DNA from: Geodermatophilus marinus
GTDB lineage: Bacteria; Actinomycetota; Actinomycetes; Mycobacteriales; Geodermatophilaceae
Direction of reading: 5' to 3'
Length of the DNA: 64,000 nt
Assembly: GCF_003428645.1 (NCBI RefSeq)
Contig: NZ_QVQH01000008.1
Span: 1 to 64,000, forward strand
Part shown: positions 1-64,000 of the stretch, piece by piece
How positions within the stretch are numbered: the first letter of the stretch is position 1
Layout of the letters: each line of letters starts with the position of its first letter
The notes under the pieces: model-generated
Databases searched by the model: none
Told to the model about the DNA's origin: nothing
What the model saw: the letters and a program-made list of their open reading frames with translations, nothing else
Made by a program: the position numbers and the translations under genes

Positions 1-2
1 GG

Positions 3-113
3 ATCGCCCGCTCCGCCCGCCGGCTGCGGCTGCACCTGCCCCGCGACTGGCCGTGGCAGACCGCCTGGTCCCAGCTGTTCTCCACCACCTGCGGACCTCC
101 GGCAGCGGCCTGA
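3..113 (+). pseudogene. C-terminal tail of an IS1380-like transposase (gene enters from the left edge)
   Basis: An open frame enters from the window edge and stops at TGA 111-113, giving 36 residues ending LPRDWPWQTAWSQLF...CGPPAAA. The LPxxWPW block followed by a short hydrophobic helix resembles the extreme C-terminus of IS1380-family transposases. The body of the gene lies outside the window, so I cannot tell whether the element is intact. The following ~275 bases, up to the IS256-type end near 389, contain no convincing gene. The family call rests on this short tail only. Confidence 0.5.
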
Positions 114-931
114 GCCGACCACCGCCCACCGGGCCCGATCGGAGACCGACCGTGGAAGAGCCGGACAGACCGGCGGCCCACCCACGCCCAGATCAGACAA
201 CCACAATCAGGTCACGAGCCGGCCGGGTCCACCAAGATCGACGGTGGATCGAGGCTGAATCCAGCGTCCGTCAGATCCAGGACGGTTCACGACGCCGGTC
301 GCCTGCAGCGGCGGTGCCGGCTGTTGCCGGCCCGCGCGGTGGTGTACTTCGTGCTCGGGCTGTGCCTGTTCAGGTCAAGTCCGCTGACGTGGTGTATCGA
401 AGTCGGTGACACCGCGTGATCTGTGCTGGTTGGGTCAGGCGCTGAGCGCCGGAATGGTCGGGGCGGTCACCTCCTCGGAGCCGGTGGCCGAGCTCGCTGG
501 TTCGGTGGGCACGGGGTGCAGGCGGCAGCGGGCAAGGACGTCGAGGCCGAGGTAGCGGCGGCCTTCGGTCCATTCGTCGTGCTGCTCGGCGAGCACCGCG
601 CCGACCAGCCGGATCAGGGCGTCGCGGTCGGGGAAGATGCCGACCACGTCGGTGCGCCGGCGGATCTCGCGGTTGAGCCGCTCGTTGGGGTTGTTGCTCC
701 AGAGCTGCCGCCAGACCTCCTTCGGGAACGCGGTGAAGGCCAGCACGTCGGCGCGGGCGGCCTCCAGGTGCTCGGCCACCCGCGGCAGCTTGTCGGTCAG
801 CGCGGCCAGGACGTGGTCGAACTGGGCGTGCACGCTGGCCGCGTCGGGCTGCTCGTAGACCGAGTGCAGCAGCGCCCGCACCCAGGTCCAGGCGTTCTTC
901 GGGCAGACCGCCATCAGGTTCGCCGCGTAAT

Positions 932-3102
932 GGGCCTGTAAAGAATCAACTTGTCGGCGTGTCCCGGGAGTGGCCGCTGCCGGCCGGCAACGAGGCGAGG
1001 ATCTCGGCCGCGCTGGCGAAGCGGGCGGGAGCCGGCGGGGCAACGTGGCCGTGCTGGTCCAGGAGCGGGCCGACCTCGCGCAGCACGCCGCCGATGGTGC
1101 GGCGGCTGACCTCGAAGAGCTCCGCGAGGGTGTCGTGGGTGCCCAGTCCGCGCCGGTAGAGCACGGTGGCCAGCACCCGCTCGGGGTCGGTGATCTTCTG
1201 CATGAAGATGCCGCCACGGGCTCCGGGCAACCGTTCGCCGCCGCGTTGTCGATGGCGGTGGCGCTCGGCACGGGCGGCCAGCACGGGCACGATCCGCTCG
1301 GTCAGCGCGGCGAGCTCGGCGCGCGTGATGCCGGTCAGGGCCGAGTCGGCGAGGCGGTCGGCCAGCCGTGGTCGGGTCGGGTCCGGGCCGCTGCTTGAGG
1401 TGAAGGCGAGCAGCGCTTCGGCGGTGGCGAAGCGAAGCGTGCTCGCGGAGATCGGTCGGCCGTGCTCGGCCAGCAGCTGGCGGGTGTCGGCGATGGCCTG
1501 GCCGATGGAGTTCGCGTTGACCCCCAGCAGGTCCGAGAGCACGTTCATCGAGCAGAGCTGGCGTTGATAGACGACGGTGACCAGCACCCGGTCGGCGTCG
1601 GTGAGCAGTCCGGTGCTGCCCGCGCCGGCCGCGCGGCGCCGCGGCCCGCCGCGCTGCTCGAAGCGGCGTTGGGCTGCCTGGGCGGCCTGCGCCGGTGCCA
1701 GCAGCGTCACAAGCTGGGCCAGCTCGTCGCGCGTCATGCCGGTCAGCCGTTCGTCGGCGAGCACGGCCAATGCCTGCGCGCGGGCGCGAGCGCGGTCCTC
1801 GGCGCGCACCGGTCCAGGCTCGGCGGCCCGGCTCGGGGCGATGGTGTAGTTCCAGGCGCCGTGCCGGGCATGGGCGGTGATCGGCAGGCGGCGCAGCTCG
1901 CCGGCGGGAACGGCGATGCCGAGCGGATAGCGGCCGGTGTCGAGCTCAGCCTCCACGTGCAGCCCGGTCCGGGTGCGGGTCGCCGCGATCGTGGCGACGA
2001 CGACCTCGTGGGTGGTCAGCGGCCGGCCCCGCCAGTTCATGGTGATCTGCGAGAACAGCCGGTGCTCGATCTTGTTCCACTTCGAGGTGCCCGGCGGGAA
2101 GTGGCAGACCGTGATCCTGAGGCCGGTGTCGGCGGCCAGCGCGGCCAGCTCCGCCTTCCAGAGCCGGTAGCGGTAGCTGTTGGAGCCGCCCGCATCGGCG
2201 GTGATCAGCAGCCGGTCTGCGCCCGGATGGTCGAGTGCTCCGCGGGCGGTCCACCAGCGGCGGATCGAGGCGACCGCGAACGCCGAGGTGTCGTGGTCGA
2301 CGCCGACGTTGACCCAGCCGGCGTCGGTGCCCAGGTCGTAGACGCCGAAGGGAATGGCCAGCGGCACGTCGGGGCCCATGCTGAAGAAGCTGTGGTCCTC
2401 GACCGCGACCGGATCGCCCTTCGGTCGCCACTCCCGACCGGCCGCGGGCAGCTGCCCGAGCTGCTCCTTCTTCTTCGCATCGACGCTGATCACCGGCGCC
2501 CCGGCGGCCTGGTGCTCCTTGACCTGCTCGTTGATGTAGGCGAACTGCTCGTCGCGGTCGGGATGCTGCTTGCCCTCCAGCGTCTTGGCCGTGCCCTGCA
2601 GACTGAAGCCGCTGTCTCGGAGCAGGCGGCCCACCGTCGGCGCGGAGACCGGATGTCCCCGTGCGGTCAGCTCGGTGGCCAGATGCCGCAGCGACTTCGT
2701 CGTCCAGCGCAGCGGCGACATCGGATCGCCCCGTGCGTTCGGCTCGACCAGCTCCAGCAGGGCCGCCGTCATCTCGGGATCGCGCGCGGTGACCGGCTTA
2801 CGTCCGCCGCCGGTCCGCCGGGAGCGGCCGGCCGGCAGTGGCTCCTCGCCGGAGTCCAGCTCGGTCACGCCGCGGCGCACAGTGGTCGGGCTGACTCGGG
2901 CCGCCTCCGCAACCGCGGCCACGCCCCCGTGCCCCAGCAGTCGGGCCTCGCAGGCCAGCGCCATCCGTTGCTGGCGCTCGTTCAGATGCGGCAACAGCAC
3001 TTGGAACCTGATGGCGAGCTGGCCGCGGACCTCGTCGTCGACGCGCATAGCAGATCGTCGGCTCCGAAATCGGGAAAGAACAGCTTGATTCCTGACAGGC
3101 CC
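932..3102 (-). mobile_element. ISAzo13-family insertion sequence, 2171 bp, apparently intact
   Basis: The ends are near-perfect inverted repeats: GGGCCTGTAAAGAATCAA at the left (932 onward) and GGGCCTGTCAGGAATCAA read inward from the right end at 3102. The element is flanked by a 3-bp direct repeat AAT (929-931 and 3103-3105). Deleting the element plus one AAT restores the IS256 transposase frame (R-T-H-Y-A-A-N across the junction), which fixes both boundaries to the base. It carries one transposase gene, 946-3048. Confidence 0.9.
946..3048 (-). CDS. ISAzo13-family transposase with extended C-terminus (700 aa)
   Basis: Transposase of the nested element. Residues 1-80 form a helix-turn-helix region (VAAVAEAARVSPTTVRRGV). 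The central DDE region contains VISVDAKKKEQ, LITADAGGSNSYR and CHFPPGTSKWNKIEHRLF, which are hallmark blocks of ISAzo13 transposases. The core ends around residue 400. About 300 further residues hold two related segments, one starting DADRVLVTVVYQRQL and one ITDPERVLATVLYRRGL. Each is followed by an HTH-like stretch and an 'ARFA(S/T)AxE' block, so the tail looks like a duplicated DNA-binding module. Most family members I know are much shorter. The ATG lies 54 bases inside the right end. The gene looks intact. Confidence 0.9.
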   Translation of the reverse strand: MRVDDEVRGQLAIRFQVLLPHLNERQQRMALACEARLLGHGGVAAVAEAARVSPTTVRRGVTELDSGEEPLPAGRSRRTGGGRKPVTARDPEMTAALLELVEPNARGDPMSPLRWTTKSLRHLATELTARGHPVSAPTVGRLLRDSGFSLQGTAKTLEGKQHPDRDEQFAYINEQVKEHQAAGAPVISVDAKKKEQLGQLPAAGREWRPKGDPVAVEDHSFFSMGPDVPLAIPFGVYDLGTDAGWVNVGVDHDTSAFAVASIRRWWTARGALDHPGADRLLITADAGGSNSYRYRLWKAELAALAADTGLRITVCHFPPGTSKWNKIEHRLFSQITMNWRGRPLTTHEVVVATIAATRTRTGLHVEAELDTGRYPLGIAVPAGELRRLPITAHARHGAWNYTIAPSRAAEPGPVRAEDRARARAQALAVLADERLTGMTRDELAQLVTLLAPAQAAQAAQRRFEQRGGPRRRAAGAGSTGLLTDADRVLVTVVYQRQLCSMNVLSDLLGVNANSIGQAIADTRQLLAEHGRPISASTLRFATAEALLAFTSSSGPDPTRPRLADRLADSALTGITRAELAALTERIVPVLAARAERHRHRQRGGERLPGARGGIFMQKITDPERVLATVLYRRGLGTHDTLAELFEVSRRTIGGVLREVGPLLDQHGHVAPPAPARFASAAEILASLPAGSGHSRDTPTS

Positions 3103-3975
3103 AATGCGTCCGGCAGCGCTGCCAGGCCGCCCCGGGCAGGGTGGCCCCGATGGCCTCGACCAGCCCGCGGTGCGCGTCGGAGGTGACCAGCTGCACGCCG
3201 GTCAGCCCGCGGGCGGTCAGGTCGCGGAAGAACGCCAGCCAGCCGGCGCCGTCCTCGGCACTGGTGACCTGCAGGCCGAGGATCTCCCGGTGCCCGTCGG
3301 CGTTCACGCCGGTGGCGACCAGGGCGTGCACGTTGACCACCCGGCCGCCCTCGCGGACCTTGAGCACCAGGGCATCGGCGGCGACGAACGTGTACGGCCC
3401 GGCATCCAGCGGCCGGTGCCGGAACGCCTCGACCTGCTCGTCGAGATCTTTCGCCATCTCCGACACCTGGGACTTGCTCAGCCGGGTGATGCCGGGACTC
3501 TCGACGAGCTTCTCCATCCGCCGCGTGGAGACGCCCAGCAGATAGCAGGTCGCGACCACGGTGGTCAGCGCCCGCTCCGCCCGCCGCCGGCGCTCGAGCA
3601 GCCAGTCCGGGAAGTAGGACCCGGCCCGCAGCTTGGGAATCGCCACCTCCAGGGTGCCGGCGCGGGTGTCGAACTCCCGGGACCGGTAGCCGTTGCGGCT
3701 GTTGGTCCGCTCGGCCGAGCGCTCGCCATAGCCGGCGCCGCAGACCGCATCGGCCTCGGCGGACATGAGGGTGTTGATGAACGTGGTCAGCATCTGGCGC
3801 AGCAGATCAGGGCTGGCCTGGGCCAGCTGCTCGTGCAGGAAGCGGGCAGGGTCGATACTGCTCGGTGCGGTCATCGCGTTCTTCTCCTGGAGTGCTGTGA
3901 GAGGTTTTCCAGAAGATCACGCGGTGGCCGCCTCTACGTCCGGGCCTCACCCCGGGTGGGGCCGTCGTACACCAC

Positions 3976-4278
3976 CTTGGCGGACGCCACTCCTGTTCAG
4001 CGGCGCCGATGCCGCCGGTCCGCCGGGTTACCGCAGCGTGCTGCGGTCGCTGACCCACCAGCTGCGCCTGGTCGGGGGGCTGTGCCTGCCCAGCAGGACG
4101 AGCCTCGTCGGCGGTGAAACGGCACCCTCACAACACGCGCGAGAACCGCTAACGTCTCGGCCTCCGAGGCGAGATCAGTGGAGTGCGCGACGGAGGGGCG
4201 GCGGCGTGAGCAGAGATCCGACGCCCACCAGGTGCTGCCGACCAGGCAGGATCCTCACTGGCGCGGAGCTGTAGCCGA
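3976..4278. other. Gap between the IS256-type element and the EPS locus
   Basis: About 300 bases with no supported gene. Short open frames on both strands show no recognisable motif. It probably holds the promoter of the flippase gene that follows, but I could not pick out convincing -35/-10 boxes. Confidence 0.4.
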
Positions 4279-5946
4279 ATGACGCCGGGGTCGCGTCCGA
4301 TCGAGGATCCGCCATCCGCCACACGGACCCCCGGGGTGGCGGCCGATCCGCCTCCGCGACCGGAAGAACTCGTGCGGCTGGCCGAGGGGGCGACAGTCGC
4401 AGAGAGCGATGCAGGCCGGTCCCCCGACACCGCCGGCACCACGACGATGCGGCGGAAACAGGTCCGCGGATCCGCTCTGCTGGCCCTGGGGCGAGCACTG
4501 ACGATCCTGTTGACCACGGCAACGCAGATCGTGATCGTGCGCTCCTTGACGATGAGTGACTACGGAGCGTTCGCCTACGCCCTAGCCATTGCCGGGAGCG
4601 GGCAGGTCCTGCTCTCCCTGGGGCAGGGACGGTTGCTCAGCCGATTCATGGCCAAGTACGACGAGCAGCGGGACTACGAGCGGATGTTCGGCTCCTTGGT
4701 GCTCGCTGTCGTCACCATCCTGGTCACCAGCAGCGTCGCCATCGCGACGCTCTTCATGCTGTCCGACGAGCTCATCGGGACGGCTGTGGAAGACCCCGCA
4801 ACGGTGGAGGTCGTCCTCATCTTGGTCTTCCTGGCTCCGCTGGAGGCCCTCGACCAAGTTTTCGTCGCGCTCTTCGCGGTCTTCAGCAAGCCTCGGGCGA
4901 TCTTCGTCCGCAAGTACCTGTTCACACCTGGCCTCCGACTCGCGGTCGTGATCGCTTTGGCCGTCACCGGCTCGTCGGTCAGCTTCCTGGCGCTCGGGTA
5001 CCTGGCTGCAGGAGTCATCGGTCTGCTCGTGTACGTCGTCGTGGCAGTCCAGGTGCTCCGGCAGCGCGGGTTGCTGCAGCACCTGCGGATCCGCCGTATC
5101 GTCCTACCGTTCCGGGCCGTCTTCTCCTTCTCCGTCCCGCTCATCACCGGAGAACTGTTCCTGTTGTCCCTCACCGTCGGTGGGGTCTTGATCCTCGGCT
5201 TCTACCACTCGGCCGCGGAGGTGGCGAGCTACCGCGCCGTCTTCAACCCGTCGCGCCTGAACAACGCCGTCCAGCAGGCATTCGTCCCGCTGTTCCTGCC
5301 ACTTGCTGCACGGCTCTTCGCCCGCGCGGACATCGATGGGCTCCGCCGGTCCTACTGGCACACGGCAACCGTCGTCGCGGTGTGCACGTTCCCACTGTTC
5401 GCGCTGACCGGTCCTCTGGCACCAGAACTGACCGTCGCCCTGTTCGGAGTGCGGTACTCCGAGTCCGCCCTAGTTCTGGCCCTGCTGTCCGTCGGGTACT
5501 ACGTCAGTGTCGTGCTCGGGTTCAACGCCTACACGCTGCAGGTCTGCGAGCGCCTCCGCTTCCTGGTGGGCGTCAACGTCTTCGCGGCAGTGCTCAACGT
5601 GACGGTCGCCCTGCTGCTCGTGCAGCGGCACGGCGCGCTGGGGATAGCGATCGCGAACCTCAGCGCACTGGTGGCACACAACCTGCTCAACCAGTGGGCC
5701 CTCAGAGGTGCCATCAAGACGACCTTCATCGACCGCCGTTCGCTGCGCTGCTACCTGGCGATACTGGTCGCCGCGTCCGGGCTCTGGGTGTTCCAGGTCA
5801 CTGTTGACCCCGGATTGGCCGTCGGAGTGGCGGCGGCGACGCTCGCTTCGATCGCAGTTCTGCTGATCAGCCGTAGAGCCTTGGAACTGGGTGACACGTT
5901 CCCCGAGCTGCTGCGGGTACCCGTTTTCGGGCGACTCGTCCGATGA
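4279..5946 (+). CDS. Wzx-like oligosaccharide flippase
   Basis: An integral membrane protein of 555 residues with about 12-14 hydrophobic segments after a charged N-terminal region of ~60 residues, as in the polysaccharide-transport/MATE-like flippase superfamily that moves lipid-linked repeat units across the membrane. The opening segment GSALLALGRALTILLTTATQIVIVRSLTMSDYGAFAYALAIAG is the usual first helix pair with the 'YGxxA' motif. ATG 4447 (MRRKQVRGS) is an equally good start because the first 56 residues are proline-rich and unlike the family. The stop overlaps the next gene's first possible ATG (ATGA at 5943), so the two are co-transcribed. It is first in the sulfotransferase-bearing EPS locus. 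Confidence 0.85.
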   Translation: MTPGSRPIEDPPSATRTPGVAADPPPRPEELVRLAEGATVAESDAGRSPDTAGTTTMRRKQVRGSALLALGRALTILLTTATQIVIVRSLTMSDYGAFAYALAIAGSGQVLLSLGQGRLLSRFMAKYDEQRDYERMFGSLVLAVVTILVTSSVAIATLFMLSDELIGTAVEDPATVEVVLILVFLAPLEALDQVFVALFAVFSKPRAIFVRKYLFTPGLRLAVVIALAVTGSSVSFLALGYLAAGVIGLLVYVVVAVQVLRQRGLLQHLRIRRIVLPFRAVFSFSVPLITGELFLLSLTVGGVLILGFYHSAAEVASYRAVFNPSRLNNAVQQAFVPLFLPLAARLFARADIDGLRRSYWHTATVVAVCTFPLFALTGPLAPELTVALFGVRYSESALVLALLSVGYYVSVVLGFNAYTLQVCERLRFLVGVNVFAAVLNVTVALLLVQRHGALGIAIANLSALVAHNLLNQWALRGAIKTTFIDRRSLRCYLAILVAASGLWVFQVTVDPGLAVGVAAATLASIAVLLISRRALELGDTFPELLRVPVFGRLVR

Positions 5947-6998
5947 CCCAGGAGAGAGGTGCTCCGGTGATGCTGCCAACGAGGAGTCCATCGGTCGGTA
6001 CCGACCTTCGGGCAGGGGACGACGAACTGGTGAGCGTCATCGTTCCCGCCCGTGATGAGGAACGCTCGATCGGCGCCACGCTCGAGGCCTTGCGCCGGCA
6101 GGCCTACCGCAACCTCCAGATCGTCGTCGTGGATGGTGGTTCCGCCGACAGCACGGTCGCGGTGGTCCAGCAGCACATGGCCGAGGACGAGCGGATCGAG
6201 CTCGTGCACAACCCCAGGCAGACCATCCCTACAGCGCTCAACCTGGCACTTGCGGCCGCCAGGGGTCGGTGGCTCGTCCGCATGGATGCCCACTCCACGG
6301 TCGGCCCCGAGTACGTGGGCACCGCTGTGGCCAGGCTGCGTGAAGAACGGTGGGGCGGAGTGGGCGGGCGGAAGGACGGCACCGGCTCGACATTCGCCGG
6401 GCGCGCCATCGCCGCTGCGCTAGGCAGCAGGTTCGGGGTCGGCGGTTCGGTCTACCACCATGGCGTGGCGGAGCAGGAAGTCGACCACATCCCGTTCGGC
6501 GCCTACCCGACCGAACTCGTCCGCTCACTGGGCGGCTGGGACGAGAGTTTGGTTGCGAACGAGGACTTCGAGTTCGACCACCGGCTCCGAAGTCGCGGGG
6601 GACGGCTCCTGTTCGATCCGCGGCTCAGGATCACGTGGCAGAGCAAGCAGTCGCTGCGCGAGCTCTTCCAGCAGTACCGACGGTACGGTCGGGGCAAGGT
6701 GGACGTCGCGCGACTCCACCCGCACTCGCTGCGTCTGCGGCACCTGCTGCCACCGCTGCTCGTGCCGTACCTGGCCGCTGCTGCGGGAGCCGTCCCGATC
6801 AGGCCACGAGTGGCCGGCGCGATGCTGGCTCCCTACGCCGCGGCGCTGGCCATCGCGTCGGTCCGGAGCGCCCGCGGCCTCGACGACGCCCGAGCACGGG
6901 GACTTGTGCCGGCGGCCTTCCTCGCCATGCACGTGGGCTGGGGGCTCGGCGTCTGGTCGCGCACGCTGGAGCTCGTCCGCCGCGGAGTGACGCGGTGA
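5943..6998 (+). CDS. GT2-family glycosyltransferase with C-terminal membrane segments
   Basis: GT-A fold transferase using a nucleotide sugar, probably for EPS repeat-unit assembly. The first domain begins VSVIVPARDEERSIGATLEAL, followed by IVVVDGGSADST (the nucleotide-binding strand and loop). 'RWLVRMDAHSTVG' takes the DxD position as DAH, as in many ExoA-like GT2 enzymes, and WDESLVANEDFEFDHRL is the acceptor-side motif. Two hydrophobic segments near residues 270-330 suggest membrane association. A better-supported start is GTG 5967 or ATG 5970, with GGAGAG at 5951-5956, than the overlapping ATG 5943. Its stop overlaps the GTG of the next gene. Confidence 0.85.
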   Translation: MTQERGAPVMLPTRSPSVGTDLRAGDDELVSVIVPARDEERSIGATLEALRRQAYRNLQIVVVDGGSADSTVAVVQQHMAEDERIELVHNPRQTIPTALNLALAAARGRWLVRMDAHSTVGPEYVGTAVARLREERWGGVGGRKDGTGSTFAGRAIAAALGSRFGVGGSVYHHGVAEQEVDHIPFGAYPTELVRSLGGWDESLVANEDFEFDHRLRSRGGRLLFDPRLRITWQSKQSLRELFQQYRRYGRGKVDVARLHPHSLRLRHLLPPLLVPYLAAAAGAVPIRPRVAGAMLAPYAAALAIASVRSARGLDDARARGLVPAAFLAMHVGWGLGVWSRTLELVRRGVTR

Positions 6999-8152
6999 GC
7001 CCTGAGAGGTCGACCGCGCCAGCTCAGGACCTTGCCGCCCGGACGCACGTCGACTTCGACCTCCACGGCATCGTCGGCATCCGCATACTCGATCCGCGAG
7101 CACGCGACGTGGAGACGATCACCAGCCAGATCGGACCTCTGGTCGCACCCCTGGCGAGGGAACCCGACATCACCGTCCGGTTCGTCGACCAACTCCCCGG
7201 TCCACCGCGGATGACCTACGCCGGTTGGCCGGATGCGGCGGCGGCAGGGGATGAGTTCCTCCTGCTGCGGGGGGCGGACGGCGTGGCCGCGCGCACCTCG
7301 TTCCCCATAGACGCCATCGGCGACCGGTGCGACATCGTCTGCGAACGCAGGGTCGGCCCCGTTCCTCACCTCCTCGCCATCATCAACCTCACCGCGCTGA
7401 CCAAGGGCGTACTGCCCCTCCACGCGTCAGCGTTCACCTACCGCGGGGAGGGAGTCCTGGCGACGGGCTGGTCGAAGGGCGGGAAGACCGAGACACTGCT
7501 CGCGTTCGCCGCACGGGGCGCTCACTACATCGGCGACGAATGGGTCTACTTGACGCCGGACGGGGGACTCCACGGCGTCCCGGAGCCGATCCGACTGTGG
7601 TACTGGCAGGTGGCCCAACTGCCTGGAGTTCGCGCCGCGCTCTCCCGAGCGAGCCGGGCGCGACTACGCGCGATGCCCTCCATCGCCTCGTCCGCGACCG
7701 CGATGGCCGACCGCCTGCACGGGGTCCCTTCGTCGGTCCTCCGCCGCGCCGCACCGGTGGTGCGCCGACAGGCGAACGTGCAGGTCCCCCCGGCGCAATT
7801 GTTCGGCGCGGAAGCCGTCGCGTTGCACGGACAACTCGACCACCTCCTGCTCGTCGCCAGCCACGACGGCAACGAGGTCACGATCGAGCCGGTGTCCGGG
7901 GCAGAGATCGCCGCGCGCATGCGTGCCTCTCTCGCAGAGGAGCGGACCCCATTTCTGCAGGTGTACCGCCAGTTCCGGTTCCTCTTCCCCCACCGTCGGG
8001 CGACCGTGGTGGAGGACGCCCCCGCTGTGGAAGGCGGCCTGCTGGACGACTACCTGGGCGATCGGCCGGCACACGCGCTCCGTCATCCCTATCCCGTAGA
8101 CCTGCGCTCGTTGGTCGACCCAGTGGAGTCCTTGCTGCGCAGTACCCGGTAG
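6995..8152 (+). CDS. HPr kinase/phosphorylase-like P-loop protein in the EPS operon
   Basis: A 385-residue protein starting at GTG 6995, which overlaps the previous stop (GTGA). Residues ~135-190 read LPLHASAFTYRGEGVLATGWSKGGKTETLLAF...YIGDEWVYL. The P-loop GWSKGGKTE (158-166) and the following acidic 'GDE' match the HprK-type kinase fold, in which a His/Ala-rich strand precedes the P-loop. No carrier protein HPr is nearby. Related HprK-like proteins occur next to polysaccharide and peptide-modification genes, usually with unknown targets. I infer a kinase-like or regulatory role in this EPS pathway; the substrate is unknown. An in-frame extension far upstream lies wholly inside the GT2 gene and is not real. 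Confidence 0.7.
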   Translation: MSPERSTAPAQDLAARTHVDFDLHGIVGIRILDPRARDVETITSQIGPLVAPLAREPDITVRFVDQLPGPPRMTYAGWPDAAAAGDEFLLLRGADGVAARTSFPIDAIGDRCDIVCERRVGPVPHLLAIINLTALTKGVLPLHASAFTYRGEGVLATGWSKGGKTETLLAFAARGAHYIGDEWVYLTPDGGLHGVPEPIRLWYWQVAQLPGVRAALSRASRARLRAMPSIASSATAMADRLHGVPSSVLRRAAPVVRRQANVQVPPAQLFGAEAVALHGQLDHLLLVASHDGNEVTIEPVSGAEIAARMRASLAEERTPFLQVYRQFRFLFPHRRATVVEDAPAVEGGLLDDYLGDRPAHALRHPYPVDLRSLVDPVESLLRSTR

Positions 8153-8302
8153 GTCGTCGGAGACCCGTCGCCTCGTGGTCGGCCGGCTGACCTGACACCG
8201 GCGCGGCGCACGTTGTGGTGCTCGCGCCCCGGGGCGTGATTGGCTGCCTCAGCCGTGTGCGCGCGGTCCGAGCGACTCGGCGACGAGGACTGGGAGACTC
8301 CG

Positions 8303-9463
8303 ATGAGACCAGCCGGTACCGACGCGATCGGCGTGCTGCGTTGGGGCCTCCGGCGCTATCGGCTGCTCTTCCTCGCCATCCTGCTCCTCGGCGCCGTGGT
8401 AGCCCCGGTCGCCACCGTCCAGCGGCCTTCAACGGTCGACGCCGAAGCCCTGGTCATCGCACAGAGACTGGACATCGACCTCGCCGCCCTTCCGCGATAC
8501 GGGCAGGCCGTGTTCGACAACGGCCAGGTGGCTCAGGCCGTCGCGGCGCAGTTCGGCGACCTCGGCGCCTTCCAGGACATCGTCCCGGACAGGGTTTCGA
8601 TGGTGGCCGTGCAGGATTCCATCGTCTTCACGGTCGTCGGGCACGACACCGACCCGGGGACCGCGGCGGACCTGGCCAATGTGGCCGCGAACGCCTTCGT
8701 CGAATCGCTCAACGCTGCCGGCGTCGGGGTGGGAACGTTCGCCGTGCAGAGCCCCGCTGAGCCGCCGGTCGCCCCGTCGACGGGCCTGGGAACCGTGCTG
8801 GCCATCCCCGTGGGCATCGGGGCCGGACTGCTGCTCGGCCTCGCGGCGGTGGCCGTGCTGCTGGTTGCGCGGCAACCTGTCCTCGACGGAATCGACGCGG
8901 AAGAGGTGACGGGAGTCCCCGCACTGGGTGTCGTGACCGTCTCGCGGGGGCGGCGGGGGCGCCACCTCCCGGAGGTGTTCGCCGGCCTCATACCCGCGTG
9001 CCGCCGCCTGCTCGCCCTCCCGGCGCCGACCGTGGTCGTCGCCAGCCGGCCCGAGGACGAGCAGATCCGCCTCCGGATGACCTCGGCGGTGACGGAGGTC
9101 CTGACCCGGGTTCGCGAGGCCGGGGATGTCAACGCTGCGCAGCTGACCACCGCCCACGCCGCCCACCAGCACGGTGTGGAGCGGTCGACCCACGCCTCGA
9201 ACGGACACGGAGTCAGTTCCCGGCCCCACCCCACGGTGCTCGACATCAGCGATCCGCCCGCGCTCCTCCAGCCACCGCTCGAGACGGCGACGGTGCTGGT
9301 CGTCCCGGAAGGCATCGGCACCGCCGCGCTGCGGGCTGCGGTCGCCGAGCACCTGGGCGGAAGTGCGGAGGTCCGGTTGCTTCTGGTCCGTCCAGGCCGC
9401 CGCGTCCGCGCACGCCCTCAGGCAGCTGGGGACGCGATGGAGGGCATGACCGCTGACAGCTGA
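8303..9463 (+). CDS. Wzz/YveK-like chain-length regulator with degenerate kinase-like tail
   Basis: Start ATG 8303 with GGGAG six bases upstream. An N-terminal helix (YRLLFLAILLLGAVVAPVATV, residues ~16-36) is followed by an extracytoplasmic region and a second helix (VLAIPVGIGAGLLLGLAAVAVLLVA, ~170-195), the usual Wzz layout. After that, VPALGVVTVSR and later TVVVASRPEDEQIRLRM and VLDISDPPALL sit where a BY-kinase would have its linker, Walker A and Walker B. The glycine-lysine P-loop is missing, so phosphorylation activity is unlikely. It is a clear paralogue of the protein at 14998-16191 (shared 'SIV.TV...D.DP..AA.LA..AA' and 'GVG.F.V' stretches). Presumed role: controlling polymer length or export with the polymerase at 10635. 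Confidence 0.7.
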   Translation: MRPAGTDAIGVLRWGLRRYRLLFLAILLLGAVVAPVATVQRPSTVDAEALVIAQRLDIDLAALPRYGQAVFDNGQVAQAVAAQFGDLGAFQDIVPDRVSMVAVQDSIVFTVVGHDTDPGTAADLANVAANAFVESLNAAGVGVGTFAVQSPAEPPVAPSTGLGTVLAIPVGIGAGLLLGLAAVAVLLVARQPVLDGIDAEEVTGVPALGVVTVSRGRRGRHLPEVFAGLIPACRRLLALPAPTVVVASRPEDEQIRLRMTSAVTEVLTRVREAGDVNAAQLTTAHAAHQHGVERSTHASNGHGVSSRPHPTVLDISDPPALLQPPLETATVLVVPEGIGTAALRAAVAEHLGGSAEVRLLLVRPGRRVRARPQAAGDAMEGMTADS

Positions 9464-9529
9464 CCCCGGTCCTGTCTCACGGCGCTCACCGGACCCGCGA
9501 ACGAGGATTGAACCGCGGCGAGTCGCGTC

Positions 9530-10612
9530 TCACGGGCGGTGACGCATGACACGACCGGCGACTCCAACCAGCTCACGAGGAAGCCCTGACACCCGGCGCT
9601 GGTGCCGCCGGGCTGCATCCCGCCACCGCACGGCGCGGCTCGACCGGATTCTCGCCAATGCTGCCTCGGCCGCCTGCAAGCGCTTGGCGAGTTCCGCGGC
9701 GCTCATCTCCGGCATGATCACTGCCTCGGTCGGGGCGTCGAGCGTCACGGCGCCCGGCTCGGCGACCCGGCTGGCCAGCGCCGCACCCGTGAGCAATCGG
9801 TACCGGTCTCCCCTCGGAGGCGCCAGGGAACCCGGCGCACCGGGGCGGAGGGGGTCGTAGCCCAGGAAGCCGGCCAGTTCACCCGTGAGCTCGGCCAGTG
9901 CACTGGTGTCCGTCGCGGTGAGTCCCTCGGCCCAGCGATCTGCCAGGTCGGTCTGGATCGGGTCCCGCGTCCGGGTACTACCTGCTGAGAGCCGGGGGGT
10001 GCCGCGGGCGGCCTGTACTCGGCCGTGCTGCAGCAGGTCGTCCGACCAGGGCTCACCCAACCAGTCGACGAGCTCACGCAGCGTCTCCTCCGGATATCCG
10101 ACCAGGTCCTCGTAGCGCAAGAGGGCGAAGCGGTCGTCGCCGAGGTCGACGCCCTGCCGGAGGATTTCCCTGTTCGTGCTGTCCCAGTAGGCGGCGGCGT
10201 CCTGGGTGTCGTAGTGGAACTTGCGGGTGAGCGAGTGGACGACAGCGCCCGGGTGCCGCACGATGCCCACGAAGACGGCATCCGGGAAGACGCCGGCCAT
10301 CTGTGCGATGTGCCGCGAGTGGAACGGCGTCTTCTCGCCCCACCGGCGCTTGCCCTCGCTCCGTGCATGGCGCTCGAACAACGCGGAGTAGAAGTCGCGG
10401 AGGCGCTCGTCGAACTCTTGTTCCGTCCAACCGATCCGCTGGTACCAGCCGTGACCGTGCTGCCAGTTCGGGATGTTCTTGGTGGCCGTCAGCGCTCCCA
10501 TGAAACCCGTCTCCTCGCTGATGGAGATGCGCGGGTGGGCATCCAGGATCAAGCGGAAGAGCGTGCTCCCGGAACGCATCGTGCCGACGACGAAGATCGG
10601 ACCCTGCACCAT
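9530..10612 (-). CDS. PAPS-dependent sulfotransferase family protein
   Basis: Residues 4-20, PIFVVGTMRSGSTLFRL, form the 5'-phosphosulfate-binding loop, and VFVGIVRHPGAVVHSLTRKFHYD is the 3'-phosphate-binding block with the conserved Arg and Ser. It presumably transfers sulfate from PAPS to a hydroxyl on the polysaccharide or its lipid carrier. ATG 10612 is preferred over TTG 10615 because AGGAGG (10621-10626 on the minus strand) is eight bases away. The last ~50 residues are Arg/Ala-rich. It is transcribed with the divergent EPS sub-operon 11921-9530. Confidence 0.85.
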   Translation of the reverse strand: MVQGPIFVVGTMRSGSTLFRLILDAHPRISISEETGFMGALTATKNIPNWQHGHGWYQRIGWTEQEFDERLRDFYSALFERHARSEGKRRWGEKTPFHSRHIAQMAGVFPDAVFVGIVRHPGAVVHSLTRKFHYDTQDAAAYWDSTNREILRQGVDLGDDRFALLRYEDLVGYPEETLRELVDWLGEPWSDDLLQHGRVQAARGTPRLSAGSTRTRDPIQTDLADRWAEGLTATDTSALAELTGELAGFLGYDPLRPGAPGSLAPPRGDRYRLLTGAALASRVAEPGAVTLDAPTEAVIMPEMSAAELAKRLQAAEAALARIRSSRAVRWRDAARRHQRRVSGLPRELVGVAGRVMRHRP

Positions 10613-10634
10613 CAACCGAGCCTCCTGCCCTCTG

Positions 10635-11921
10635 TCACAGGACGCTCGCCGGTCGCGGAGCGTCGATCACAGTGTGTTCACGTGCGGTGATGGCGACTGT
10701 TTCCGAGACAGCGACGTAGGCGAGGACGATCCAGAAGAACTTGAAGTTGAGGGAGGAGAGGAAGAAGGACGACAGCACCGTCCCGAGCAGGGTCGCCAAA
10801 GGTGGCGCGCGCAGGGATGGCGGCAACCGCACAGCACTACGCAGCGCCAGCCCCAAGCCGAGCAGGACCAACAGCACCCCGGCGACACCGACCTCCACGA
10901 CGGCGAGCAGGAAGATGTTGTGCGCCTCCCACGTGGTGCCACGGTGCAGAACTCTGGCCTCCGGGACGGAGGAGAGCTGATCGGCGTACACGCGGGGGAA
11001 GGAGCCCCACCCGGCCCCGGTGGCGCAGTGGTCGAGGCAGGCCTGCCACCCCACCGTCCAGATGTCGGCCCGCCCGGATGAGTCGGTGCCCTGTAGTTGC
11101 CGCTGACCGATCCCGGCTGGGTTCAGGACCAGGACGCCCACCAGCAGGACCACCGCAATTGCCGCCAGTGCGTTCTTGGTGGCGAGTCGCGCCGACGCCA
11201 ACAGCGTGATGACACCGAGAACGACGACGAGCGACAGCAGCCCGCCGCGTGACCCGGTCATCAGCAGCCCGAACAGCAGGAGCAGCATCACGAGCACGTT
11301 GGCCACCCTGGCCCGGGGCGGTCCCGTCAACGCCCGAGCCGCCACGATCGCGATCGGGAAGAGCAGGAAGGCGGCCTGCAGGTTGGCGCCCAGCAGGTCG
11401 TTGCCGAACCGGGCGCCCCGACCGTCGGGCGCGGGCAGACCACCCAGGAAGAGGAGCTGGGCCAGGCCGTAGCAGACGACGAGGCCGCCACCCAGCACGA
11501 TCGAGTTCTCGAAGCGACGCAGCGTCAAGGGGTCGAACCGGGTCAGCGCCAGTGCGACGAAGAGGAGCACCAGGCTGGCCAGGACGAGGACGTTCTGCAC
11601 CGTCAGCAGGGGTGCGACGCTCCAATAGACGGAGAAGCCGCAGAGGGCGACGAAGGCAAGCCAGACCGGCACGGACAGCGCTATCCGTGGGGCGCTCCGT
11701 CGGCTGGTGGCCAGCTGGGCCACCAACGCGCTCCCCAGCAGGAGCCCCTGCAGTGACGAGACGGAGCCGAAGGGCCCGGGGCCGATCGACACGAGGGAAC
11801 TGAACGGCAGCAATACGGCGTAGGGCGGGAGCGCGTATCGCAGAGGGTCGCGGAAGCAGGCGACGACGTAGACCACGAGAAGCGGCGCCAGAGCCACCGC
11901 GACGAGCTGCACCACCGTCAC
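10635..11921 (-). CDS. O-antigen ligase/polymerase (Wzy/WaaL-type)
   Basis: A polytopic protein of 428 residues with about 11 hydrophobic segments. The signature loop GLLMTGSRGGLLSL and the large periplasmic loop with GWGSFPRVYADQL...EAHNIFLLAVVEVGVAG are typical of the O-antigen ligase domain, which polymerises or transfers lipid-linked glycans outside the membrane. GTG 11921 is chosen as start: AGGAGG lies nine bases upstream, and this avoids overlapping the divergent gene. An in-frame start at 11960 adds 13 Arg-rich residues and has no site. It lies 22 bases ahead of the sulfotransferase gene. Confidence 0.85.
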   Translation of the reverse strand: MTVVQLVAVALAPLLVVYVVACFRDPLRYALPPYAVLLPFSSLVSIGPGPFGSVSSLQGLLLGSALVAQLATSRRSAPRIALSVPVWLAFVALCGFSVYWSVAPLLTVQNVLVLASLVLLFVALALTRFDPLTLRRFENSIVLGGGLVVCYGLAQLLFLGGLPAPDGRGARFGNDLLGANLQAAFLLFPIAIVAARALTGPPRARVANVLVMLLLLFGLLMTGSRGGLLSLVVVLGVITLLASARLATKNALAAIAVVLLVGVLVLNPAGIGQRQLQGTDSSGRADIWTVGWQACLDHCATGAGWGSFPRVYADQLSSVPEARVLHRGTTWEAHNIFLLAVVEVGVAGVLLVLLGLGLALRSAVRLPPSLRAPPLATLLGTVLSSFFLSSLNFKFFWIVLAYVAVSETVAITAREHTVIDAPRPASVL

Positions 11922-11995
11922 GCGCGACGCCCTCCTCCCTGGCCTGAGGGATGCTTCCACACATCGACGCCTCCGGGGCCGGTAGCTTTCGCGGC

Positions 11996-12964
11996 GTGAG
12001 CCGGACCAAGGTGTTGTCGATCGTCGGCCCGGGCCGCAGCGGCACCACCATCCTGACCAGCGTGCTCGGCCAGACGGAGGGCTTCCTCAACGTCGGCGAG
12101 CTCCGGTGGTTGTGGCGGCGCGGGTTGCTCGAGGGGCGTGCATGCGGATGCGGAGCCCCGAGCCTGCAGGCATGCCCGTTGTGGTCCCGGGTGATCGAGA
12201 AGGTCTCCGCGGGCCGGGTCGCGACCGACCTCGCCGCCGAGATCGGTGGGGCGCTGGAGGAGTTGGCCTGGCGCCGGCACCGGTTGCGTGTCATCCGCGA
12301 GGCGACCGCGGGGTCGTCGCAGTGGCCCGCTCTGGAACAGGTGCGCCAGGTCTCCGAGGGACTCATCTCGGCCATCGCCGAGGTGACCGGCGCCCGTGTC
12401 GTCGTCGACAGCTCCAAGCGCGCGCAGGATGCAGCGGTGATCGCCGGGCTCGACGAGGTGGAGCACTACGTCCTCCACATGGTGCGCGACCCGGCTGCGG
12501 TGATCCACTCGTGGCAACGGCGGGACAAGACGACGCATGCTGCGGACGGCGCCCGAACCATGGCCACCCGCGGCTTCTTGCCGAGCATGGTCCGGTGGTC
12601 GGAGAACTGCCTCGGCGCTGAGGCCCTGCACCAGCGCATGCCTGGCGGTCGCTGGATGTTCGTGCGCTACGAGGACTTCGCAGCAGCTCCTCGCGCGACC
12701 GTCGCCCGCATCCTAAGTTTCCTCGGCGAGGACGTCCCTCCGCCCTTCGTCGACGAGGACACCGTCGTCCTGGACGTCAACCACACCGTGGCCGGTAACC
12801 CGAACCGATTCCGGGTCGGACCGGTTCAGGTCAGGGCCGACGACGAGTGGCGTCGCCGGATGCCCCATCGTCAGCAGCTCGCCGTTCGCGCGCTGAGCTG
12901 GCCGCTCCTCCTGCGCTACGGCTACTCGCTGGACACTCGATCGGTCGTCGGCGCCAGGGCCTGA
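11996..12964 (+). CDS. Second sulfotransferase family protein
   Basis: TKVLSIVGPGRSGTTILTS at the N-terminus is the PAPS-binding loop, and VVVDSSKRAQDAA...YVLHMVRDPAAVIHSWQRR contains the 3'-phosphate-binding Arg/Ser. About 322 residues; the middle segment CGCGAPSLQACPLW is cysteine-rich and unusual. GTG 11996 places the loop near residue 8 as in relatives. An ATG at 11951 would add 15 residues but has no spaced ribosome site. Divergent from the O-antigen ligase gene, so 11922-11995 should hold two back-to-back promoters. Different enough from the 9530 protein to have a different acceptor. Confidence 0.8.
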   Translation: MSRTKVLSIVGPGRSGTTILTSVLGQTEGFLNVGELRWLWRRGLLEGRACGCGAPSLQACPLWSRVIEKVSAGRVATDLAAEIGGALEELAWRRHRLRVIREATAGSSQWPALEQVRQVSEGLISAIAEVTGARVVVDSSKRAQDAAVIAGLDEVEHYVLHMVRDPAAVIHSWQRRDKTTHAADGARTMATRGFLPSMVRWSENCLGAEALHQRMPGGRWMFVRYEDFAAAPRATVARILSFLGEDVPPPFVDEDTVVLDVNHTVAGNPNRFRVGPVQVRADDEWRRRMPHRQQLAVRALSWPLLLRYGYSLDTRSVVGARA

Positions 12965-13003
12965 CAGGGGTCTGCCGAGGCGGCGACTGAGCACGGATCT
13001 CGC

Positions 13004-13783
13004 TCAGCCCTCAGCGGCGGCATCCGGTCCTGTCCCTCCGGTGCGACGCAGGTGCCCGGCAGCGCAGGCGAGCCAGGGCGAGGTGCGCAGCGGGAGGTAC
13101 GACCGGGCGCCCTTGACCCGGACGGCGACCTGCCCGTTCCCGCGGTAGATCCCCACCCGTGGGATGGCATGCTCGTCGACCTGCTCGGCTCGCTCCGGAA
13201 GCGTGAACGCATGCGTGTAGCCGGCCGTCCGGGCTGCGCGGCGGACCTTATCGTCGTGCAGGCCGCGCGGATAGGCGAGCAACGTGACGGCGCGTCCGAG
13301 CAGGTCGGACAGCAGTTCCCGACTCTCCCGGAGGTCTCGGACGCACTCGGCCTCCGTGAGCCGGGTGAGGTCATGGTGAGCCCAGCTGTGCGACTCGAAG
13401 TCCACCCCCGCGTCCTGCATCTCGAGCACCTGGTCGAGGGACAGCGTGTCGAGCGGTTCCGGCCCCGGATCGTCCACCCAGTCCACCGGCTGGCCGGCCG
13501 GGGTGAGGGTCTGCGCCACCAGGAACACCGTGGCCGGGAGCGCCTCCCGGGTGAGAACCGGCAGGACGTGGCTGTGCAGGGAGGTGAACCCGTCGTCGAA
13601 GGTCAGCACGGCCTCCCCCCGGGGCAACCGCCCGCTCGTATCGAGCCGTGGCAACGCATCGCGCAGGGGGAGCACGCGCCGGGTCCTGCGCAGCCATCCG
13701 GCCTGCTGCGCGAACGCCCCGGGCTCGACCGCCATGGGGGATTCCCAGAGCGGTTCGACGGAGTGGTAGCAGAAGATGGTCAT
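13004..13783 (-). CDS. Polysaccharide deacetylase (NodB homology domain)
   Basis: A carbohydrate esterase 4-type domain spans most of the 259 residues. AVLTFDDGFTSLHSHV (motif 1) supplies the catalytic and metal Asp, FESHSWAHHDLTRLT (motif 2) supplies the H-x3-H metal ligands, and LLAYPRGLHDD is motif 3. It begins MTIFCYHSVEP without a signal peptide, so it is probably cytoplasmic or peripheral. Likely removes N-acetyl groups from an EPS sugar. Its ATG overlaps the stop of the upstream GT4 gene (4 bases), so the pair is translated together. Confidence 0.88.
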   Translation of the reverse strand: MTIFCYHSVEPLWESPMAVEPGAFAQQAGWLRRTRRVLPLRDALPRLDTSGRLPRGEAVLTFDDGFTSLHSHVLPVLTREALPATVFLVAQTLTPAGQPVDWVDDPGPEPLDTLSLDQVLEMQDAGVDFESHSWAHHDLTRLTEAECVRDLRESRELLSDLLGRAVTLLAYPRGLHDDKVRRAARTAGYTHAFTLPERAEQVDEHAIPRVGIYRGNGQVAVRVKGARSYLPLRTSPWLACAAGHLRRTGGTGPDAAAEG

Positions 13784-14880
13784 GACGCCCGCGCGCGCAG
13801 CTCTCGGTAGAGGTCGGAGACCGCACGGACGGTGCCGGCTGCCGAGAACGACTCCTCGACCCGCGCACGTCCGGCGGCACCCATCCGCCTCCGCAGCTCC
13901 GGGTCGGTCAGCAGCGGTTCCAGCGCAGAGGCCAGCCGCTCCGGGGCCCGGGGCGGGATGACGTAGCCTGTCATCCCGTGGGCGACCGCGCGTCCGACGT
14001 CGCCCACGTCGGATGCCACCACGGGCAGACCGGCGGCCATCGCCTCAAGCACGGACAATGGCATCGCCTCCCACCATGAGGGCAGGCAGAAGACGTCGGC
14101 GGCAGCGAAGGCGGCCGGCATCTCCTCCGGCGGGCGCGTCCCGAGCAATCGCACGTTCCCGTCGAGCTGCGCGCGGACCTCGGCCTCGGCGGCAGGGCCC
14201 TCATCAGGAGTACCGCCGAGCAGCCACAACTCGTGGACGACACCCCGCTGGCGCAGCATCCGGGACGCCGCCAACAGGTCGAGCACGCCCTTGCGGGGAG
14301 TGAGCAGCCCTACGTAGAGCAGGCGTGGTGGCTCGTGCGTCGGAACGCTCCTGGCGCTGTCGTAAAGGTCCACCGGCACGCCGTTCTCGATGAGCCCCAC
14401 CTGTTCGGCCGGCAGCACGGCGCTCAACGCCGCACGACCGGCGGTCCACACCGCGATCACCCGATGCGCCGGCGTCATCGCGAGCCGCAGGAGCGTCCGG
14501 CGCCGGGACGTGGTGAGCCAGTCCTGGATGTTGCCCCCGTGTGCGTGGATGACGACGGCGCAGCCGCGCGCGCGAGCGGCCACGGCCAGCAAGGACGCGC
14601 GCATCACGGTGACGGTGGCAGCCAGCGCGGAGTGGATGTGCACGATGTCCCGCCCTCGCGCGGCCCGCCAGACAGCCACCGCATCACGAAGGGTTCGACC
14701 GACGTTGGCCATGGTGGGACGGGTCGCCTGCGGCGTAGACGAATGGGCCACGTTGAGAAAGCGCACCTCGTGCTCCTCGGCGAGGGAGCTGTCGATCAAC
14801 GTCTCGAGGAACGTCGGGATGCCGCCGCGGTCCGGCGCACCCTTGCCGACCAGCAACACCCTGCTCATTGGCCGCTCCAT
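13780..14880 (-). CDS. GT4-family glycosyltransferase
   Basis: GT-B fold. The N-terminal half begins VLLVGKGAPDRGGIPTFLETL with the glycine-rich acceptor loop. VIHAHGGNIQDW and IENGVPVDLYD precede the donor domain, where RLLYVGLLTPRKGVLDLL binds the nucleotide, and ADVFCLPSWWEAMPLSVLEAMAAGLPVVAS carries the family E-x7-E motif (EAMPLSVLE). The second ATG, at 14868, has GGAG just upstream and is a plausible alternative to 14880. Co-transcribed with the deacetylase. Confidence 0.9.
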   Translation of the reverse strand: MERPMSRVLLVGKGAPDRGGIPTFLETLIDSSLAEEHEVRFLNVAHSSTPQATRPTMANVGRTLRDAVAVWRAARGRDIVHIHSALAATVTVMRASLLAVAARARGCAVVIHAHGGNIQDWLTTSRRRTLLRLAMTPAHRVIAVWTAGRAALSAVLPAEQVGLIENGVPVDLYDSARSVPTHEPPRLLYVGLLTPRKGVLDLLAASRMLRQRGVVHELWLLGGTPDEGPAAEAEVRAQLDGNVRLLGTRPPEEMPAAFAAADVFCLPSWWEAMPLSVLEAMAAGLPVVASDVGDVGRAVAHGMTGYVIPPRAPERLASALEPLLTDPELRRRMGAAGRARVEESFSAAGTVRAVSDLYRELRARAS

Positions 14881-14997
14881 CGCTCATGACCCGCGCCTAC
14901 TGGGTCAGCAAGGGGCGCACGATACCGGTCCGGACCAGTCCGCAGTCGCTATCGTGACGCAGCCGGCGCCACTGGTTGCGAACGAGGGACGGTTCGA

Positions 14998-16191
14998 TTG
15001 AGCGCTGATCTGCGGCCACAGGCCAGCAAGCTCACCTGGACCCTGCGGACGTACGGGTGGCTCCTGGCCGCCTGCACCTTGGCGTGCGCCGCCCTGCCGC
15101 TCTTCATCACGCCCTCGACCCCCATGTACCAAGCCAGCAGCCTGGTCGTCGCCCGGGATCTCGCCGTGAACGAACGAGTCCTTCCCCGCCTCGCGGAGGC
15201 CGTGTTCGCCGCAGGAGCGGTGGAGGAAGCCCTGGCCGCCGAGGCGACCGCCGAAGGAGAGGCCGACGACCTCATCCCCGCGCGGGTGTCCGTGGTGGCT
15301 CCGGAGGACTCGATCGTTGTGACGGTCCAGGCTCGGGACCCCGACCCGGTCGTCGCGGCGCGGCTGGCCGACCTGGCTGCCGCCGCGCTGGTTGGTGAAC
15401 TCAACCGCAACGGCGCAGGCGTCGGCGAGTTCTCGGTGGGCGCCGAGGCCGTCGTCTCCACCGAGCCCTTGGACGGGATCCCCCAGCTGGCGTGGACGGC
15501 CGTCGGCGCGGTGGCGGGCGTGACCCTGGGATTTGGGATGATCGCACTGATCGCGGGTGCGCGTCGTCCGGTGGTCACCGCGTCCGACGTTCAGCAGGCC
15601 GCCGGCGTCCCATTGCTGGGAACCGTACGGTTGCCGCCGATCTCACGGGACGAGTACCCGGGGCCCCTCGGCATCTCGGGTCTCGTCACGGTGACCCGGC
15701 GATTGGCATCTGTCCCCTCCGGGCGGCTGCTGCTGGTGAGCGCACCCTCGTGCGACGCGGTCCGCCAACGCCTGTTCGTGATGGTGTCCGTGGCTCTCGC
15801 CGGACTCCGCCCCGTGAGGACGCACGCTCCGCGCGAGGTCAACGAGGCGATCCGACAGCACCGGTTCGGCGAGGAGATCGCACGTACGTCCTCACGAGAT
15901 TCCGAGACGGCCGATGGGCTCCTCCTGGTGGACGGCGGCTATCCCCTCGTCACCCTCGACCCGGCCACGATCGGCGCACCAGTGGTAGCCGTGGCACGGC
16001 TGGGAGAGCCCAGGAGGAGCCTCCGCGCACTCTCCGCCGATTACAGGGACGCCGGACTCCTCGGAGTCGTCCTGGTCGACGTCCCATCGCGGCTCGAGCG
16101 AGCTGTGACGCACCGTTCGTGGGAGAGCTCTGGCCAGGCGCCCACAGCCATCGGCCCGGCCGGCGACCGCTCCGAGCCGGAGCGGACGTGA
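14998..16191 (+). CDS. Wzz-like chain-length regulator, paralogue of the 8303 protein
   Basis: TTG start at 14998 with GAGGG nine bases upstream. Two membrane helices (WLLAACTLACAALPLFI near 20-36; LAWTAVGAVAGVTLGFGMIALIAGA near 165-190) enclose an extracytoplasmic domain very like that of the 8303 protein. The cytoplasmic tail keeps the outline of a BY-kinase (VPLLGTVRLPPI linker; LLLVSAPSCDAVRQRL at the Walker A position; GLLLVDGGYPL at Walker B), but the P-loop lysine/threonine is gone and there is no tyrosine cluster. The stop overlaps the GTG of the secreted protein that follows. I infer a structural, non-catalytic partner for polymer length control. Confidence 0.7.
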   Translation: MSADLRPQASKLTWTLRTYGWLLAACTLACAALPLFITPSTPMYQASSLVVARDLAVNERVLPRLAEAVFAAGAVEEALAAEATAEGEADDLIPARVSVVAPEDSIVVTVQARDPDPVVAARLADLAAAALVGELNRNGAGVGEFSVGAEAVVSTEPLDGIPQLAWTAVGAVAGVTLGFGMIALIAGARRPVVTASDVQQAAGVPLLGTVRLPPISRDEYPGPLGISGLVTVTRRLASVPSGRLLLVSAPSCDAVRQRLFVMVSVALAGLRPVRTHAPREVNEAIRQHRFGEEIARTSSRDSETADGLLLVDGGYPLVTLDPATIGAPVVAVARLGEPRRSLRALSADYRDAGLLGVVLVDVPSRLERAVTHRSWESSGQAPTAIGPAGDRSEPERT

Positions 16192-17837
16192 GGCGGACAT
16201 CCCGCCGCATCGTCTCACTCGCTGCCGTGGTGCTGGCTTCGGTGCTGTCGACGGTCGGGGTCCTGGCCCCTGCGGTGGCGGACTCGACCACAGTACGGAC
16301 GTACGCGGGGCCGGCCTATGACACGTCCGTGTCCTCGGCGCCCACCAGCCCGGAGACCCGGAGCGCCCTCTGGTTCCACGCCGGCGCCTGGTGGGCGATG
16401 CTCCTCGAACCCACGGGACGCACCGTCCGGGTGTTCGAGCTGATGCCGGACCACTCGTGGCGACCCACCTCCGCGGTGGTGAACCCTGATGCGGGGGATG
16501 CCGGTGACGCCCTTCTCGAGGGCGACACCGTGCACACGGTGTCGCGCCGCAGCGACGGTGTCCTGTACTACACCCGGTTGGCGTTCGACCCCGCGACCCG
16601 GGATTACCGGGCAGCACCGGCCCGGTTGGTCACCACCCGCGGGGGGGCAGCGACCGCCTCGCTCATCAGGGACAGCACGGGACGGCTGTGGGTCAGCTAC
16701 GCCGACTTCGGTCGGGTGGTGGTCACGTACAGCGACAGCGGCGGGCAATGGTGGGGGGAGAACTTCCCACTCGCCGTCAAACACGACCCCAGCACGGCGG
16801 AGTCGGCGGCCGTCGTGGTGTTCGACGACCGGGTCGGTGTGCTCTGGTCGGACCAGTCGACCGGGTCCTTTGAGTTCGCCTGGCACCAGGATGGTGACGC
16901 CCCCGGTCTGTGGTCGTACGAGCAAGCCCTTACCGGGCCGGCGCAGGCAGACAACCACATCAGCGTTGCGGCTGTGCAGGGTGAGCCATCTGACCTGGTG
17001 GTCGCGGCGGTGAAGACGTCGCGGAACGACGAGGGTGAGCCTTCGGATGCGCTGCTCCTGGAGCTGCTGGTCCGGAGCCCGGACGGTCAGTGGTCGGCGT
17101 CGCCGATCAGCACGATCGGCGACGCCTTGAACAACCCGATCCTCCAGGTGGACGAGACGACCCGGACCCTCCACCTGTTCGCCGCGTGGGAGGGGCAGAT
17201 CGTCACCAAGCGGGCCTCGCTCGACGACCTGCGCTTCGAGCCCGGCTTGGGGGAGCCGTTCGTACTCGGCGAGGGGCGCCTTCTCGACCCCACGGGCGCC
17301 AAACACCCGGTCAACGCCCGCACGGGACTAGTCATCCTGGCCAGTGACGCCGCGAATGGGAGGTACCGCCATGCGGAGGCGCCGATCATGTCACCGACCC
17401 CACCCACGGACGATGAAACCGATCGCACTCCGCCCGAAGCGCCGCACGCCTTCCAGGGGAGGGCCGTGTCCCCAGACACAGTCGTCCTGTCCTGGGCCGA
17501 GGTGACGGAGGCGGACCGGTGGGCTCCGGCGCGCGACGGTACCCCGGCACAGGCCTACGTCCTGCAGCGTGACGGGACGGAGATCGCCACCGTCCGCTCG
17601 ACCAGCTTCCGGGACCAGCTCATCAGCAGTTCCGGCCGCGACGGCGAGACGGCCGTCGAATACGCCGTGGTCGCCCTGGATGTCGCGGGCAACAGATCCG
17701 AGGCCGTCCGCATCGTCGTCGAGATGCCCGAACCTGACTCCGGGACGTCGACGCAGGACCTTGCCGGGTGGGCACTCCTGCCGCTCGCGGCCATCGCCGG
17801 CCTGCTCGCCTTCCGTTCCGCCGGACGGCGCCGATGA
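16188..17837 (+). CDS. Secreted, membrane-anchored protein with FN3-like domain
   Basis: GTG 16188 overlaps the preceding stop. Residues 1-32 are a signal peptide (Arg-rich start, then IVSLAAVVLASVLSTVGVLAPAVA). A long region rich in 'LWVSYADFGRVVVTYSDSGG' and 'VGVLWSDQSTGSFEFAWHQDG' type strands looks like a beta-propeller or sialidase-like fold. A fibronectin type III-like segment follows at ~410-510 (PPEAPHAFQGRAVSPDTVVLSW...YAVVALDVAGNRSE). The C-terminus has one helix (GWALLPLAAIAGLLAF) and basic residues, so it stays anchored outside the cell. I do not recognise a specific function. The longer open frame upstream is the out-of-phase shadow of the Wzz-like gene. Confidence 0.7.
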   Translation: MRRTSRRIVSLAAVVLASVLSTVGVLAPAVADSTTVRTYAGPAYDTSVSSAPTSPETRSALWFHAGAWWAMLLEPTGRTVRVFELMPDHSWRPTSAVVNPDAGDAGDALLEGDTVHTVSRRSDGVLYYTRLAFDPATRDYRAAPARLVTTRGGAATASLIRDSTGRLWVSYADFGRVVVTYSDSGGQWWGENFPLAVKHDPSTAESAAVVVFDDRVGVLWSDQSTGSFEFAWHQDGDAPGLWSYEQALTGPAQADNHISVAAVQGEPSDLVVAAVKTSRNDEGEPSDALLLELLVRSPDGQWSASPISTIGDALNNPILQVDETTRTLHLFAAWEGQIVTKRASLDDLRFEPGLGEPFVLGEGRLLDPTGAKHPVNARTGLVILASDAANGRYRHAEAPIMSPTPPTDDETDRTPPEAPHAFQGRAVSPDTVVLSWAEVTEADRWAPARDGTPAQAYVLQRDGTEIATVRSTSFRDQLISSSGRDGETAVEYAVVALDVAGNRSEAVRIVVEMPEPDSGTSTQDLAGWALLPLAAIAGLLAFRSAGRRR

Positions 17838-17880
17838 CAGGAGCGGGGGGCTGGCTAGGCGCGGGCCGATGCCGGCCAGG

Positions 17881-19425
17881 TCACCGACCGGCCGCCCTCA
17901 CGACCTGGCCCACGGTCCGCAGCAGAATCTTGATGTCCCCCCACATCGACCAGTTCTCGATGTAGAAGTTGTCGAAGCGGGCCCGGTCGGCGATCGAGGT
18001 GTCGCCGCGCAGGCCGTGCACCTGAGCCCATCCGGTCAGCCCGACGGGGACCCGGTGGCGCGAGGTGTACCAGGGGAACTGCCGGATGAACTCGTCGACG
18101 AAGAACGGCCGCTCAGGGCGGGGACCCACGAGGCTCATGTCGCCGCGGACGACGTTCCAGAGCTGCGGCAACTCGTCGAGGGACGTGCGGCGGAGGAACT
18201 TGCCGATGCGACCGAGCCGCTGGTCCTCGGCGATGTTCCACTGCGTCGACGCCTCGCTCTCGGACGCCGGGCGCATGGAGGAGAACTTCAGCAGGGTGAA
18301 CGCCTGACCATCGATCCCGATGCGTATCTGACGGAAGAGCACGGCACCTGTTCCCCACCGGCTCAGTGCGGCGCAGACGGCCAGGACCGGGAAGAGGAAG
18401 AACAACGCCAGCGCCGCGAGGGCCGCGTCCCCCACGCGCTTGGCCGCCCACGTGCTCGTCCGGAAGGGCGCCCGGCGCAGGCGGACCATCGGGATCCCCC
18501 AGAGCACCTCGGTGTCCTTCGTGACGGCGTGCAGCTCGTAGAGCCGGGGGACGAAGTAGATCTCGCAGGCCAGCCGGTCGCAGGCACGGAGCAGGCTCAC
18601 GACCGAGGGCTCCCGCATCCGCCCGTACGTCACGATGACCACGTCGATGCCCTCGGCGACGAGCACCTCGTTGAGCCCGTTGTACCCCCCCAGGACCGGG
18701 ACGGGGCACTCCTCGGGGGAGAGGAGCGGGTCGTCGTCCAGCATCCCGACCGGTACGAGGCCGTACTCCGGGTGAGCCAGTAGGTTCCCGGCCAACGTCC
18801 CTGCCACGGTCCCGGCACCCAGGACGAGCGTCCGCTGACGCAGCCGGCCCCGTGACCGGAGGCGCCGGATGACGGCGTAGGCGACCGAGCGCCCTCCGAG
18901 GCACAGGACGCCGAAGACCGCGGCGGTCCCCAGCCGGGCGGTGCCTGCGGTGCCGTCCCCGAGCCCGGCGAGCACCATGGCGCCCGCCCCAGCCGCCAGC
19001 GACCGGCCGATGACGGCCGGGGCGTCGTCGAGAACCGACAGCGACAACCGGGAGCGGTACAGGTCGGCGACGTGGAAGAGCGGTAGGGCCAGCGCCAGGG
19101 TGACCAGCGTCTTCCAGTTCGCGGTACCGGTGACCAGCACTGCCCCGACGAAGGCGGTCAGGTCCACGGAGAGGAGGAGGGCCGCGACGAACCCCGACCG
19201 GCGGCGGCGGGCCCGGCGACGCCGTGGTCGCAGCGCGGCGGTAGCACCGGTGCGCTCCTGACGTGCCAGCTCATGGCGGCGATGCTGGCCGCGGACACGT
19301 GCGAGCCCGGTGGGGTCCCGCCCCAGTTCCAGGGTCATGAGCCGGCCACGAGACCCGGACGACAGCGGGTCGCGAGGCACCCGGCCGGTGATGCGGTGCT
19401 CGACGACGCTTCTCGCCTGCAACAC
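17881..19425 (-). CDS. Polyprenyl-phosphate sugar-1-phosphate transferase (EPS initiating enzyme)
   Basis: The N-terminal ~190 residues have several hydrophobic helices, then a nucleotide-binding CoA-binding-like middle domain (TLVLGAGTVAGTLAGNLL; VIVTYGRMREPSVV). The C-terminal catalytic domain begins KRVGDAALAALALFF and contains [39 protein letters not shown] and VPVGLTGWAQVHGLRGDTS. These are hallmarks of WcaJ/WbaP-type enzymes that load the first sugar phosphate onto undecaprenyl phosphate at the inner membrane face. The consensus 'FR' is replaced by 'FS' in KFSSM. GTG 19425 and ATG 19338 are both possible starts and neither has a strong site. Convergent with the secreted-protein gene. 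Confidence 0.88.
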   Translation of the reverse strand: MLQARSVVEHRITGRVPRDPLSSGSRGRLMTLELGRDPTGLARVRGQHRRHELARQERTGATAALRPRRRRARRRRSGFVAALLLSVDLTAFVGAVLVTGTANWKTLVTLALALPLFHVADLYRSRLSLSVLDDAPAVIGRSLAAGAGAMVLAGLGDGTAGTARLGTAAVFGVLCLGGRSVAYAVIRRLRSRGRLRQRTLVLGAGTVAGTLAGNLLAHPEYGLVPVGMLDDDPLLSPEECPVPVLGGYNGLNEVLVAEGIDVVIVTYGRMREPSVVSLLRACDRLACEIYFVPRLYELHAVTKDTEVLWGIPMVRLRRAPFRTSTWAAKRVGDAALAALALFFLFPVLAVCAALSRWGTGAVLFRQIRIGIDGQAFTLLKFSSMRPASESEASTQWNIAEDQRLGRIGKFLRRTSLDELPQLWNVVRGDMSLVGPRPERPFFVDEFIRQFPWYTSRHRVPVGLTGWAQVHGLRGDTSIADRARFDNFYIENWSMWGDIKILLRTVGQVVRAAGR

Positions 19426-19570
19426 CGGGCCACGGTCATGACGAGTCCCATGCGTCTACCCCCGAGCTACGCGCCCGTCACCTGCTGTTCACGGGACGCT
19501 AGACGGCGCTTCCCGGTCGCGGATCCGTCACGAGGGTGACCCCCGTCTACGCCCGAGTCGAAGGTCCCGC

Positions 19571-20275
19571 CTACCGGAACCCGGCGCGGCGGGCGATGAC
19601 GACGGCCTCCAGGGACGTGTGAACCCCCAGCTTCGCGAGGATCCGCCGCATGTGCGTCCGCACGGTGTTCACGGAGATGTCGAGCTCATCGGCGACCTCT
19701 TGGCGCGTGACGCCGCCGGACAGTGCACGCAACACCTCGAGCTCCCTGGAGGTCAGCTCGTCCAGAGGGCCCGACCGGGTGGCTGCAGCGCCGGCCTCCA
19801 GCAGGTGGTCCAGCACCCGTGTCAGCTCCACCGGGGGGATCCGCGTCTCGCCACGGGGGACGGCGCGTACGACATCCACGAGCTCCTGCACCCCAGCCTC
19901 CTTGTGGACCCAGCCCCGGAAGCCGGCGCGCACGGCACGAACCAGGGCGACGATGTCCTCGTGATCAGCCAGGGCGATCAGCGCGAGTCCCGGACGGACC
20001 TCCCGGAGGGCGGCACCCAAGGACGCCAGGTCGGCGGGGCCGGTGTCCGAGCCCAGCACGGCCACGTCCACCGGACGGGAACCGACCACGCGCAGCACGT
20101 CGTCCGCCCGCGCTGCGGTGCCGACCACTTCGAGGTCGGACTCCGCGGCGATCGCTTCGGCCAGCGCCTCGACGAGGGACAACTGGTGGTCGCCGAGCAG
20201 GACCCGGAGCACGGGGGGAGCTTGACGGTGCGACCGGGCCGGCCTCCGGCCCGGGTGGTGGTGGTCCGCTGCCAT
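19571..20275 (-). CDS. LuxR-type regulator with degenerate receiver domain
   Basis: An N-terminal receiver-like domain (residues ~22-135) and a C-terminal LuxR helix-turn-helix (LTSRELEVLRALSGGVTRQEVADELDISVNTVRTHMRRILAKLG). In the receiver, the acidic pair reads GD instead of DD (LLGDHQ), and the phospho-acceptor position reads VAVLGSDTG, with Gly where Asp is expected. The lysine (VHKEA) is kept. It therefore probably does not receive phosphate in the ordinary way, although a shifted Asp two residues on cannot be excluded. Eight bases downstream of the canonical regulator at 20284, so in the same operon. A target in the adjacent EPS genes is inferred. Confidence 0.85.
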   Translation of the reverse strand: MAADHHHPGRRPARSHRQAPPVLRVLLGDHQLSLVEALAEAIAAESDLEVVGTAARADDVLRVVGSRPVDVAVLGSDTGPADLASLGAALREVRPGLALIALADHEDIVALVRAVRAGFRGWVHKEAGVQELVDVVRAVPRGETRIPPVELTRVLDHLLEAGAAATRSGPLDELTSRELEVLRALSGGVTRQEVADELDISVNTVRTHMRRILAKLGVHTSLEAVVIARRAGFR

Positions 20276-20283
20276 CCGGGTGG

Positions 20284-20913
20284 TTACAGCTCGCCGTCGA
20301 GTCCGGCCGCGACCACGGCAGTCACCGCTTGCAGGCGCGTCCGCGCACCGAGCTTCAACAGCACGTTCTGCAGGTGGGTCCGAGCAGTGCTGCGGGAGAC
20401 CCCGAGCGCCGCCGCGATGTTCGTCGTGCCCTCGGCATCGACGAGCCGCCGGAGCACCTCGCGCTCCCGGGGGGTGAGCCGCTGCACCCCGGCCCGGAGA
20501 TCAGCGTGCTGGTCGGCGGGCCGCGCGAGAGCCGCCGGCGTGCCCCCGCGGACCACCCGGCCGGCGTGACAGGCCTCCAACGCCCGGAGGATGCTGGCCA
20601 TCGGTTGCACCTTGTCGAGGAAGGCGGCAGCCCCCGCCTCGAGAGCGACGAACCGGTCACCGTCCTCCGATGATCCGGACAGGACGACCACGGGTCGGGA
20701 AGGGCGCCGCGCGTGCAGCCGGGCGACCGCCTCGAGACCGTCACCGTCCGGGAAGCGCCGATCCACCACCACGAGGTCGGCGTGGTGCCCCTCGTCCGCC
20801 GTCACGACCTCCGCGGGGGAGCTGACCACGACGACGTCGTGCCCGCGTGCGGTCAGGACCATCGCGAACGGCTCGGCGAACATCCGGTGGTCATCACAGA
20901 CGACGAGTCGCAC
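20284..20913 (-). CDS. LuxR/NarL-type response regulator
   Basis: A complete receiver: CDDH near residue 6, the phospho-acceptor Asp in LVVVDRRFPDGDG (~51), Ser in VVLSGSS and Lys in FLDKVQP. The C-terminal LuxR HTH is LTPREREVLRRLVDAEGTTNIAAALGVSRSTARTHLQNVLLKLG. Normal length (209 residues). It lies 12 bases after the kinase gene and is its most likely partner. Confidence 0.9.
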   Translation of the reverse strand: MRLVVCDDHRMFAEPFAMVLTARGHDVVVVSSPAEVVTADEGHHADLVVVDRRFPDGDGLEAVARLHARRPSRPVVVLSGSSEDGDRFVALEAGAAAFLDKVQPMASILRALEACHAGRVVRGGTPAALARPADQHADLRAGVQRLTPREREVLRRLVDAEGTTNIAAALGVSRSTARTHLQNVLLKLGARTRLQAVTAVVAAGLDGEL

Positions 20914-20925
20914 CGTGGGCCTTCC

Positions 20926-21597
20926 TCAGCCGGCCCTGGCCGGGTAGCCGGAGGCGCGGGGCAGGCGCAGCACGACCCGCGCCCCCGCTCCGGTCGCAAC
21001 GGGTTGATGCAGGAGGAGAGCGCCGCCCAGGCTCTCCAGCACCGTCCGGGTCACGGCCAGCCCGATACCGGAGCCAGCCGGGATTCCGCCGAACCCCGGG
21101 CCGTCGTCCTCCACCGCCACGTCGATCGCCGCGCGTTCGGACGCCACGGTGACGACGACCCGCCCGTGGGGGCCGGTAGCACGGACTGCGTTGTCCAGCA
21201 CGTTGAGCATGCAGCGCCGGATCACCGCCCGGCTCCCCAGGACGAGACCGGCCGCACCCCCCCGGCGCATGAACGTCCCCGCCCATGTCAGCCGTGAGGC
21301 CGCCAGCGCCGAGTCCAGCACCTCCTCCACGTCGGTGCACGGGTCCCCGGGCACGGTGTCGTGCACCCCGGCGCGGAGGACACTCCTGGCTGCCTCGGGC
21401 ACCTCGAGGACCTGCTCGACGATGCGGTCCAGGTGAACGAGCACCTCGGCGGGCACCCCGTCGACGCTGCGCGCGGCCTCGACGAGAGCCAGGACGGCAG
21501 CGAGTGGCTGGCGCACCTCGTGGAGGACGACCTGGAGACGATCCTGCAGGAGCTCGTGGACGACGTGGTCCGCCGGCCGCCGCATCCCGACTGCCAT
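20926..21597 (-). CDS. Sensor-less histidine kinase
   Basis: A short kinase (~223 residues from ATG 21597) with no transmembrane or PAS/GAF region. The phosphorylated His is in VVLHEVRQPLAAVLAL. The ATP-binding domain shows the N box MLNVLDNAVRATG, the G1 box VEDDGPGFGG and the G2 box AGSGIGLAVTRTV. ATG 21585 is an alternative start with a better-spaced G-rich site. The open frame extends upstream to 21882, but that part is Cys/Ser/Arg-rich with no motif and is probably non-coding. Cytoplasmic, so any signal must arrive through a partner protein. Confidence 0.8.
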   Translation of the reverse strand: MAVGMRRPADHVVHELLQDRLQVVLHEVRQPLAAVLALVEAARSVDGVPAEVLVHLDRIVEQVLEVPEAARSVLRAGVHDTVPGDPCTDVEEVLDSALAASRLTWAGTFMRRGGAAGLVLGSRAVIRRCMLNVLDNAVRATGPHGRVVVTVASERAAIDVAVEDDGPGFGGIPAGSGIGLAVTRTVLESLGGALLLHQPVATGAGARVVLRLPRASGYPARAG

Positions 21598-21991
21598 CTC
21601 CCCCCCTTGGCTCAGGACAGCCCCCGTGCCGCAGGGGCTGCCGGTAGGCGTCCGAAGAACCGAACAGTGGCGGACGCTAGAAGACAATGCGCAGGTGGGA
21701 CAGGTGTAGCGGCAGCGAGGAGCGACCTTCGCCAACAAACATCCCCGGTCATCACGTTGCGCACAGGTGCAGTCATCCTCGGTCGCGCACCGACGGCCCC
21801 ACCACTGCATTGGGTCATCGAATGGCCGATACGCGTCACCTTGCTCCCGGGAAGAGCGGCTGGCCGCTCGCGAACATGCCACCGGAACGGCGTGCAGGCT
21901 CTATCGTCGGCCGCTCCGGCGATGACCGGCGTCCGGCTGGCACCCGGTCCGGACGACGGCCCCGCCACAGGGTTCACGGCACGGAGGCCTC
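21598..21991. other. Divergent intergenic region between kinase operon and sulfur genes
   Basis: 394 bases without a supported gene. It separates the leftward kinase/regulator operon from the rightward TauE-type gene and should contain promoters for both. The base composition is locally less GC-rich around 21,660-21,800. I found no riboswitch-like pairing or clear promoter boxes by eye. Confidence 0.4.
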
Positions 21992-22960
21992 ATGGACTGG
22001 TGGGATCCGGGGATCGCCGCGGCCGGTCTCCTCGTGGGCCTCGTCGTGGGCCTGACCGGCATGGGTGGCGGCGCCCTCATGACACCCATCCTGGTCTTCT
22101 TCTTCGGCGTCTCACCGCTGGCCGCCGTCTCCAGCGACGTGGTGGCCAGCTTCTTCATGAAACCCATCGGTGGGCTGGTGCACCTGCGCCAGGGGACCGT
22201 GCACCTGCGCCTCGTGGGCTGGTTGTGCTTGGGCTCCATTCCGGCCGCCTTCACCGGCGTCCTGCTGCTGCGGCTGATCGAGGACGGCGACGCACTGCAG
22301 GAGGTCCTGCTGTTCGCCCTCGGGGCCGTGCTGGTGCTCGCCTCCCTGGCGATGGTGGCCAAGGCCTACCTGAGGCTGCGCGAGCGCGAGCGCGCCCGGC
22401 TCGACCCGACCACCGGGGCGGTGCGACCGCGACTGCAGACCATCCCCGTCCGCCGGCCGGCGACCGTCCTCGTCGGGATCCTCGGCGGCCTCGTCGTCGG
22501 GATGACCTCCGTGGGAGCCGGCTCGCTGATGATCGTGTGCCTCCTCCTGCTGTACCCGGCCATCAAGGCCCGCCAGCTCGTGGGCACCGACCTGGTCCAG
22601 GCGGTGCCCCTGGTCGCCTCGGCGTCGGTGGGGCACCTGCTCTTCGGGGACTTCACGCTGGGGCTGACCGGCAGCATCCTCGTCGGGGCGATCCCGGGCG
22701 TATGGGTGGGCGCACGGGTGTCGTCACGTTCGCCCGGGAGCCTCGTCCGCCGCGCGCTCACCGTCATCCTGCTCGCCTCGGGCGCGAAGCTGCTCGGCGC
22801 TCCGACCCCCGTCGTGCTCACGATCGCGGGCGCGGCGGTCGTCGGCGGCGTCGGCGGCTGGGCCTGGCTCAAGGTGCGGCACGGCGAACCCGCGTTCGTC
22901 TGGCAACAACGCCGGCGCGCCCGCCGGGTGGACGGGGAGGTCGCACCGTCCCGGAGCTGA
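21992..22960 (+). CDS. TauE/SafE-type sulfite (anion) exporter
   Basis: 322 residues, about eight membrane helices. Both halves of the inverted family repeat are visible: LLVGLVVGLTGMGGGALMTPILVFFFGVSPLAAVSSDVVAS at the N-terminus and ILGGLVVGMTSVGAGSLMIVCLLLL...LVGTDLVQAVPLV in the second half. Family members export sulfite, sulfoacetate or related anions. Convergent with the CysN/CysD operon six bases after its small last gene, which supports a sulfur-related role here. Confidence 0.88.
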   Translation: MDWWDPGIAAAGLLVGLVVGLTGMGGGALMTPILVFFFGVSPLAAVSSDVVASFFMKPIGGLVHLRQGTVHLRLVGWLCLGSIPAAFTGVLLLRLIEDGDALQEVLLFALGAVLVLASLAMVAKAYLRLRERERARLDPTTGAVRPRLQTIPVRRPATVLVGILGGLVVGMTSVGAGSLMIVCLLLLYPAIKARQLVGTDLVQAVPLVASASVGHLLFGDFTLGLTGSILVGAIPGVWVGARVSSRSPGSLVRRALTVILLASGAKLLGAPTPVVLTIAGAAVVGGVGGWAWLKVRHGEPAFVWQQRRRARRVDGEVAPSRS

Positions 22961-22966
22961 AGCCGG

Positions 22967-23347
22967 TCAGCCCTGGACGGGGACCTCGACCGGGGTGGCC
23001 AGCCGGGAGCGCAGCCGCAGGGCGAGGGTCTGCGCCCCCTCCACGGCCCGGGTGTCGAAGTACGTGACCTCGTTCATCCGCCCGGCCAGAGGCATCACCC
23101 GGGAGTCGACCAGCGGGCAGCCGTGCCCGGCGGCGTCGGTCAGCTGGTAGGCCTGCCGCAGGCTCGCGTGGACGTCGCCGTGCAGCCACGGCCACGACAG
23201 GTGGAAGCTCACGCTGTCCAGCCACTGCACGACCAGCAGCAGGTGGACCGGAGCGGTCCCCGGCTCCTCGACGACCAGGCCCGGCGCCCAGGCGTGCCGG
23301 ACGTGCCCGGTCTCCGCGGACCACACGACCGGCACGTGGGCGGGCAC
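22967..23347 (-). CDS. Conserved-looking hypothetical protein at the end of the cys operon
   Basis: A 126-residue soluble protein, not recognised. Notable features are the aromatic-rich central stretch LLLVVQWLDSVSFHLSWPWLHGD and a DSRVMPLAGRMNEVTYFDTRAV segment. It lies nine bases downstream of cysN on the same strand, so it is probably co-transcribed with sulfate activation. No signal peptide or membrane helix. Confidence 0.6.
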   Translation of the reverse strand: MPAHVPVVWSAETGHVRHAWAPGLVVEEPGTAPVHLLLVVQWLDSVSFHLSWPWLHGDVHASLRQAYQLTDAAGHGCPLVDSRVMPLAGRMNEVTYFDTRAVEGAQTLALRLRSRLATPVEVPVQG

Positions 23348-23356
23348 GGCGGCCGC

Positions 23357-24598
23357 CTAGAGGATCATGCCGGCGCCGACGGTGGCGTTGGTCGCCTCGT
23401 CGACGAGGATGAAGCTGCCGGTGGTCCGGTTGACCCGGTACGGGTCGGTGAACAGCGGCGCGGTGACCCGCAGCCGCAGCCGGCCGATCTCGTTGAGCCC
23501 GAGGGTCGCCGCCTCCTCGTCGCGGTGCAGCGTGTTCACGTCGAGCCGGTAGCGGAGCTCCTTCACCAGCGCCCGGGCCGACCGGGTGGTGTGCTTGATC
23601 GCGTACTTGCCGCCGGGGCGCATCGGGTCGTCGTGCATCCAGCAGACCATCGCCTCGACGTCCTGGGACACCGAGGGTTGGTTGTGCGGCCGGCAGATCA
23701 TGTCGCCCCGGGAGATGTCGATCTCGTCCTCGAGCCGGACGGTGACCGACATGGGCGGGAACGCCTCGGCGACCGGCCCGTCCTTGGTCTCGATCGAGTG
23801 GATGCGCGAGGGCAGCCCCGAGGGCAGGACGACGACGTCGTCCCCCGGCTTGAGGACCCCGCCGGCCACCTGGCCGGCGTAGCCGCGATAGTCCAGGTGC
23901 GAGCCGGAGTAGGGGCGGATGACGTACTGCACGGGGAACCGCACGTCGATGAGGTTGCGGTCGGAGGCGATGTGCAGCTCCTCCAGGTGGTGCAGGAGCG
24001 AGGTCCCCTCGTACCAGGGCATGTTGACCGAGCGGCTGACCACGTTGTCCCCGGCCAGCGCCGACATGGGGATGACCGTGAGGTCGCCGATGTCGAGCTT
24101 GGAGGCGAAGTTGCGGAACTCGGCGGCGATGGCGTCGAAGACGCCCTGGTCGTAGTCGACCAGGTCCATCTTGTTGACGCAGAGCACCAGGTGCGGGACC
24201 CGCAGCAGGGAGGCCAGGAAGGCGTGCCGGCGGCTCTGCTCGAGCAGGCCCTTGCGCGCGTCGACCAGGATCAGCGCCGCGTTGGCCGTCGAGGCGCCGG
24301 TGACCATGTTCCGCGTGTACTGGATGTGCCCGGGGGTGTCGGCCACGATGAACTTGCGCCGCGGGGTGGCGAAGTACCGGTAGGCGACGTCGATGGTGAT
24401 GCCCTGCTCGCGCTCGGCCCGCAGCCCGTCGGTGAGCAGCGCCAGGTTGGTGTACTCGTCGCCGCGCTGGGCGCTGGTGCGCTCCACGGCCTCGAGCTGG
24501 TCGGTGAAGATCGACTTGGTGTCGTAGAGCAGCCGGCCGATCAGGGTGGACTTGCCGTCGTCCACCGACCCCGCGGTGGCGAACCGCAGCATCTCCAT
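23357..24598 (-). CDS. cysN: Sulfate adenylyltransferase subunit 1 (GTPase subunit)
   Basis: With CysD it makes adenosine 5'-phosphosulfate (APS) from sulfate and ATP, coupled to GTP hydrolysis. GTPase motifs: GSVDDGKSTLIGRLL (G1), EQGITIDVAYRYF (G2), VADTPGHIQYTRNM (G3), CVNKMDLVDY (G4) and PMSALAGDNV (G5). EF-Tu-like beta-barrel domains follow. At 413 residues it lacks the C-terminal APS kinase (CysC) found fused in many actinobacteria, and no cysC is seen in the window. ATG 24598 overlaps the cysD stop by one base (TGATG). The longer frame upstream is the antisense-phase shadow of cysD. Confidence 0.95.
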   Translation of the reverse strand: MEMLRFATAGSVDDGKSTLIGRLLYDTKSIFTDQLEAVERTSAQRGDEYTNLALLTDGLRAEREQGITIDVAYRYFATPRRKFIVADTPGHIQYTRNMVTGASTANAALILVDARKGLLEQSRRHAFLASLLRVPHLVLCVNKMDLVDYDQGVFDAIAAEFRNFASKLDIGDLTVIPMSALAGDNVVSRSVNMPWYEGTSLLHHLEELHIASDRNLIDVRFPVQYVIRPYSGSHLDYRGYAGQVAGGVLKPGDDVVVLPSGLPSRIHSIETKDGPVAEAFPPMSVTVRLEDEIDISRGDMICRPHNQPSVSQDVEAMVCWMHDDPMRPGGKYAIKHTTRSARALVKELRYRLDVNTLHRDEEAATLGLNEIGRLRLRVTAPLFTDPYRVNRTTGSFILVDEATNATVGAGMIL

Positions 24599-25512
24599 CA
24601 GAAGTAGCCCTCCCGCTTGCGGTCCTCCATGGCGGCCTCGCTGGCGCGGTCGTCGGCGCGGGTGGCGCCCCGCTCGGTGAGCCGGGTGGCCGCGACCTCG
24701 GCGACGATGTCCTCGACGGTGCTCGCCGTGGACTCCACCGCCCCGGTGCAGGTCACGTCGCCCACGGTGCGGTAGCGCACCGTGGCCTCGAGGGTCTGCT
24801 CGCCGTCGAGCAGCGGGAGGTGCGCGCACGGCCAGAGCAGCATGCCGTCGCGGGCCACCAGCGTGCGCCGGTGCGCGAAGTAGATGGAGGGCAGCGGGAT
24901 GCGCTCGCGGCCGATGTACTGCCAGATGTCCAGCTCGGTCCAGTTGGAGAGCGGGAACACCCGGATGTGCTCGCCGCGGGCGTGCCGGCCGTTGTACAGC
25001 GACCACAGCTCCGGCCGCTGGTTCTTCGGGTCCCACTGGCCGAACTCGTCGCGGAAGGAGAAGACCCGCTCCTTGGCGCGGGCCTTCTCCTCGTCGCGGC
25101 GGGCCCCGCCGAAGGCGGCGTCGAAGCCGTACTTCTCGATGGCGTCGAGCAGGGTGACCGTCTGCAGCGGGTTGCGGCTGGCCCGCGGGCCCCGCTGCTC
25201 GCGCACCCGGCCGCTGTCGATCGACTCCTGCACCGAGGCGATGACGAGCTGGACGCCCATCTCGGCGACCCGCCGGTCGCGGTACTCCAGCACCTCGGGG
25301 AAGTTGTGCCCGGTGTCGACGTGCATGACCGGGAAGGGGATGCGCGCCGGCCAGAACGCCTTCTCGGCCAGGTGCAGCATGACGATGGAGTCCTTGCCGC
25401 CGGAGAAGAGCAGCACCGGCCGCTCGAACTCCGCCGCCACCTCCCGGAAGACGTGGACCGACTCGGCCTCCAGCGCGTCGAGGTGGCCGAGCTCGTAGAC
25501 GGCCGTGGTCAT
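24598..25512 (-). CDS. cysD: Sulfate adenylyltransferase subunit 2
   Basis: 304 residues, the usual length. The PP-loop ATP pyrophosphatase motif FSGGKDSIVMLHL is at ~36-48. MHVDTGHNFPEVLEYRD, AFGGARRDEEKARAKERVFSFRDEFGQWDPKNQRPE and RVFPLSNWTELDIWQYI are diagnostic CysD blocks. ATG 25512 has GGAGGA seven bases upstream and overlaps the cysQ stop (ATGA). Forms the catalytic half of the ATP sulfurylase with CysN. Operon order is cysQ-cysD-cysN-hypothetical. Confidence 0.95.
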   Translation of the reverse strand: MTTAVYELGHLDALEAESVHVFREVAAEFERPVLLFSGGKDSIVMLHLAEKAFWPARIPFPVMHVDTGHNFPEVLEYRDRRVAEMGVQLVIASVQESIDSGRVREQRGPRASRNPLQTVTLLDAIEKYGFDAAFGGARRDEEKARAKERVFSFRDEFGQWDPKNQRPELWSLYNGRHARGEHIRVFPLSNWTELDIWQYIGRERIPLPSIYFAHRRTLVARDGMLLWPCAHLPLLDGEQTLEATVRYRTVGDVTCTGAVESTASTVEDIVAEVAATRLTERGATRADDRASEAAMEDRKREGYF

Positions 25513-26306
25513 GGGCGTCCTCCCCCGTTCCGGTCGGCCGGCACCAGCCCGGCCAGGGCGTCGATGAGGTCGGCGGCCAGCTCCGGCCGGCAGACCAGCA
25601 GGTCGGGCAGCCACGGGTCGGGCCGGTTGTAGGCCAGAGGCGAGCCGTCGAGCCGGCTGGCGTGCGCGCCGGCGGCCCGGGCGACGGCGACGGGGGCGGC
25701 GGAGTCCCACTCGTACTGGCCGCCGCCGTGCACGTAGGCGTCGACCTGGCCGCGGAGGACGGCGGTGGCCTTGACCCCGGCGGACCCCATCGGCACCAGC
25801 TCCGCGCCGAGGGCCGCGGCGAGGTCGGCCACGAGCGCCGGCGGCCGGGTGCGGCTGACCGCCAGGCGCAGCGGCCCGCCGGCGCGCGGGGGCAGGGCCG
25901 GCGGCCGTCCGGTGCCGAGCGTCAGGCCCTCGGCCGGCAGCGCGACGGCGCCGGCCGCCAGGTCGCCGCGCTCCCAGAGCGCCACGTGCACCGCCCAGTC
26001 GGCCCGGTCGAGCTCGGAGAACTCGCGGGTGCCGTCGAGCGGGTCGACGATCCACACCCGCTCGGCGGTCAGCCGCGCCGCGTCGTCCGCGCCCTCCTCG
26101 GAGAGGACGGCGTCGCCGGGCTGGAGGGTCCGGAGCCGGTCGAGGAGGAACTCGTGCGACTCGGCGTCCCCGGCGGCCTTGCGCGCGCCCGGGTCGCCGA
26201 ACTCGCGCCCGCGCACGCGGAGCAGCAGCTCCCCCGCCGCCGTGGCCAGCTCGGCCGCCCGCTCGTGGTCGGGACCGGTCCGGATCGACTCCACGCGTTC
26301 TCCCAT
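25509..26306 (-). CDS. cysQ: 3'(2'),5'-bisphosphate nucleotidase CysQ (inositol monophosphatase family)
   Basis: Removes the 3'-phosphate from PAP, the by-product of PAPS-using sulfotransferases. Family metal sites are VLSEEGADD (Glu), WIVDPLDGTREF (the D-P-L-D-G-T signature) and YEWDSAAPVAVARAAGA near the C-terminus. 265 residues from ATG 26306. Placement directly ahead of cysD, and in the same window as two sulfotransferases, fits PAP recycling. The N-terminal extension beyond 26306 is a frame running into galE and is not real. Confidence 0.9.
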   Translation of the reverse strand: MGERVESIRTGPDHERAAELATAAGELLLRVRGREFGDPGARKAAGDAESHEFLLDRLRTLQPGDAVLSEEGADDAARLTAERVWIVDPLDGTREFSELDRADWAVHVALWERGDLAAGAVALPAEGLTLGTGRPPALPPRAGGPLRLAVSRTRPPALVADLAAALGAELVPMGSAGVKATAVLRGQVDAYVHGGGQYEWDSAAPVAVARAAGAHASRLDGSPLAYNRPDPWLPDLLVCRPELAADLIDALAGLVPADRNGGGRP

Positions 26307-26343
26307 CCGTGGGCGGCTGCCACGCCGTAGGCGTGCAGTGTGC

Positions 26344-27384
26344 TCACGGGACCGGTGTCGCGCGACCCCCTCCGGCACGGACCGGGTCACTTTCTCCGGC
26401 GGCGGGCCCGGGGAGCGCCGGGCTGCCCCAGCCGGCCCAGGCCGACCGGACCATCTCCTCGACGTCGTGGCGGGCGCGCCAGCCGAGGCGGTCGCGCAGC
26501 AGGTCGGCGGAGGCCACCACCCGCGGCGGGTCACCGGCCCGGCGCGGTTCGACGACGGGCTCGGCCCAGGGCGCGTCGGCAGTCCCGGTGACGGCCCGGA
26601 TGATCTCGACCACCTCCCGCACCGACACCCCCTCGCCGCGGCCGATGTTGGCGGTCAGCGCGGCGGTCCGGCCGTCGCGCAGCGCCTGGGCGACGGCGAC
26701 GTGGGCCGAGGCGACGTCGGCCACGTGCACGAAGTCGCGGACGCAGGTGCCGTCGGGCGTCGGGTGGTCGTCGCCGAAGACGCGCGGCGGGCGGCCGGCG
26801 ACCAGCTGCTCGAAGACCATCGGGACGAGGTTGGACCGGCCGCGGTCGGCGAGCTCGGGCCGGGCGCAGCCGGCGACGTTGAAGTAGCGCAGGTGGGCGT
26901 ACCGGAGGCCGGTCGCCCGCGCCAGCGCCTCGACCACCCGCTCGCCGACGAGCTTGGTCTCCCCGTAGGGGTTCACGGGGCGGCAGTCGGTGGCCTCGGT
27001 GACCAGGTCGACGTCGGGGGCGCCGTAGACCGCGGCGCTGGAGGAGAACACGAAGGACGGGACGCCGGCCGCGGTGACCGCCTCGAGCAGCGTGACCAGG
27101 CCCGCGACGTTCTCCCGGTAGTAGAGCAGCGGGTCCCGCACCGACTCCTCGACCTGCTTCTTGGCCGCGACGTGCACCACGCCCTCGACCGCGCGGCCGG
27201 CGAGCAACCGGGTCAGGAGCCCGGCGTCACCGACCGAGCCGACGACCAGGTCGACGCCGGGGATGCGCGCGGCGTCCCCGGTGGAGAGGTCGTCGAGGAC
27301 GACGACGTCCTCCCCCGCCTGCCGCATCGCGTCGACCACGTGCGCCCCGATGTACCCGGCCCCGCCGGTGACCAGCCACGCCAT
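26344..27384 (-). CDS. galE: UDP-glucose 4-epimerase
   Basis: An extended short-chain dehydrogenase interconverting UDP-glucose and UDP-galactose for polysaccharide synthesis. NAD-binding GGAGYIG at residues 7-13, DDLSTG, SSSAAVYG with the catalytic Ser, and NPYGETK with the YxxxK pair. 346 residues; the last ~30 are Gly/Pro/Arg-rich and probably disordered. It stands alone between cysQ and the divergent small membrane protein gene. Confidence 0.93.
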   Translation of the reverse strand: MAWLVTGGAGYIGAHVVDAMRQAGEDVVVLDDLSTGDAARIPGVDLVVGSVGDAGLLTRLLAGRAVEGVVHVAAKKQVEESVRDPLLYYRENVAGLVTLLEAVTAAGVPSFVFSSSAAVYGAPDVDLVTEATDCRPVNPYGETKLVGERVVEALARATGLRYAHLRYFNVAGCARPELADRGRSNLVPMVFEQLVAGRPPRVFGDDHPTPDGTCVRDFVHVADVASAHVAVAQALRDGRTAALTANIGRGEGVSVREVVEIIRAVTGTADAPWAEPVVEPRRAGDPPRVVASADLLRDRLGWRARHDVEEMVRSAWAGWGSPALPGPAAGESDPVRAGGGRATPVP

Positions 27385-27559
27385 CGGCGGAGGGTAGCGC
27401 CGGGGTGGGCGCCCGTGCCCCTCGCGTTCGCCGGATCGTCATCGTTCCGCAATGCACCGGTGGGTGCGGACGTCGCTCCCCGGGCGGACGCTGGTGTCCG
27501 CAGGACTCGGCGAGCCGCAGGGGACGGGGGCAGCGCGGCACGGGCCCGGGGAGGGGCCG

Positions 27560-27886
27560 ATGAGCTGGTGGTGGGTGCTCCTCGCGTGGCCGCTGGGCGC
27601 CCTGGTCCTGGGCCTGCTGATCGGCGCCGCGATCCGCGGGGCCGACCGGGACGAGCGGGACGACCTCCCCGACGCCGTGCTCGTCCCCGCCCCTGCACCC
27701 GCACCGGCACCGGTCCCGGCATCCGAGCCGGAGCCTGCCGAGCAGGCTGGACCGGAGCCCGCCGAGCCGGAGGGGGACCGGGAGCCCGCGCCGCAGCCGC
27801 TCGCCCGGCGGCCGCGGCGGCCGGGACCGGTGACGAACCGCTGCATCGCGCCGCCGGCGCGCCGGCCGGGCTCGCGCCGCCGCTGA
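27560..27886 (+). CDS. Small single-pass membrane protein, Pro/Glu-rich tail
   Basis: ATG 27560 with GGGGAGGGG upstream. 108 residues: MSWWWVLLAWPLGALVLGLLIGAAIRGADRDERDDL, one helix followed at once by a basic/acidic juxtamembrane motif, then a long Ala-Pro, Glu-Pro-rich tail ending Arg-rich. It belongs with the proteins at 27916, 28817 and 30816, which share the Trp-rich start and the 'GR.(I/V)R.AD.R' motif after the helix, although here GR is AA. Function unknown. The stop codon sits inside a perfect hairpin. Start codons further upstream (27452) lack support. Confidence 0.65.
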   Translation: MSWWWVLLAWPLGALVLGLLIGAAIRGADRDERDDLPDAVLVPAPAPAPAPVPASEPEPAEQAGPEPAEPEGDREPAPQPLARRPRRPGPVTNRCIAPPARRPGSRRR

Positions 27887-27900
27887 CCCGCGGGGTCAGC
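27882..27900. terminator. Hairpin overlapping the stop codon of the 27560 gene
   Basis: GCTGACCC-GCG-GGGTCAGC forms a perfect 8-bp stem with a 3-base loop, and the stop TGA lies in the left arm. It is between convergent genes (27560-27886 and 27916-28759) and could serve both strands. No U-tract follows, which is common in high-GC actinobacteria. Confidence 0.5.
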
Positions 27901-27915
27901 CGCTGATCCCCGGCG

Positions 27916-28759
27916 TCAGCCGCGGGCGTGCCCCTCGGCGCCCGGGGCGAGGTCGGGGACCTCCAGGCCGAGCGCGTCGTCCTGCCGGCGCAGCCGCCAC
28001 GCGGCCGGCAGCACCAGGCGGGGGGCGACACCGACGAGGACGGCGACCAGCACGGAGACCCCGGCCAGGGCCTCGCCGGACTCCTCGAGGAACGTGGCGG
28101 TGGCGGCCCAGGACCCGGCGGCCGAGGAGAGCGCGGAGAGCCCGACCGAGGCGGCGGCGTAGGCGCCGAGGGCGAGCAGCACGCGGCGCCGGTCGCGGCG
28201 CTCGGCCCGGCTGAGCACGCCGAGCACGAGCAGCACGGCGGCGGCGAGCAGGACGCTCACGACGACCGCGGCGCTCGACCCGACGGCCGCGGCGAGGGCC
28301 TGCATCGCGTCGGCGTGCAGCGTGCTGCCGGCCTTGACCACCGCGATGGCGGCGGTCACGACGCCGACCGCGGCCCACCAGGTCCGGCGCCCGGGGTTGC
28401 GGGCGGCACCGGCGGCGGCCGCGAGGGCGGCGACGGCGAAGAGGGCGGCGACGTAGAGCCGCGGCAGCGAGAACGGCGCGTCCATGTCGAGGAACCGCGC
28501 GAGCGGGCCGCGGGCGCCGCTGAGGCGGGTCGCGTAGCCGGTGGTCATCAGGACGACGGCGACCGCGGCGAGCGCGACGCCGATCGGGGGGAGCGGGACC
28601 CGGCGGCGCCGGGGGCGGGGTTCGGCGGGGGCGCCGGTCCCCCAGGCGCGCTGGTCGGCCAGCCGGATGCCGCGGCCGAGGACGACGGCCACCACCAGGG
28701 CGGCGAGCCCCCAGGCCACGAGCCCGCCGACGATCCATGCCCACATGTCCGTCACCATC
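27916..28759 (-). CDS. Multi-pass membrane protein with N-terminal 'GRGIRLADQR' motif
   Basis: From ATG 28759 (a later ATG, 28747, is also possible), 280 residues. A first helix WAWIVGGLVAWGLAALVVAVVLGRGIRLADQRAWGTGAP carries the same juxtamembrane motif as the neighbouring small proteins. About six more helices follow, separated by Arg-rich loops. No enzymatic motif is visible. It appears to be a fusion of the small-protein module to a larger membrane domain of unknown function. Confidence 0.7.
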
Positions 28760-28816
28760 GGCAGCCCGGCAGCCGACCGTGACCGTGTGGTCACCCGGCG
28801 GGGTGAGGCACCGCGC

Positions 28817-28990
28817 TCAGCGGCGGGCGGACCCCACGGCGACCATGCCGGCCGGGAGGTCGGCGGTCGTCAGCGGGGTCCCGGTGCCCGCCGACCGGGC
28901 GTCGGCCATGCGGATGCCGCGGCCGACGAGGACGGCGACGGCGACGGCGAGCGCGACCCAGACGGCGAGGAAGAGCACGAGCCACTCCAT
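28817..28990 (-). CDS. 57-residue single-pass membrane protein
   Basis: ATG 28990 with GAGAGG upstream. MEWLVLFLAVWVALAVAVAVLVGRGIRMADARSAGTGTPL is one helix plus the juxtamembrane motif, followed by a short polar tail. It closely resembles the N-terminus of the adjacent downstream gene product (GRGIRLADQRAWGTGAP), so the two probably arose by duplication. Too short for most gene finders. Function unknown. Confidence 0.6.
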   Translation of the reverse strand: MEWLVLFLAVWVALAVAVAVLVGRGIRMADARSAGTGTPLTTADLPAGMVAVGSARR

Positions 28991-29091
28991 GCCCGCCCTC
29001 TCGGCAGCCATGCGCCGATCCGGGAACGGATCCGGGACGGGTGGGGCGGGCGGGACCGGTGGGACCGCACCGGCCCCACCGGCCCCGCCCG

Positions 29092-30411
29092 TCAGCCGGC
29101 GCGGCGGCCCAGGGCCCGGTAGCTCCAGCCGGCGGCGGTCCAGGCCTCGCGGTCGAGGGCGTTGCGCCCGTCGAGCACCCGCTTCTGCGCCACGACCTCG
29201 CCGAAGGCGACCGGGTCCAGCTCGCGGTACTGCTTCCACTCGGTCAGGACGAGGACGGCGTCGGCCCGCTCGGCCGCCTCCTCCGCGGTGCCGGCGTAGT
29301 CCAGCTGCGGCCACAGCCGACGGCTGTTCTCCACCGCCGCCGGGTCGGTCACCCGCACCACCGCGCCCTGCAGCTGCAGCTGCGCGGCGACGTTGAGCGC
29401 CGGGCTGTCGCGGATGTCGTCGGAGTCGGGCTTGAACGCCGCGCCGAGCACGGCGACCCGCTTGCCGAGCAGCGAGCCGTCGCAGACCTCGCGGGCCAGC
29501 TCGACCATCCGGATCCGCCGGCGCATGTTGATGTTGTCGACCTCGCGCAGGAAGGTCAGCGCCTGGTCGGCGCCCAGCTCCCCGGCGCGGGCCATGAAGG
29601 CGCGGATGTCCTTGGGCAGGCAGCCGCCGCCGAAGCCCAGCCCGGCGTTGAGGAACTTGCGCCCGATCCGGTCGTCGTAGCCGATCGCGTCGGCCAGCAG
29701 CTTCACGTCGGCGCCGGTGGCCTCGCACAGCTCGGCCATGGCGTTGATGAAGGAGATCTTCGTGGCCAGGAACGAGTTGGCCGCCGTCTTCACCATCTCC
29801 GCGGTGGCGTGGTCGGTGACCACCTTCGGCGTGCCCCGCGCGACGATCGGCGCGTACACCTCGTCGAGCATGCGCTCGGCGGTCTCGCCGTCGGGGCCGG
29901 CGGGCAGGCCGTAGACCAGCCGGTCGGGGTGCAGCGTGTCCTGCACGGCGAAGCCCTCGCGGAGGAACTCCGGGTTCCACGCCAGCAGCGCGCCGGGCAC
30001 CTTCTCCCCGACCAGCTCCGCCAGCCGGGCCGCCGTCCCCACCGGCACGGTCGACTTGCCCACCACCAGGTCGCCCGGCGCGAGCACCTGCAGCAGCGAC
30101 TCGGCGGCGGCCTCCACGTAGCGCAGGTCGGCGGCGTACTCGCCGCGCTTCTGCGGGGTGCCCACGCAGACGAAGTGCAGGACGGCGCCGGCCGCGTCGG
30201 CCACGTCGGTGGAGAACCGCAGCCGCCCGGTGCCCAGCGTCCGCTCGAGCAGCTCCTCGAAACCGGGCTCGAAGAAGGGGGCCTTCGCGTCGCGCAGGGC
30301 GGCGACCTTCGGCTCGTCGACGTCGATGCCGACGACCTCGTGCCCCAGTTCGGCCATGGACGCCGCGTGGACCGCCCCCAGGTACCCGCAGCCGATGACC
30401 GAGATCCTCAT
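29092..30411 (-). CDS. ugd: UDP-glucose 6-dehydrogenase
   Basis: Oxidises UDP-glucose to UDP-glucuronate for acidic polysaccharides. N-terminal NAD site ISVIGCGYLGAVHAASMAELGHEVVGID; catalytic region NPEFLREGFAVQDTLHPDRLV, KTAANSFLATKISFINAMAELCE and the nucleophile Cys in GLGFGGGCLPKD. C-terminal UDP-binding domain RVAVLGAAFKPDSDDIRDSPA. 439 residues, normal length. Together with galE it supplies sugar nucleotides for the EPS loci on either side. Confidence 0.95.
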   Translation of the reverse strand: MRISVIGCGYLGAVHAASMAELGHEVVGIDVDEPKVAALRDAKAPFFEPGFEELLERTLGTGRLRFSTDVADAAGAVLHFVCVGTPQKRGEYAADLRYVEAAAESLLQVLAPGDLVVGKSTVPVGTAARLAELVGEKVPGALLAWNPEFLREGFAVQDTLHPDRLVYGLPAGPDGETAERMLDEVYAPIVARGTPKVVTDHATAEMVKTAANSFLATKISFINAMAELCEATGADVKLLADAIGYDDRIGRKFLNAGLGFGGGCLPKDIRAFMARAGELGADQALTFLREVDNINMRRRIRMVELAREVCDGSLLGKRVAVLGAAFKPDSDDIRDSPALNVAAQLQLQGAVVRVTDPAAVENSRRLWPQLDYAGTAEEAAERADAVLVLTEWKQYRELDPVAFGEVVAQKRVLDGRNALDREAWTAAGWSYRALGRRAG

Positions 30412-30494
30412 GTCAGCGCACCCCTCCGTGCCCCGCCTGTTCCGTTACCGGCCGACCGTAGGTCGTGGGCGGAGCACCCGACCACCCAGGGTCG

Positions 30495-30722
30495 TCAGGG
30501 GGAGGGGCGGACGACGCCGCAGCGGCAGGCGTAGAGGCTGGACCCGCTGAAGGCGTCGTCGGCCGCCCACCGGAAGCGGTGCAGGTGCAGCCGCCCGCGC
30601 CACCGGGGAGCGCGGCCGAGCGGGCGAGCCGGGACGGGGAGGCTGCGCACCCGGCCAGTCTGCCGGTCGGGGACCGGCAGGGGGACGTGAGGTGCGTCAT
30701 GCTCCCCGCCCCTCGCATTCAC
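30495..30722 (-). CDS. Possible small protein with CRCG-type C-terminus
   Basis: The frame ends RLHLHRFRWAADDAFSGSSLYACRCGVVRPSP. Short actinobacterial proteins with 'H.WRW..DD......Y.CRCG' are common, and the cysteine pair may bind zinc. The N-terminal part is Arg/Pro-rich and the start is unclear (ATG 30722 or an internal GTG). Divergent from the 30816 gene. Could also be non-coding. Confidence 0.35.
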   Translation of the reverse strand: MNARGGEHDAPHVPLPVPDRQTGRVRSLPVPARPLGRAPRWRGRLHLHRFRWAADDAFSGSSLYACRCGVVRPSP

Positions 30723-30815
30723 GGGACCGGGTGAGTGCGCCGCACCCCTCCGCGCGGTTCACTGGTGCGGAGACCTGCCCGCGACCCGGGCCGGTGCGGA
30801 CGTCGGGGAGGCCCG

Positions 30816-30995
30816 ATGAGCTGGGGATGGTGGCTCCTGGGGCTCTGGCCGCTCGTCGCCGTCGGCCTCGCGCTGCTGATCGGCCGGACCGTCCGCCTCG
30901 CCGACCGGCGCCGCCCGCGTCCCGACGACCTGGGACCACTGCTCGGAGGCGACGACCCCTCGGAGGAGGTGCCGCGCCCGAGGCCACCCGGGTGA
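30816..30995 (+). CDS. 59-residue single-pass membrane protein
   Basis: ATG 30816 with GGGGAG six bases upstream. MSWGWWLLGLWPLVAVGLALLIGRTVRLADRRRPRPDDL: the Trp-rich N-terminus, one helix and the 'GR.VRLADRR' motif shared with the products of 27560, 27916 and 28817. The closest match is to 27560 (both begin MSW, both have DDL after the motif, and both stop codons lie in a similar hairpin). Function unknown. Confidence 0.6.
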   Translation: MSWGWWLLGLWPLVAVGLALLIGRTVRLADRRRPRPDDLGPLLGGDDPSEEVPRPRPPG

Positions 30996-31017
30996 CCCGC
31001 CTCCCCCGCGGGGGTCA
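30993..31017 (+). terminator. Hairpin overlapping the stop codon of the 30816 gene
   Basis: TGACCCGC pairs with GCGGGGGTCA (one bulged G) around a C-rich loop, with the stop TGA at the start of the left arm. Same arrangement as the hairpin at 27882-27900. It also separates the small gene from the LCP gene at 31084. Confidence 0.4.
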
Positions 31018-31083
31018 GCGTCCCTGCGCGGTTCCGGCACCGCTCCGTACATTCGACCGGGTATCCGGTCGACGGGGGATGGC

Positions 31084-32160
31084 ATGGGCGCGGAGCAGAC
31101 GGTGGTGGACGGGCGGCGCCCGCAGCACGCGGCCCCGGAGGGCCCTCGACCGCGCCGGCGCGGGCTGCGCCGGGTGCTGGTCGTCCTCGGCGTGCTGGGC
31201 CTGGTGCTCGCGCTGGTCGTGGGCGGGGGCCTGTGGTTCCTGACCGACCGGTACGCCGGCAACGTGGCGCGGGTCGCCGACGTCTTCGCCGGCCTCGAGG
31301 AGGAGTCCCGGCCGGCGCCGGCCACCCCGCAGCAGGCGGCGGGCGAGGCCCCGGTCACCTTCCTGCTGGTCGGCTCGGACACCCTGGCGACCGCCGAGGA
31401 GGGCATCGCCCCCGGCGGCCGCTCCGACGCGATCATGCTGGCCCGGTTCTCCGCCGACCGGCAGCACGCCCAGGTCGTCTCCCTGCCCCGCGACTCCTGG
31501 GTGGAGATCCCCGGGCACGGGATGGGCAAGATCAACGCCGCCTACGCCTACGGCGGGCCGTCGCTGCTGGTGCAGACCGTCGAGCAGCTCACCGGCGTGC
31601 GCGTCGACCACTACGTCGCCATCGACTTCGAGGGCATCACCGAGGTCACCGACGACCTCGGCGGGGTGGAGGTCGTGGTCGCCGAGACCACCAGCAACGG
31701 CCCGCACACCTTCGCCGCCGGCGTCAACCACCTCGACGGCGACGAGGCCCGCTGGTACCTCGCGCAGCGCTACGGCCTGGCCGCGGGCGACTTCGACCGG
31801 GTGCGCCGCCAGCAGCAGTACCTCAAGGCGGTGTTCGGCAAGCTGCTGAGCACCGACACCCTCACCGACCCCGGCCGCCTGGACGCCGCGCTGCTGTCGA
31901 TGACCGGCGCGGTCGCCGTCGACGAGCAGCTCGGCAACGGCGAGCTGCTCTCGCTGGCCTACGACCTGCGCGGCCTGGGCCTGGAGGGCATCGACTTCCT
32001 CACCGCACCGGTGCTAGGCACCGGCACCGAGGGCGCGGCCAGCGTGGTCTACCTGGACCACGTCGCCGGCGAGCGGATGTGGGAGTACCTGCGCAACGAC
32101 TCACTGTCGCAGAACGCCGACGAGTTCGCCGACCAGGCGCTGCCCGACGTCCCCCGCTGA
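31084..32160 (+). CDS. LytR-CpsA-Psr (LCP) family glycopolymer ligase
   Basis: Transfers lipid-linked glycopolymers onto peptidoglycan outside the membrane. A cytoplasmic Arg-rich N-terminus, one helix at ~30-52 (VLVVLGVLGLVLALVVGGGLWFL), then the LCP domain: TFLLVGSDT, GGRSDAIMLARFSADRQHAQVVSLPRDSWVEIPGHGMGKINAAYAYGGP (the conserved Arg/Asp and SLPRD block) and GDFDRVRRQQQYLKAVFGKLL (the second Arg pair). 358 residues. Probably anchors one of the polysaccharides made by the neighbouring loci. Confidence 0.92.
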   Translation: MGAEQTVVDGRRPQHAAPEGPRPRRRGLRRVLVVLGVLGLVLALVVGGGLWFLTDRYAGNVARVADVFAGLEEESRPAPATPQQAAGEAPVTFLLVGSDTLATAEEGIAPGGRSDAIMLARFSADRQHAQVVSLPRDSWVEIPGHGMGKINAAYAYGGPSLLVQTVEQLTGVRVDHYVAIDFEGITEVTDDLGGVEVVVAETTSNGPHTFAAGVNHLDGDEARWYLAQRYGLAAGDFDRVRRQQQYLKAVFGKLLSTDTLTDPGRLDAALLSMTGAVAVDEQLGNGELLSLAYDLRGLGLEGIDFLTAPVLGTGTEGAASVVYLDHVAGERMWEYLRNDSLSQNADEFADQALPDVPR

Positions 32161-32192
32161 GCGGCGTCCCGCTGACCCGGCTCAGCTGGTGG

Positions 32193-32900
32193 TGAGTTCG
32201 GCAGCGAGGGGTGAGATGGGTGGAAAACCCAGTCAGAGCCGCTGCACGTCCCCGGCCTGGAGCCGGAGGGCCGAGCGGGGGCATCGCTCGCCGCACCCCC
32301 GCTTCACGGCGGTCGAGGTGGCGAACGGCGCGCCGGCTGGCACGAAGGTCTGGACCCGAGGAACCGGCGGGCGACACCATCGAGGCGTGGACGAGCACGG
32401 AGCCAGGGAGTGGTTCGGGGCCTACCTGAACGACTTCGTCGCGCTGGGGCGGGGAGACACCGACGACGTTCGGCGGCTGCTCCTCCACTACGGCATTCCG
32501 TTCCTCATCAGCACCGACGCGGGAACGACGGCGCTGACCGACGAGACCCAGGTCCTGGCGATGGCACGCCAGCAGGTGGACGGGATGCGGGCGGCCGGGT
32601 ACGACCGGACCGAGGAACTCGACGCGAAGACCGTCGTGCTCAACGGCAGCTGCGCCGGTCACCGGGCCAGGTTCGTGCGCCGGCGCGCAGACGGCAGCGA
32701 GATCTCTCGGTTGGAGGTGACCTACCTGATCACCGACCGGCCAGAGGGACGCCGGATCTCCGCGCTCGTCGTCCACTCCCCTGTCTAACTGTGCTCCAGG
32801 GGGAACCGGACGCCGAACTCCGCGCAGGGCAGTACGTGCACGCAGAGAGGGGACGTGCCGACGAGTTCCCCACCCGCATCACCCCGTGCTGCCGAACTCA
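32193..32900. mobile_element. Transposon-like cassette (708 bp) with TIRs and 8-bp target duplication, no transposase
   Basis: The ends are imperfect inverted repeats starting TGAGTTCGGCAGC, about 25 of the first 30 positions matching (32193-32222 against 32871-32900). They are flanked by a direct repeat GCTGGTGG (32185-32192 and 32901-32908), which becomes CTCAGCTGGTGG if the next four bases are counted. The only gene inside (32387-32788) is an NTF2-like protein. Removing the element re-forms a hairpin GCTGA-CCCGGC-TCAGC between the convergent LCP and acyltransferase genes and still leaves TGA as the acyltransferase stop. Non-autonomous element mobilised in trans is my inference. Confidence 0.65.
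32387..32788 (+). CDS. NTF2/SnoaL-like protein (DUF6841-like), passenger of the cassette
   Basis: GTG 32387. 133 residues: EWFGAYLNDFVALGRGDTDDVRRLLLHYGIPFLIST, then Thr/Asp-rich LTDETQVLAMARQQVDGMRAAGYDRTEELDAKTVVLNGSCAGHRARFVRRRADGSEISRLEVTYLITDRPEGRRISALVVHSP. The order (N-terminal helices, 'GYD.T', then strands with 'RRRADGSEI.RL.V.Y') matches the SnoaL-like actinobacterial family I know as DUF6841. No enzymatic role can be assigned. It is the only gene between the inverted repeats. Confidence 0.65.
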   Translation: MDEHGAREWFGAYLNDFVALGRGDTDDVRRLLLHYGIPFLISTDAGTTALTDETQVLAMARQQVDGMRAAGYDRTEELDAKTVVLNGSCAGHRARFVRRRADGSEISRLEVTYLITDRPEGRRISALVVHSPV

Positions 32901-34133
32901 GCTGGTGGCGACGACGGCCAGCGCGACGGCGACGGTGAGCGCGGTGACCGCGCCGCCGAGCGCGAGGCCGCGGCCGGGGGTGGCGGAGAACGCCGGGGCG
33001 TACCGGAAGGGCCGCTCGACGAGCACCATCGTCAGGTAGGCGAGCCCGCCGGCGATCAGCTCGACGAGCAGCCACCAGTACCAGCCGGTGAGCCCGAACG
33101 CGTGCTCGGCGACGAACGTGGCCGGCAGGTGCCACAGGTACCAGGAGTAGGAGATGCGCCCGACGAACCGGACCGGCGCCCAGGAGAGCACCGCGGCCAC
33201 GCTGCCGCGCCGCGCGGTCAGGCCGCCGGCGAGGATCACGGCCGCGGCGCCCACCGTCGGGACGATCGCCGCGACGCCCGGGTAGGGCGTGCCGTTGGCC
33301 CACAGCAGGCAGCTGAGGATGAGCGCCATCCCGGCCCAGCCGAGGCCGACGCCGAGCCGGCGGCCGCGCTCGGTGGCCGCCCATCGGTCGACCGTGGCCG
33401 CGCCGATGGCCAGCAGGGCGCCGGCGCCGAACTGCCAGGCCCGCATGGGGCTGCCGAAGTAGGCCAGCAGCCGGTGGTCGTAGGTGACGAGCACGCAGGC
33501 CAGCAGCGAGGCGGCGGAGAGGACGCCGAGGGTGGCGAGCAGGGCCGGCCGCCAGGAGCCCGACCGGCGGCGGACCACGGCCACGACCAGGATGATCGTC
33601 AGCGGCCAGACGAGGTAGAACTGCTCCTCGACCGCGAGCGACCAGTAGTGCAGCAGCGGGTTCTCGGTCAGCCGCGGCACCAGCTCGTCGATCGAGATGC
33701 TGGCCCAGTACCAGTTGGCGCTCTGCAGCGCGGCCCAGAAGCCACCCCAGCCGAGGTCGCTCTGCTCCGGCCCGTCGAGCAGCAGGGAGCCGGCGACCAG
33801 CGTGACGACGGTGACGAAGGCGGCGGCGGGGAGGATCCGGCGGGCGCGGCGGGCGTAGAAGTCGGCCAGCGCGATGCGTCCGGTGCGGTCGACCTCGCGG
33901 ACCAGCAGCCCGGTGATGAGGAAGCCGGAGATGACGAAGAAGACGTCGACGCCGACGAAGCCGCCGCCGCTGATGCGGGGAACGCCGGCGTGGAACAGCA
34001 GCACCGCGCCGATGGCGACGGCCCGCAGCCCCTCGACGTCGGTGCGGAACGCGGGCTTGGTGCGCGGGGGCGCGACGGCCCCCGCCGGGGCCACGACGTC
34101 GTCGACCTGCTGCCCCCCGTGCGATGCCGCCAC
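32898..34133 (-). CDS. Acyltransferase 3 family protein (OafA-like)
   Basis: A membrane acyltransferase that O-acylates surface sugars. About 10 helices. FRTDVEGLRAVAIGAVLLFHAG carries the conserved R and catalytic H, GGGFVGVDVFFVISGFLITGLL and FYARRARRILPA follow, and HYWSLAVEEQFYLVWPL is the other hallmark. 411 residues from GTG 34133, preceded by GGGGAAGGG. No SGNH domain is present at the C-terminus. The last codons V-A-T-S come from the target duplication of the adjacent cassette, and the stop TGA is the first triplet of its inverted repeat. Confidence 0.9.
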   Translation of the reverse strand: MAASHGGQQVDDVVAPAGAVAPPRTKPAFRTDVEGLRAVAIGAVLLFHAGVPRISGGGFVGVDVFFVISGFLITGLLVREVDRTGRIALADFYARRARRILPAAAFVTVVTLVAGSLLLDGPEQSDLGWGGFWAALQSANWYWASISIDELVPRLTENPLLHYWSLAVEEQFYLVWPLTIILVVAVVRRRSGSWRPALLATLGVLSAASLLACVLVTYDHRLLAYFGSPMRAWQFGAGALLAIGAATVDRWAATERGRRLGVGLGWAGMALILSCLLWANGTPYPGVAAIVPTVGAAAVILAGGLTARRGSVAAVLSWAPVRFVGRISYSWYLWHLPATFVAEHAFGLTGWYWWLLVELIAGGLAYLTMVLVERPFRYAPAFSATPGRGLALGGAVTALTVAVALAVVATS

Positions 34134-34367
34134 GTGCTGCCCTTCCCCGCGCTGCCACCTCCCGGACGACGCCCGGATCCGCTGCGACGCTACGGGGCCG
34201 CCCGCCGCCGGGCACCCGGCCGTGGCCCAGGTCATCCCGGCGGGCGCATCCCCGTCGCCGTGCGGCAGCGAGCCGCGACCCACCGTGGGGAATCCGGCTC
34301 ACCCGGAGGGGTCACGGCCCCCGCCGCAGCGGCGACGACCTGCCTGTCCGCCCCTAGCGTCGGGTGC

Positions 34368-34973
34368 GTGCGCCTCCTCTTCGTCTGCACCGGGAACCTG
34401 TGCCGCTCGCCGCTGGCCGAGCGGCTGGCCACGGCCTGGGCCGCCGAGGCCCTCGCCGGCAGCCCGGAGGCCGCCGAGGTCTCCGTGGCGAGCGCGGGCC
34501 TGGACGCCGTCGAGGGCCGGGACATGGACCCCGAGGCCGCGGCAGCGCTCACCGCGCTCGGCGGCGACCCGGCCGGCTTCCGTTCCCGCGTGCTCACCGC
34601 GGAGCTCGCCGCGGAGGCCGACCTGGTGCTCACGATGACCCGCGACCAGCGGCGCTCGGTGCTGGAGGTCAACCCCCGCGGCCTGCGGCGGACCTTCACG
34701 CTGCTCGAGGCCACGGACCTGCTCAACCGGGCGGACCTGGGCGGGGTGTTCCTCTCCCCCGTGCGCACCCGGGCGGTCGACCTGGCGCTGCGCCTGGACG
34801 CCGCCCGCGCCGGCCGGGCCTCCGGCAGCGGCGACGACATCGCCGACCCGATCGGCCGGCGCCCGGAGGTGCACGCGGCGACGGCCCGCACGATCGAGGT
34901 GGCGCTGCGCCCGCTGGCCGACGTCCTGTTCACCAGCGTCCGGACGCACCTACCCGCGCTCGTCCCGGCCTGA
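34368..34973 (+). CDS. Low-molecular-weight protein tyrosine phosphatase
   Basis: GTG 34368. The active-site loop VCTGNLCRSPLAERLA places the nucleophile Cys at 7 and Arg at 13 (C-x5-R). The general-acid Asp is in GSGDDIADPIGR near residue 163. At 201 residues it is longer than the usual ~150-160, due to an insert before the Asp (RADLGGVFLSPVRTRAVDLALRLDAARAG). Wzb-type phosphatases dephosphorylate BY-kinases, and the BY-kinase here is at 38318. Divergent from the acyltransferase gene. Paralogue of the 35700 protein. Confidence 0.88.
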   Translation: MRLLFVCTGNLCRSPLAERLATAWAAEALAGSPEAAEVSVASAGLDAVEGRDMDPEAAAALTALGGDPAGFRSRVLTAELAAEADLVLTMTRDQRRSVLEVNPRGLRRTFTLLEATDLLNRADLGGVFLSPVRTRAVDLALRLDAARAGRASGSGDDIADPIGRRPEVHAATARTIEVALRPLADVLFTSVRTHLPALVPA

Positions 34974-35033
34974 CCCGGCCGGACGTCGTCGCCGACCGAG
35001 GCCGTCGAGCTTCTTGCCCGAGGGCCCACACCG

Positions 35034-35049
35034 GTAGCACAAGTGCTAC
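35034..35049. promoter_or_regulatory. Palindromic operator upstream of the Phd/VapC module
   Basis: GTAGCAC-AA-GTGCTAC is a perfect 16-base inverted repeat ending 10 bases before the antitoxin GTG. Its position suits autorepression by the antitoxin-toxin complex, and it probably overlaps the promoter. Confidence 0.6.
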
Positions 35050-35059
35050 TGTTCGGCGG

Positions 35060-35308
35060 GTGACGACCATCGGCCTGCGCGAACTCCGCCAGCACGCCTC
35101 CGAGCTCGTGCGCCGGGCCGAGGCCGGGGAGGAGGTCACGATCACGGTGGCCGGCCGCCCCAGCGCTCGACTGGTCCCCGTCTCGCCGCGCGCCTGGCGG
35201 CAGTGGGATGAGATCGCCGAGCTGTTCCGCGGTCCCGCCGACACCACCTGGGCCGAGGAGCGGGATCGCCTCGACGGCGAGCTCACCGATCCGTGGCTGC
35301 GCCGATGA
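35060..35308 (+). CDS. Phd/YefM-family antitoxin
   Basis: 82 residues from GTG 35060. TTIGLRELRQHASELVRRAEAGEEVTITVAGRPSARLVPV is the standard Phd fold (N-terminal DNA-binding dimer). The C-terminal tail WDEIAELFRGP...WAEERDRLDGELTDPWLRR wraps the toxin. It overlaps the toxin ATG by four bases and is preceded by a palindromic operator. Confidence 0.9.
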   Translation: MTTIGLRELRQHASELVRRAEAGEEVTITVAGRPSARLVPVSPRAWRQWDEIAELFRGPADTTWAEERDRLDGELTDPWLRR

Positions 35309-35685
35309 GAGCCGTGCTCGACACCAGCGTGGTGATCGCTGCCGACGTCGGCCCGTTGACCGGCGAGCTGGCGATCAGCGCCGCCACCGTGGCCGAGCTG
35401 CACTTCGGCATCCTGGTGGCCGGTGAGCCGGAGATCCGCGCCGAGCGACTACGCCGCCTGTCGGTCCTGCAACACCGCTTCGACCCCCTGCCCGTCGACG
35501 AGGCCGTCGCCGCCAGCTACGGCCGGCTGGCAGCCGCCGTGGTGGCCGCCGGCCGGGCACCTCGGCCGCGGACGATGGATCTCCTCATCGCCGCCACGGC
35601 GCACGCGCACGGTGCCCGGCTCTACACCCGCAACGCCGACGACCTCGTCGGCGCCGATGAGTTGCTCGAGGTCGTCCCCGTCTGA
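35305..35685 (+). CDS. VapC-type PIN-domain ribonuclease toxin
   Basis: 126 residues from ATG 35305 (ATGA overlap with the antitoxin). PIN acidic residues are in AVLDTSVVIAAD (Asp6), SAATVAELHFGIL (Glu) and RPRTMDLLIAATAHAHGARLYTRNADDL (two Asp). Complete and probably active. Toxin of the Phd/VapC pair. Confidence 0.9.
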   Translation: MRAVLDTSVVIAADVGPLTGELAISAATVAELHFGILVAGEPEIRAERLRRLSVLQHRFDPLPVDEAVAASYGRLAAAVVAAGRAPRPRTMDLLIAATAHAHGARLYTRNADDLVGADELLEVVPV

Positions 35686-35699
35686 TCGGCCGCCGAAGC

Positions 35700-36314
35700 T
35701 CAGGTCCGCGCCGGCTGCAGCGTGGCGATGCGGGCCAGCACGGGCACCAGCGCCCCGGCGACCGCCTCGCCGGCCTCCTGGTGGGCCTCGACGGGCAGCC
35801 CGATGGGGTCGCCGATGTCGTCCCCGCCCCCGCCCTGCCGCCGGGAGCGGGCCGCGGCCATCTCCCGCACCAGGGCGCGGGCGCGCTCGGCCAGCCCCTC
35901 CCCCGGCAGGTCGGCGTCCGCCCCGACGAGCCGCACCAGGTCGGCGGCCTCGCGGAGGGTGAAGGTCTTGTTCAGCGCCCGCGGGGCGGCCTTGAGCACG
36001 TCGCGGCGGTGCTGGCGGGTCATGGTGAGGGTGAGGTCGGCATCGATGGCCAGGTCCTCGACCAGGCGGCGGGCGACGAAGCCCTCGGGGTCGCCACCGA
36101 GGCCGCGGAGCACCAGGGCGCTGTCGGGGTGCATGGCCGAGCCCTCGACGCCCTGGACACCGGCACTGCTGAGCTGCACCTGGCCGGCGGCGTCACCCAG
36201 CGCCTCGTCGAGGTAGGCCCGGCCGAGCCGCTCGGCCAGCGCCGAGCGGCAGATGTTGCCCGTGCACACGAGGAGCACGGAGAAGACCGGCTCGGGGGTC
36301 CAGTGGCGGGGCAT
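35700..36314 (-). CDS. Low-molecular-weight protein tyrosine phosphatase, second copy
   Basis: VLLVCTGNICRSALAERLG carries the C-x5-R loop (Cys17-Arg23), and GGGGDDIGDPIGLP carries the general-acid Asp. 204 residues, with the same insert position as the 34368 protein (LVGADADLPGEGLAERARALVREMAAARSRRQG), so the two are paralogues unlike standard short members. It faces the EPS genes that follow on the same strand (36364-45k) and may act on the BY-kinase at 38318. The N-terminal MPRHWTPEPV may not be translated. Confidence 0.88.
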   Translation of the reverse strand: MPRHWTPEPVFSVLLVCTGNICRSALAERLGRAYLDEALGDAAGQVQLSSAGVQGVEGSAMHPDSALVLRGLGGDPEGFVARRLVEDLAIDADLTLTMTRQHRRDVLKAAPRALNKTFTLREAADLVRLVGADADLPGEGLAERARALVREMAAARSRRQGGGGDDIGDPIGLPVEAHQEAGEAVAGALVPVLARIATLQPART

Positions 36315-36363
36315 CAGCCCATTGTCCGACGGCGGCCGGGAACCGGCCGCCCCGCGCGGGCGG

Positions 36364-36582
36364 TCACCGGTGCCGGCGGGCGTCCCGGATCAGCACGGCG
36401 ACGGCGGCTCCGGCGCCGAGCAGGAGGACGGCGGCCGTCGACCTGGTCGCTGCGGAGGGCACGAGGCCGAGCAGGACGGCCTCGGCGAGGACGACGGCCA
36501 GCGCCATCAGGATCGCGCCGTACAGGGCGGCGCTCAGCGCGCGGGGGCGGCGGGAGCCGGGGACGGCGCGGAGGACTGCCAT
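36364..36582 (-). CDS. 72-residue membrane protein next to the sugar transferase
   Basis: ATG 36582 lies one base after the sugar transferase stop, so the two are translationally linked. Two hydrophobic helices (LSAALYGAILMALAVVLAEAVLLG; STAAVLLLGAGAAVAVLI) are joined by a short loop and end in RDARRHR. No recognised family. Possibly an accessory subunit of the initiating transferase. Confidence 0.6.
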   Translation of the reverse strand: MAVLRAVPGSRRPRALSAALYGAILMALAVVLAEAVLLGLVPSAATRSTAAVLLLGAGAAVAVLIRDARRHR

Positions 36583-36583
36583 C

Positions 36584-38119
36584 TCAGTACGCTCCCGAGC
36601 CGCGCAGGACCGCACCGGCGGTCTTCCACAGGATCATGAAGTCGACGGTCAGCGACCAGTTCTCGACGTAGCGGACGTCGATGCGCACCGAGTCGTCCCA
36701 GGAGAGGTCCGAGCGGCCGCTGACCTGCCAGAGGCCGGTCAGGCCGGGCTTGACGAGGAAGCGGCGGTGCATGTCGTCACCGTACTTCTCGACCTCGCTC
36801 TGCAGCGGCGGCCGCGGGCCGACGAGGGACATGTCGCCGCGGACGACGTTGAACAGCTGCGGCAGCTCGTCGAGGGAGTAGCGGCGCAGGACCTTCCCGA
36901 CGCGGGTGACCCGCGGGTCGTCCTTCATCTTGAACAGGACGCCGTTGCCCTCGCTCTGCTCGTCCAGCGCGGCCACCATGCGGTCGGCGCCGGCCACCAT
37001 GCTCCGGAACTTCAGCATCCCGAAGGTGCGGCCGTCCTTGCCCACCCGCTCCTGCCGGAAGAACACCGGGCCGGAGCTGGTGACCTTGACGGCGAGCGCG
37101 AGGGCGATGAGCACCGGCGCGATGGCCAGGATGCCGAGGATCGCGCTGCTGCGGTCGAAGGTCGCCTTGGTCAGCCGGCGGACGCCGGTCAGCTCGGGGC
37201 GCTCGACGTGCAGCAGCGGCAGCCCGGCGACGGGGCGGATGCGCACCCGGGGGCCGGCGACCTCGGTGATGGCCGGGGCTAGGAGGAGCTCGGCGCGGGT
37301 GTCCTCGAGGTCCCAGCCGAGGCGGCGCAGCGCCGGCCCGTCGAGCTCCGGCGAGGGCAGGACGGCGACGGTGTCGACCTCGAAGCCGCGGACGACGTCG
37401 ACGACCTCGGTGAGGTCACCCAGCACGGGCAGCCCGTCGAACTGGGCGGCGGCGTCGCGGCCCCCGGGGAGGGCGCAGCCGATCACGTGGTAGCCGTGGT
37501 AGGCCTCGCGCTCGATCTGGGCGTGCAGTGCCTCGACGCCGGCGCGGTGACCGACGAGCAGGGTGGTCTGCTGGAAGTGCCCTTGCTGGCGGGCGCGGTG
37601 CAGCCGCTGCCGCTGCGCGTAGCGCTGGACGAGGGTCAGCAGCGTGGCGAGCGGGAGCGCGACGACCACGAAGCCCCGGGCGACGTCCAGCTTGAGGGCC
37701 CAGGAGACGGTGCCGACGGTGGCGAGCAGCAGCGCGGCGGCGAAGAAGACCCGGCGGAACTCGTCGGCGCCGACCCAGAGGAAACGCTCCTCGTAGCTGC
37801 GGCCGAGGAGCATCGCGGCCAGCCAGAGGACCGGTAGCCCCAGTGCTGCGGCGAGGTAGGCGATCTCGGAGCCGACGCCGGCCGGGCCGAAGCGGAGGAG
37901 GTAGCCGATCAACCCCGCGACGAGCGCGCACACGAAGTCGGCGGCGACGATCCGGCGGACGTACGCGCCGCGCCAGGCCCGTCGCGCGACGGTCCCCTCC
38001 CCACGGAGCCGGGAGGCGAAGCCGGACGTCGAGCGAGCATTTGTGCGCGGAGCGTGACGAACGAGTCCGTCACGATCGTCGAGCGTGGAAATCGCTGTAC
38101 CCCCGTGGAAACGCCGCAC
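36584..38119 (-). CDS. Polyprenyl-phosphate sugar-1-phosphate transferase (second EPS locus)
   Basis: Initiates repeat-unit synthesis. Four N-terminal helices (residues ~55-170), a nucleotide-binding middle domain ([28 protein letters not shown]), one more helix, then the catalytic domain: [75 protein letters not shown] and [36 protein letters not shown] full WbaP/EpsE-like enzyme. GTG 38119 is the only start I could find in frame before the helices. High-GC, unlike the genes beyond 38.94 kb. 200 bases upstream (38120-38317) are non-coding and should hold its promoter. Confidence 0.92.
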
Positions 38120-38317
38120 CCCGCAGGGGCATTCGCGACTCGACAGCCGGTGCGCGAGGAACCTCGGCGTTCACCCGGCGGAGTGAACGTACCGTCACAG
38201 TTCCGCAACTGGAAGGTGGCAGGCACCACACGTCACATCAGCACCACGCACCGCTGCGCCACGGTCGCCGCCGGCTCCGGCGCGCGAGCCCGTCCAACGG
38301 CCTTGGGCGACGCCGGG

Positions 38318-39703
38318 TCAGCGGGTCGCGCCACCCCCGGGCTCGTCCTTGCCGTAGCCGTAGGAGTAGCCGTACCCGTACGCCGAGGCCAGCTCGGCCT
38401 TCGGCGGGACGATGTTGAGGATGACGCCAAGTGCCTTGGCGCCGACCCGCTCCAGGGTCGCCGCGGCCTGCTGCAACTGCTCCTTGCGCGTGCTGCCGTA
38501 GCGGACGGAGAGCAGGACGCCGTCCATGTAGACGGCCAGCCCGGTGGAGTCGGCGACGGGCAGCAGCGGCGGGGCGTCGACGAGCACGAAGTCGTTGGCG
38601 GCCCGGAGCTTGTCGAGCAGGGCGAACATGTGCCTGGAGGAGAGCAGCTCCCCCGGGTTGGGCGGCGTCGGGCCGGCCGCGATGACGGAGAGCTCTCCGG
38701 TGCCGTAGCGCTGCAGCACGTCGTCGAGATCGGCCGTGTCGGCCAGGATGTTGCTGAGCCCGACCCCGCCGACCATGCCGAGGTAGCGGGTGACCTTGGG
38801 CTTACGGAGGTCGGCCTCGACGATGGTCACCCGCCGGCCAGCATCCGCGAGAGCCAGGCCGAGGTTGACCACCGCGGTGGTCTTGCCCTCGGACGGCACG
38901 GCGCTGGAGACCATGATCACCTTGGGCGGCTCGTCGACGTTGAGGAACTGAAGATTGTTGCGAAGTTGCCGGTAGTCCTCTGCCGTCCGATTCACACTGG
39001 TGCGGTCAATAACGTGGCGCCTTTCGAGCGCCTCGTCGCGCAATACCGTGCCGATGACAGGCGCACCTGCAAGCTGCACGATCTCGTCGGGATCCCTCAC
39101 GGAGCGATCGTTTCTAGCGTGAGCGACGGCCAACCCAGAGCCGCCGAGAAGCCCCAACATGAGACCCAGGGCCACATTGCGAATCACATTAGGCGAGCTC
39201 GGTTCCTCCGGCAACTGGGGCTCCTCAGTAACAGTCGCCTTCACAGGAGACTCTTCCCCGTCCTCCGAGCCCTCCAGTTCGGCCACCATTTGAGGAAAGA
39301 CTGCCCCGACCGCCTCCGCGACATCCTGTGACAGTTGAGCCGAGTCGGCCGTCACCTCCACATCCACTAGCACTGTATCCGGTACAACACTTGCGCTGAT
39401 TAACTCCTTCACGTCTTCAGGGGCCATCGCAGAGTCGAGCCTAGCGGCCACTCGAGACGCAAGCTCACCTCCCTCCACGAGGCGCGCGTAAGAGAGGACC
39501 CGCTGCTGGGAGAGCTGCCCTCCCTGGAATGCCTCTAGCGTCGACGCGGTATTCGTTGCCGAGACGAACAACTGCGTCTCGGCCGTATACGCAGGCGTCT
39601 GCAGCATACTCACGCCCAGCGCCGAAATTCCACCGCCAAGCAAACCAACAACTAGCCACCACCACCTACCCCGAAGCGCAGCAACAAACTCGCCCGCGTC
39701 CAT
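38318..39703 (-). CDS. Wzz-BY-kinase fusion (polysaccharide tyrosine autokinase), mosaic gene
   Basis: Controls EPS polymerisation and export by autophosphorylation. Wzz part: helix WWWLVVGLLGGGISALGVSML (~14-34), extracytoplasmic domain, helix VALGLMLGLLGGSGLAVAHA (~177-196). Kinase part: IMVSSAVPSEGKTTAVVNLG (Walker A, ~263-282), VTIVEADLRKP (Walker A'), FVLVDAPPLLPVADS (Walker B). It ends in a tyrosine cluster YGYGYSYGYGK, the autophosphorylation site. 461 residues. The DNA encoding residues 1 to ~254 is clearly less GC-rich than the kinase part, with the change near 38,940, so the gene appears to be recombinant. Likely dephosphorylated by one of the LMW phosphatases. Confidence 0.92.
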   Translation of the reverse strand: MDAGEFVAALRGRWWWLVVGLLGGGISALGVSMLQTPAYTAETQLFVSATNTASTLEAFQGGQLSQQRVLSYARLVEGGELASRVAARLDSAMAPEDVKELISASVVPDTVLVDVEVTADSAQLSQDVAEAVGAVFPQMVAELEGSEDGEESPVKATVTEEPQLPEEPSSPNVIRNVALGLMLGLLGGSGLAVAHARNDRSVRDPDEIVQLAGAPVIGTVLRDEALERRHVIDRTSVNRTAEDYRQLRNNLQFLNVDEPPKVIMVSSAVPSEGKTTAVVNLGLALADAGRRVTIVEADLRKPKVTRYLGMVGGVGLSNILADTADLDDVLQRYGTGELSVIAAGPTPPNPGELLSSRHMFALLDKLRAANDFVLVDAPPLLPVADSTGLAVYMDGVLLSVRYGSTRKEQLQQAAATLERVGAKALGVILNIVPPKAELASAYGYGYSYGYGKDEPGGGATR

Positions 39704-39768
39704 CTGTCATCCCGTCCTGTGTGGATTGATCGAAAGCACGTCATACCAGCTTTTAGACGGCTATCTTG

Positions 39769-41070
39769 TCACCGCCCGTGTTCGACATTTCCCCCCAGCT
39801 TCGGCGACGAAGTAGTGTTATCGCACCCGCTCCAGGAGTCGTCTGGCCAGCATGCTGCCACCGCGATCGGTGCCCACACGATTATCATAGCTGCCGACAA
39901 GACTTGGAAGGAACTAAAGGTCGCCGCGCAGGCCATGGTCGCCGCCGCCCCCACCAGCACAGCTCTTGGCACAGCACGCCGCCATGCAACGACGAGTAGT
40001 CCGACCTGAACGCCGAGGAAGCTTGCCGCCGCCATGAGGCCCATGTCGGTGGCAAGCATCACATAACCATTTTCAAAGCTGCTTGGGATGAGCCCCCTGT
40101 CCTTTAGATCGAAGCTCGAGGCATAACCGCCACCAACGAACAGGATATCTGACAGGTTTTCCCAAAAGTATGCATACGCCTCTTGCCTCAGCGAAGTGGA
40201 CCCATCGTCATCCACAAATCTAGAGATGACGACCTCACCGGCGCCAGCAAGAAGCAACGCGGAGGCAGTACCCACAATCCCGATGACTTGAGCGAGTTTT
40301 CGGTTAAGCGACTGGCGGCTGACCATTGCGCCGCCGAGTAACCCGATAAGGCCAAGGAGTGCTCCAGCCCGCGAACCGGATTGCAGAAGACCGATCAGCA
40401 GCACAGTGATCGCCCCGAGCCTTACCCAGTGCCCTCTCAGAACCATGGCTAGAGGAAGTGCGGCCACCATCAGAAGCGACAGGACGAGTGGGTGATCGAG
40501 CGTTCCACTCGTGCGCTCCGCACCGTCCCGGAAGTCAACCTGATAGAGCGCTCGAAAACCGGCGAACGGCCAGACTTCCCCAAGGACGGATTGAACGATC
40601 GACAAAAGGCCATTTACAACCGCGCAAGCCACGAAGAGCTTCAATAACCTGAGGGCGAAGCACTGATTCCGGGCGCCACCGACCGCACATATGAATAGCC
40701 AGAGTCCTCCAGCCAGGAAGTTGCCGACGAACCCCCTCGGCGACGCCTGACCGACATTCGTGAACGTCGATATTGCACCGTACGCCATAAGCCAAGCGAG
40801 CAGTACCAATAGCCACGGCGTTGATTTGAGATCGGCAATCCACCCCTGCGGACCGACGATCGCGAATATACATACGAACACGTATGTGAACCATGCAGCT
40901 GGGTGCATGTTGGTCACCGTTGCTGAAGAGAAGCTTACACCCGTGAGTAATTGACCAGCTACAGACGGAATCATAATCCACAGGACGAGGATCACCCCTG
41001 CGGCGCCCTCGGGCTTGCGTCGCAAGATCCACGCCGCCACGGCACACACCAGGAGCCAAGCGGCTAGCAA
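39769..41070 (-). CDS. Wzy-like EPS polymerase
   Basis: 433 residues with ~11 helices. LIGLLQSGSRAGALLGLIGLLGG is the polymerase/ligase motif, and the periplasmic loop near 290-340 (YAYFWENLSDILFVGGGYASSFDLKDRGLIPSSFENGYVMLATDMGLMAAASF) matches the O-antigen polymerase architecture. Lower GC than the genome around it, and part of the island. The last ~20 residues (SGCDNTTSSPKLGGNVEHGR) look unstructured. Confidence 0.85.
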   Translation of the reverse strand: MLAAWLLVCAVAAWILRRKPEGAAGVILVLWIMIPSVAGQLLTGVSFSSATVTNMHPAAWFTYVFVCIFAIVGPQGWIADLKSTPWLLVLLAWLMAYGAISTFTNVGQASPRGFVGNFLAGGLWLFICAVGGARNQCFALRLLKLFVACAVVNGLLSIVQSVLGEVWPFAGFRALYQVDFRDGAERTSGTLDHPLVLSLLMVAALPLAMVLRGHWVRLGAITVLLIGLLQSGSRAGALLGLIGLLGGAMVSRQSLNRKLAQVIGIVGTASALLLAGAGEVVISRFVDDDGSTSLRQEAYAYFWENLSDILFVGGGYASSFDLKDRGLIPSSFENGYVMLATDMGLMAAASFLGVQVGLLVVAWRRAVPRAVLVGAAATMACAATFSSFQVLSAAMIIVWAPIAVAACWPDDSWSGCDNTTSSPKLGGNVEHGR

Positions 41071-41095
41071 CGCAACACCCCCTTAGGGTCGCGCA

Positions 41096-42256
41096 TCAGT
41101 TGTTCTCACGATCGAGCACCGCCGCTACTTGCTCCAACCGAGCTTCCCAGGAGTGCCCCCTAGCCGCCTCCTGCCTTTGGCGTGCGACAGCCTCGTCGAA
41201 GCTGTCAATCTCATGCCTAACGAAGGTAGGAAAGTCGGCAGGCTCATGGATGTGCAGGCCCTCGACCGTCTCGCCTGTGAGACTCTGCAGCGGTGTCGCC
41301 ACAACCGAGAGCCCCGACGATAAGTACTCGTAGAGCTTCATCGGGTGGACGCCTGCGGTGTAGGCGTTCCTCAGGTACGGGATCAGGCCGACCATAGAGG
41401 ATGCACACTCCACCGCCAACTCTTCGGACGAAAGGTTTCCTAAATACGTGACCCGCCGATGAGACATCAGATCATTGAGTCGACTGCCGTTTCTGGTCCC
41501 GTCGACGGAGACCGGACCAGCCAGAGCTAGCTCCACGCCACTGTCAGCCAAGGCTTCAAGTATTGCGAAGTCTATTTTCGCCGGCGTGAGGTTTCCAGCA
41601 AATATTGCGCGCCTCTCACGCTCCTCGCTCCGCCGTGTCGCGGCTTCGTAAGCGGACGTATCAGCAACATTGGGCCAGAGCTGGACATCCTTGCGGCCCA
41701 GTCCTTCAAGGTGCTCTGCAACGCCTCTGCTGCTTGCAATGACTACATCCGCACGGCGAATTAGCTGCGACTCAGCCTCCAGGAGAGCTGCACTCGGCAC
41801 GCCCGGCAGCGTATGAAGGAGGTCAACCGAATGGTAGACCACTTGCCTTGCATCCGTCTCAAGGCCATAGGTAACCGGGCTAAAGGTCCATAGAGTCGAG
41901 TCTGACCACGGTAGACCAATGAGCTGTCGCCTCAGGATTGACGCATTGACTCGACGAACTAAACGACTACCGTGGAAGGGTACAACCCTGGGGCTATGAA
42001 CTTGTAGGTTCAACGGACTGTGTACAGCAGCGACTCGTCGACCAGCTTGCAAGCGTCGCGCCATGCGGCGAAGGTCGTGAATCTGGAATGTCGGCCGCCG
42101 CAATCCGAGGGAATTGATGTAGGCGACCCTGACGCCAGAATCCGCGAGACGACTTGCGATGTGTTGCTTGTTTGTCCAGACAGCCGATTCGTAGTCGGCG
42201 GTCGACAGCACAATGACGTTTCGATGAAGCACTTTAGGAAACCTCTGCTCAGCCAC
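41096..42256 (-). CDS. Glycosyltransferase, GT-B fold
   Basis: 386 residues. The N-terminal domain has 'NVIVLSTADYESAVWTNKQHIASRLADSGVRVAYINSLG', the typical opening of a family that includes teichuronic/EPS glycosyltransferases. The donor domain has AIFAGNLTPAKIDFAILEAL, MVGLIPYLRNAYTAGVHPMKLYEYLSSGLSVVATPL with Lys/Glu in the nucleotide-binding loop. No membrane segments. Lies 4 bases downstream of the Wzx gene; low-GC island. Confidence 0.85.
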   Translation of the reverse strand: MAEQRFPKVLHRNVIVLSTADYESAVWTNKQHIASRLADSGVRVAYINSLGLRRPTFQIHDLRRMARRLQAGRRVAAVHSPLNLQVHSPRVVPFHGSRLVRRVNASILRRQLIGLPWSDSTLWTFSPVTYGLETDARQVVYHSVDLLHTLPGVPSAALLEAESQLIRRADVVIASSRGVAEHLEGLGRKDVQLWPNVADTSAYEAATRRSEERERRAIFAGNLTPAKIDFAILEALADSGVELALAGPVSVDGTRNGSRLNDLMSHRRVTYLGNLSSEELAVECASSMVGLIPYLRNAYTAGVHPMKLYEYLSSGLSVVATPLQSLTGETVEGLHIHEPADFPTFVRHEIDSFDEAVARQRQEAARGHSWEARLEQVAAVLDRENN

Positions 42257-42260
42257 GCTG

Positions 42261-43586
42261 TCAGTCTTTGGATACGTGTTGCGGATGCGTCAGACGCTGC
42301 ACTACAGCCAAGGCCAGCTGGAAATCCGTACGCCGAACTCCGTAGAAGTCCTTGAAGCCATGTGGGAGTCGCTGACTCACAAAGATGATGTTGGCGTTTG
42401 CTGCGATCAAACTCCCTATGAGAGTGGCGATGGCGGCGCCGACAGCCCCCAGGGCGGGCGCCAAGAGAAACAACAGGATGATGTTGACTGTCGCGGCTGC
42501 CACCATGGACGTGCTGCGTAGCCCAGGCCTTCCCGACGCGCTCAAAATGGCACCAGCGATCGAACCCGGAACGCCGGTGACACCGGCCAAGAGCAGTATG
42601 GCAGCGGGCACTACTGAAGCCGCGAACTCCGGCCCGAAGACAAGTGGTAACCAGAGCGTCATCGTACTGGCAAGGACGACTCCAAGGACCAATGAGAGGG
42701 CCGCAGATAGGCGCGCGGCGACAATTGCCCTTTCACCGGCAGTTCCGCCCTTGGCCTCAGTCGCATACAGAACGTCGCGCACCGCGTTGTTGAAGATGAG
42801 CGCGAGGTCAGCGACGTTGACCGCAACAACGTAGAAGCCAAGTTCGGCTAGAGAGGACAGAGGTGCCATCAGCACTTGGTCCAGCCGTGATAGCAGGACT
42901 CCTGACAACGTTCCAATCCATATGCGTAGCCCAAAGTGCAGTATGCTACCCCATTTAGTCCCCTGTGTTTCCGGCGAGTCGTCAATCACCGAGTCTGGGA
43001 CTGGACGCAGGTAGGGCATGCCAGCGATTATCGGTGCTGCCGCAATCACGGCTACGGCACTCGTGACTGTCAGCACGTCGAGGGCGGCCATAGCGCCGAT
43101 ACCGCCAAGTCGGACCAGCGCCCCAATGTACTTCTCTGCGTTGATGCGACCAAAAAGGCCCAAGCCTGCTGCCCGGCCGCGCTGCACTCCGACTAGTAGG
43201 GCGGGAGTCAAGGCCAGCGCCGTGACTACCGTCAGCCTTTCAACGGTCGAGTCGCCGCCGGAAGTATATGAAGCAGCTGCTACGACGGAAAGAGTTGAGG
43301 CCACTCCAGACACGAGCACGATGAGGCTTCCCCTCCAGACGCTCGGTCGGCTTTGGCCTGGAGTCCTCGCGACCACATACGTTACCGCCTCGGGAATGCC
43401 AAGAAGAGCTGCGGTAGTCATCAGAACGAGTGGTGCTGTAGCCGCGGCCACGGCGCCTCGGCCGTCCGGACCCAAGACTTGGGCCAGTATGGGAGCCGTT
43501 GCGATGGCCGCGATCGGGTTGGCTAGATTTGCAAGTCCCGAGGCCACGAGGACGTGCGCCAGAGATCGGCGTCCATTGCTTGCCAA
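42261..43586 (-). CDS. Wzx-like oligosaccharide flippase
   Basis: About 441 residues and 12-14 helices, opening SLAHVLVASGLANLANPIAAIATAPILAQVLGPDGRGAVAAATAPL, the usual first pair of helices with 'LGPxGRG'. TTG 43586 is preferred: AGGAG is eight bases upstream. A TTG at 43616 in the same frame would add ten residues. Translocates the lipid-linked repeat unit for the polymerase at 39769. Low-GC island. Confidence 0.85.
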   Translation of the reverse strand: MASNGRRSLAHVLVASGLANLANPIAAIATAPILAQVLGPDGRGAVAAATAPLVLMTTAALLGIPEAVTYVVARTPGQSRPSVWRGSLIVLVSGVASTLSVVAAASYTSGGDSTVERLTVVTALALTPALLVGVQRGRAAGLGLFGRINAEKYIGALVRLGGIGAMAALDVLTVTSAVAVIAAAPIIAGMPYLRPVPDSVIDDSPETQGTKWGSILHFGLRIWIGTLSGVLLSRLDQVLMAPLSSLAELGFYVVAVNVADLALIFNNAVRDVLYATEAKGGTAGERAIVAARLSAALSLVLGVVLASTMTLWLPLVFGPEFAASVVPAAILLLAGVTGVPGSIAGAILSASGRPGLRSTSMVAAATVNIILLFLLAPALGAVGAAIATLIGSLIAANANIIFVSQRLPHGFKDFYGVRRTDFQLALAVVQRLTHPQHVSKD

Positions 43587-43714
43587 CTGACCATCTCCTA
43601 CTCCTGGGACGCCCAATCACCTTAATGGAGCGCGGATGACCTAAGGCGTCGGGCAGCATGGCTACCGACTAGTACTAATCCCAGCCAGACGCCAGATTCA
43701 GACCTAATGGGCCA

Positions 43715-44788
43715 CTATGCCATGTCGCTAGCGACGTCGCTTAATATTGCGGAGAGCTGGCGCAAGAAGCTGTCGGAGCTGAAGCGTGCAGCGTTTGCCC
43801 GGATGGCAGCGGCAGGAAGGTCAGGGAAGTTGCGGAGTGTAGCGCGTATCGCCTCGGGAGTTGGAGACGGGATGAAGACTCCAGAAGCACCCTCTTGGGT
43901 GCTATCCAGGAAGCCGCCGGCTCGCAGGACGGCCACTGGAGTTCCGAAAGCGTTCGCCTCGATCGGGGTGAGTCCAAAGTCTTCGTATGAAACGCTAACC
44001 AATGCACGTGCATTCGCGTATAGCCATCGCAGTTGTGCGTCACTGACGATGCCTAGAGTCCGTACATGGGTCGGCACTTCGCGCCCCGTAAAGGACGCTC
44101 CAACCACCACGACGAGCTCTGAGAGCCCAGCGGTCGCTTCGATGATTGCGTCTACGTTCTTGTAGCCGCGACCACGAGCAACCACGAGCCAGTAGCCCGC
44201 ATCTATTCCGGTGACAGGATCCTTTTCCGCGTCAGGGTCGACCATGACAGGCGGATGTATGACTTCAGGTTCAACTCCATACGTCTCACGGATTCTTGAG
44301 GCTACGCTAGTGGAGTTGGCGATATAGCGATCGACGGAAGAGGCGCGCTGCGCATCCCAACGCACCAACAGTCGGCGACATGGCTCCCAAAATCGTTGAG
44401 CAACTCGTGAGGGTATATATTCATGCGGCTGGTAGAGCCAGCGGGCGGGGTTGTGACAGTAGGCGATCAGTCTCGCGCCTTCTGGCTTTCCAATTGCATG
44501 TGCCCAACCCGTTGTGCTGGCTAGAATCACGTCCACCGGTTGTACATGCAGCTGCCTCCATGCAGCGGGCAGGAGCGGGAACGCGGCGCGCGGATCCCTC
44601 CTGAAACGCTCCACGCTCTGCAGGAAGGACGTCCGCACATCGACGCAGGCGAATTCGGGGAATGTGCCATGGGGATTGTATACGCTGGTATACAGTGGGG
44701 CATCCGCAAACTCCATTGCGAGCGCAAGTGCAACTCGTTCAGCGCCGCCACGCTGAGTAAGATAGTCGTGCGCCAATGCAAGACGCAT
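43715..44788 (-). CDS. GT4-family glycosyltransferase
   Basis: 357 residues. MRLALAHDYLTQRGGAERVALALAMEF is the classic opening with the acceptor-loop RGGAER. RLIAYCHNPARWLYQPHEYI and IANSTSVASRIRETYGVEPEVIHPPV lead into the donor domain, where YWLVVARGRGYKNVDAIIEA and ALVSVSYEDFGLTPIEANAFGTPVAVLRAGG hold the E-x7-E motif. Complete. Low-GC island. Confidence 0.9.
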   Translation of the reverse strand: MRLALAHDYLTQRGGAERVALALAMEFADAPLYTSVYNPHGTFPEFACVDVRTSFLQSVERFRRDPRAAFPLLPAAWRQLHVQPVDVILASTTGWAHAIGKPEGARLIAYCHNPARWLYQPHEYIPSRVAQRFWEPCRRLLVRWDAQRASSVDRYIANSTSVASRIRETYGVEPEVIHPPVMVDPDAEKDPVTGIDAGYWLVVARGRGYKNVDAIIEATAGLSELVVVVGASFTGREVPTHVRTLGIVSDAQLRWLYANARALVSVSYEDFGLTPIEANAFGTPVAVLRAGGFLDSTQEGASGVFIPSPTPEAIRATLRNFPDLPAAAIRANAARFSSDSFLRQLSAILSDVASDMA

Positions 44789-45091
44789 TAACCCTCCCTA
44801 GATGCACCAACCCCGCACACGGCTCTTGATCGCCGGGGCGCTGTGCCGCTACCGAAGGATCCCACGACTGGCGGCTCACTCGTCGCGCGGGGTGCCGCGG
44901 TGTGCCCGCTTCGGCGGGATCAGGCGGGGAAATACGAGATAGAGGCGTAGCGAGCACCTTGATCCCTGGCATTGGGGATCGGTTACGGTGGAAGCCGAAC
45001 ACTCCCTGATGCCTGTGGCGTCAAGCGTGCGAGAAGTCTACCTCCGACTTGCCAGCCGGCTGCCGGACAGAAGCGACGCAAGGAGCATAAA
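44789..45091. other. Divergent intergenic region inside the island
   Basis: About 300 bases between the leftward GT4 gene and the rightward glycosyltransferase at 45092. The left half is GC-rich and the right half less so. A frame open from 44972 joins the downstream gene but has no ribosome site and no motif. Presumably promoters for both directions; none picked out with confidence. Confidence 0.4.
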
Positions 45092-45982
45092 TTGCGGCGT
45101 AGTGCCTGGGGATTGTGGGTGTTGAGATTGTGGCGGCCTGTCGTCCGCCGGGCGATCGCTTACGGTGCTTCCGGCGCCTTGCGGTTGCGCAACCATGTCT
45201 CGTCGTCTCCGGTGATCGATTCCGAGTCGAACGTTGTGGTATCGCTCACCACTCACGGAAAGAGAATCCATACCGTGTCTTTGGCCATCGAGTCGATAGC
45301 GCGCGGCTGGAAGCGGCCGTCGAGGGTTATGCTCTTCGTCGACGCTGAGACCCTGGGCACGGGATTACCTGACGGTTTGAAGCGACTGGCGGGCCGGGGG
45401 CTGGAGGTGTGCGTCGCCGACGATGTCGGCCCGCACACCAAATACTTTCCTTACGTTCAGAGCGTCGGTCACCACGCTTCCCCGCTCGTCACAGCCGATG
45501 ATGACGTCATCTACCCGCGCCATTGGTTACAGGGGCTAGTCTGCGCACACGATGAACGCCCGACGGACATTGTGTGTCACCGTGCCCGGTTCGTACAACT
45601 CACTTCTGAGGGCTTGGTGCCGTATCGGGAATGGCCCGCGGTCCAGTCGACCGAATCTCGACTGGGCCATATGGCGCTAGGGGTATCGGGAGTGCTGTAT
45701 CCGCCCAGCTACCTGAACCGCTTGAAAGCCGAGGGGGCCGCCTTTCTGATGGTTTGCCCGCGGGCCGATGACTTGTGGCTTCACCGTTGCGCCGTCACCT
45801 TCGGCGTAAGGACGTCCCAGGTGAGCAGGGTCGCTCAAGACTTCCCAACGATCTACCGCGGGCAAGATATCGGCCTGCGGCAGCGGAACGTTGCGGGCGG
45901 CATGAACGACGTTCAGATACGGAAAACGTATACGTCGGAGGTCCTTAGATACTTAAGTGAAGAGCGGTTTGGGCAGGAGTAG
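45092..45982 (+). CDS. Glycosyltransferase-like protein, GT-A type
   Basis: TTG 45092 with AAGGAG seven bases upstream. 296 residues: VVVSLTTHGKRIHTVSLAIESIARG opens a GT-A-like domain, and SPLVTADDDVIYPRHWLQGLV supplies the acidic D-D-D metal site. AFLMVCPRADDLWLHRCAVTFGVRTSQV resembles the 'DD.W' acceptor-side motif of capsule glycosyltransferases. Family not fixed. The only rightward gene in the low-GC island, and its last gene before the PP2C remnant. Confidence 0.7.
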   Translation: MRRSAWGLWVLRLWRPVVRRAIAYGASGALRLRNHVSSSPVIDSESNVVVSLTTHGKRIHTVSLAIESIARGWKRPSRVMLFVDAETLGTGLPDGLKRLAGRGLEVCVADDVGPHTKYFPYVQSVGHHASPLVTADDDVIYPRHWLQGLVCAHDERPTDIVCHRARFVQLTSEGLVPYREWPAVQSTESRLGHMALGVSGVLYPPSYLNRLKAEGAAFLMVCPRADDLWLHRCAVTFGVRTSQVSRVAQDFPTIYRGQDIGLRQRNVAGGMNDVQIRKTYTSEVLRYLSEERFGQE

Positions 45983-46018
45983 GTCGGTAACGATAGTTGA
46001 GTCCGCCCGTATTCGAGC

Positions 46019-46734
46019 CTATCCAGCTTGGCGGACGACCACGGTGACGTTTTCACAGACGCCGTCGGCATCTGCCTTCGGCACGAGTGCGTCGGCGAGC
46101 GCCAGCGGGGGGCGGCCTTAGGGGCCAGGTGCTCGGCGATCCGCGCCGGCCCTACCTCGTTGGTCAGCCCGTCCGAGCAGGCCAGGAAGACCTCCCCCGG
46201 GACGACGGGCAGCAGCACGACGTCCGCCTGGTTCGACGCCCCCACCCCCAGCGCCCGGGTGATGATGTGCCGCTGCGGGTGGCTGGCCGCACCGGCGTCG
46301 GAGAGGTGCCCGGCGTCGATCAGCTCCTGCACCACCGAGTGGTCGGTGGACAGCTGCTCCAGCACGTCGCCCGAGAGCCGGTAGACCCGCGAGTCGCCCA
46401 CGTGGAAGACCGCCCACTGCGACCCGGCCCCCTCCTCGACCAGCGCCACCCCAGCCACCGTGGACCCCCCACCACCGGGGGCGTCCCCGCTGGCGGCGCG
46501 GATCTCCCCGTCGGCCCGCCGCAGCGCCAGCCGCACCCGCTCGACGCTGGTCGCCGGCCCGCCCGCCAGCGCGCCCAGCGCCTCCACCACGGCCTCGGCC
46601 GCCGCCGCCCCGCCGGCGTGCCCGCCCATCCCGTCGGCCACGGCGAACACCGGCGGCGTCGCCACCGCCCGGTCCTGGTTCTCCTCCCGGGCACCCAGCG
46701 CGGTCGCCGCCCCCCAGGTCAGCTCGACCTGCAT
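46019..46734 (-). pseudogene. PP2C-type Ser/Thr phosphatase, frameshifted copy
   Basis: Nearly identical to the 48852-49571 gene over residues 1 to ~200 (ATG 46734; ENQDR, VADGMGGHAGG, STDHSVVQ, ACSDGLTNEVGPARIAE). After codon ~201 the sequence diverges, and the frame is lost in a G-rich run around 46,105-46,115. In the shifted frame the expected ending is still readable: LADALVPKADADGVCENVTVVV, stopping at 46019. In the real frame the C-terminal metal-binding 'DN' block is lost and translation would run to 45913 with an unrelated tail. The diverged 3' end has the base composition of the adjacent island. Confidence 0.7.
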
Positions 46735-46793
46735 CCACACTCCAGTCCACGCACGTCGACGACGGTCCGCCCGCGGGGAAGGCAGGCGGGCCG
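46131..46793. repeat. 663-bp direct duplication, copy A
   Basis: Matches 48968-49630 base for base at an offset of 2837, with one difference noticed (T against C in the CC(T/C)ACCTCG stretch near 46,153). It covers most of the PP2C gene and about 60 bases upstream. Sequence on both sides is unrelated or diverged, so the edges are sharp. Confidence 0.9.
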
Positions 46794-46971
46794 GCCCGTG
46801 CGTGCGGCGGGCATCGATACGCCCTGTCGCCGGCGCGACCGCCCCACGGACGAAGCCTCGCGTCCAGTCACGTCAGACCTTCGGTGGCCAACTACTCGGA
46901 GGGCGCCATCCGCGCAAGGCCGCCCTGGGAGACCAAGGTCTACACTTTGATGCACAGGTGCTGCTATCTGC

Positions 46972-46989
46972 ATCGTGACGCTATCGTGA
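46972..46989. promoter_or_regulatory. Paired ATCGTGA repeats before an RHH antitoxin gene
   Basis: ATCGTGA occurs at 46972-46978 and again at 46983-46989, an 11-base (one helical turn) spacing, immediately ahead of ATG 46994. Ribbon-helix-helix antitoxins often bind such short tandem sites, so this is a candidate operator. Confidence 0.4.
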
Positions 46990-46993
46990 GGAC

Positions 46994-47221
46994 ATGCGCA
47001 CGACCGTCGACCTGCCCGAGGACATCCACCGGGTGGCCTCCGCCATCGCGCGCGACTCGGGCAGCTCGCTGAGCGAGACGCTCACCCGCCTGCTCCGCGC
47101 TGCGCTCGCCACTCCGGGGCCGGTCCGGGTGAGCGTGAGTCCTCGCACCGGCCTGCAGGTCGCCTCTATCGGCCGGGTGGTCACCAGCGAGGACGTGCGC
47201 TCCCTGGAGAACGACGAATGA
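46994..47221 (+). CDS. Ribbon-helix-helix antitoxin (VapB-like)
   Basis: 75 residues. MRTTVDLPEDIHRVASAIARDSGSSLSETLTRLLRAAL is a standard RHH domain (strand, helix A, helix B). The tail SPRTGLQVASIGRVVTSEDVRSLENDE binds the toxin. It overlaps the toxin start by four bases. Cognate of the PIN protein at 47218. Confidence 0.85.
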   Translation: MRTTVDLPEDIHRVASAIARDSGSSLSETLTRLLRAALATPGPVRVSVSPRTGLQVASIGRVVTSEDVRSLENDE

Positions 47222-47619
47222 GTGTTCTGCTCGATGCGAACGTGCTCATCGCGCTGACCGTCACCGACCACGTGCACCACGACCTCACGGAGGGCTGGTT
47301 CCTGCAGCGCTCCGAGCCCTTCGCCACCTGCCCGCTCACGCAGGGGGCGCTCGTACGTTTCCTGCTCCGCAGCGGCGCCACCGCACGCGAGGCCGTCGAG
47401 GTCCTGCGCGGGCTGGACGCCTCCGACGAGCACGAGTTCTGGCCCGACCACCTCGGCTTCGCCGACATCGACCTCCGCGGCGTGGTCGGCCACAAGCAGG
47501 TGACCGACGCCTACCTGGCCGGCCTGGCGCGGTCACGGGACGGCCGACTGGCCACTCTCGACCGGGCTCTCGCCGCCCTGCACGACGACGTCGCAGTGCT
47601 GCTCGACGCCGGCACCTGA
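47218..47619 (+). CDS. VapC-type PIN-domain toxin
   Basis: 133 residues. VLLDANVLIALTVTDHVHHDLTEGWF has the first Asp, CPLTQGALVRFLLRSG is the second block (Gln where many have Glu), and KQVTDAYLAGLARSRDGRLATLDRAL has the last two Asp. This matches the PIN subfamily with the 'CP.TQ...R' signature. Sits between the two copies of the PP2C duplication. Confidence 0.87.
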   Translation: MSVLLDANVLIALTVTDHVHHDLTEGWFLQRSEPFATCPLTQGALVRFLLRSGATAREAVEVLRGLDASDEHEFWPDHLGFADIDLRGVVGHKQVTDAYLAGLARSRDGRLATLDRALAALHDDVAVLLDAGT

Positions 47620-47934
47620 GGTCACCCCCCGGAGGGGCGCGGCGAGCCAGGCGTGATGCCGGCCGGCACCGCCTCCAGGGCTTCCGGCACGCCGCTGCGG
47701 TGATCGACCCGGCCGTCACCGGCCCGGAGCTCGACCGGGTGCATGACCGGCCGGCCCGGTCTGGGCTGCTCGCAGCCCCCACGCCCGTGTCACAGCGCCC
47801 TGGCCCAGGGCGGTCGCCGCGGCCCTCCGGCCGATCCGGCGCCCGGGGAGCGGGCACCGCGAGCGCTGCTCGTGGTGTTCCGGTGACGCCCCGGCGTAGC
47901 GTGGAACCTCCGATCGCCGGCCGCAGGAGTGGCG
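47620..47934. other. Non-coding stretch between VapC and the pentapeptide-repeat gene
   Basis: About 315 bases. Open frames on both strands are long here but have no recognisable protein features, and their codon positions do not follow the expected GC3 pattern by eye. Nothing supported is seen except the AGGAG site at its right end. Confidence 0.4.
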
Positions 47935-48693
47935 ATGACGGTTCTGCAGGACGACTCACCGTTCACGGCCGCGGGGCTCTCGGCCTTCGCCGTCGCGATC
48001 ATCGGTGCGGCGGCGACGTTCGTCATCGGGATGCTGAACTACCGCAGGCAGGGCCAGTCCCTGCGCATGCAGCAGGAGTACCAGGACCACCAGCTGGCCC
48101 TGATGCGGTCGGCGCAGGTCACCGACCGGTTCACGCGGGCGATCGAGCAGCTGGGCAACGAGAGCTCCCACGTCCGCATGGGCGGGATCTTCGCCCTGGA
48201 ACGCATCGCCCGGGATTCCCCCGACGACCGCCAGTACGTCGTCGACACGCTCGCGGCTTTCGTCCGGGGCCGCCTACCCGCCGCCGACGTCGGCGACGGT
48301 GGCTACGTCCGCATCCTGCGACTGCGAGCCCCCGATGCGCAGGCCGCCCTCACCGTCCTGTGCCGCTCGCCCCTGGCGGACGACCGGGTGGCGTCGCCGG
48401 AGGCCGGCGGTCTCGACCTGTCCCGCACGGACCTCCGCCGCGCCGACCTGCAGGGCGCCCGCCTGGACGGTGCCAGCCTGTGGGCCGCACGCCTGGAAGG
48501 TGCCGATCTCCGCGGTGCGCACCTGCGGAACAGCATCCTCGAGGAGGCCAACTTTGGCAGGGTCGATCCGAGCAGCGAGCGCTTCCACCGCGGAGCCGAT
48601 CTGAGCGGCGCCGACCTGACCGGAGCGCGGCTCGATGGCGCCTACAACCTCGACGTGGCCATGACCGAGGGTGCGACCGGATGGCCCGCGTGA
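47935..48693 (+). CDS. Membrane-anchored pentapeptide-repeat protein
   Basis: ATG 47935, AGGAG at 47925-47929. 252 residues: one helix (~9-33, FTAAGLSAFAVAIIGAAATFVIGML), a coiled region rich in Gln (QGQSLRMQQEYQDHQLALM), then TDRFTRAIEQLGNESSHVRMGGIFALERIARDSPDDRQYVVDTLAAFVR, a segment common to this protein group. The C-terminal third has A(D/N)LxG-type repeats: LDLSRTDLRRADLQGARLDGASL...ADLRGAHL...ADLSGADLTGARLDGA. Role unknown; the repeat region would form a right-handed beta-helix in the cytoplasm. Confidence 0.82.
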   Translation: MTVLQDDSPFTAAGLSAFAVAIIGAAATFVIGMLNYRRQGQSLRMQQEYQDHQLALMRSAQVTDRFTRAIEQLGNESSHVRMGGIFALERIARDSPDDRQYVVDTLAAFVRGRLPAADVGDGGYVRILRLRAPDAQAALTVLCRSPLADDRVASPEAGGLDLSRTDLRRADLQGARLDGASLWAARLEGADLRGAHLRNSILEEANFGRVDPSSERFHRGADLSGADLTGARLDGAYNLDVAMTEGATGWPA

Positions 48694-48851
48694 CCGCGCG
48701 CCACATCGCAGGGCGAGCCGGTGGCGGCCCCTGCCGCCGACGGGCCAGGCGTCCGGGCGGGACCGTCCGGTTCACCGCGAGGCGGCCAACCCGCCGGGCG
48801 GCGCTCCCGCGGGAACGCCGTCAGGGCAGACCACCCCTGGCCACGGGCCGT

Positions 48852-49571
48852 CTACGGTCCGGCGACCGCCACCACGACGACCGTGACGTTGTCGCGGGCG
48901 CCGTCGGCGTCCGCCTCGGTCACCAGCGCCTCCGCGATCTCCTGCGGCCCGGCACCGCAGGCCAGCAGCTCGGCGATCCGCGCCGGCCCCACCTCGTTGG
49001 TCAGCCCGTCCGAGCAGGCCAGGAAGACCTCCCCCGGGACGACGGGCAGCAGCACGACGTCCGCCTGGTTCGACGCCCCCACCCCCAGCGCCCGGGTGAT
49101 GATGTGCCGCTGCGGGTGGCTGGCCGCACCGGCGTCGGAGAGGTGCCCGGCGTCGATCAGCTCCTGCACCACCGAGTGGTCGGTGGACAGCTGCTCCAGC
49201 ACGTCGCCCGAGAGCCGGTAGACCCGCGAGTCGCCCACGTGGAAGACCGCCCACTGCGACCCGGCCCCCTCCTCGACCAGCGCCACCCCAGCCACCGTGG
49301 ACCCCCCACCACCGGGGGCGTCCCCGCTGGCGGCGCGGATCTCCCCGTCGGCCCGCCGCAGCGCCAGCCGCACCCGCTCGACGCTGGTCGCCGGCCCGCC
49401 CGCCAGCGCGCCCAGCGCCTCCACCACGGCCTCGGCCGCCGCCGCCCCGCCGGCGTGCCCGCCCATCCCGTCGGCCACGGCGAACACCGGCGGCGTCGCC
49501 ACCGCCCGGTCCTGGTTCTCCTCCCGGGCACCCAGCGCGGTCGCCGCCCCCCAGGTCAGCTCGACCTGCAT
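48852..49571 (-). CDS. PP2C-type Ser/Thr protein phosphatase, intact copy
   Basis: 239 residues from ATG 49571 (GGAG five bases upstream). Metal and catalytic motifs are all present: EENQDR, VADGMGGHAGG, GGGGSTVAGV, FHVGDSRVYRL, LSTDHSVVQELIDAG, ITRALGVG, ACSDGLTNEV and the terminal ARDNVTVVVV. A free-standing cytoplasmic phosphatase that reverses Hanks-type kinase phosphorylation. No kinase gene is nearby. Compare the broken copy at 46019. Confidence 0.92.
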   Translation of the reverse strand: MQVELTWGAATALGAREENQDRAVATPPVFAVADGMGGHAGGAAAAEAVVEALGALAGGPATSVERVRLALRRADGEIRAASGDAPGGGGSTVAGVALVEEGAGSQWAVFHVGDSRVYRLSGDVLEQLSTDHSVVQELIDAGHLSDAGAASHPQRHIITRALGVGASNQADVVLLPVVPGEVFLACSDGLTNEVGPARIAELLACGAGPQEIAEALVTEADADGARDNVTVVVVAVAGP

Positions 49572-49630
49572 CCACACTCCAGTCCACGCACGTCGACGAC
49601 GGTCCGCCCGCGGGGAAGGCAGGCGGGCCG
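48968..49630. repeat. 663-bp direct duplication, copy B
   Basis: Partner of 46131-46793. In this copy the homologous gene continues in frame to a full C-terminus, so copy B is likely the original or has been the donor in gene conversion. The two copies bracket a VapBC pair and the pentapeptide-repeat gene, which recombination between them would delete. Confidence 0.9.
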
Positions 49631-49719
49631 AGCGTAGGGGCTCGGCCCGGAGCCGGCAGGTCCGCCTCGCACGGCGGGCGTCGTCCTTCCTTCACCGCTC
49701 GTTCATCGATGGAGCGCTA

Positions 49720-49733
49720 GCATGCATGCATGC
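49720..49733. promoter_or_regulatory. Self-complementary GCATGCATGCATGC across an antitoxin start
   Basis: The 14-base palindrome GCATGCATGCATGC contains the start ATG (49730-49732) at its right edge. ATGs at 49722 and 49726 are out of frame. Its symmetry and position suggest an operator that blocks translation or transcription initiation when the RHH antitoxin is bound. Confidence 0.5.
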
Positions 49734-50026
49734 AACAGGTCACCTGGCGGGTGCGCGACGATCTCCTCGACCGTGTGCGGACGATCGCCGGCCGTCACGG
49801 CTGGAGCGTCAACGAGTACCTGACCCGCGTCCTCGACGCGGCGACCGACCCGGACCTCGCCGGCGAGCCGTACGCGCAGATCCGGGAGCGACTGTCCCTG
49901 GCCGGCCTGCTCGCACCTCCAGGCCGCGTCGCCGTCCGCCCCGATGCGGGCCAGGTGGCCGCCGCGCGCGGGAGAGCGGGTACGGGCACGCCGCTGTCCG
50001 ACACGGTCTCCGCCGATCGCGGGTGA
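49730..50026 (+). CDS. RHH-type antitoxin of a VapBC pair
   Basis: 98 residues. MQQVTWRVRDDLLDRVRTIAGRHGWSVNEYLTRVLDAATDP is RHH/Arc-like. The remaining tail (AQIRERLSLAGLLAPPGRVAVRPDAGQVAAARGRAGTGTPLSDTVSADRG) is long and Ala/Arg-rich. It overlaps the toxin GTG by four bases. Confidence 0.8.
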   Translation: MQQVTWRVRDDLLDRVRTIAGRHGWSVNEYLTRVLDAATDPDLAGEPYAQIRERLSLAGLLAPPGRVAVRPDAGQVAAARGRAGTGTPLSDTVSADRG

Positions 50027-50460
50027 GCGTCTTCGCGGACTCCTCGGCCCTCGTGAAACTCTACGCCGACGAGCCGGGCCACGAGCCCGTCCGCGCGGTC
50101 GCGATGCTGATCGTGTCCCAGCTGGCCCGGGTGGAGGTACCCGCTGCGCTCTGGCGGAAGGCGCGAGCCGGCGAGCTGTCCGCCGCCGACGCCGGCGTGC
50201 TGGTCGCCGCGTTCGAGGCTGACTACGCCGGCACGCACGACGACCCGGCCCGCTTCGCCGCGGTGAGCGTGGTGCCCGAGATCCTCGACGACGCCGCCCG
50301 GCTCAGCGCCGTGCACGGACTGCGTGCGTACGACGCCGTCCAGCTGGCCAGTGCCCGAGCCGCGGCCGAGGCCGTTCCCTCCTGCCGGACCTTCGCCGCC
50401 TTCGACGACCGGCTCCGTCTCGCCGCCGCCGCGGACGGGTTCCGGCTACTCCCTTCCTGA
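50023..50460 (+). CDS. VapC-type PIN-domain toxin
   Basis: 145 residues from GTG 50023 (GTGA overlap). VFADSSALVKLYADEPG (first Asp), SQLARVEVPAALWRKAR (Glu), LRAYDAVQLASARAA (Asp) and TFAAFDDRLRLAAAADGF (last Asp pair) are the textbook PIN layout of the 'SSALVKLY.DE' subfamily. Complete. Confidence 0.92.
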   Translation: MSVFADSSALVKLYADEPGHEPVRAVAMLIVSQLARVEVPAALWRKARAGELSAADAGVLVAAFEADYAGTHDDPARFAAVSVVPEILDDAARLSAVHGLRAYDAVQLASARAAAEAVPSCRTFAAFDDRLRLAAAADGFRLLPS

Positions 50461-50503
50461 GGCTCGCCGTCGACCGGAGAGCACCTGCGCACAATGGGCT
50501 GCG

Positions 50504-51688
50504 ATGCGCCCCGCCCGCCTCCTCGCCCCGCTGCTCGCCCTCGCCCTCACCGCCTGCGCCGGCGGCACCAGCGCGCCGGCCACGACGGCGACGACCAGCC
50601 CGGCACCCACGACGCCGGCCAGCGCGCCGACCCCCGAGCCCGACCCGCTCGAGCAGGCCGTCGACGCGGCCCTGGCCGGCCTCGACCGCCGCGCCCAGGT
50701 CGCCCAGCTGTTCGTGGTCAGCGTCGAGCTCACCGACCTCTCCCCCGGCGAGGCGCTCATCCGGGAGCAGGACGTCGGCGGCATCTTTCTCCGCGGCCGC
50801 AGCACCGCCTCCACCGCCGAGCTCGCCACCCTCACGGAGAGCTGGGTCGAGGCCGCCGACGGCCCGGCGCCGTGGATCGCCGCCGACCAGGAGGGCGGCG
50901 CCGTCCAGGCCCTCTCCGGGGAGGGCTTCTCCGCGCTGCCGCCCGCGGTCGAGCAGGCCGCCCTCCCGCCCGAGCAGCTGGCCGCGCTCGCGAGCGGCCT
51001 GGGCAGCGAGCTCGCCGCCGCGGGCGTCACCCTCGACCTCGCCCCGGTGGTCGACGTCGTCCCGCCCGGCACCGAGCGGGGCAACCCGCCGATCGGCTTC
51101 TACGGCCGCCAGTACGGCGGGGACCCCGAGGAGGTGGTCCTGGCCGCCGGTGCGGTCGCCTGGGGCCTGGCCGAGCACGGCGTCGTCCCCACCCTCAAGC
51201 ACTTCCCCGGCCTCGGCCGGCTCGACCGCAACCCCGACGTCGACCCCGTCGTCGTCGACGACCGGACCACCGCCGACGGCGAGCAGGTGCAGGCCTTCGC
51301 CGCGCTCGTCGACTCCCCCGCCGACCCGTTCGTGATGATGTCCTCGGCCACCTACGCCCAGCTCGACGCCGGGCAGGCCGCGCTGTTCTCCCCGGCGGTC
51401 GTCACCGGCCTGCTGCGCGAGCGGCTCGGCTTCGACGGCGTGGTCATCACCGACGACGTCGGCAACGCCGCCGCCCTGCAGGACGTCCCCGTGGGCGAGC
51501 GCGCCACCCGCTTCCTCGCCGCCGGCGGCACGCTGGTGCTCACCCTGCAGCCGCGCGACGTGCCCGAGATGGTCGACGCCGTCCTGGCCCGCGACGCGGC
51601 CGACCCGGTGTTCGCCGCGCGGGTGGACGACGCCGTCCGCACCGCGCTGCTCGCCAAGGCCCGCGCCGGGCTGCTGCCGCCCGCCTGA
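50504..51688 (+). CDS. Secreted GH3-family beta-N-acetylhexosaminidase-like lipoprotein
   Basis: 394 residues. Signal peptide with lipobox LALTACAGG (Cys ~18), then a Thr/Pro-rich linker of ~30 residues. GH3 domain: LFVVSVEL, DVGGIFLRG, PWIAADQEGGAVQAL (the substrate-site D-x-E-G-G), GVTLDLAPVVDV, GVVPTLKHFPGLGRLDRNPDVDP (KHFPG.G with the family histidine) and DGVVITDDVGNAAAL. Resembles NagZ-type enzymes acting on GlcNAc-containing glycans of the cell wall, here exported and lipid-anchored. The nucleophile is expected at TDDVGN. Confidence 0.9.
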   Translation: MRPARLLAPLLALALTACAGGTSAPATTATTSPAPTTPASAPTPEPDPLEQAVDAALAGLDRRAQVAQLFVVSVELTDLSPGEALIREQDVGGIFLRGRSTASTAELATLTESWVEAADGPAPWIAADQEGGAVQALSGEGFSALPPAVEQAALPPEQLAALASGLGSELAAAGVTLDLAPVVDVVPPGTERGNPPIGFYGRQYGGDPEEVVLAAGAVAWGLAEHGVVPTLKHFPGLGRLDRNPDVDPVVVDDRTTADGEQVQAFAALVDSPADPFVMMSSATYAQLDAGQAALFSPAVVTGLLRERLGFDGVVITDDVGNAAALQDVPVGERATRFLAAGGTLVLTLQPRDVPEMVDAVLARDAADPVFAARVDDAVRTALLAKARAGLLPPA

Positions 51689-51817
51689 GCGCGCTCGGCG
51701 GTGCCGGACGTCCGACCGGGGCGGAGCGGCTTCCCGGCTCGGCGCACCGCTGGGACGATGCGATCGCCGGGCGCGAGCGCGTCCGCCCGCAGCCGTCACC
51801 CGGAGGGAGCGCCTGCC

Positions 51818-52231
51818 GTGGATCTGCCCATGCTGGCCGCGAGCGCGCTGTTCTCCGCGACAGCGGCCTACGGGGCGGTGGTGGGCGTCCGGGAGGACGT
51901 GCCCGGCGAACCACTCGGCTGGCGACCACCGGGGAAGGTCTCCACGCACGAGATCGTCGGGCTGGGCTCGGGCACGATGGCCCCCTGGCCCATGCCGGTG
52001 GCGGCGGTGATCGCCGCACTGGCATCGCGCCCGGACAGCACCGTGCCGGCGCAGGTGTGCCTGGGGATCGGGTCCGCCTGCCTCGTCGGCACCGTGGTCG
52101 AGCCGGTCACCTGGGGCCGGCGCTCGACGTCGAGGGCGACGACGCTCACCACGGCGCTGCACCTGCTCTCCGGGGCCGCGCTGGTCCTGACCGCGCGCCG
52201 GGCCGTCCTCACCTCCCGGCGGCTGCCGTAG
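51818..52231 (+). CDS. Small membrane protein, 137 aa
   Basis: GTG 51818 with GGAGGGAG upstream. Four hydrophobic stretches (LAASALFSATAAYGAVVGV; MPVAAVIAALAS; VCLGIGSACLVGTVV; TALHLLSGAALVLTA) with a Pro/Gly loop between the first two. Not recognised. Convergent with the 52249 gene. Confidence 0.6.
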   Translation: MDLPMLAASALFSATAAYGAVVGVREDVPGEPLGWRPPGKVSTHEIVGLGSGTMAPWPMPVAAVIAALASRPDSTVPAQVCLGIGSACLVGTVVEPVTWGRRSTSRATTLTTALHLLSGAALVLTARRAVLTSRRLP

Positions 52232-52248
52232 TCCCCCCGCCGCCGAAC

Positions 52249-52596
52249 TCAGCGGTGGTGGACGCGCCCCTCGATCCGGTCGTCCAGCGGGGCCGCCTGC
52301 GCCCCCGGCCCGGCCGGCCGCCGCCGCGCCAGCCCGGCCGCGAACGCCGGCGTCCCGCTCGGCGCGACCATCTCGCCGCCGACGCCGGCCACATGCGCGG
52401 GCAGCAGCCCCGCGTCGACCAGCGCGGCGCCCACCCGCTCGTGCAGCGGGACCGCATCGTCGACCAGCACCACCGGGTAGCCGGCCGCCCAGGCCGGCGC
52501 CGTGCCGTAGCGCAGCCGCTCCGCGATCACGAGCAGGGCGGCGACGACCCCCGGTTCCAGCGCGAAGCCCCAGAGCTCGGGCAGGCTGCCGCCCAT
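52249..52596 (-). CDS. Hypothetical protein, 115 aa
   Basis: From ATG 52596: MGGSLPELWGFALEPGVVAALLVIAERLRYGTAPAWAAGYPVVLVDD, one membrane helix, then AVPLHERVGAALVDAGLLPAHVAG and a Pro/Arg-rich C-terminus. The frame is open further upstream but Cys/Arg-rich there, so the start is uncertain. No family recognised. Its stop TGA is followed by GTTCGGC, the same ten bases (TGAGTTCGGC) that begin the inverted repeat at 32.2-32.9 kb. Confidence 0.5.
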   Translation of the reverse strand: MGGSLPELWGFALEPGVVAALLVIAERLRYGTAPAWAAGYPVVLVDDAVPLHERVGAALVDAGLLPAHVAGVGGEMVAPSGTPAFAAGLARRRPAGPGAQAAPLDDRIEGRVHHR

Positions 52597-52836
52597 GTCC
52601 AGACAGCAGCGGCAGCCACGTCGCACGCAGCAACCGGACGGCGGACCGCGCGGCCACCCGGGAGACCTTGCGCACCCGGGCAGGACAGTCGACCCGCCGC
52701 TCATCTCCCGTTCCCCGACGGGTGCCGCGCGGCCGCCGGCGACCGATGATTTCCGCGGGGGCGCCGCGTCTGCACCCACGACGGGCGGGGACGCCGGCCA
52801 GGCGCACCGCCGCACGCACGAGCGAGGGAGAATTCC

Positions 52837-53385
52837 ATGGGCAGGATCCGGGTGCACGAGTTCGTCAGCCTCGACGGCGTCTACGAGGACCCGGGCTGGA
52901 CGTTCGAGCACGGCTTCCCCGACGACCTGGCCGCCGCCATCGGCGAGATCACCGGGGCCAGCACCGGCATCCTGCTCGGCCGCACCACCTTCGAGATGTT
53001 CGCGCCGGCCTGGTCGACCCGGACCGCCGAGGACGACCCCGGCGCCCCCTTCTTCAACGACACCCCGAAGCACGTCGTCTCCTCGACGCTCGGCTCGGCC
53101 GACGCCTGGCAGAACTCCCGCGTGCTCGGCCCCTACGACCCGGCGGCGATCCGGCAGCTCAAGGAGTCCGAGGACCTCTTCACCAGCGGCAGCGGCACGC
53201 TCGTGCGGGCGCTGATCGCCGACGGCCTGCTCGACGAGCTGCACCTCTTCGTCTACCCGGTGGTGCTCGGGGCCGGCGCGCGGCTGTTCCCCGAGGGGAC
53301 GTCGAGGACCCGACTGGGCCTGGTCGGCTCCCAGCAGTTCAGCAACGGCGTCGCGCACCTGACCTATGGGCCGGTCGCCTCCTGA
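52837..53385 (+). CDS. Dihydrofolate reductase-like protein (RibD C-terminal domain family)
   Basis: 182 residues, ATG 52837 with GAGGGAG upstream. IRVHEFVSLDGVYEDPGW, GILLGRTTFEMFAPAW, FNDTPKHVVSSTL, DLFTSGSGTLVRALIADGLLDELHLFVYPVVLGAGARLFPEG and a final NGVAHLTYGP match the stand-alone YyaP/RibD_C NADPH-binding family. The physiological substrate is generally unknown. Probably monocistronic. Confidence 0.9.
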   Translation: MGRIRVHEFVSLDGVYEDPGWTFEHGFPDDLAAAIGEITGASTGILLGRTTFEMFAPAWSTRTAEDDPGAPFFNDTPKHVVSSTLGSADAWQNSRVLGPYDPAAIRQLKESEDLFTSGSGTLVRALIADGLLDELHLFVYPVVLGAGARLFPEGTSRTRLGLVGSQQFSNGVAHLTYGPVAS

Positions 53386-53409
53386 CCGGGCGGGCCCGGT
53401 GCCGGCGGG

Positions 53410-53634
53410 TCAGCCGCGGCGGGGGAACCGTCGCCGGTCCCGCCGGTACCGCTCGCACGTGCACAGCGCGCAGTCGCTCCCCCGGCGGTAGTGCTCGTGC
53501 GCGGTGCGGGCGTGCCCGCAGGTGCACGGCGGCCCGGCGCCCGGCGCGGCGGCCGGTTCACCGACGGCCCGCAGCGGTGGCCGCGGGGGCGCGGGGGTGC
53601 GGGGGGAGGGCTGGTCGCTGCCCGGAGCGTGCAC
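53410..53634 (-). CDS. Small Cys-rich (probable zinc-binding) protein
   Basis: GTG 53634 (GAAAGG site) gives 74 residues. The C-terminus CTCGHARTAHEHYRRGSDCALCTCERYRRD has the spacing C-x-C-G-H...H-x-H-Y-R-x-G-x-D-C-x2-C-x-C, a pattern I know from short actinobacterial hypotheticals. Three CxC/CxxC pairs suggest one or two zinc sites. The N-terminal part is Pro-rich. ATG 53676 is an alternative start. Confidence 0.6.
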   Translation of the reverse strand: MHAPGSDQPSPRTPAPPRPPLRAVGEPAAAPGAGPPCTCGHARTAHEHYRRGSDCALCTCERYRRDRRRFPRRG

Positions 53635-53815
53635 GCGCGGACCCTTTCGACACGCCGTCGTCCCCGGGCCATCCACAGCGCACCGCCGACGGTGCCCGGG
53701 AGATTAACCGCGCTGGAGGCCGCCGTCCTCCGAGGTCACGCCTCGTAGTGGAACCGCAAAGTACCGATCCTGGCGTCGCTCCGCCGCGTACGCGAGCAGG
53801 AACGCTGCGGAGCGA

Positions 53816-54286
53816 TCACACGACCTCGGGCGAGTCGACCGACGCCTGCGGCCGCGCCGGCCGCGGCACGGGCAGCGCCGGCCGGGTGGGCGGACGGGCC
53901 GCCGACCCGGTCAGTTCGTCGCGCAGCGCCGCGACGAAGGCGCGCGCGGTCGGCAGCGCCGGGACCACCGGCGGGCCCAGCGGGATGAACAGCAGCCGGT
54001 TCGGCTCGACCAGGTGCTCCCCCACGGTCAGCCGCACCCGGCGGCGGCCGGCCGCGAGTTCCTCCCAGGTCAGGTGCAGCACCATCTGGCGGACCAGCCC
54101 GCGGCCGAAGACCACGTAGCGGATCGCCGCCGGGCCCACGTGCGCCTCGCGGATCGTCGTCCCCCGCTGGCCGCGCGCGGCCGCCAGCGCGCGCCGCCCG
54201 GCCTCCCGGACGTCGTCGGGTCGCAGCGCCACCCGCACCGCGAACTCCAACCCGGCCACGTCGTCGGCGTGGTCAGCCACGTGCAT
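53816..54286 (-). CDS. Hypothetical protein, 156 aa
   Basis: VAGLEFAVRVALRPDDVREAGRRALAAARGQRGTTIREAHVGPAAIRYVVFGRGLVRQMVLHLTWEELAAGRRRVRLTVGEHLVEPNRLLFIPLGPPVVPALPTARAFVAALRDEL reads as an alpha/beta domain of ~115 residues followed by a Pro/Arg/Ala tail. The hydrophobic-polar pattern resembles START-like or SRPBCC-type small domains, but I cannot assign it. No signal peptide. Confidence 0.6.
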   Translation of the reverse strand: MHVADHADDVAGLEFAVRVALRPDDVREAGRRALAAARGQRGTTIREAHVGPAAIRYVVFGRGLVRQMVLHLTWEELAAGRRRVRLTVGEHLVEPNRLLFIPLGPPVVPALPTARAFVAALRDELTGSAARPPTRPALPVPRPARPQASVDSPEVV

Positions 54287-54404
54287 CCCCGTTCCCGCAT
54301 GCCCCCGTCGCCGGCGCGGGAACGCCGGTCTATCCCCCGGCGGGCACTCTAGCGGCTGGTCACCGGAACCGGCACGGGGTGGTTCTGTGTCGGCGCCGGT
54401 GATG

Positions 54405-54695
54405 TCACCCGCGGCGGCGCCGGGGCCACCGGCGCTGCTCCGCCAGCGCGGCCTCCAGCCGCGCCACCTCGGGGTGGTCCCCCTGACCCCGAGCCCGCCG
54501 CAGCGCCCAGCGCAACCGCCCCCGCCGGCCCACCAGCGCCCGGACGACGGTCACGAGCAGCACGAGGCCCGCCACCCAGCCGACCACCTCCGGCACCGGC
54601 GCCGGCGCACCGAAGGCGTCGAGCAGCGCGTACCCGACGACGTAGCCGAGGACGACGACCAGCAGCGCCGGCACGGCGAAGACGAGAAGTCCCAC
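54405..54695 (-). CDS. Small two-helix membrane protein
   Basis: 96 residues. LLVFAVPALLVVVLGYVVGYALLDAFG and VVGWVAGLVLLVTVVRALVG are helices, and the Arg-rich cytoplasmic tail (GRLRWALRRARGQGDHPEVARLEAALAEQRRWPRRRRG) may form an amphipathic helix. Not recognised. It is followed at a distance by the 53816 gene on the same strand. Confidence 0.55.
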   Translation of the reverse strand: MGLLVFAVPALLVVVLGYVVGYALLDAFGAPAPVPEVVGWVAGLVLLVTVVRALVGRRGRLRWALRRARGQGDHPEVARLEAALAEQRRWPRRRRG

Positions 54696-54758
54696 GGCAC
54701 CCCTTCACCTCGCGGCCGCCCGCCGGACGCAGGTCGACACCTGCGCTGCGCCCTGCTC

Positions 54759-54787
54759 CTGGATTGTCGCTGGTAGCGTCCATCCAG
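54759..54787. promoter_or_regulatory. Nested inverted repeat ahead of an AbrB-type antitoxin
   Basis: Outer arms CTGGAT (54759-54764) and ATCCAG (54782-54787), inner arms CGCT and AGCG, symmetric about the same centre. The right arm ends at the first base of the GTG start. Likely operator for autoregulation by the antitoxin. Confidence 0.5.
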
Positions 54788-55023
54788 TGAAGGCCACCGT
54801 CGACGCCCTCGGTCGCATCGTCGTGCCGAAGCCGCTGCGTGACGCCCTCGGGCTCGCGCCGGGCACCGTGGTGGACGTGAGCCGTTACGGCGCAGGTCTC
54901 CACCTGGTCCCGGCCGGTCGGACCGCCCGGCTCGTCGAGGAGGACGGCCGGCTGGTCGCCGAGTCGACGACGGAGGTCACTGACGACATCGTCTTCGGGC
55001 TGATCGACGCCGGCCGCCGGTGA
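54787..55023 (+). CDS. AbrB/MazE-fold antitoxin (VapB-like)
   Basis: 78 residues, GTG 54787. MKATVDALGRIVVPKPLRDALGLAPGTVVDVSRYGAGLHLVPAG is a SpoVT/AbrB swapped-hairpin domain. The tail RLVEEDGRLVAESTTEVTDDIVFGLIDAGRR contacts the toxin. It overlaps the toxin gene by four bases. Confidence 0.9.
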   Translation: MKATVDALGRIVVPKPLRDALGLAPGTVVDVSRYGAGLHLVPAGRTARLVEEDGRLVAESTTEVTDDIVFGLIDAGRR

Positions 55024-55433
55024 GGCCGCTGGCCTTCGACACGAGCGCTGCCATCCCCCTGCTGCTCAGGTCCCACACCGCCCACGAGGCCGTCCGGCGG
55101 TACGCGTACGGGCGGGCCGCCGCGCTGACCACCCACTCGCTGGCCGAGACGTACTCCGTGCTGACCCGGCTGCCCGGCGACGCCCGCGTCGCCCCGTGGG
55201 ACGCCGTCCGGCTGCTGGAGTCCGGCTTCCCCAGGGTGCTTCCCGTCCCGCGGGACGAGAACAGGGGCCTCCCGCGCGTTCTGGCCGCCCGGGACCTGGC
55301 GGGCGGAGCCGTCTACGACGCTCTCGTCGGCCTCGCCGCCCGAGCCGCGGCACTGCCGCTGCTCACCCGGGACGCCCGCGCCCTGAGCACCTACAGGGCG
55401 CTGGGCGTCGATGTCGAACTGGTGCCCGCGTGA
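55020..55433 (+). CDS. VapC-type PIN-domain toxin
   Basis: 137 residues, GTG 55020. LAFDTSAAIPLLLRSHTAHEAV (Asp), THSLAETYSVLTRLPG (Glu), GGAVYDALVGLAARAAALPLLTRDARAL (two Asp) are the PIN acidic quartet. Complete; cognate toxin of the AbrB-type antitoxin. Confidence 0.9.
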   Translation: MRPLAFDTSAAIPLLLRSHTAHEAVRRYAYGRAAALTTHSLAETYSVLTRLPGDARVAPWDAVRLLESGFPRVLPVPRDENRGLPRVLAARDLAGGAVYDALVGLAARAAALPLLTRDARALSTYRALGVDVELVPA

Positions 55434-55460
55434 GGCTGCAGCCGCAGGTGCCCGACGAGC

Positions 55461-55505
55461 CCCGCCGGACGCAGGCCCGCCGGACGCAGGCCCGCCGGAC
55501 GCAGC
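55461..55505. repeat. Three 15-bp tandem repeats
   Basis: CCCGCCGGACGCAGG is repeated three times without spacing (the last copy ends in C), between the VapC stop and the nrfD-like stop. On the minus strand it could be read by the long frame beyond the NrfD stop, but no gene covers it. Probably slippage-generated. Confidence 0.8.
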
Positions 55506-55520
55506 CCCGCCGGGGCGACC

Positions 55521-56612
55521 TCAGCGCACCAGGGAGCCGGTGTCCTCCCGCGCCGCGATCCGCTCCCGCTGCGGGACGACGGTGTACTTCGGGTCGCGGG
55601 CGCTGGCCATCCCGGCCTCGTAGACCCCGAACCGGGTGAGCAGCGAGCCGGCCGCCAGCAGCGCCCCGGCGGCCACCGCACCGGCCCGCCGGCGCCCGGC
55701 CAGCAGGGTCAGCCCCGCGCCGGCAGCGGTGCACGCCCGCGCCGCCTTCAGGTAGCGCCCGGCCTTGCCCTCGTGGAAGGGCTCGCTGACGACACCGTGG
55801 CCGTTCTCCACCCGGCGCATCACCGCCAGCTCCAGCGCGGCCCCGGCCACCGCGGTCCCCCGCGACGGGCCGGCCTCCGCGACCGGGGTGAACGCCATCG
55901 TCAGGCCGCCCCCGGCGGCCATCGCCGAGCCGGCGAACACGAACGGCAGCTCGCGGCCGGGCTCCTTCCACGACGGGACGGCGGTGTTGGCGAACAGGAC
56001 CGCGGTGTAGGTCGCCATCGGCCCGCCGAAGAGGGCCGACACCGCCGAGCCGAACCGCTTCAGCCGCGGGAACCAGCCCAGCAGCTCCACCGCCGCCGTG
56101 GCACCGGCCGCCGCGCTGAACGGCGCCAGGATGTAGGAGCCCACCGACAGCGGGGACGTCGGCTTGAGCACCCGCAGCATGTGCAGGAACCGCTCGGGCC
56201 GGCCCAGGTCGTGGATCAGCCAGCCCACCGACAGCACCGACGCGGCGCCGGCCGTCAGGCGGCCCGACCGCGCCAGCGCCGGGCGACCGGTCGCGTCGGC
56301 CAGGGACCCGAGGGCGGCCGACGTCCCGGCCGCGCCCCCGAGGAACAGGTACAGCGGCACGTCCGGCGTCTTCCACACCGGTTCCTTGATGATCGGGCGC
56401 CCGTAGTAGGAGCCGAACTCCGCGTCGGCCACCACCGGCGCGCCGTCGGCCGCCCCGGGCCGCCGGCCCAGCCGCTCGCTGCCGCCGCGGCCGCGCCTGC
56501 GGCGCTCGCGGTCGTGCGCCGACGGCCCGTCGGCCCGCCGCCAGCCACCCCCCGGCTGCGCCACACCCCCCGGCTGCGCCCCGCCGCCCGGCTGCGCCGT
56601 GCCCCCGGTCAC
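55521..56612 (-). CDS. NrfD/PsrC-like membrane subunit of formate dehydrogenase
   Basis: Passes electrons from the Fe-S subunit to the quinone pool. GTG 56612 overlaps the fdhB stop. The first ~70 residues are Gly/Pro/Arg-rich with two GG(x)AQPGG repeats, probably disordered. SYYGRPIIKEPVWKTPDVPLYLFLGGAAGTSAALGSLAD then begins the NrfD domain of about eight helices (LIHDLGRPERFLHMLRVLKPTSPLSVGSYIL is diagnostic). The C-terminus ARDPKYTVVPQRERI is typical of actinobacterial NrfD next to FdhA/B. 363 residues. Last gene of the operon. Confidence 0.88.
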   Translation of the reverse strand: MTGGTAQPGGGAQPGGVAQPGGGWRRADGPSAHDRERRRRGRGGSERLGRRPGAADGAPVVADAEFGSYYGRPIIKEPVWKTPDVPLYLFLGGAAGTSAALGSLADATGRPALARSGRLTAGAASVLSVGWLIHDLGRPERFLHMLRVLKPTSPLSVGSYILAPFSAAAGATAAVELLGWFPRLKRFGSAVSALFGGPMATYTAVLFANTAVPSWKEPGRELPFVFAGSAMAAGGGLTMAFTPVAEAGPSRGTAVAGAALELAVMRRVENGHGVVSEPFHEGKAGRYLKAARACTAAGAGLTLLAGRRRAGAVAAGALLAAGSLLTRFGVYEAGMASARDPKYTVVPQRERIAAREDTGSLVR

Positions 56613-57658
56613 CGGGGCCGCCGCGAGCCGAGCACCGCCGAAGCGATGACGCCCAGCATCACCGCCGCGGCCGCCCCGGCCGACTTCCACAGCGCCGGCA
56701 GGTCACGGGTGGGCACGACCGGGTCCGGCGGGAGGCCGTAGACCTCCGGCTCGTCGAGCAGGAGGAAGAACGCCCCGGCGCCGCCGACGCCGTCCCCCTC
56801 GTCGCGCCCGTAGAGCCGGGCGGTCTGCACGCCCTGCTCCTTCAGCGTGGCCAGCCGGGCGTCGGCGCGGGCCTGCAGCTCGTCGAGGTTGCCGAACTGG
56901 ATGGACTCCGTGGGGCAGGCCGTCGCGCAGGCGGGCATGAGCCCGTCGAGGGTGCGGTCGTAGCAGAGGGTGCACTTGAACACCCGCCCGTCGTCCTTGC
57001 GCTGGTCGATGACCCCGTAGGGGCAGGCCGGCACGCAGTAGCCGCAGCCGTTGCAGATGTCGCCCTGGACGACGACCGTGCCGAACTCGGTGCGGAACAG
57101 CGCCCCCGTCGGGCAGACGTCGAGGCAGCCGGCGTGCGTGCAGTGCTTGCACACGTCCGAGCTCATCAGCCAGCGGATCTCGCGGTCGGCCGAGCGCCCC
57201 GTCTGCGGGTCGAACTCGGCCAGCGCCTCGGCGTTGAGCACGCTGTCCTGCCGGGTCTGCGAGCCGTCGGCGAGCCCGTGCGCCCCCGGGGTGCCGCCGG
57301 CGCCGGGCAGCCCGACGCCCGGCATCGGCAGGTCGACCGGGCGGCTCTGCTCGACGAAGGCCACGTGCCGCCAGGAGTTGGCGCCCAGCATGCCGGTGTT
57401 GTCGTAGGACATGCCGGTCAGGCCCATCCGGTCGCGGACACCGTCCGCGTCGTCCATCGGCAGCATGTTCCACTCCTTGCACGCCACCTCGCAGGCCTTG
57501 CAGCCGATGCACACCGAGGTGTCGGTGAAGAAGCCGACCCGCGCCGGGTGGTCGCCGTCGTACCCGGCGTCCCCCGCGACGTCCGGCAGCGGCCCGTAGA
57601 GCCGGTTGGCCGGGTCGTTCCCGGAGAAGGCCGGGCTGGCCGAGCTGACGGTCGTCAC
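56609..57658 (-). CDS. Formate dehydrogenase Fe-S (beta) subunit
   Basis: Sixteen cysteines for four 4Fe-4S clusters: C50-C53-C56-C60 (CIGCKACEVAC), C170-C173-C178-C182 (CKHCTHAGCLDVC), C202-C205-C208-C212 (CNGCGYCVPAC) and C229-C232-C244-C248. It relays electrons from FdhA to the NrfD-like subunit. A C-terminal helix (ALWKSAGAAAAVMLGVIASAVLG) anchors it to the membrane, as in FdnH-type subunits. GTG 57658 overlaps the fdhA stop (GTGA). 349 residues. A Gly/Pro loop (residues ~110-135) is an insertion. Confidence 0.93.
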   Translation of the reverse strand: MTTVSSASPAFSGNDPANRLYGPLPDVAGDAGYDGDHPARVGFFTDTSVCIGCKACEVACKEWNMLPMDDADGVRDRMGLTGMSYDNTGMLGANSWRHVAFVEQSRPVDLPMPGVGLPGAGGTPGAHGLADGSQTRQDSVLNAEALAEFDPQTGRSADREIRWLMSSDVCKHCTHAGCLDVCPTGALFRTEFGTVVVQGDICNGCGYCVPACPYGVIDQRKDDGRVFKCTLCYDRTLDGLMPACATACPTESIQFGNLDELQARADARLATLKEQGVQTARLYGRDEGDGVGGAGAFFLLLDEPEVYGLPPDPVVPTRDLPALWKSAGAAAAVMLGVIASAVLGSRRPR

Positions 57659-60600
57659 ATGCCCTCCACGGTCTCGACCGGCGCGCGCCCGTTCAGCGGC
57701 ACCAGCCCGCTGGGCACGCCGGCCCGCCGCCGGTAGCCCTCGACGAACTCGACCAGCGCCGTCCCGCGCGGGCGCCGGCCCGGCCGGATGTCGCAGCTGG
57801 CCACCTTGGACTCCTGGATGTGCACGTTCGGGTCCATGACGACGCCGAACAGGTCGTTGGCCGCGTCGCCGGTGGAGATGCCCCGCTCACCCCAGTGGTA
57901 CGGGACGCCGATCTGGTGGATCAGCCGCCCGTCGGTGGTCTTCAGCGGGCGCATCCGCTCGGTGACCAGCACCTTGGCCTCGATCGCGCTGCGCGCGCTG
58001 ACCAGCGTCGCCCAGCCGCCGTTCTCCAGCCCGCGCTCCTCGGCCAGCTGCGGGCTGACCTCGACGAAGAACTCCGGCTGCAGCTCCGACAGGTAGGGCA
58101 GGGTGCGGCTCATCCCGCCGGCGGTGTGGTGCTCGGTGAGCCGGTAGGTGGTGAACACGTACGGGTAGACCCGCGCGCCCGGGTCGTCGCCGGAGGGGTT
58201 GAGCCGGTTCCACGGCGCGTGGATCTCCTCGCGCCCCGGGTTGGACTGCTGCTTGTACAGCAGGTTGGTCATCGGCGACTCGGCCGGCTCGTAGTGCGTC
58301 GGCATCGGGCCGTCGGCCAGGCCCGCCGGCGCGTACAGCCAGGCCTTCCCGTCGTCCTGCATGATGAACGGGTCGGCGCCGCCGATGCCGTCCTGCGCCT
58401 TCGCGCCCTCCGGCGGCACGTAGTCCGGCCGCTTGCCCTTCTCGAAGTCGGGCACGTCGACGCCGGTCCACTCGCCGGCGTCCTCGTCCCACCACACGTA
58501 CTTCTTGCGCTCGCTCCACGGCCGGCCCTCGGGGTCGGCGCTGGCGCGGTTGTAGAGGGTGCGGCGGTTGAGCGGCCACGCCCAGCCCCACTCGGCGGCC
58601 ACGTAGTCCTGCTCCCGGCCGGGCTTGCGGCGGGCCGACTGGTTCACCTCGTCGGCGTAGACGCCGGTGTAGATCCAGCAGCCGCCGGTGGTCGACCCGT
58701 CGTCCTTCATCTCCGTGTAGGAGGAGAGGGTGCGCCCGTCGGGGCCGACGCCGTTGATCTCCCGCAGCACCGCCTCGGCGCTGGGCTCGGCGTGCTCGCC
58801 GTGGGTCGGGTAGTCCCAGACCAGGTCCAGCAGCGGGCGGTCGCGCGGGTCGGTGGAGTCCTTCAGCTTCTCCCTGAGCCGGCGGCCGAGGTGGAAGTAG
58901 AACCACAGGTCGCTGCGGCACTCGCCCGGCGGCTCGACGGCCTTGTGCCGCCACTGGAGCAGCCGCTGGGTCTGGGTGAACGTGCCCTCCTTCTCCACGT
59001 GCGTGGCGGCGGGCATGAAGAACACCTCGGTCGGGACCTGGTCGGTGACCATCTCCCCGGTGGCGATCTCCGGGCCGTCCTGCCAGAACGTGGCCGACTC
59101 GATCATCTGCAGGTCGCGGACGACGAGCCACTCCAGGTTGGCCAGCCCGAAGCGCTGCATGCGCCCGTTGGCGTGGCCCACCGCCGGGTTCTCCCCGACG
59201 AGGAAGTAGCCGGGCACCTTGCCCTCGATCATGTCGGCGACCGTGCGGTAGGAGCTGTGGTCGCCGCTGATCCGCGGCATGTAGTCGAAGCAGAAGTCGT
59301 TCTCCGGCTGCGCCGCGTCGCCCCACCAGGACTTCAGCAGGCTGACGGTGTAGGCGCGCATGTTGCCCCAGAAGCCGATCCGCTGGTCGCCGAGCGCGCA
59401 GTAGTCGTCGAGCGACTGGTGCTGCTTGGCGTGCGGCATCGGCAGGTAGCCGGGGAGGATGTTGAACAGCGTCGGGATGTCCGTGGACCCCTGGATGCTG
59501 GCGTGCCCCCGCAGCGCGAGGATCCCCCCGCCCGGCCGGCCCATGTTGCCCAGCAGCGCCTGCAGGATCGAGCAGGTGCGGATGTACTGCACGCCCACGG
59601 TGTGGTGCGTCCAGCCCACCGAGTACACCCACGCCGTCGTCCGGTCCCGGCCGCTGTTGGCCGTGATCGCCTCGGCGACCTCGAGGAACACCTCGGGCTC
59701 GACGCCGCAGATCTCGCCGACCAGCTCCGGGGTGTAGCGGGAGAAGTGCCGCTTGAGGACGTTGATCACGCAGCGCGGGTGCTGCAGGGTCTCGTCGCGC
59801 TCAGGCTTCGGGACCGCCCCGGAGCCCCCGCTGCCGGCGGTCTCGAACTGGTCGGCGCTGCGGACGTCGACGTCCTCACCGGACTGCTCCTGCATCCGGT
59901 CGGCCCGGCCGCCGTCGTTGGGGGACTTGACCTGACCGCCGGGCTGCGCGGTGGAGCGCTGGCCGGCCGCCGCCGGGGTGTCCACGCCGTCGTACTGCCA
60001 GCTGGACTCGTCGTACTTGCGGGTCTCCGGGTCGAAGCCGGAGAACAGGCCGTCGAGGTCCTCGGTGTCCTGGAAGTCCTCCCGGACCAGCGTCGCGGCG
60101 TTGGTGTAGGCGAGCACGTACTCCCGGAAGTACAGCTCGTTCTGCAGCACGTGGTTGATCAGCCCGCCGAGGAAGGCGATGTCGGTGCCGGCGCGCAGCG
60201 GGACGTGCCGGTCGGCCAGCGCGCTGGTGCGGGTGAACCGCGGGTCGACGTGGATGACCTTCGCGCCCCGGTCCTTGGCCTCCATCACCCACTGGAAGCC
60301 GACCGGGTGGCACTCGGCCATGTTCGAACCCTCGATGACGATGCAGTCGGAGTTCGCGAGGTCCTGCTGGAAGCTGGTGGCGCCGCCGCGCCCGAACGTG
60401 GTCCCCAGACCGGGGACCGTGGCGGAGTGCTATATGCGGGCCTGGTTCTCGATCTGGATGGCCCCCATGGCGCTGTACAGCTTCTTCATGAGGTAGTTCT
60501 CCTCGTTGTCGAGGGTCGCCCCTCCGAGGCTCGCTATCCCCATGGTGCGGTTGAGCGTCCGGCCGTCCTCGTCCTCGGCCTCCCAGCGCTTGCGGCGGGC

Positions 60601-60993
60601 GTCGAGCACGCGGTCGGCGATCATGTCCATCGCCGTGTCGAGGTCGAGGTCCTCCCACTCCGTCCCGTACGGGCGGCGGTAGCGGACCTCGGTGACCCGG
60701 CTCGGGCTGGTCACCAGCTGCTTGCTGGCGCTGCCCTTGGGGCACAGCCGGCCGCGGCTGATCGGCGAGTCCGGGTCGCCCTCGATCTGCAGGATCTGCT
60801 CGTCCTTGACGTACACGCGCTGGCCGCAGCCCACGGCGCAGTACGGGCAGACGCTCTGGACCACGCGGTCGGCGGTCGCCGTCCGGCTGGTCAGCTGCTC
60901 GGTGCCCTTGTTGCGCGCGGCCCTGCCGCGGCCGAGCGGGTCCGGTCCGGTGAGCTGCCGGTACACCGGCCACGCGTCGAGCCAGGTCTTCAC
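57655..60993 (-). CDS. Formate dehydrogenase catalytic subunit with UAG-encoded selenocysteine
   Basis: Mo/W-bisPGD enzyme oxidising formate to CO2. The reading frame is interrupted once, by TAG at 60430-60432 (codon 188). The context NQARI-[UAG]-HSATVPGLGTTFGRGG is exactly where known formate dehydrogenases have selenocysteine (E. coli FdnG: NQARV-U-HGPTV). Read through, it encodes 1112 residues. C49-C52-C56-C84 (CPYCAVGC...CPKGS) bind a 4Fe-4S cluster. EGSNMAECHPVGFQWVMEAK, HVDPRFTRTS and the C-terminal DIRPGRRPRGTALVEF follow. No Tat signal, so it faces the cytoplasm. A low-complexity insert of ~70 residues lies before HPRCVINVLKRHFSRYTPE. A SECIS-like hairpin directly follows the UAG. First of three overlapping genes. 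Confidence 0.93.
60396..60432 (-). promoter_or_regulatory. UAG Sec codon and bacterial SECIS-type hairpin
   Basis: Read on the minus strand, UAG (60432-60430) is followed by a hairpin. The stem GUCCCC (60417-60412) pairs with GGGGAC (60406-60401), with apical loop GGUCU (60411-60407). The stem extends through ACG (60420-60418) with CGU (60398-60396) past a two-base CA bulge. The loop starts 18 bases after the stop codon. In E. coli fdhF the loop has the same GGUCU and, by my count, the same offset; there the G and U contact SelB. Confidence 0.88.
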
Positions 60994-61140
60994 CCGGCCG
61001 ACTCTGCCATGTTGGGCACGATCCGGCCGCTCGGAACCCGGATGCCGCCGTCCGCCCGCTGCCGGCCGGTGGGTGGGGCTTCCGGGGGCCGCCGCCTGCC
61101 CCCTCCGGCCCCGCCGGGCCTCCCGGCCCCCCGCCCCCGG

Positions 61141-61214
61141 CGGTGATCATGGGGATCTGGCCGGCCGCCCCGGCGTGTCGGCGCGTGTCCCCGGCAAGAC
61201 GCCCATGATCACCG
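61141..61214. repeat. Dispersed palindromic repeat, copy 1
   Basis: Begins GGTGATCATGGG (61142-61153) and ends CCCATGATCACC (61202-61213), perfect inverted 12-mers around a ~48-bp core of the form GCCGGCCGCCCCGGCGTGTC... Two further copies and a lone end lie within 1.4 kb. It is in the 418-base gene-free stretch 60994-61411 upstream of fdhA. Confidence 0.85.
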
Positions 61215-61243
61215 CGGCGACGTGGCGGCGGGGCGCGGCCCGG

Positions 61244-61317
61244 CGGTGATCATGGGGATGTGGCCGGCCGCCCCGGCGTGTCGGCGCGTGTCCCAGGCAA
61301 GACGCCCATGATCACCG
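61244..61317. repeat. Dispersed palindromic repeat, copy 2
   Basis: Same orientation as copy 1 and nearly identical (differences such as GGGGATG for GGGGATC and TCCCAGG for TCCCCGG). Terminal GGTGATCATGGG at 61245-61256 and CCCATGATCACC at 61305-61316. Confidence 0.85.
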
Positions 61318-61371
61318 CGGCGAAGGGGCGGCGAAGGGGCGGCGAAGGGCGGCGAAGGGGCGGCGAAGGGG
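61318..61371. repeat. Tandem repeat of CGGCGAAGGGG
   Basis: Five consecutive units of CGGCGAAGGGG, the third one base short, starting one base inside the end of palindromic copy 2 and running toward the end of the DUF559 gene. Non-coding. Confidence 0.85.
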
Positions 61372-61411
61372 TGGGGACCCGCGGCGGGCCGCGGCCGGGG
61401 GAGGCCGGCGA

Positions 61412-62287
61412 TCACGGTGAGTCCGGGCGCCAGCCGCGGCTGAGCAGGGCCCGGCGGCAGCGCTCGACCACCACGGTCGGGCCGTCGACGTGCCGCGCGG
61501 CGAAGCGGAGCAGCAGCCAGCCGTCCGCGGCCATGAGCGAGTACCGGTCGAGGTCCCGGCCGAACTGGTCGTGGTCGGCGTGCTGCCGGCCCTCGTACTC
61601 CACGGCCACCCGCCAGCGGCTCCACCCCAGGTCGGCGTGGACCACCTCCCGGCCCCACCGGTCGTGCACCGGCATCTGGATCTCGAGAGCGGGCAGGTCG
61701 CTGGTCACGAGCCAGTACCGGGTGAGGCTCTCCGGCCGCGAGGCCGCGCGCCCGTCGAGCAGCGGCGCGCACTCGCGGGCGCGGACGACGCCCCGCAGCC
61801 CGCCGGCCCGTGCCAGGCGCGCGGCCAGGTCGTCGGCGGTGAGGTGGCCGCCCCGCATCAGCGCGTCCCCGACCGCGACCAGCTCCTGCGGCGGGAGGAG
61901 CGGCGCCAGGTCGAGCCAGGTCTGGGGGCCGGAGGTCACGGCGAGGCCGTCGAGGTCCACGACGTCGGCGGCGGCGATCCCCCGGGCGTGCACGACCAGG
62001 CCGGCGCGCCGTGGCAGGGACAGCCGTGGGCTGAGCACCACGTGGACCGAGGAGCGGCGGGCCGGCGCACCCAGCAGCTCGGCCGCCGTCCAGAGGCCGA
62101 AGGCGGCGTCGTCCGGCAGCACCGGCGCCCATGCCGCGCAGCGGGTTCGCAGGTCGGGCTCGGCGGCGGAGGAGAGGTACAGGCCCTTGCCCAGCCGGAC
62201 GCCGTCCCGCCGGATCTGCCCGCGCGTGGCGCCGGCCGCCCGCGCCGCCGCCCAGGTGTAGGCCTCGCCCAGCTCGATGTCGGTCAC
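61412..62287 (-). CDS. DUF559-type (Vsr-like endonuclease fold) protein with N-terminal wHTH
   Basis: 291 residues, GTG 62287. The N-terminal region AAARAAGATRGQIRRDGVRLGKGLYLSS is the AbiEi-like winged-helix that often precedes DUF559. The C-terminal domain HADLGWSRWRVAVEYEGRQHADHDQFGRDLDRYSLMAADGWLLLRFAARHVDGPTVVVERCRRAL has the E-Y-E-G-x-x-H and DxxR spacing of the restriction-endonuclease-like DUF559 domain. Very common in actinobacteria and without a proven role. Flanked on both sides by the palindromic repeats. Confidence 0.82.
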   Translation of the reverse strand: MTDIELGEAYTWAAARAAGATRGQIRRDGVRLGKGLYLSSAAEPDLRTRCAAWAPVLPDDAAFGLWTAAELLGAPARRSSVHVVLSPRLSLPRRAGLVVHARGIAAADVVDLDGLAVTSGPQTWLDLAPLLPPQELVAVGDALMRGGHLTADDLAARLARAGGLRGVVRARECAPLLDGRAASRPESLTRYWLVTSDLPALEIQMPVHDRWGREVVHADLGWSRWRVAVEYEGRQHADHDQFGRDLDRYSLMAADGWLLLRFAARHVDGPTVVVERCRRALLSRGWRPDSP

Positions 62288-62600
62288 CCGGCGACCGTGC
62301 TGGCCCGGAGCCGCCCACAGCGGTGGCGACGACGACCTGTGGACGCCGCTGCCGGGTGTGGGCGCCCCCCCCCCCCCCGGCCGCGGTGATCATGGGCTTC
62401 TTGCCGGGGACACGCGCGGACACGCCCAGGCGGCCGGCCAGACGCCCATGATCACCGCTGGGGAAGTCGCCCATGATCACCGCCGGGGGGTGGCGGGCGG
62501 GTGAACGGTCGGTGCGGACCTGGGAACCAGGGTGGTCCCGGGGATCCTGGTGGGGGTGAATCCCCTGGGTCCTGTCACCCCCGGGCCCGATACTGGGTCG
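62288..62600. other. Gene-free stretch with C14 run and palindromic repeats
   Basis: About 310 bases between the DUF559 and MBL genes. It holds a run of 14 C (62365-62378), palindromic repeat copy 3 (62385-62456) and a lone repeat end CCCATGATCACC (62470-62481). The run sits ~80 bases upstream of the DUF559 start. Confidence 0.7.
62385..62456. repeat. Dispersed palindromic repeat, copy 3 (inverted core)
   Basis: Terminal GGTGATCATGGG (62385-62396) and CCCATGATCACC (62445-62456). The core CTTGCCGGGGACACGCGC...GGCGGCCGGCCAG is the reverse complement of the copy 1 core, so this copy is inserted in the opposite orientation. Confidence 0.85.
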
Positions 62601-63401
62601 GTGGGTGGGCCGTCGATGCACTTCCTCGGGCACTCGACGGTCCGCGTCGAGCTGGCCGGCGTCACCGTGCTCACCGACCCGCTGCTCACCTCGCGGGTCG
62701 GGCCGCTGCGCCGCGTCGTCCCCCCGCCGGCGCCGGAGACCTGGGCCGGCGTCGACCTCGTCCTCGTCAGCCACCTGCACGGCGACCACCTGCACCTGCC
62801 CTCGCTGCGCCGGCTGGGCCCCGACGTCCGGGTCGCGGTCCCCCGCGGCGCCGGGCGCTGGCTGCGCGGCCGGGGGGTGCGCGACGTGGTGGAGGTCGCG
62901 CCCGGGGAGTCCTTCACCCACGGCCCGCTGACGGTGACCGCCGTCCCGGCCGCGCACAGCGGCCACCGCTGGGGGCCGCGGCTGACCCACGGGCCCGACA
63001 CCCGCGCGGTCGGGCACCTGCTCGAGGGCGGCGGGAGCACCGTCTACGTCAGCGGCGACACCGGGCTGTTCGACGGCATGCGGGAGCTCGCGGGCGCCGC
63101 CCTCGACATCGCGCTGCTGCCGGTCTGGGGCTGGGGGCCCTCGCTGGGCCCCGGCCACCTCGACCCGCAGCAGGCGGCCGAGGCGGTGGCCCGGCTGCGC
63201 CCGCGGCTGGCGGTGCCCGTGCACTGGGGCACCCTCGCCGTGCGCGGGGCCACCGCGCTGCCGCGGCTGGGCAGCCGGATGCGCCGGCTGCTCACGTCCC
63301 CGCCGCACGAGTTCGCCGCCGCCGTCACCGCCCGGGCGCTGCCCACGCGGGTGGCGGTCACCCTGCCCGGGAACCCGGTCCTGCTGGGGACGACGGCATG
63401 A
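62601..63401 (+). CDS. MBL-fold metallo-hydrolase (UlaG/RomA-like)
   Basis: FLGHSTVRVELAGVTVLTDPLL at the N-terminus, the metal motif LVSHLHGDHLHLPSL (H-x-H-x-D-H), SFTHGPLTVTAVPAAHSGHRWG (His), YVSGDTGLFDG (Asp) and VPVHWGTLA (last His) give the full set of zinc ligands. It resembles N-acyl-phosphatidylethanolamine hydrolase/UlaG-like proteins. GTG 62601 or ATG 62616 (MHFLGHS) are both plausible. Its stop overlaps the DedA ATG. Confidence 0.87.
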   Translation: MGGPSMHFLGHSTVRVELAGVTVLTDPLLTSRVGPLRRVVPPPAPETWAGVDLVLVSHLHGDHLHLPSLRRLGPDVRVAVPRGAGRWLRGRGVRDVVEVAPGESFTHGPLTVTAVPAAHSGHRWGPRLTHGPDTRAVGHLLEGGGSTVYVSGDTGLFDGMRELAGAALDIALLPVWGWGPSLGPGHLDPQQAAEAVARLRPRLAVPVHWGTLAVRGATALPRLGSRMRRLLTSPPHEFAAAVTARALPTRVAVTLPGNPVLLGTTA

Positions 63402-64000
63402 GCGCGCTGGCCTCGAGCTGGACCGACGGCGCGAGCATCGGCTACCCGGTCCTCTTCGGCGGCGTGCTGCTCGGCTCCATCGCGCCGGTGGTGCCGACCG
63501 GGGCGATCGTCGGCGCCGGGGCGGCGTTCGCGATGACCGCGCACGGGCTGAACCTGCCGCTGGTGGTGCTCGTCGCCACGCTGGCGGCCTGGACCGGGGA
63601 CGTCGTCACCTTCACCATCTGCCGGTCCGGGGGCCCCGCCGCGGTGCGCTGGGTGGCCCGCGGCCAGCACGCCGACCGCATCGCCGAGGTCCGCGAGCAG
63701 TTCCGGCAGCACGGCTGGCAGATCATCGTCGTCGGCCGGCTGCTGCCCGCCGGGCGCATCCCGGTGCTCCTGGCGGCCGGCGCGCTGGCCTACCCGTGGC
63801 GCCGGCTGCTGCCCGCCTCGTTCACCGCCGCCGCGCTGTGGGCGCTGGCCTACTCCCTGCTCGGCGTGATCAGCGGCGGCATCTTCGACTCCCCGCTGAC
63901 CGCCGTCCTGCTGGCCACGGTCCTGGTCCTGGTCGTCGGCGCGCTGCTCAACCTGCTCGGCAACCGCCGGCGCCGGGCCCGGGAGCCGGGCGAGCCCCCC
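63398..64000 (+). CDS. DedA-family membrane protein (3' end cut by window edge)
   Basis: ATG 63398 overlaps the MBL stop (ATGA). Visible: YPVLFGGVLLGSIAPVVPTGAIVGAGAAFA, then LVATLAAWTGDVVTFTICRSGG, FRQHGWQIIVVGRLLPAGRIPVLLAAGALAYPWRRLLPASFTAAALWALAYSLLGVISGG, which are the paired re-entrant and transmembrane segments of DedA/VTT proteins with the 'GR..P..R' signature (phospholipid flippases, including undecaprenyl-phosphate recycling). The frame is still open at 64000. Confidence 0.88.
   Translation, partial: MSALASSWTDGASIGYPVLFGGVLLGSIAPVVPTGAIVGAGAAFAMTAHGLNLPLVVLVATLAAWTGDVVTFTICRSGGPAAVRWVARGQHADRIAEVREQFRQHGWQIIVVGRLLPAGRIPVLLAAGALAYPWRRLLPASFTAAALWALAYSLLGVISGGIFDSPLTAVLLATVLVLVVGALLNLLGNRRRRAREPGEPP

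What the first reader, a model, noticed from the sequence alone, without database searches (positions are those of the whole stretch)
60430..60432. UAG at the selenocysteine codon of formate dehydrogenase
The only in-frame interruption of an otherwise intact 1113-codon fdhA is TAG, and it sits exactly at the position that is Sec (UGA) or Cys in homologues (NQARI-*-HSATV). Downstream codons stay in frame with normal composition, and two co-transcribed overlapping genes follow, so decay is unlikely. UAG-directed Sec insertion has been reported for Geodermatophilus and Blastococcus, in which tRNA-Sec carries a CUA anticodon. This locus looks like a natural example of that codon reassignment.
Basis: partly seen in the sequence, partly recalled or inferred. 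Interest (0 to 1): 0.95.

Follow-up and report, generated by a model that had tools for sequence, protein, structure and literature searches.

The report
Two selenocysteine codons in one bacterium
A soil bacterium spells the rare amino acid selenocysteine with the stop codon UAG in its formate dehydrogenase, as its family is already known to do, but this genome also carries a second, foreign-looking selenocysteine tRNA beside a gene that appears to use UGA, which would give one organism two selenocysteine codons.

Summary
In detail: fdhA (60993-57655, minus) has one internal stop, TAG at codon 188 (60432-60430), aligned with the Sec position of solved formate dehydrogenases. The genome (a Geodermatophilus, by contig-length matching) has tRNA-Sec(CUA) beside selA, selB and selD, and a SECIS hairpin whose loop (GGUCU) starts 18 nt after the UAG. 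An FdhA match spanning this codon with an in-frame TAG occurs in 98 of 112 family genomes (position checked in 31), so this is conserved recoding, not decay. It is published for the family (PMC5330540, citing Mukai 2016): alone, a new member of a known kind.

Not expected: the genome has a second tRNA-Sec, with the usual UCA anticodon, 315 nt from an AhpD-like gene whose in-frame UGA replaces the second Cys of CxxC (Cys in 16 of 16 homologues examined) and is followed by a hairpin with a related loop (AGUUU). The pair sits on a lower-GC, insertion-sequence-rich contig end. Only one selA and one selB were found. Best reading: one SelA/SelB/SelD set serves two Sec codons, UAG (native) and UGA (acquired). 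Of 108 family genomes with a strong tRNA-Sec match, only this one has both anticodons. Misassembly, contamination or a dead relic are not excluded.

The parts
57655..60993 (-). fdhA, formate dehydrogenase catalytic subunit, 1112 residues when UAG is read as Sec
   Evidence: NCBIfam NF041513 formate_DH_Act 1983.6 bits; PDB 1KQF, 1H0H
60430..60432 (-). UAG codon 188 at the Sec position
60400..60418 (-). SECIS hairpin, 7-bp stem, loop GGUCU starting 18 nt after the UAG
   Evidence: pairing conserved in 99.2% of cells, one pair C-G/G-C/G-U
56609..57658 (-). fdhB-like 4Fe-4S electron-transfer subunit
   Evidence: Pfam Fer4_11 and others
55521..56690 (-). NrfD-type membrane subunit (start uncertain)
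   Evidence: Pfam PF03916, 38.3 bits

Best explanation
fdhA is a selenoprotein gene in which UAG, not UGA, is the selenocysteine codon. SerRS charges tRNA-Sec(CUA) with serine, SelA converts it to Sec with selenophosphate from SelD, and SelB delivers it to the UAG because the GGUCU hairpin just downstream recruits SelB. The same genome also carries a distinct tRNA-Sec(UCA) next to an AhpD-like (peroxidase-related, TIGR01926) gene with an in-frame UGA at the second Cys of CxxC and its own SECIS-like hairpin. The best reading is that this pair was acquired horizontally and is served by the one resident SelA/SelB/SelD set, so the organism has two Sec codons separated only by anticodon. Shown here: genes, anticodons, codon positions, hairpins, conservation. 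Inferred: charging, delivery and incorporation, and the horizontal origin.
For: UAG part: tRNA-Sec model 65.3 bits with anticodon CUA; selC, selA and selB in a row with selD divergent; 98 of 112 family genomes have an FdhA match spanning codon 188 with an in-frame TAG (read from the listing; position checked in 31 loci); of 108 family genomes with a tRNA-Sec match of 60 bits or more, 100 have CUA only, 7 UCA only, and this one both; 38 of 80 named selA loci have CUA, 37 of them labelled Geodermatophilaceae and one 'UNVERIFIED_ORG: Bacillus', whereas 12 of 12 fdhA sites found in other actinobacterial loci have TGA at the same codon. SECIS: 12 of 19 distinct sequences change both sides of pair 18-30. 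UGA part: tRNA-Sec(UCA) 81.8 bits; promoter-like site just upstream (1 found in the region, 0.2 expected); UGA aligns with Cys in 16 of 16 homologues examined; TIGR01926 with CxxU is a listed selenoprotein family (PMC13188914, table passage); the AGUUU loop also follows the UGA of an Arthrobacter plasmid fdhA; a scan of 168 kb (3% of the genome) for a stop plus RGUYU hairpin inside a long open frame gave exactly these two sites.
Against: No protein or selenium data. The hairpins are not unusually stable for their composition (z -0.78 and -0.44); the fdhA covariation rests on one pair, and two of the five measures (pairs changed on both sides, further pair types) are no higher than in shuffles. 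The loop pattern was taken from the two sites themselves. The UCA tRNA and the UGA gene lie in the first 2.2 kb of a contig, near several insertion sequences, and no other genome with the pair was found, so misassembly, contamination or a dead relic remains possible. The downstream half of the UGA gene lacks the usual third-position GC excess (0.70/0.43/0.65 after, 0.63/0.52/0.71 before).
Confidence: 0.75

Rival explanations
1. UAG-Sec in fdhA is real, but the tRNA-Sec(UCA)/UGA-ahpD pair is contamination or a misassembly at the end of contig C17, so the organism has only one Sec codon.
For: The pair lies at C17:1169-2157, at the contig end, in 60-63% GC sequence, with an ISAs1 fragment on one side and IS30, IS3-like and IS21 transposases further on; only this genome of 108 with a strong tRNA-Sec match has both anticodons; the two attempts to place a C17 gene in the genus gave no answer.
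Against: The assembly is listed as 100% complete, 0.02% contaminated; from 7.5 kb on the contig runs at 70-79% GC; a 93-bp repeat of C17 is 91% identical to one on the window's contig; the window itself has tracts of 57-61% GC. The tetranucleotide correlation (0.832 for C17:1-6000) is compatible but does not separate genera well.
Confidence: 0.2
2. The UCA tRNA and UGA gene are truly in the genome but are a recent, non-working import: the resident SelA/SelB do not use that tRNA or that hairpin.
For: The UCA tRNA is only 67% identical to the resident CUA tRNA; its hairpin loop (AGUUU) differs from the resident one (GGUCU).
Against: The tRNA keeps G73, an encoded CCA and its stems, with 2 non-standard model pairs against 5 in the resident tRNA; the ahpD frame is open on both sides of the UGA and matches its family on both sides; both loops fit R-G-U-Y-U, and each occurs after an fdhA UGA in other actinobacteria (GGUCU in 11, AGUUU in 1 of 12).
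Confidence: 0.25
3. The UAG is a plain nonsense mutation and fdhA is a pseudogene.
For: None beyond the stop itself.
Against: UAG at the catalytic Sec position in 30 of 30 fetched loci, this one included, an in-frame TAG in a spanning match in 98 of 112 family genomes, with a matching tRNA, sel genes and a conserved hairpin.
Confidence: 0.01
4. The CUA tRNA is tRNA-Pyl and residue 188 is pyrrolysine.
For: ARAGORN labels the gene tRNA-Pyl, presumably because of its anticodon.
Against: It matches the tRNA-Sec covariance model end to end above the gathering score, and it sits beside selA and selB. A search for pylS was not made.
Confidence: 0.01

Closest known systems
UAG-directed Sec insertion in Geodermatophilaceae (Mukai et al. 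2016, doi 10.1002/anie.201511657, not held, known here only through citing papers and recall; Santesmasses et al. 2017, PMC5330540, passages and section 11 read)
   Same: tRNA-Sec with anticodon CUA and UAG at the Sec codon of formate dehydrogenase, same family
   Different: The passages read in PMC5330540 mention FDH, UGSC and AhpC genes for these genomes but no UCA tRNA-Sec or UGA selenoprotein beside the CUA one
AhpD-like selenoprotein, TIGR01926, CxxU (table passage of PMC13188914)
   Same: family and CxxU position of the UGA gene on contig C17
   Different: here it stands beside its own tRNA-Sec(UCA), in a genome whose other Sec codon is UAG
Genomes with two tRNA-Sec genes (Table 3 of PMC5330540, section 11 read)
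   Same: two non-identical, structurally intact tRNA-Sec genes
   Different: no anticodon difference is mentioned for those in the section read; here the two anticodons read different stop codons
sel-fdh operons on actinobacterial plasmids (Arthrobacter pYA7-1a NZ_CP110115, Tsukamurella plasmid NZ_LR134459)
   Same: a tRNA gene similar to tRNA-Sec(UCA) on plasmid DNA, in a selB-selA-(tRNA)-selD-nrfD-4Fe4S-fdh order
   Different: they carry the whole machinery, with UGA in fdh (read only for Arthrobacter); the C17 segment carries only a tRNA and one candidate selenoprotein

Membership tests
UAG-Sec decoding system of Geodermatophilaceae | tRNA-Sec with anticodon CUA | tested here: met
UAG-Sec decoding system of Geodermatophilaceae | selA, selB, selD present | tested here: met
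   SelA 406 bits, SelB 268.8 bits and SelD 379.8 bits
UAG-Sec decoding system of Geodermatophilaceae | UAG at the Sec position of FDH | tested here: met
UAG-Sec decoding system of Geodermatophilaceae | SECIS directly downstream | tested here: met
   (covariation on one pair)
UAG-Sec decoding system of Geodermatophilaceae | selenium incorporated in the protein | not testable with these tools
   needs 75Se labelling or mass spectrometry
Canonical UGA-Sec system (second module) | tRNA-Sec with anticodon UCA, intact fold, G73 | tested here: met
   81.8 bits
Canonical UGA-Sec system (second module) | in-frame UGA where homologues have Cys | tested here: met
   16 of 16 homologues examined have Cys
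Canonical UGA-Sec system (second module) | SECIS directly downstream | tested here: inconclusive
   hairpin with loop AGUUU (or GUU) 16-17 nt after UGA; a single sequence, so no covariation test; energy not unusual
Canonical UGA-Sec system (second module) | own selA/selB | tested here: not met
   one SelA match in the genome, one SelB match over the cut-off; the next SelB-model match (206 bits) is EF-Tu
Pyrrolysine system | tRNA-Pyl fold | tested here: not met
   the CUA tRNA matches the tRNA-Sec model; cmscan reported no other family there at gathering scores
Pyrrolysine system | pylS present | not tested
   no genome search left

The most novel reading that the evidence does not exclude
A natural genome with two Sec codons at once: UAG for its native selenoprotein and UGA for a horizontally acquired 'tRNA-Sec plus selenoprotein' cassette that borrows the resident SelA, SelB and SelD. 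Sec would then be a two-codon amino acid here, and a codon reassignment could begin or be undone by importing one tRNA gene, without touching SelB or the SECIS.
Probability: 0.55. Interest if true: 0.78.

Novelty: new variant of a known kind. Interest (0 to 1): 0.6.

Why it matters
UAG-Sec itself is known. A genome in the ambiguous state, with both anticodons and both codons, would be a living intermediate for how a recoded codon moves between UGA and UAG, and a natural test of whether one SelB can serve two tRNA-Sec species of different sequence. It also warns annotators: in the 38 named loci with a CUA tRNA-Sec, ARAGORN calls it tRNA-Pyl, and under the standard code both selenoprotein genes look truncated.

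Tried and rejected
Decay (rejected by conservation). Pyrrolysine (rejected by the tRNA fold and neighbours; pylS not searched). A phage or viral source of the UGA cassette: no match in phages, none in viral contigs by protein or by one exact tRNA pattern. A plasmid source: only weak AhpD relatives (327 records, all under 60% identity), and matches to the tRNA part only in 5 plasmid records. A second copy of the cassette: the AhpD-like protein has no close relative in 112 family genomes (best 40%) or in 394 class genomes (two others at E 1e-20, 34-37%); for the tRNA, 203 of 396 phylum genomes have a match, the best other one covering 81 of 95 nt at 87% next to selA and the start of selB, and none of the 19 best tRNA loci holds an AhpD relative within about 1.5 kb. 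UAG or UGA in AhpC-type proteins of this genome: 11 matches, no stop inside; UGSC proteins were not searched. A second SelB: the next match is EF-Tu. Tetranucleotide composition was too blunt to place contig C17. A third tRNA-Sec match over the cut-off (48.2 bits, C70:88204) is a tRNA-Ser by ARAGORN.

Errors of mine: one search aligned the AhpD protein with an arbitrary stretch and was discarded; a chance minus-strand hit replaced the true row of L161, so its pair table holds 22 true rows and one false one, and I used the corrected set of 30 instead.

The listings are cut at the bottom, and one search used stricter filters that lose some copies (for example G072:C280, found by pattern; it is UCA), so a second tRNA-Sec in another genome could have been missed.

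Full report
Observation. The minus-strand frame 60993-57655 encodes 1112 residues of a formate dehydrogenase catalytic subunit with one internal stop, TAG, at codon 188 (60432-60430). It matches NCBIfam NF041513 (formate_DH_Act) with 1983.6 bits. Codon-position GC is nearly the same on both sides of the stop. In the alignment to PDB 1KQF and 1H0H, residue 188 falls on the X of those chains, which is the Sec residue (that X stands for Sec is my knowledge). Downstream lie a 4Fe-4S protein and an NrfD-type protein.

Machinery. The whole genome (5,227,744 bases, 71 contigs, listed as 100% complete, 0.02% contaminated) has a tRNA-Sec at C11:15836-15927 with anticodon CUA (65.3 bits; ARAGORN calls it tRNA-Pyl). 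Directly beside it are selA (406 bits) and selB (268.8 bits), and selD runs the other way (379.8 bits). SelA has one match in the genome; SelB has one match over its cut-off, and the next one (206 bits) is EF-Tu.

SECIS. A 7-bp stem carries the loop GGUCU, which starts 18 nt after the UAG. On 30 fdhA sites (19 distinct), 99.2% of pair cells are standard, and pair 18-30 is C-G, G-U or G-C, with 12 cells changed on both sides against a shuffled mean of 2.6, and 0 in five of six slid controls and 1 in the other. Four of seven pairs never vary, so the covariation rests on one pair, and the number of pairs changed on both sides (1) and of further pair types (3) is no higher than in shuffles. The hairpin is not exceptional in energy for its composition (z -0.78).

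Relatives. By my reading of the listing (which is cut at the bottom), 98 of 112 family genomes have an FdhA match spanning codon 188 with an in-frame TAG. Of the other 14, nine are in genera g5-g7 (no or only weak matches), four (G034, G035, G094, G096) have fragments or weak matches that do not span the codon or are not listed, and one (G079) has split copies, of which one piece spans the codon with no stop and another holds two TGA. Two of the 98 (G009, G029) also show a TGA; in G009 it is the likely normal end of the gene, in G029 its place was not examined, but codon 188 is TAG. In 30 of 30 fetched loci the TAG is at the same codon. Of 80 named selA loci, 38 have a CUA tRNA-Sec, 28 a UCA one and 14 none found within the stretch held. 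The 38 are labelled Geodermatophilus, Blastococcus, Modestobacter, Klenkia, Trujillonella, Goekera or Geodermatophilaceae, apart from one labelled 'UNVERIFIED_ORG: Bacillus sp.'. Twelve fdhA sites found in other actinobacterial loci all have TGA at this codon and an RGUYU loop sequence at the same place; in 9 of 12 the predicted fold of 48 nt shows the same hairpin, in one it closes to a 3-nt loop, in two it folds otherwise. So codon and anticodon changed in this family while the hairpin sequence stayed much the same. I read the anticodon of every tRNA-Sec match of 60 bits or more listed (110 matches in 108 of 112 genomes): 100 genomes have CUA only, 7 (in genera g5-g7) UCA only, and the window's genome has both. 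This fits a switch after the split from g5-g7 (inference). The window's genome is a Geodermatophilus by contig-length identity of its genus mates with named records.

The unexpected part. The genome holds a second tRNA-Sec, C17:1169-1263 (minus), anticodon UCA, 81.8 bits, with G73, encoded CCA and fewer broken model pairs (2) than the CUA gene (5). It is 67% identical to the resident CUA tRNA and at most 77% to the other distinct tRNA-Sec sequences collected (58 distinct in all); the best other match in 396 genomes of the phylum covers 81 nt at 87% and lies beside selA. A promoter-like site lies just upstream (1 found in the region, 0.2 expected). After a gap of 315 nt, on the other strand, is a 192-residue AhpD-like gene (C17:1579-2157) with an in-frame TGA at codon 98, motif NRCFY-U-MESH. 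It matches TIGR01926 (112.6 bits, cut-off 81.8) across the TGA, and the TGA aligns with Cys in 16 of 16 homologues examined, the fetched ones among matches in 84 family genomes and two class genomes. TIGR01926 with CxxU is a listed selenoprotein family (table passage of PMC13188914). A hairpin follows, ACGCAG-AGUUU-CUGCGU, loop 16 nt after the codon (z -0.44); the same AGUUU sequence follows the UGA of an Arthrobacter plasmid fdhA. A scan of 168 kb (3%) of this genome for a TAG or TGA with an RGUYU hairpin of at least 6 bp 14-23 nt downstream, inside a frame open for 60 codons each way, gave exactly two sites: fdhA and this gene. The pattern was taken from these two sites, so this shows specificity, not independent discovery.

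How it probably works. One SelA, SelB and SelD set serves both tRNAs; the codon is chosen by the anticodon alone, because a UCA anticodon should not read UAG, nor CUA UGA (inference from pairing rules). The cassette lies in 60-63% GC sequence near an ISAs1 fragment and IS30, IS3-like and IS21 transposases, which suggests horizontal gain.

What speaks against it. The cassette is at a contig end, so misassembly or contamination is the main doubt; from 7.5 kb on the contig is high-GC DNA (70-79%) and one 93-bp repeat is shared with the window's contig, but my attempts to place a core gene of the contig gave no answer. No second genome with the cassette was found. The third-position GC signal is weak in the downstream half of the gene. 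There are no expression data.

Literature. PMC5330540 (passages, and section 11 in full) reports three Geodermatophilaceae genomes with CUA tRNA-Sec, names FDHs, UGSC-motif selenoproteins and a UAG-containing AhpC gene, and cites Mukai et al. 2016, which is not held and which I know only through citations and recall, including its 75Se or mass-spectrometry confirmation. Passages of PMC10778597, PMC7609411, PMC8124441, PMC13188914 and PMC8762117 were also read; PMC10778597 and PMC8124441 mention UAG as a Sec codon in some species. The listings of searches showed no paper that I could recognise as describing UCA and CUA tRNA-Sec in one genome; since Mukai 2016 was not readable and most listed papers were not opened, I cannot say that no such case is in print.

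Verdict. The new element is a probable two-codon selenocysteine genome.

Noticed in passing
G000 contig C17:1169-2157 (L009): tRNA-Sec(UCA) beside an AhpD-like gene with in-frame UGA at a CxxC Cys, in a genome that otherwise uses UAG for Sec.
   Followed up: yes
window 57655-60993: This fdhA is closer to copies in genera g9 (Modestobacter by contig-length match), g12 and g4 (81-82% identity) than to the listed ones of its own genus (77-79%), which hints at exchange of the operon between genera.
   Followed up: no
window 25507, 61145-61313, 62388-62478: Seven copies (three plus, four minus strand, up to 3 mismatches) of an interspersed repeat with the core GATCATGGGCGTCTTGCC, clustered just upstream of fdhA; none at this stringency on C17, L010 or L011.
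   Followed up: partly
window 45913-46740 and 48852-49577 (minus): Two near-identical PP2C phosphatase reading frames in duplicated segments; the first copy has a different C-terminal end.
   Followed up: no
window 39000-46000: Tract of 57-61% GC in a 72% GC window, with glycosyltransferase-like frames: a possible acquired polysaccharide island (by eye, not searched).
   Followed up: no
L218 (NZ_CP110115) and L219 (NZ_LR134459): selB-selA-(tRNA)-selD-nrfD-4Fe4S-fdh sets on an Arthrobacter plasmid typed as conjugative and a Tsukamurella plasmid: selenocysteine use can travel as one block.
   Followed up: partly
G079 contigs C4 and C12 (genus g8, Klenkia by contig-length match): Split fdhA copies; one piece spans codon 188 with no stop and another holds two TGA: possibly a decaying or Cys-type copy.
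   Followed up: no
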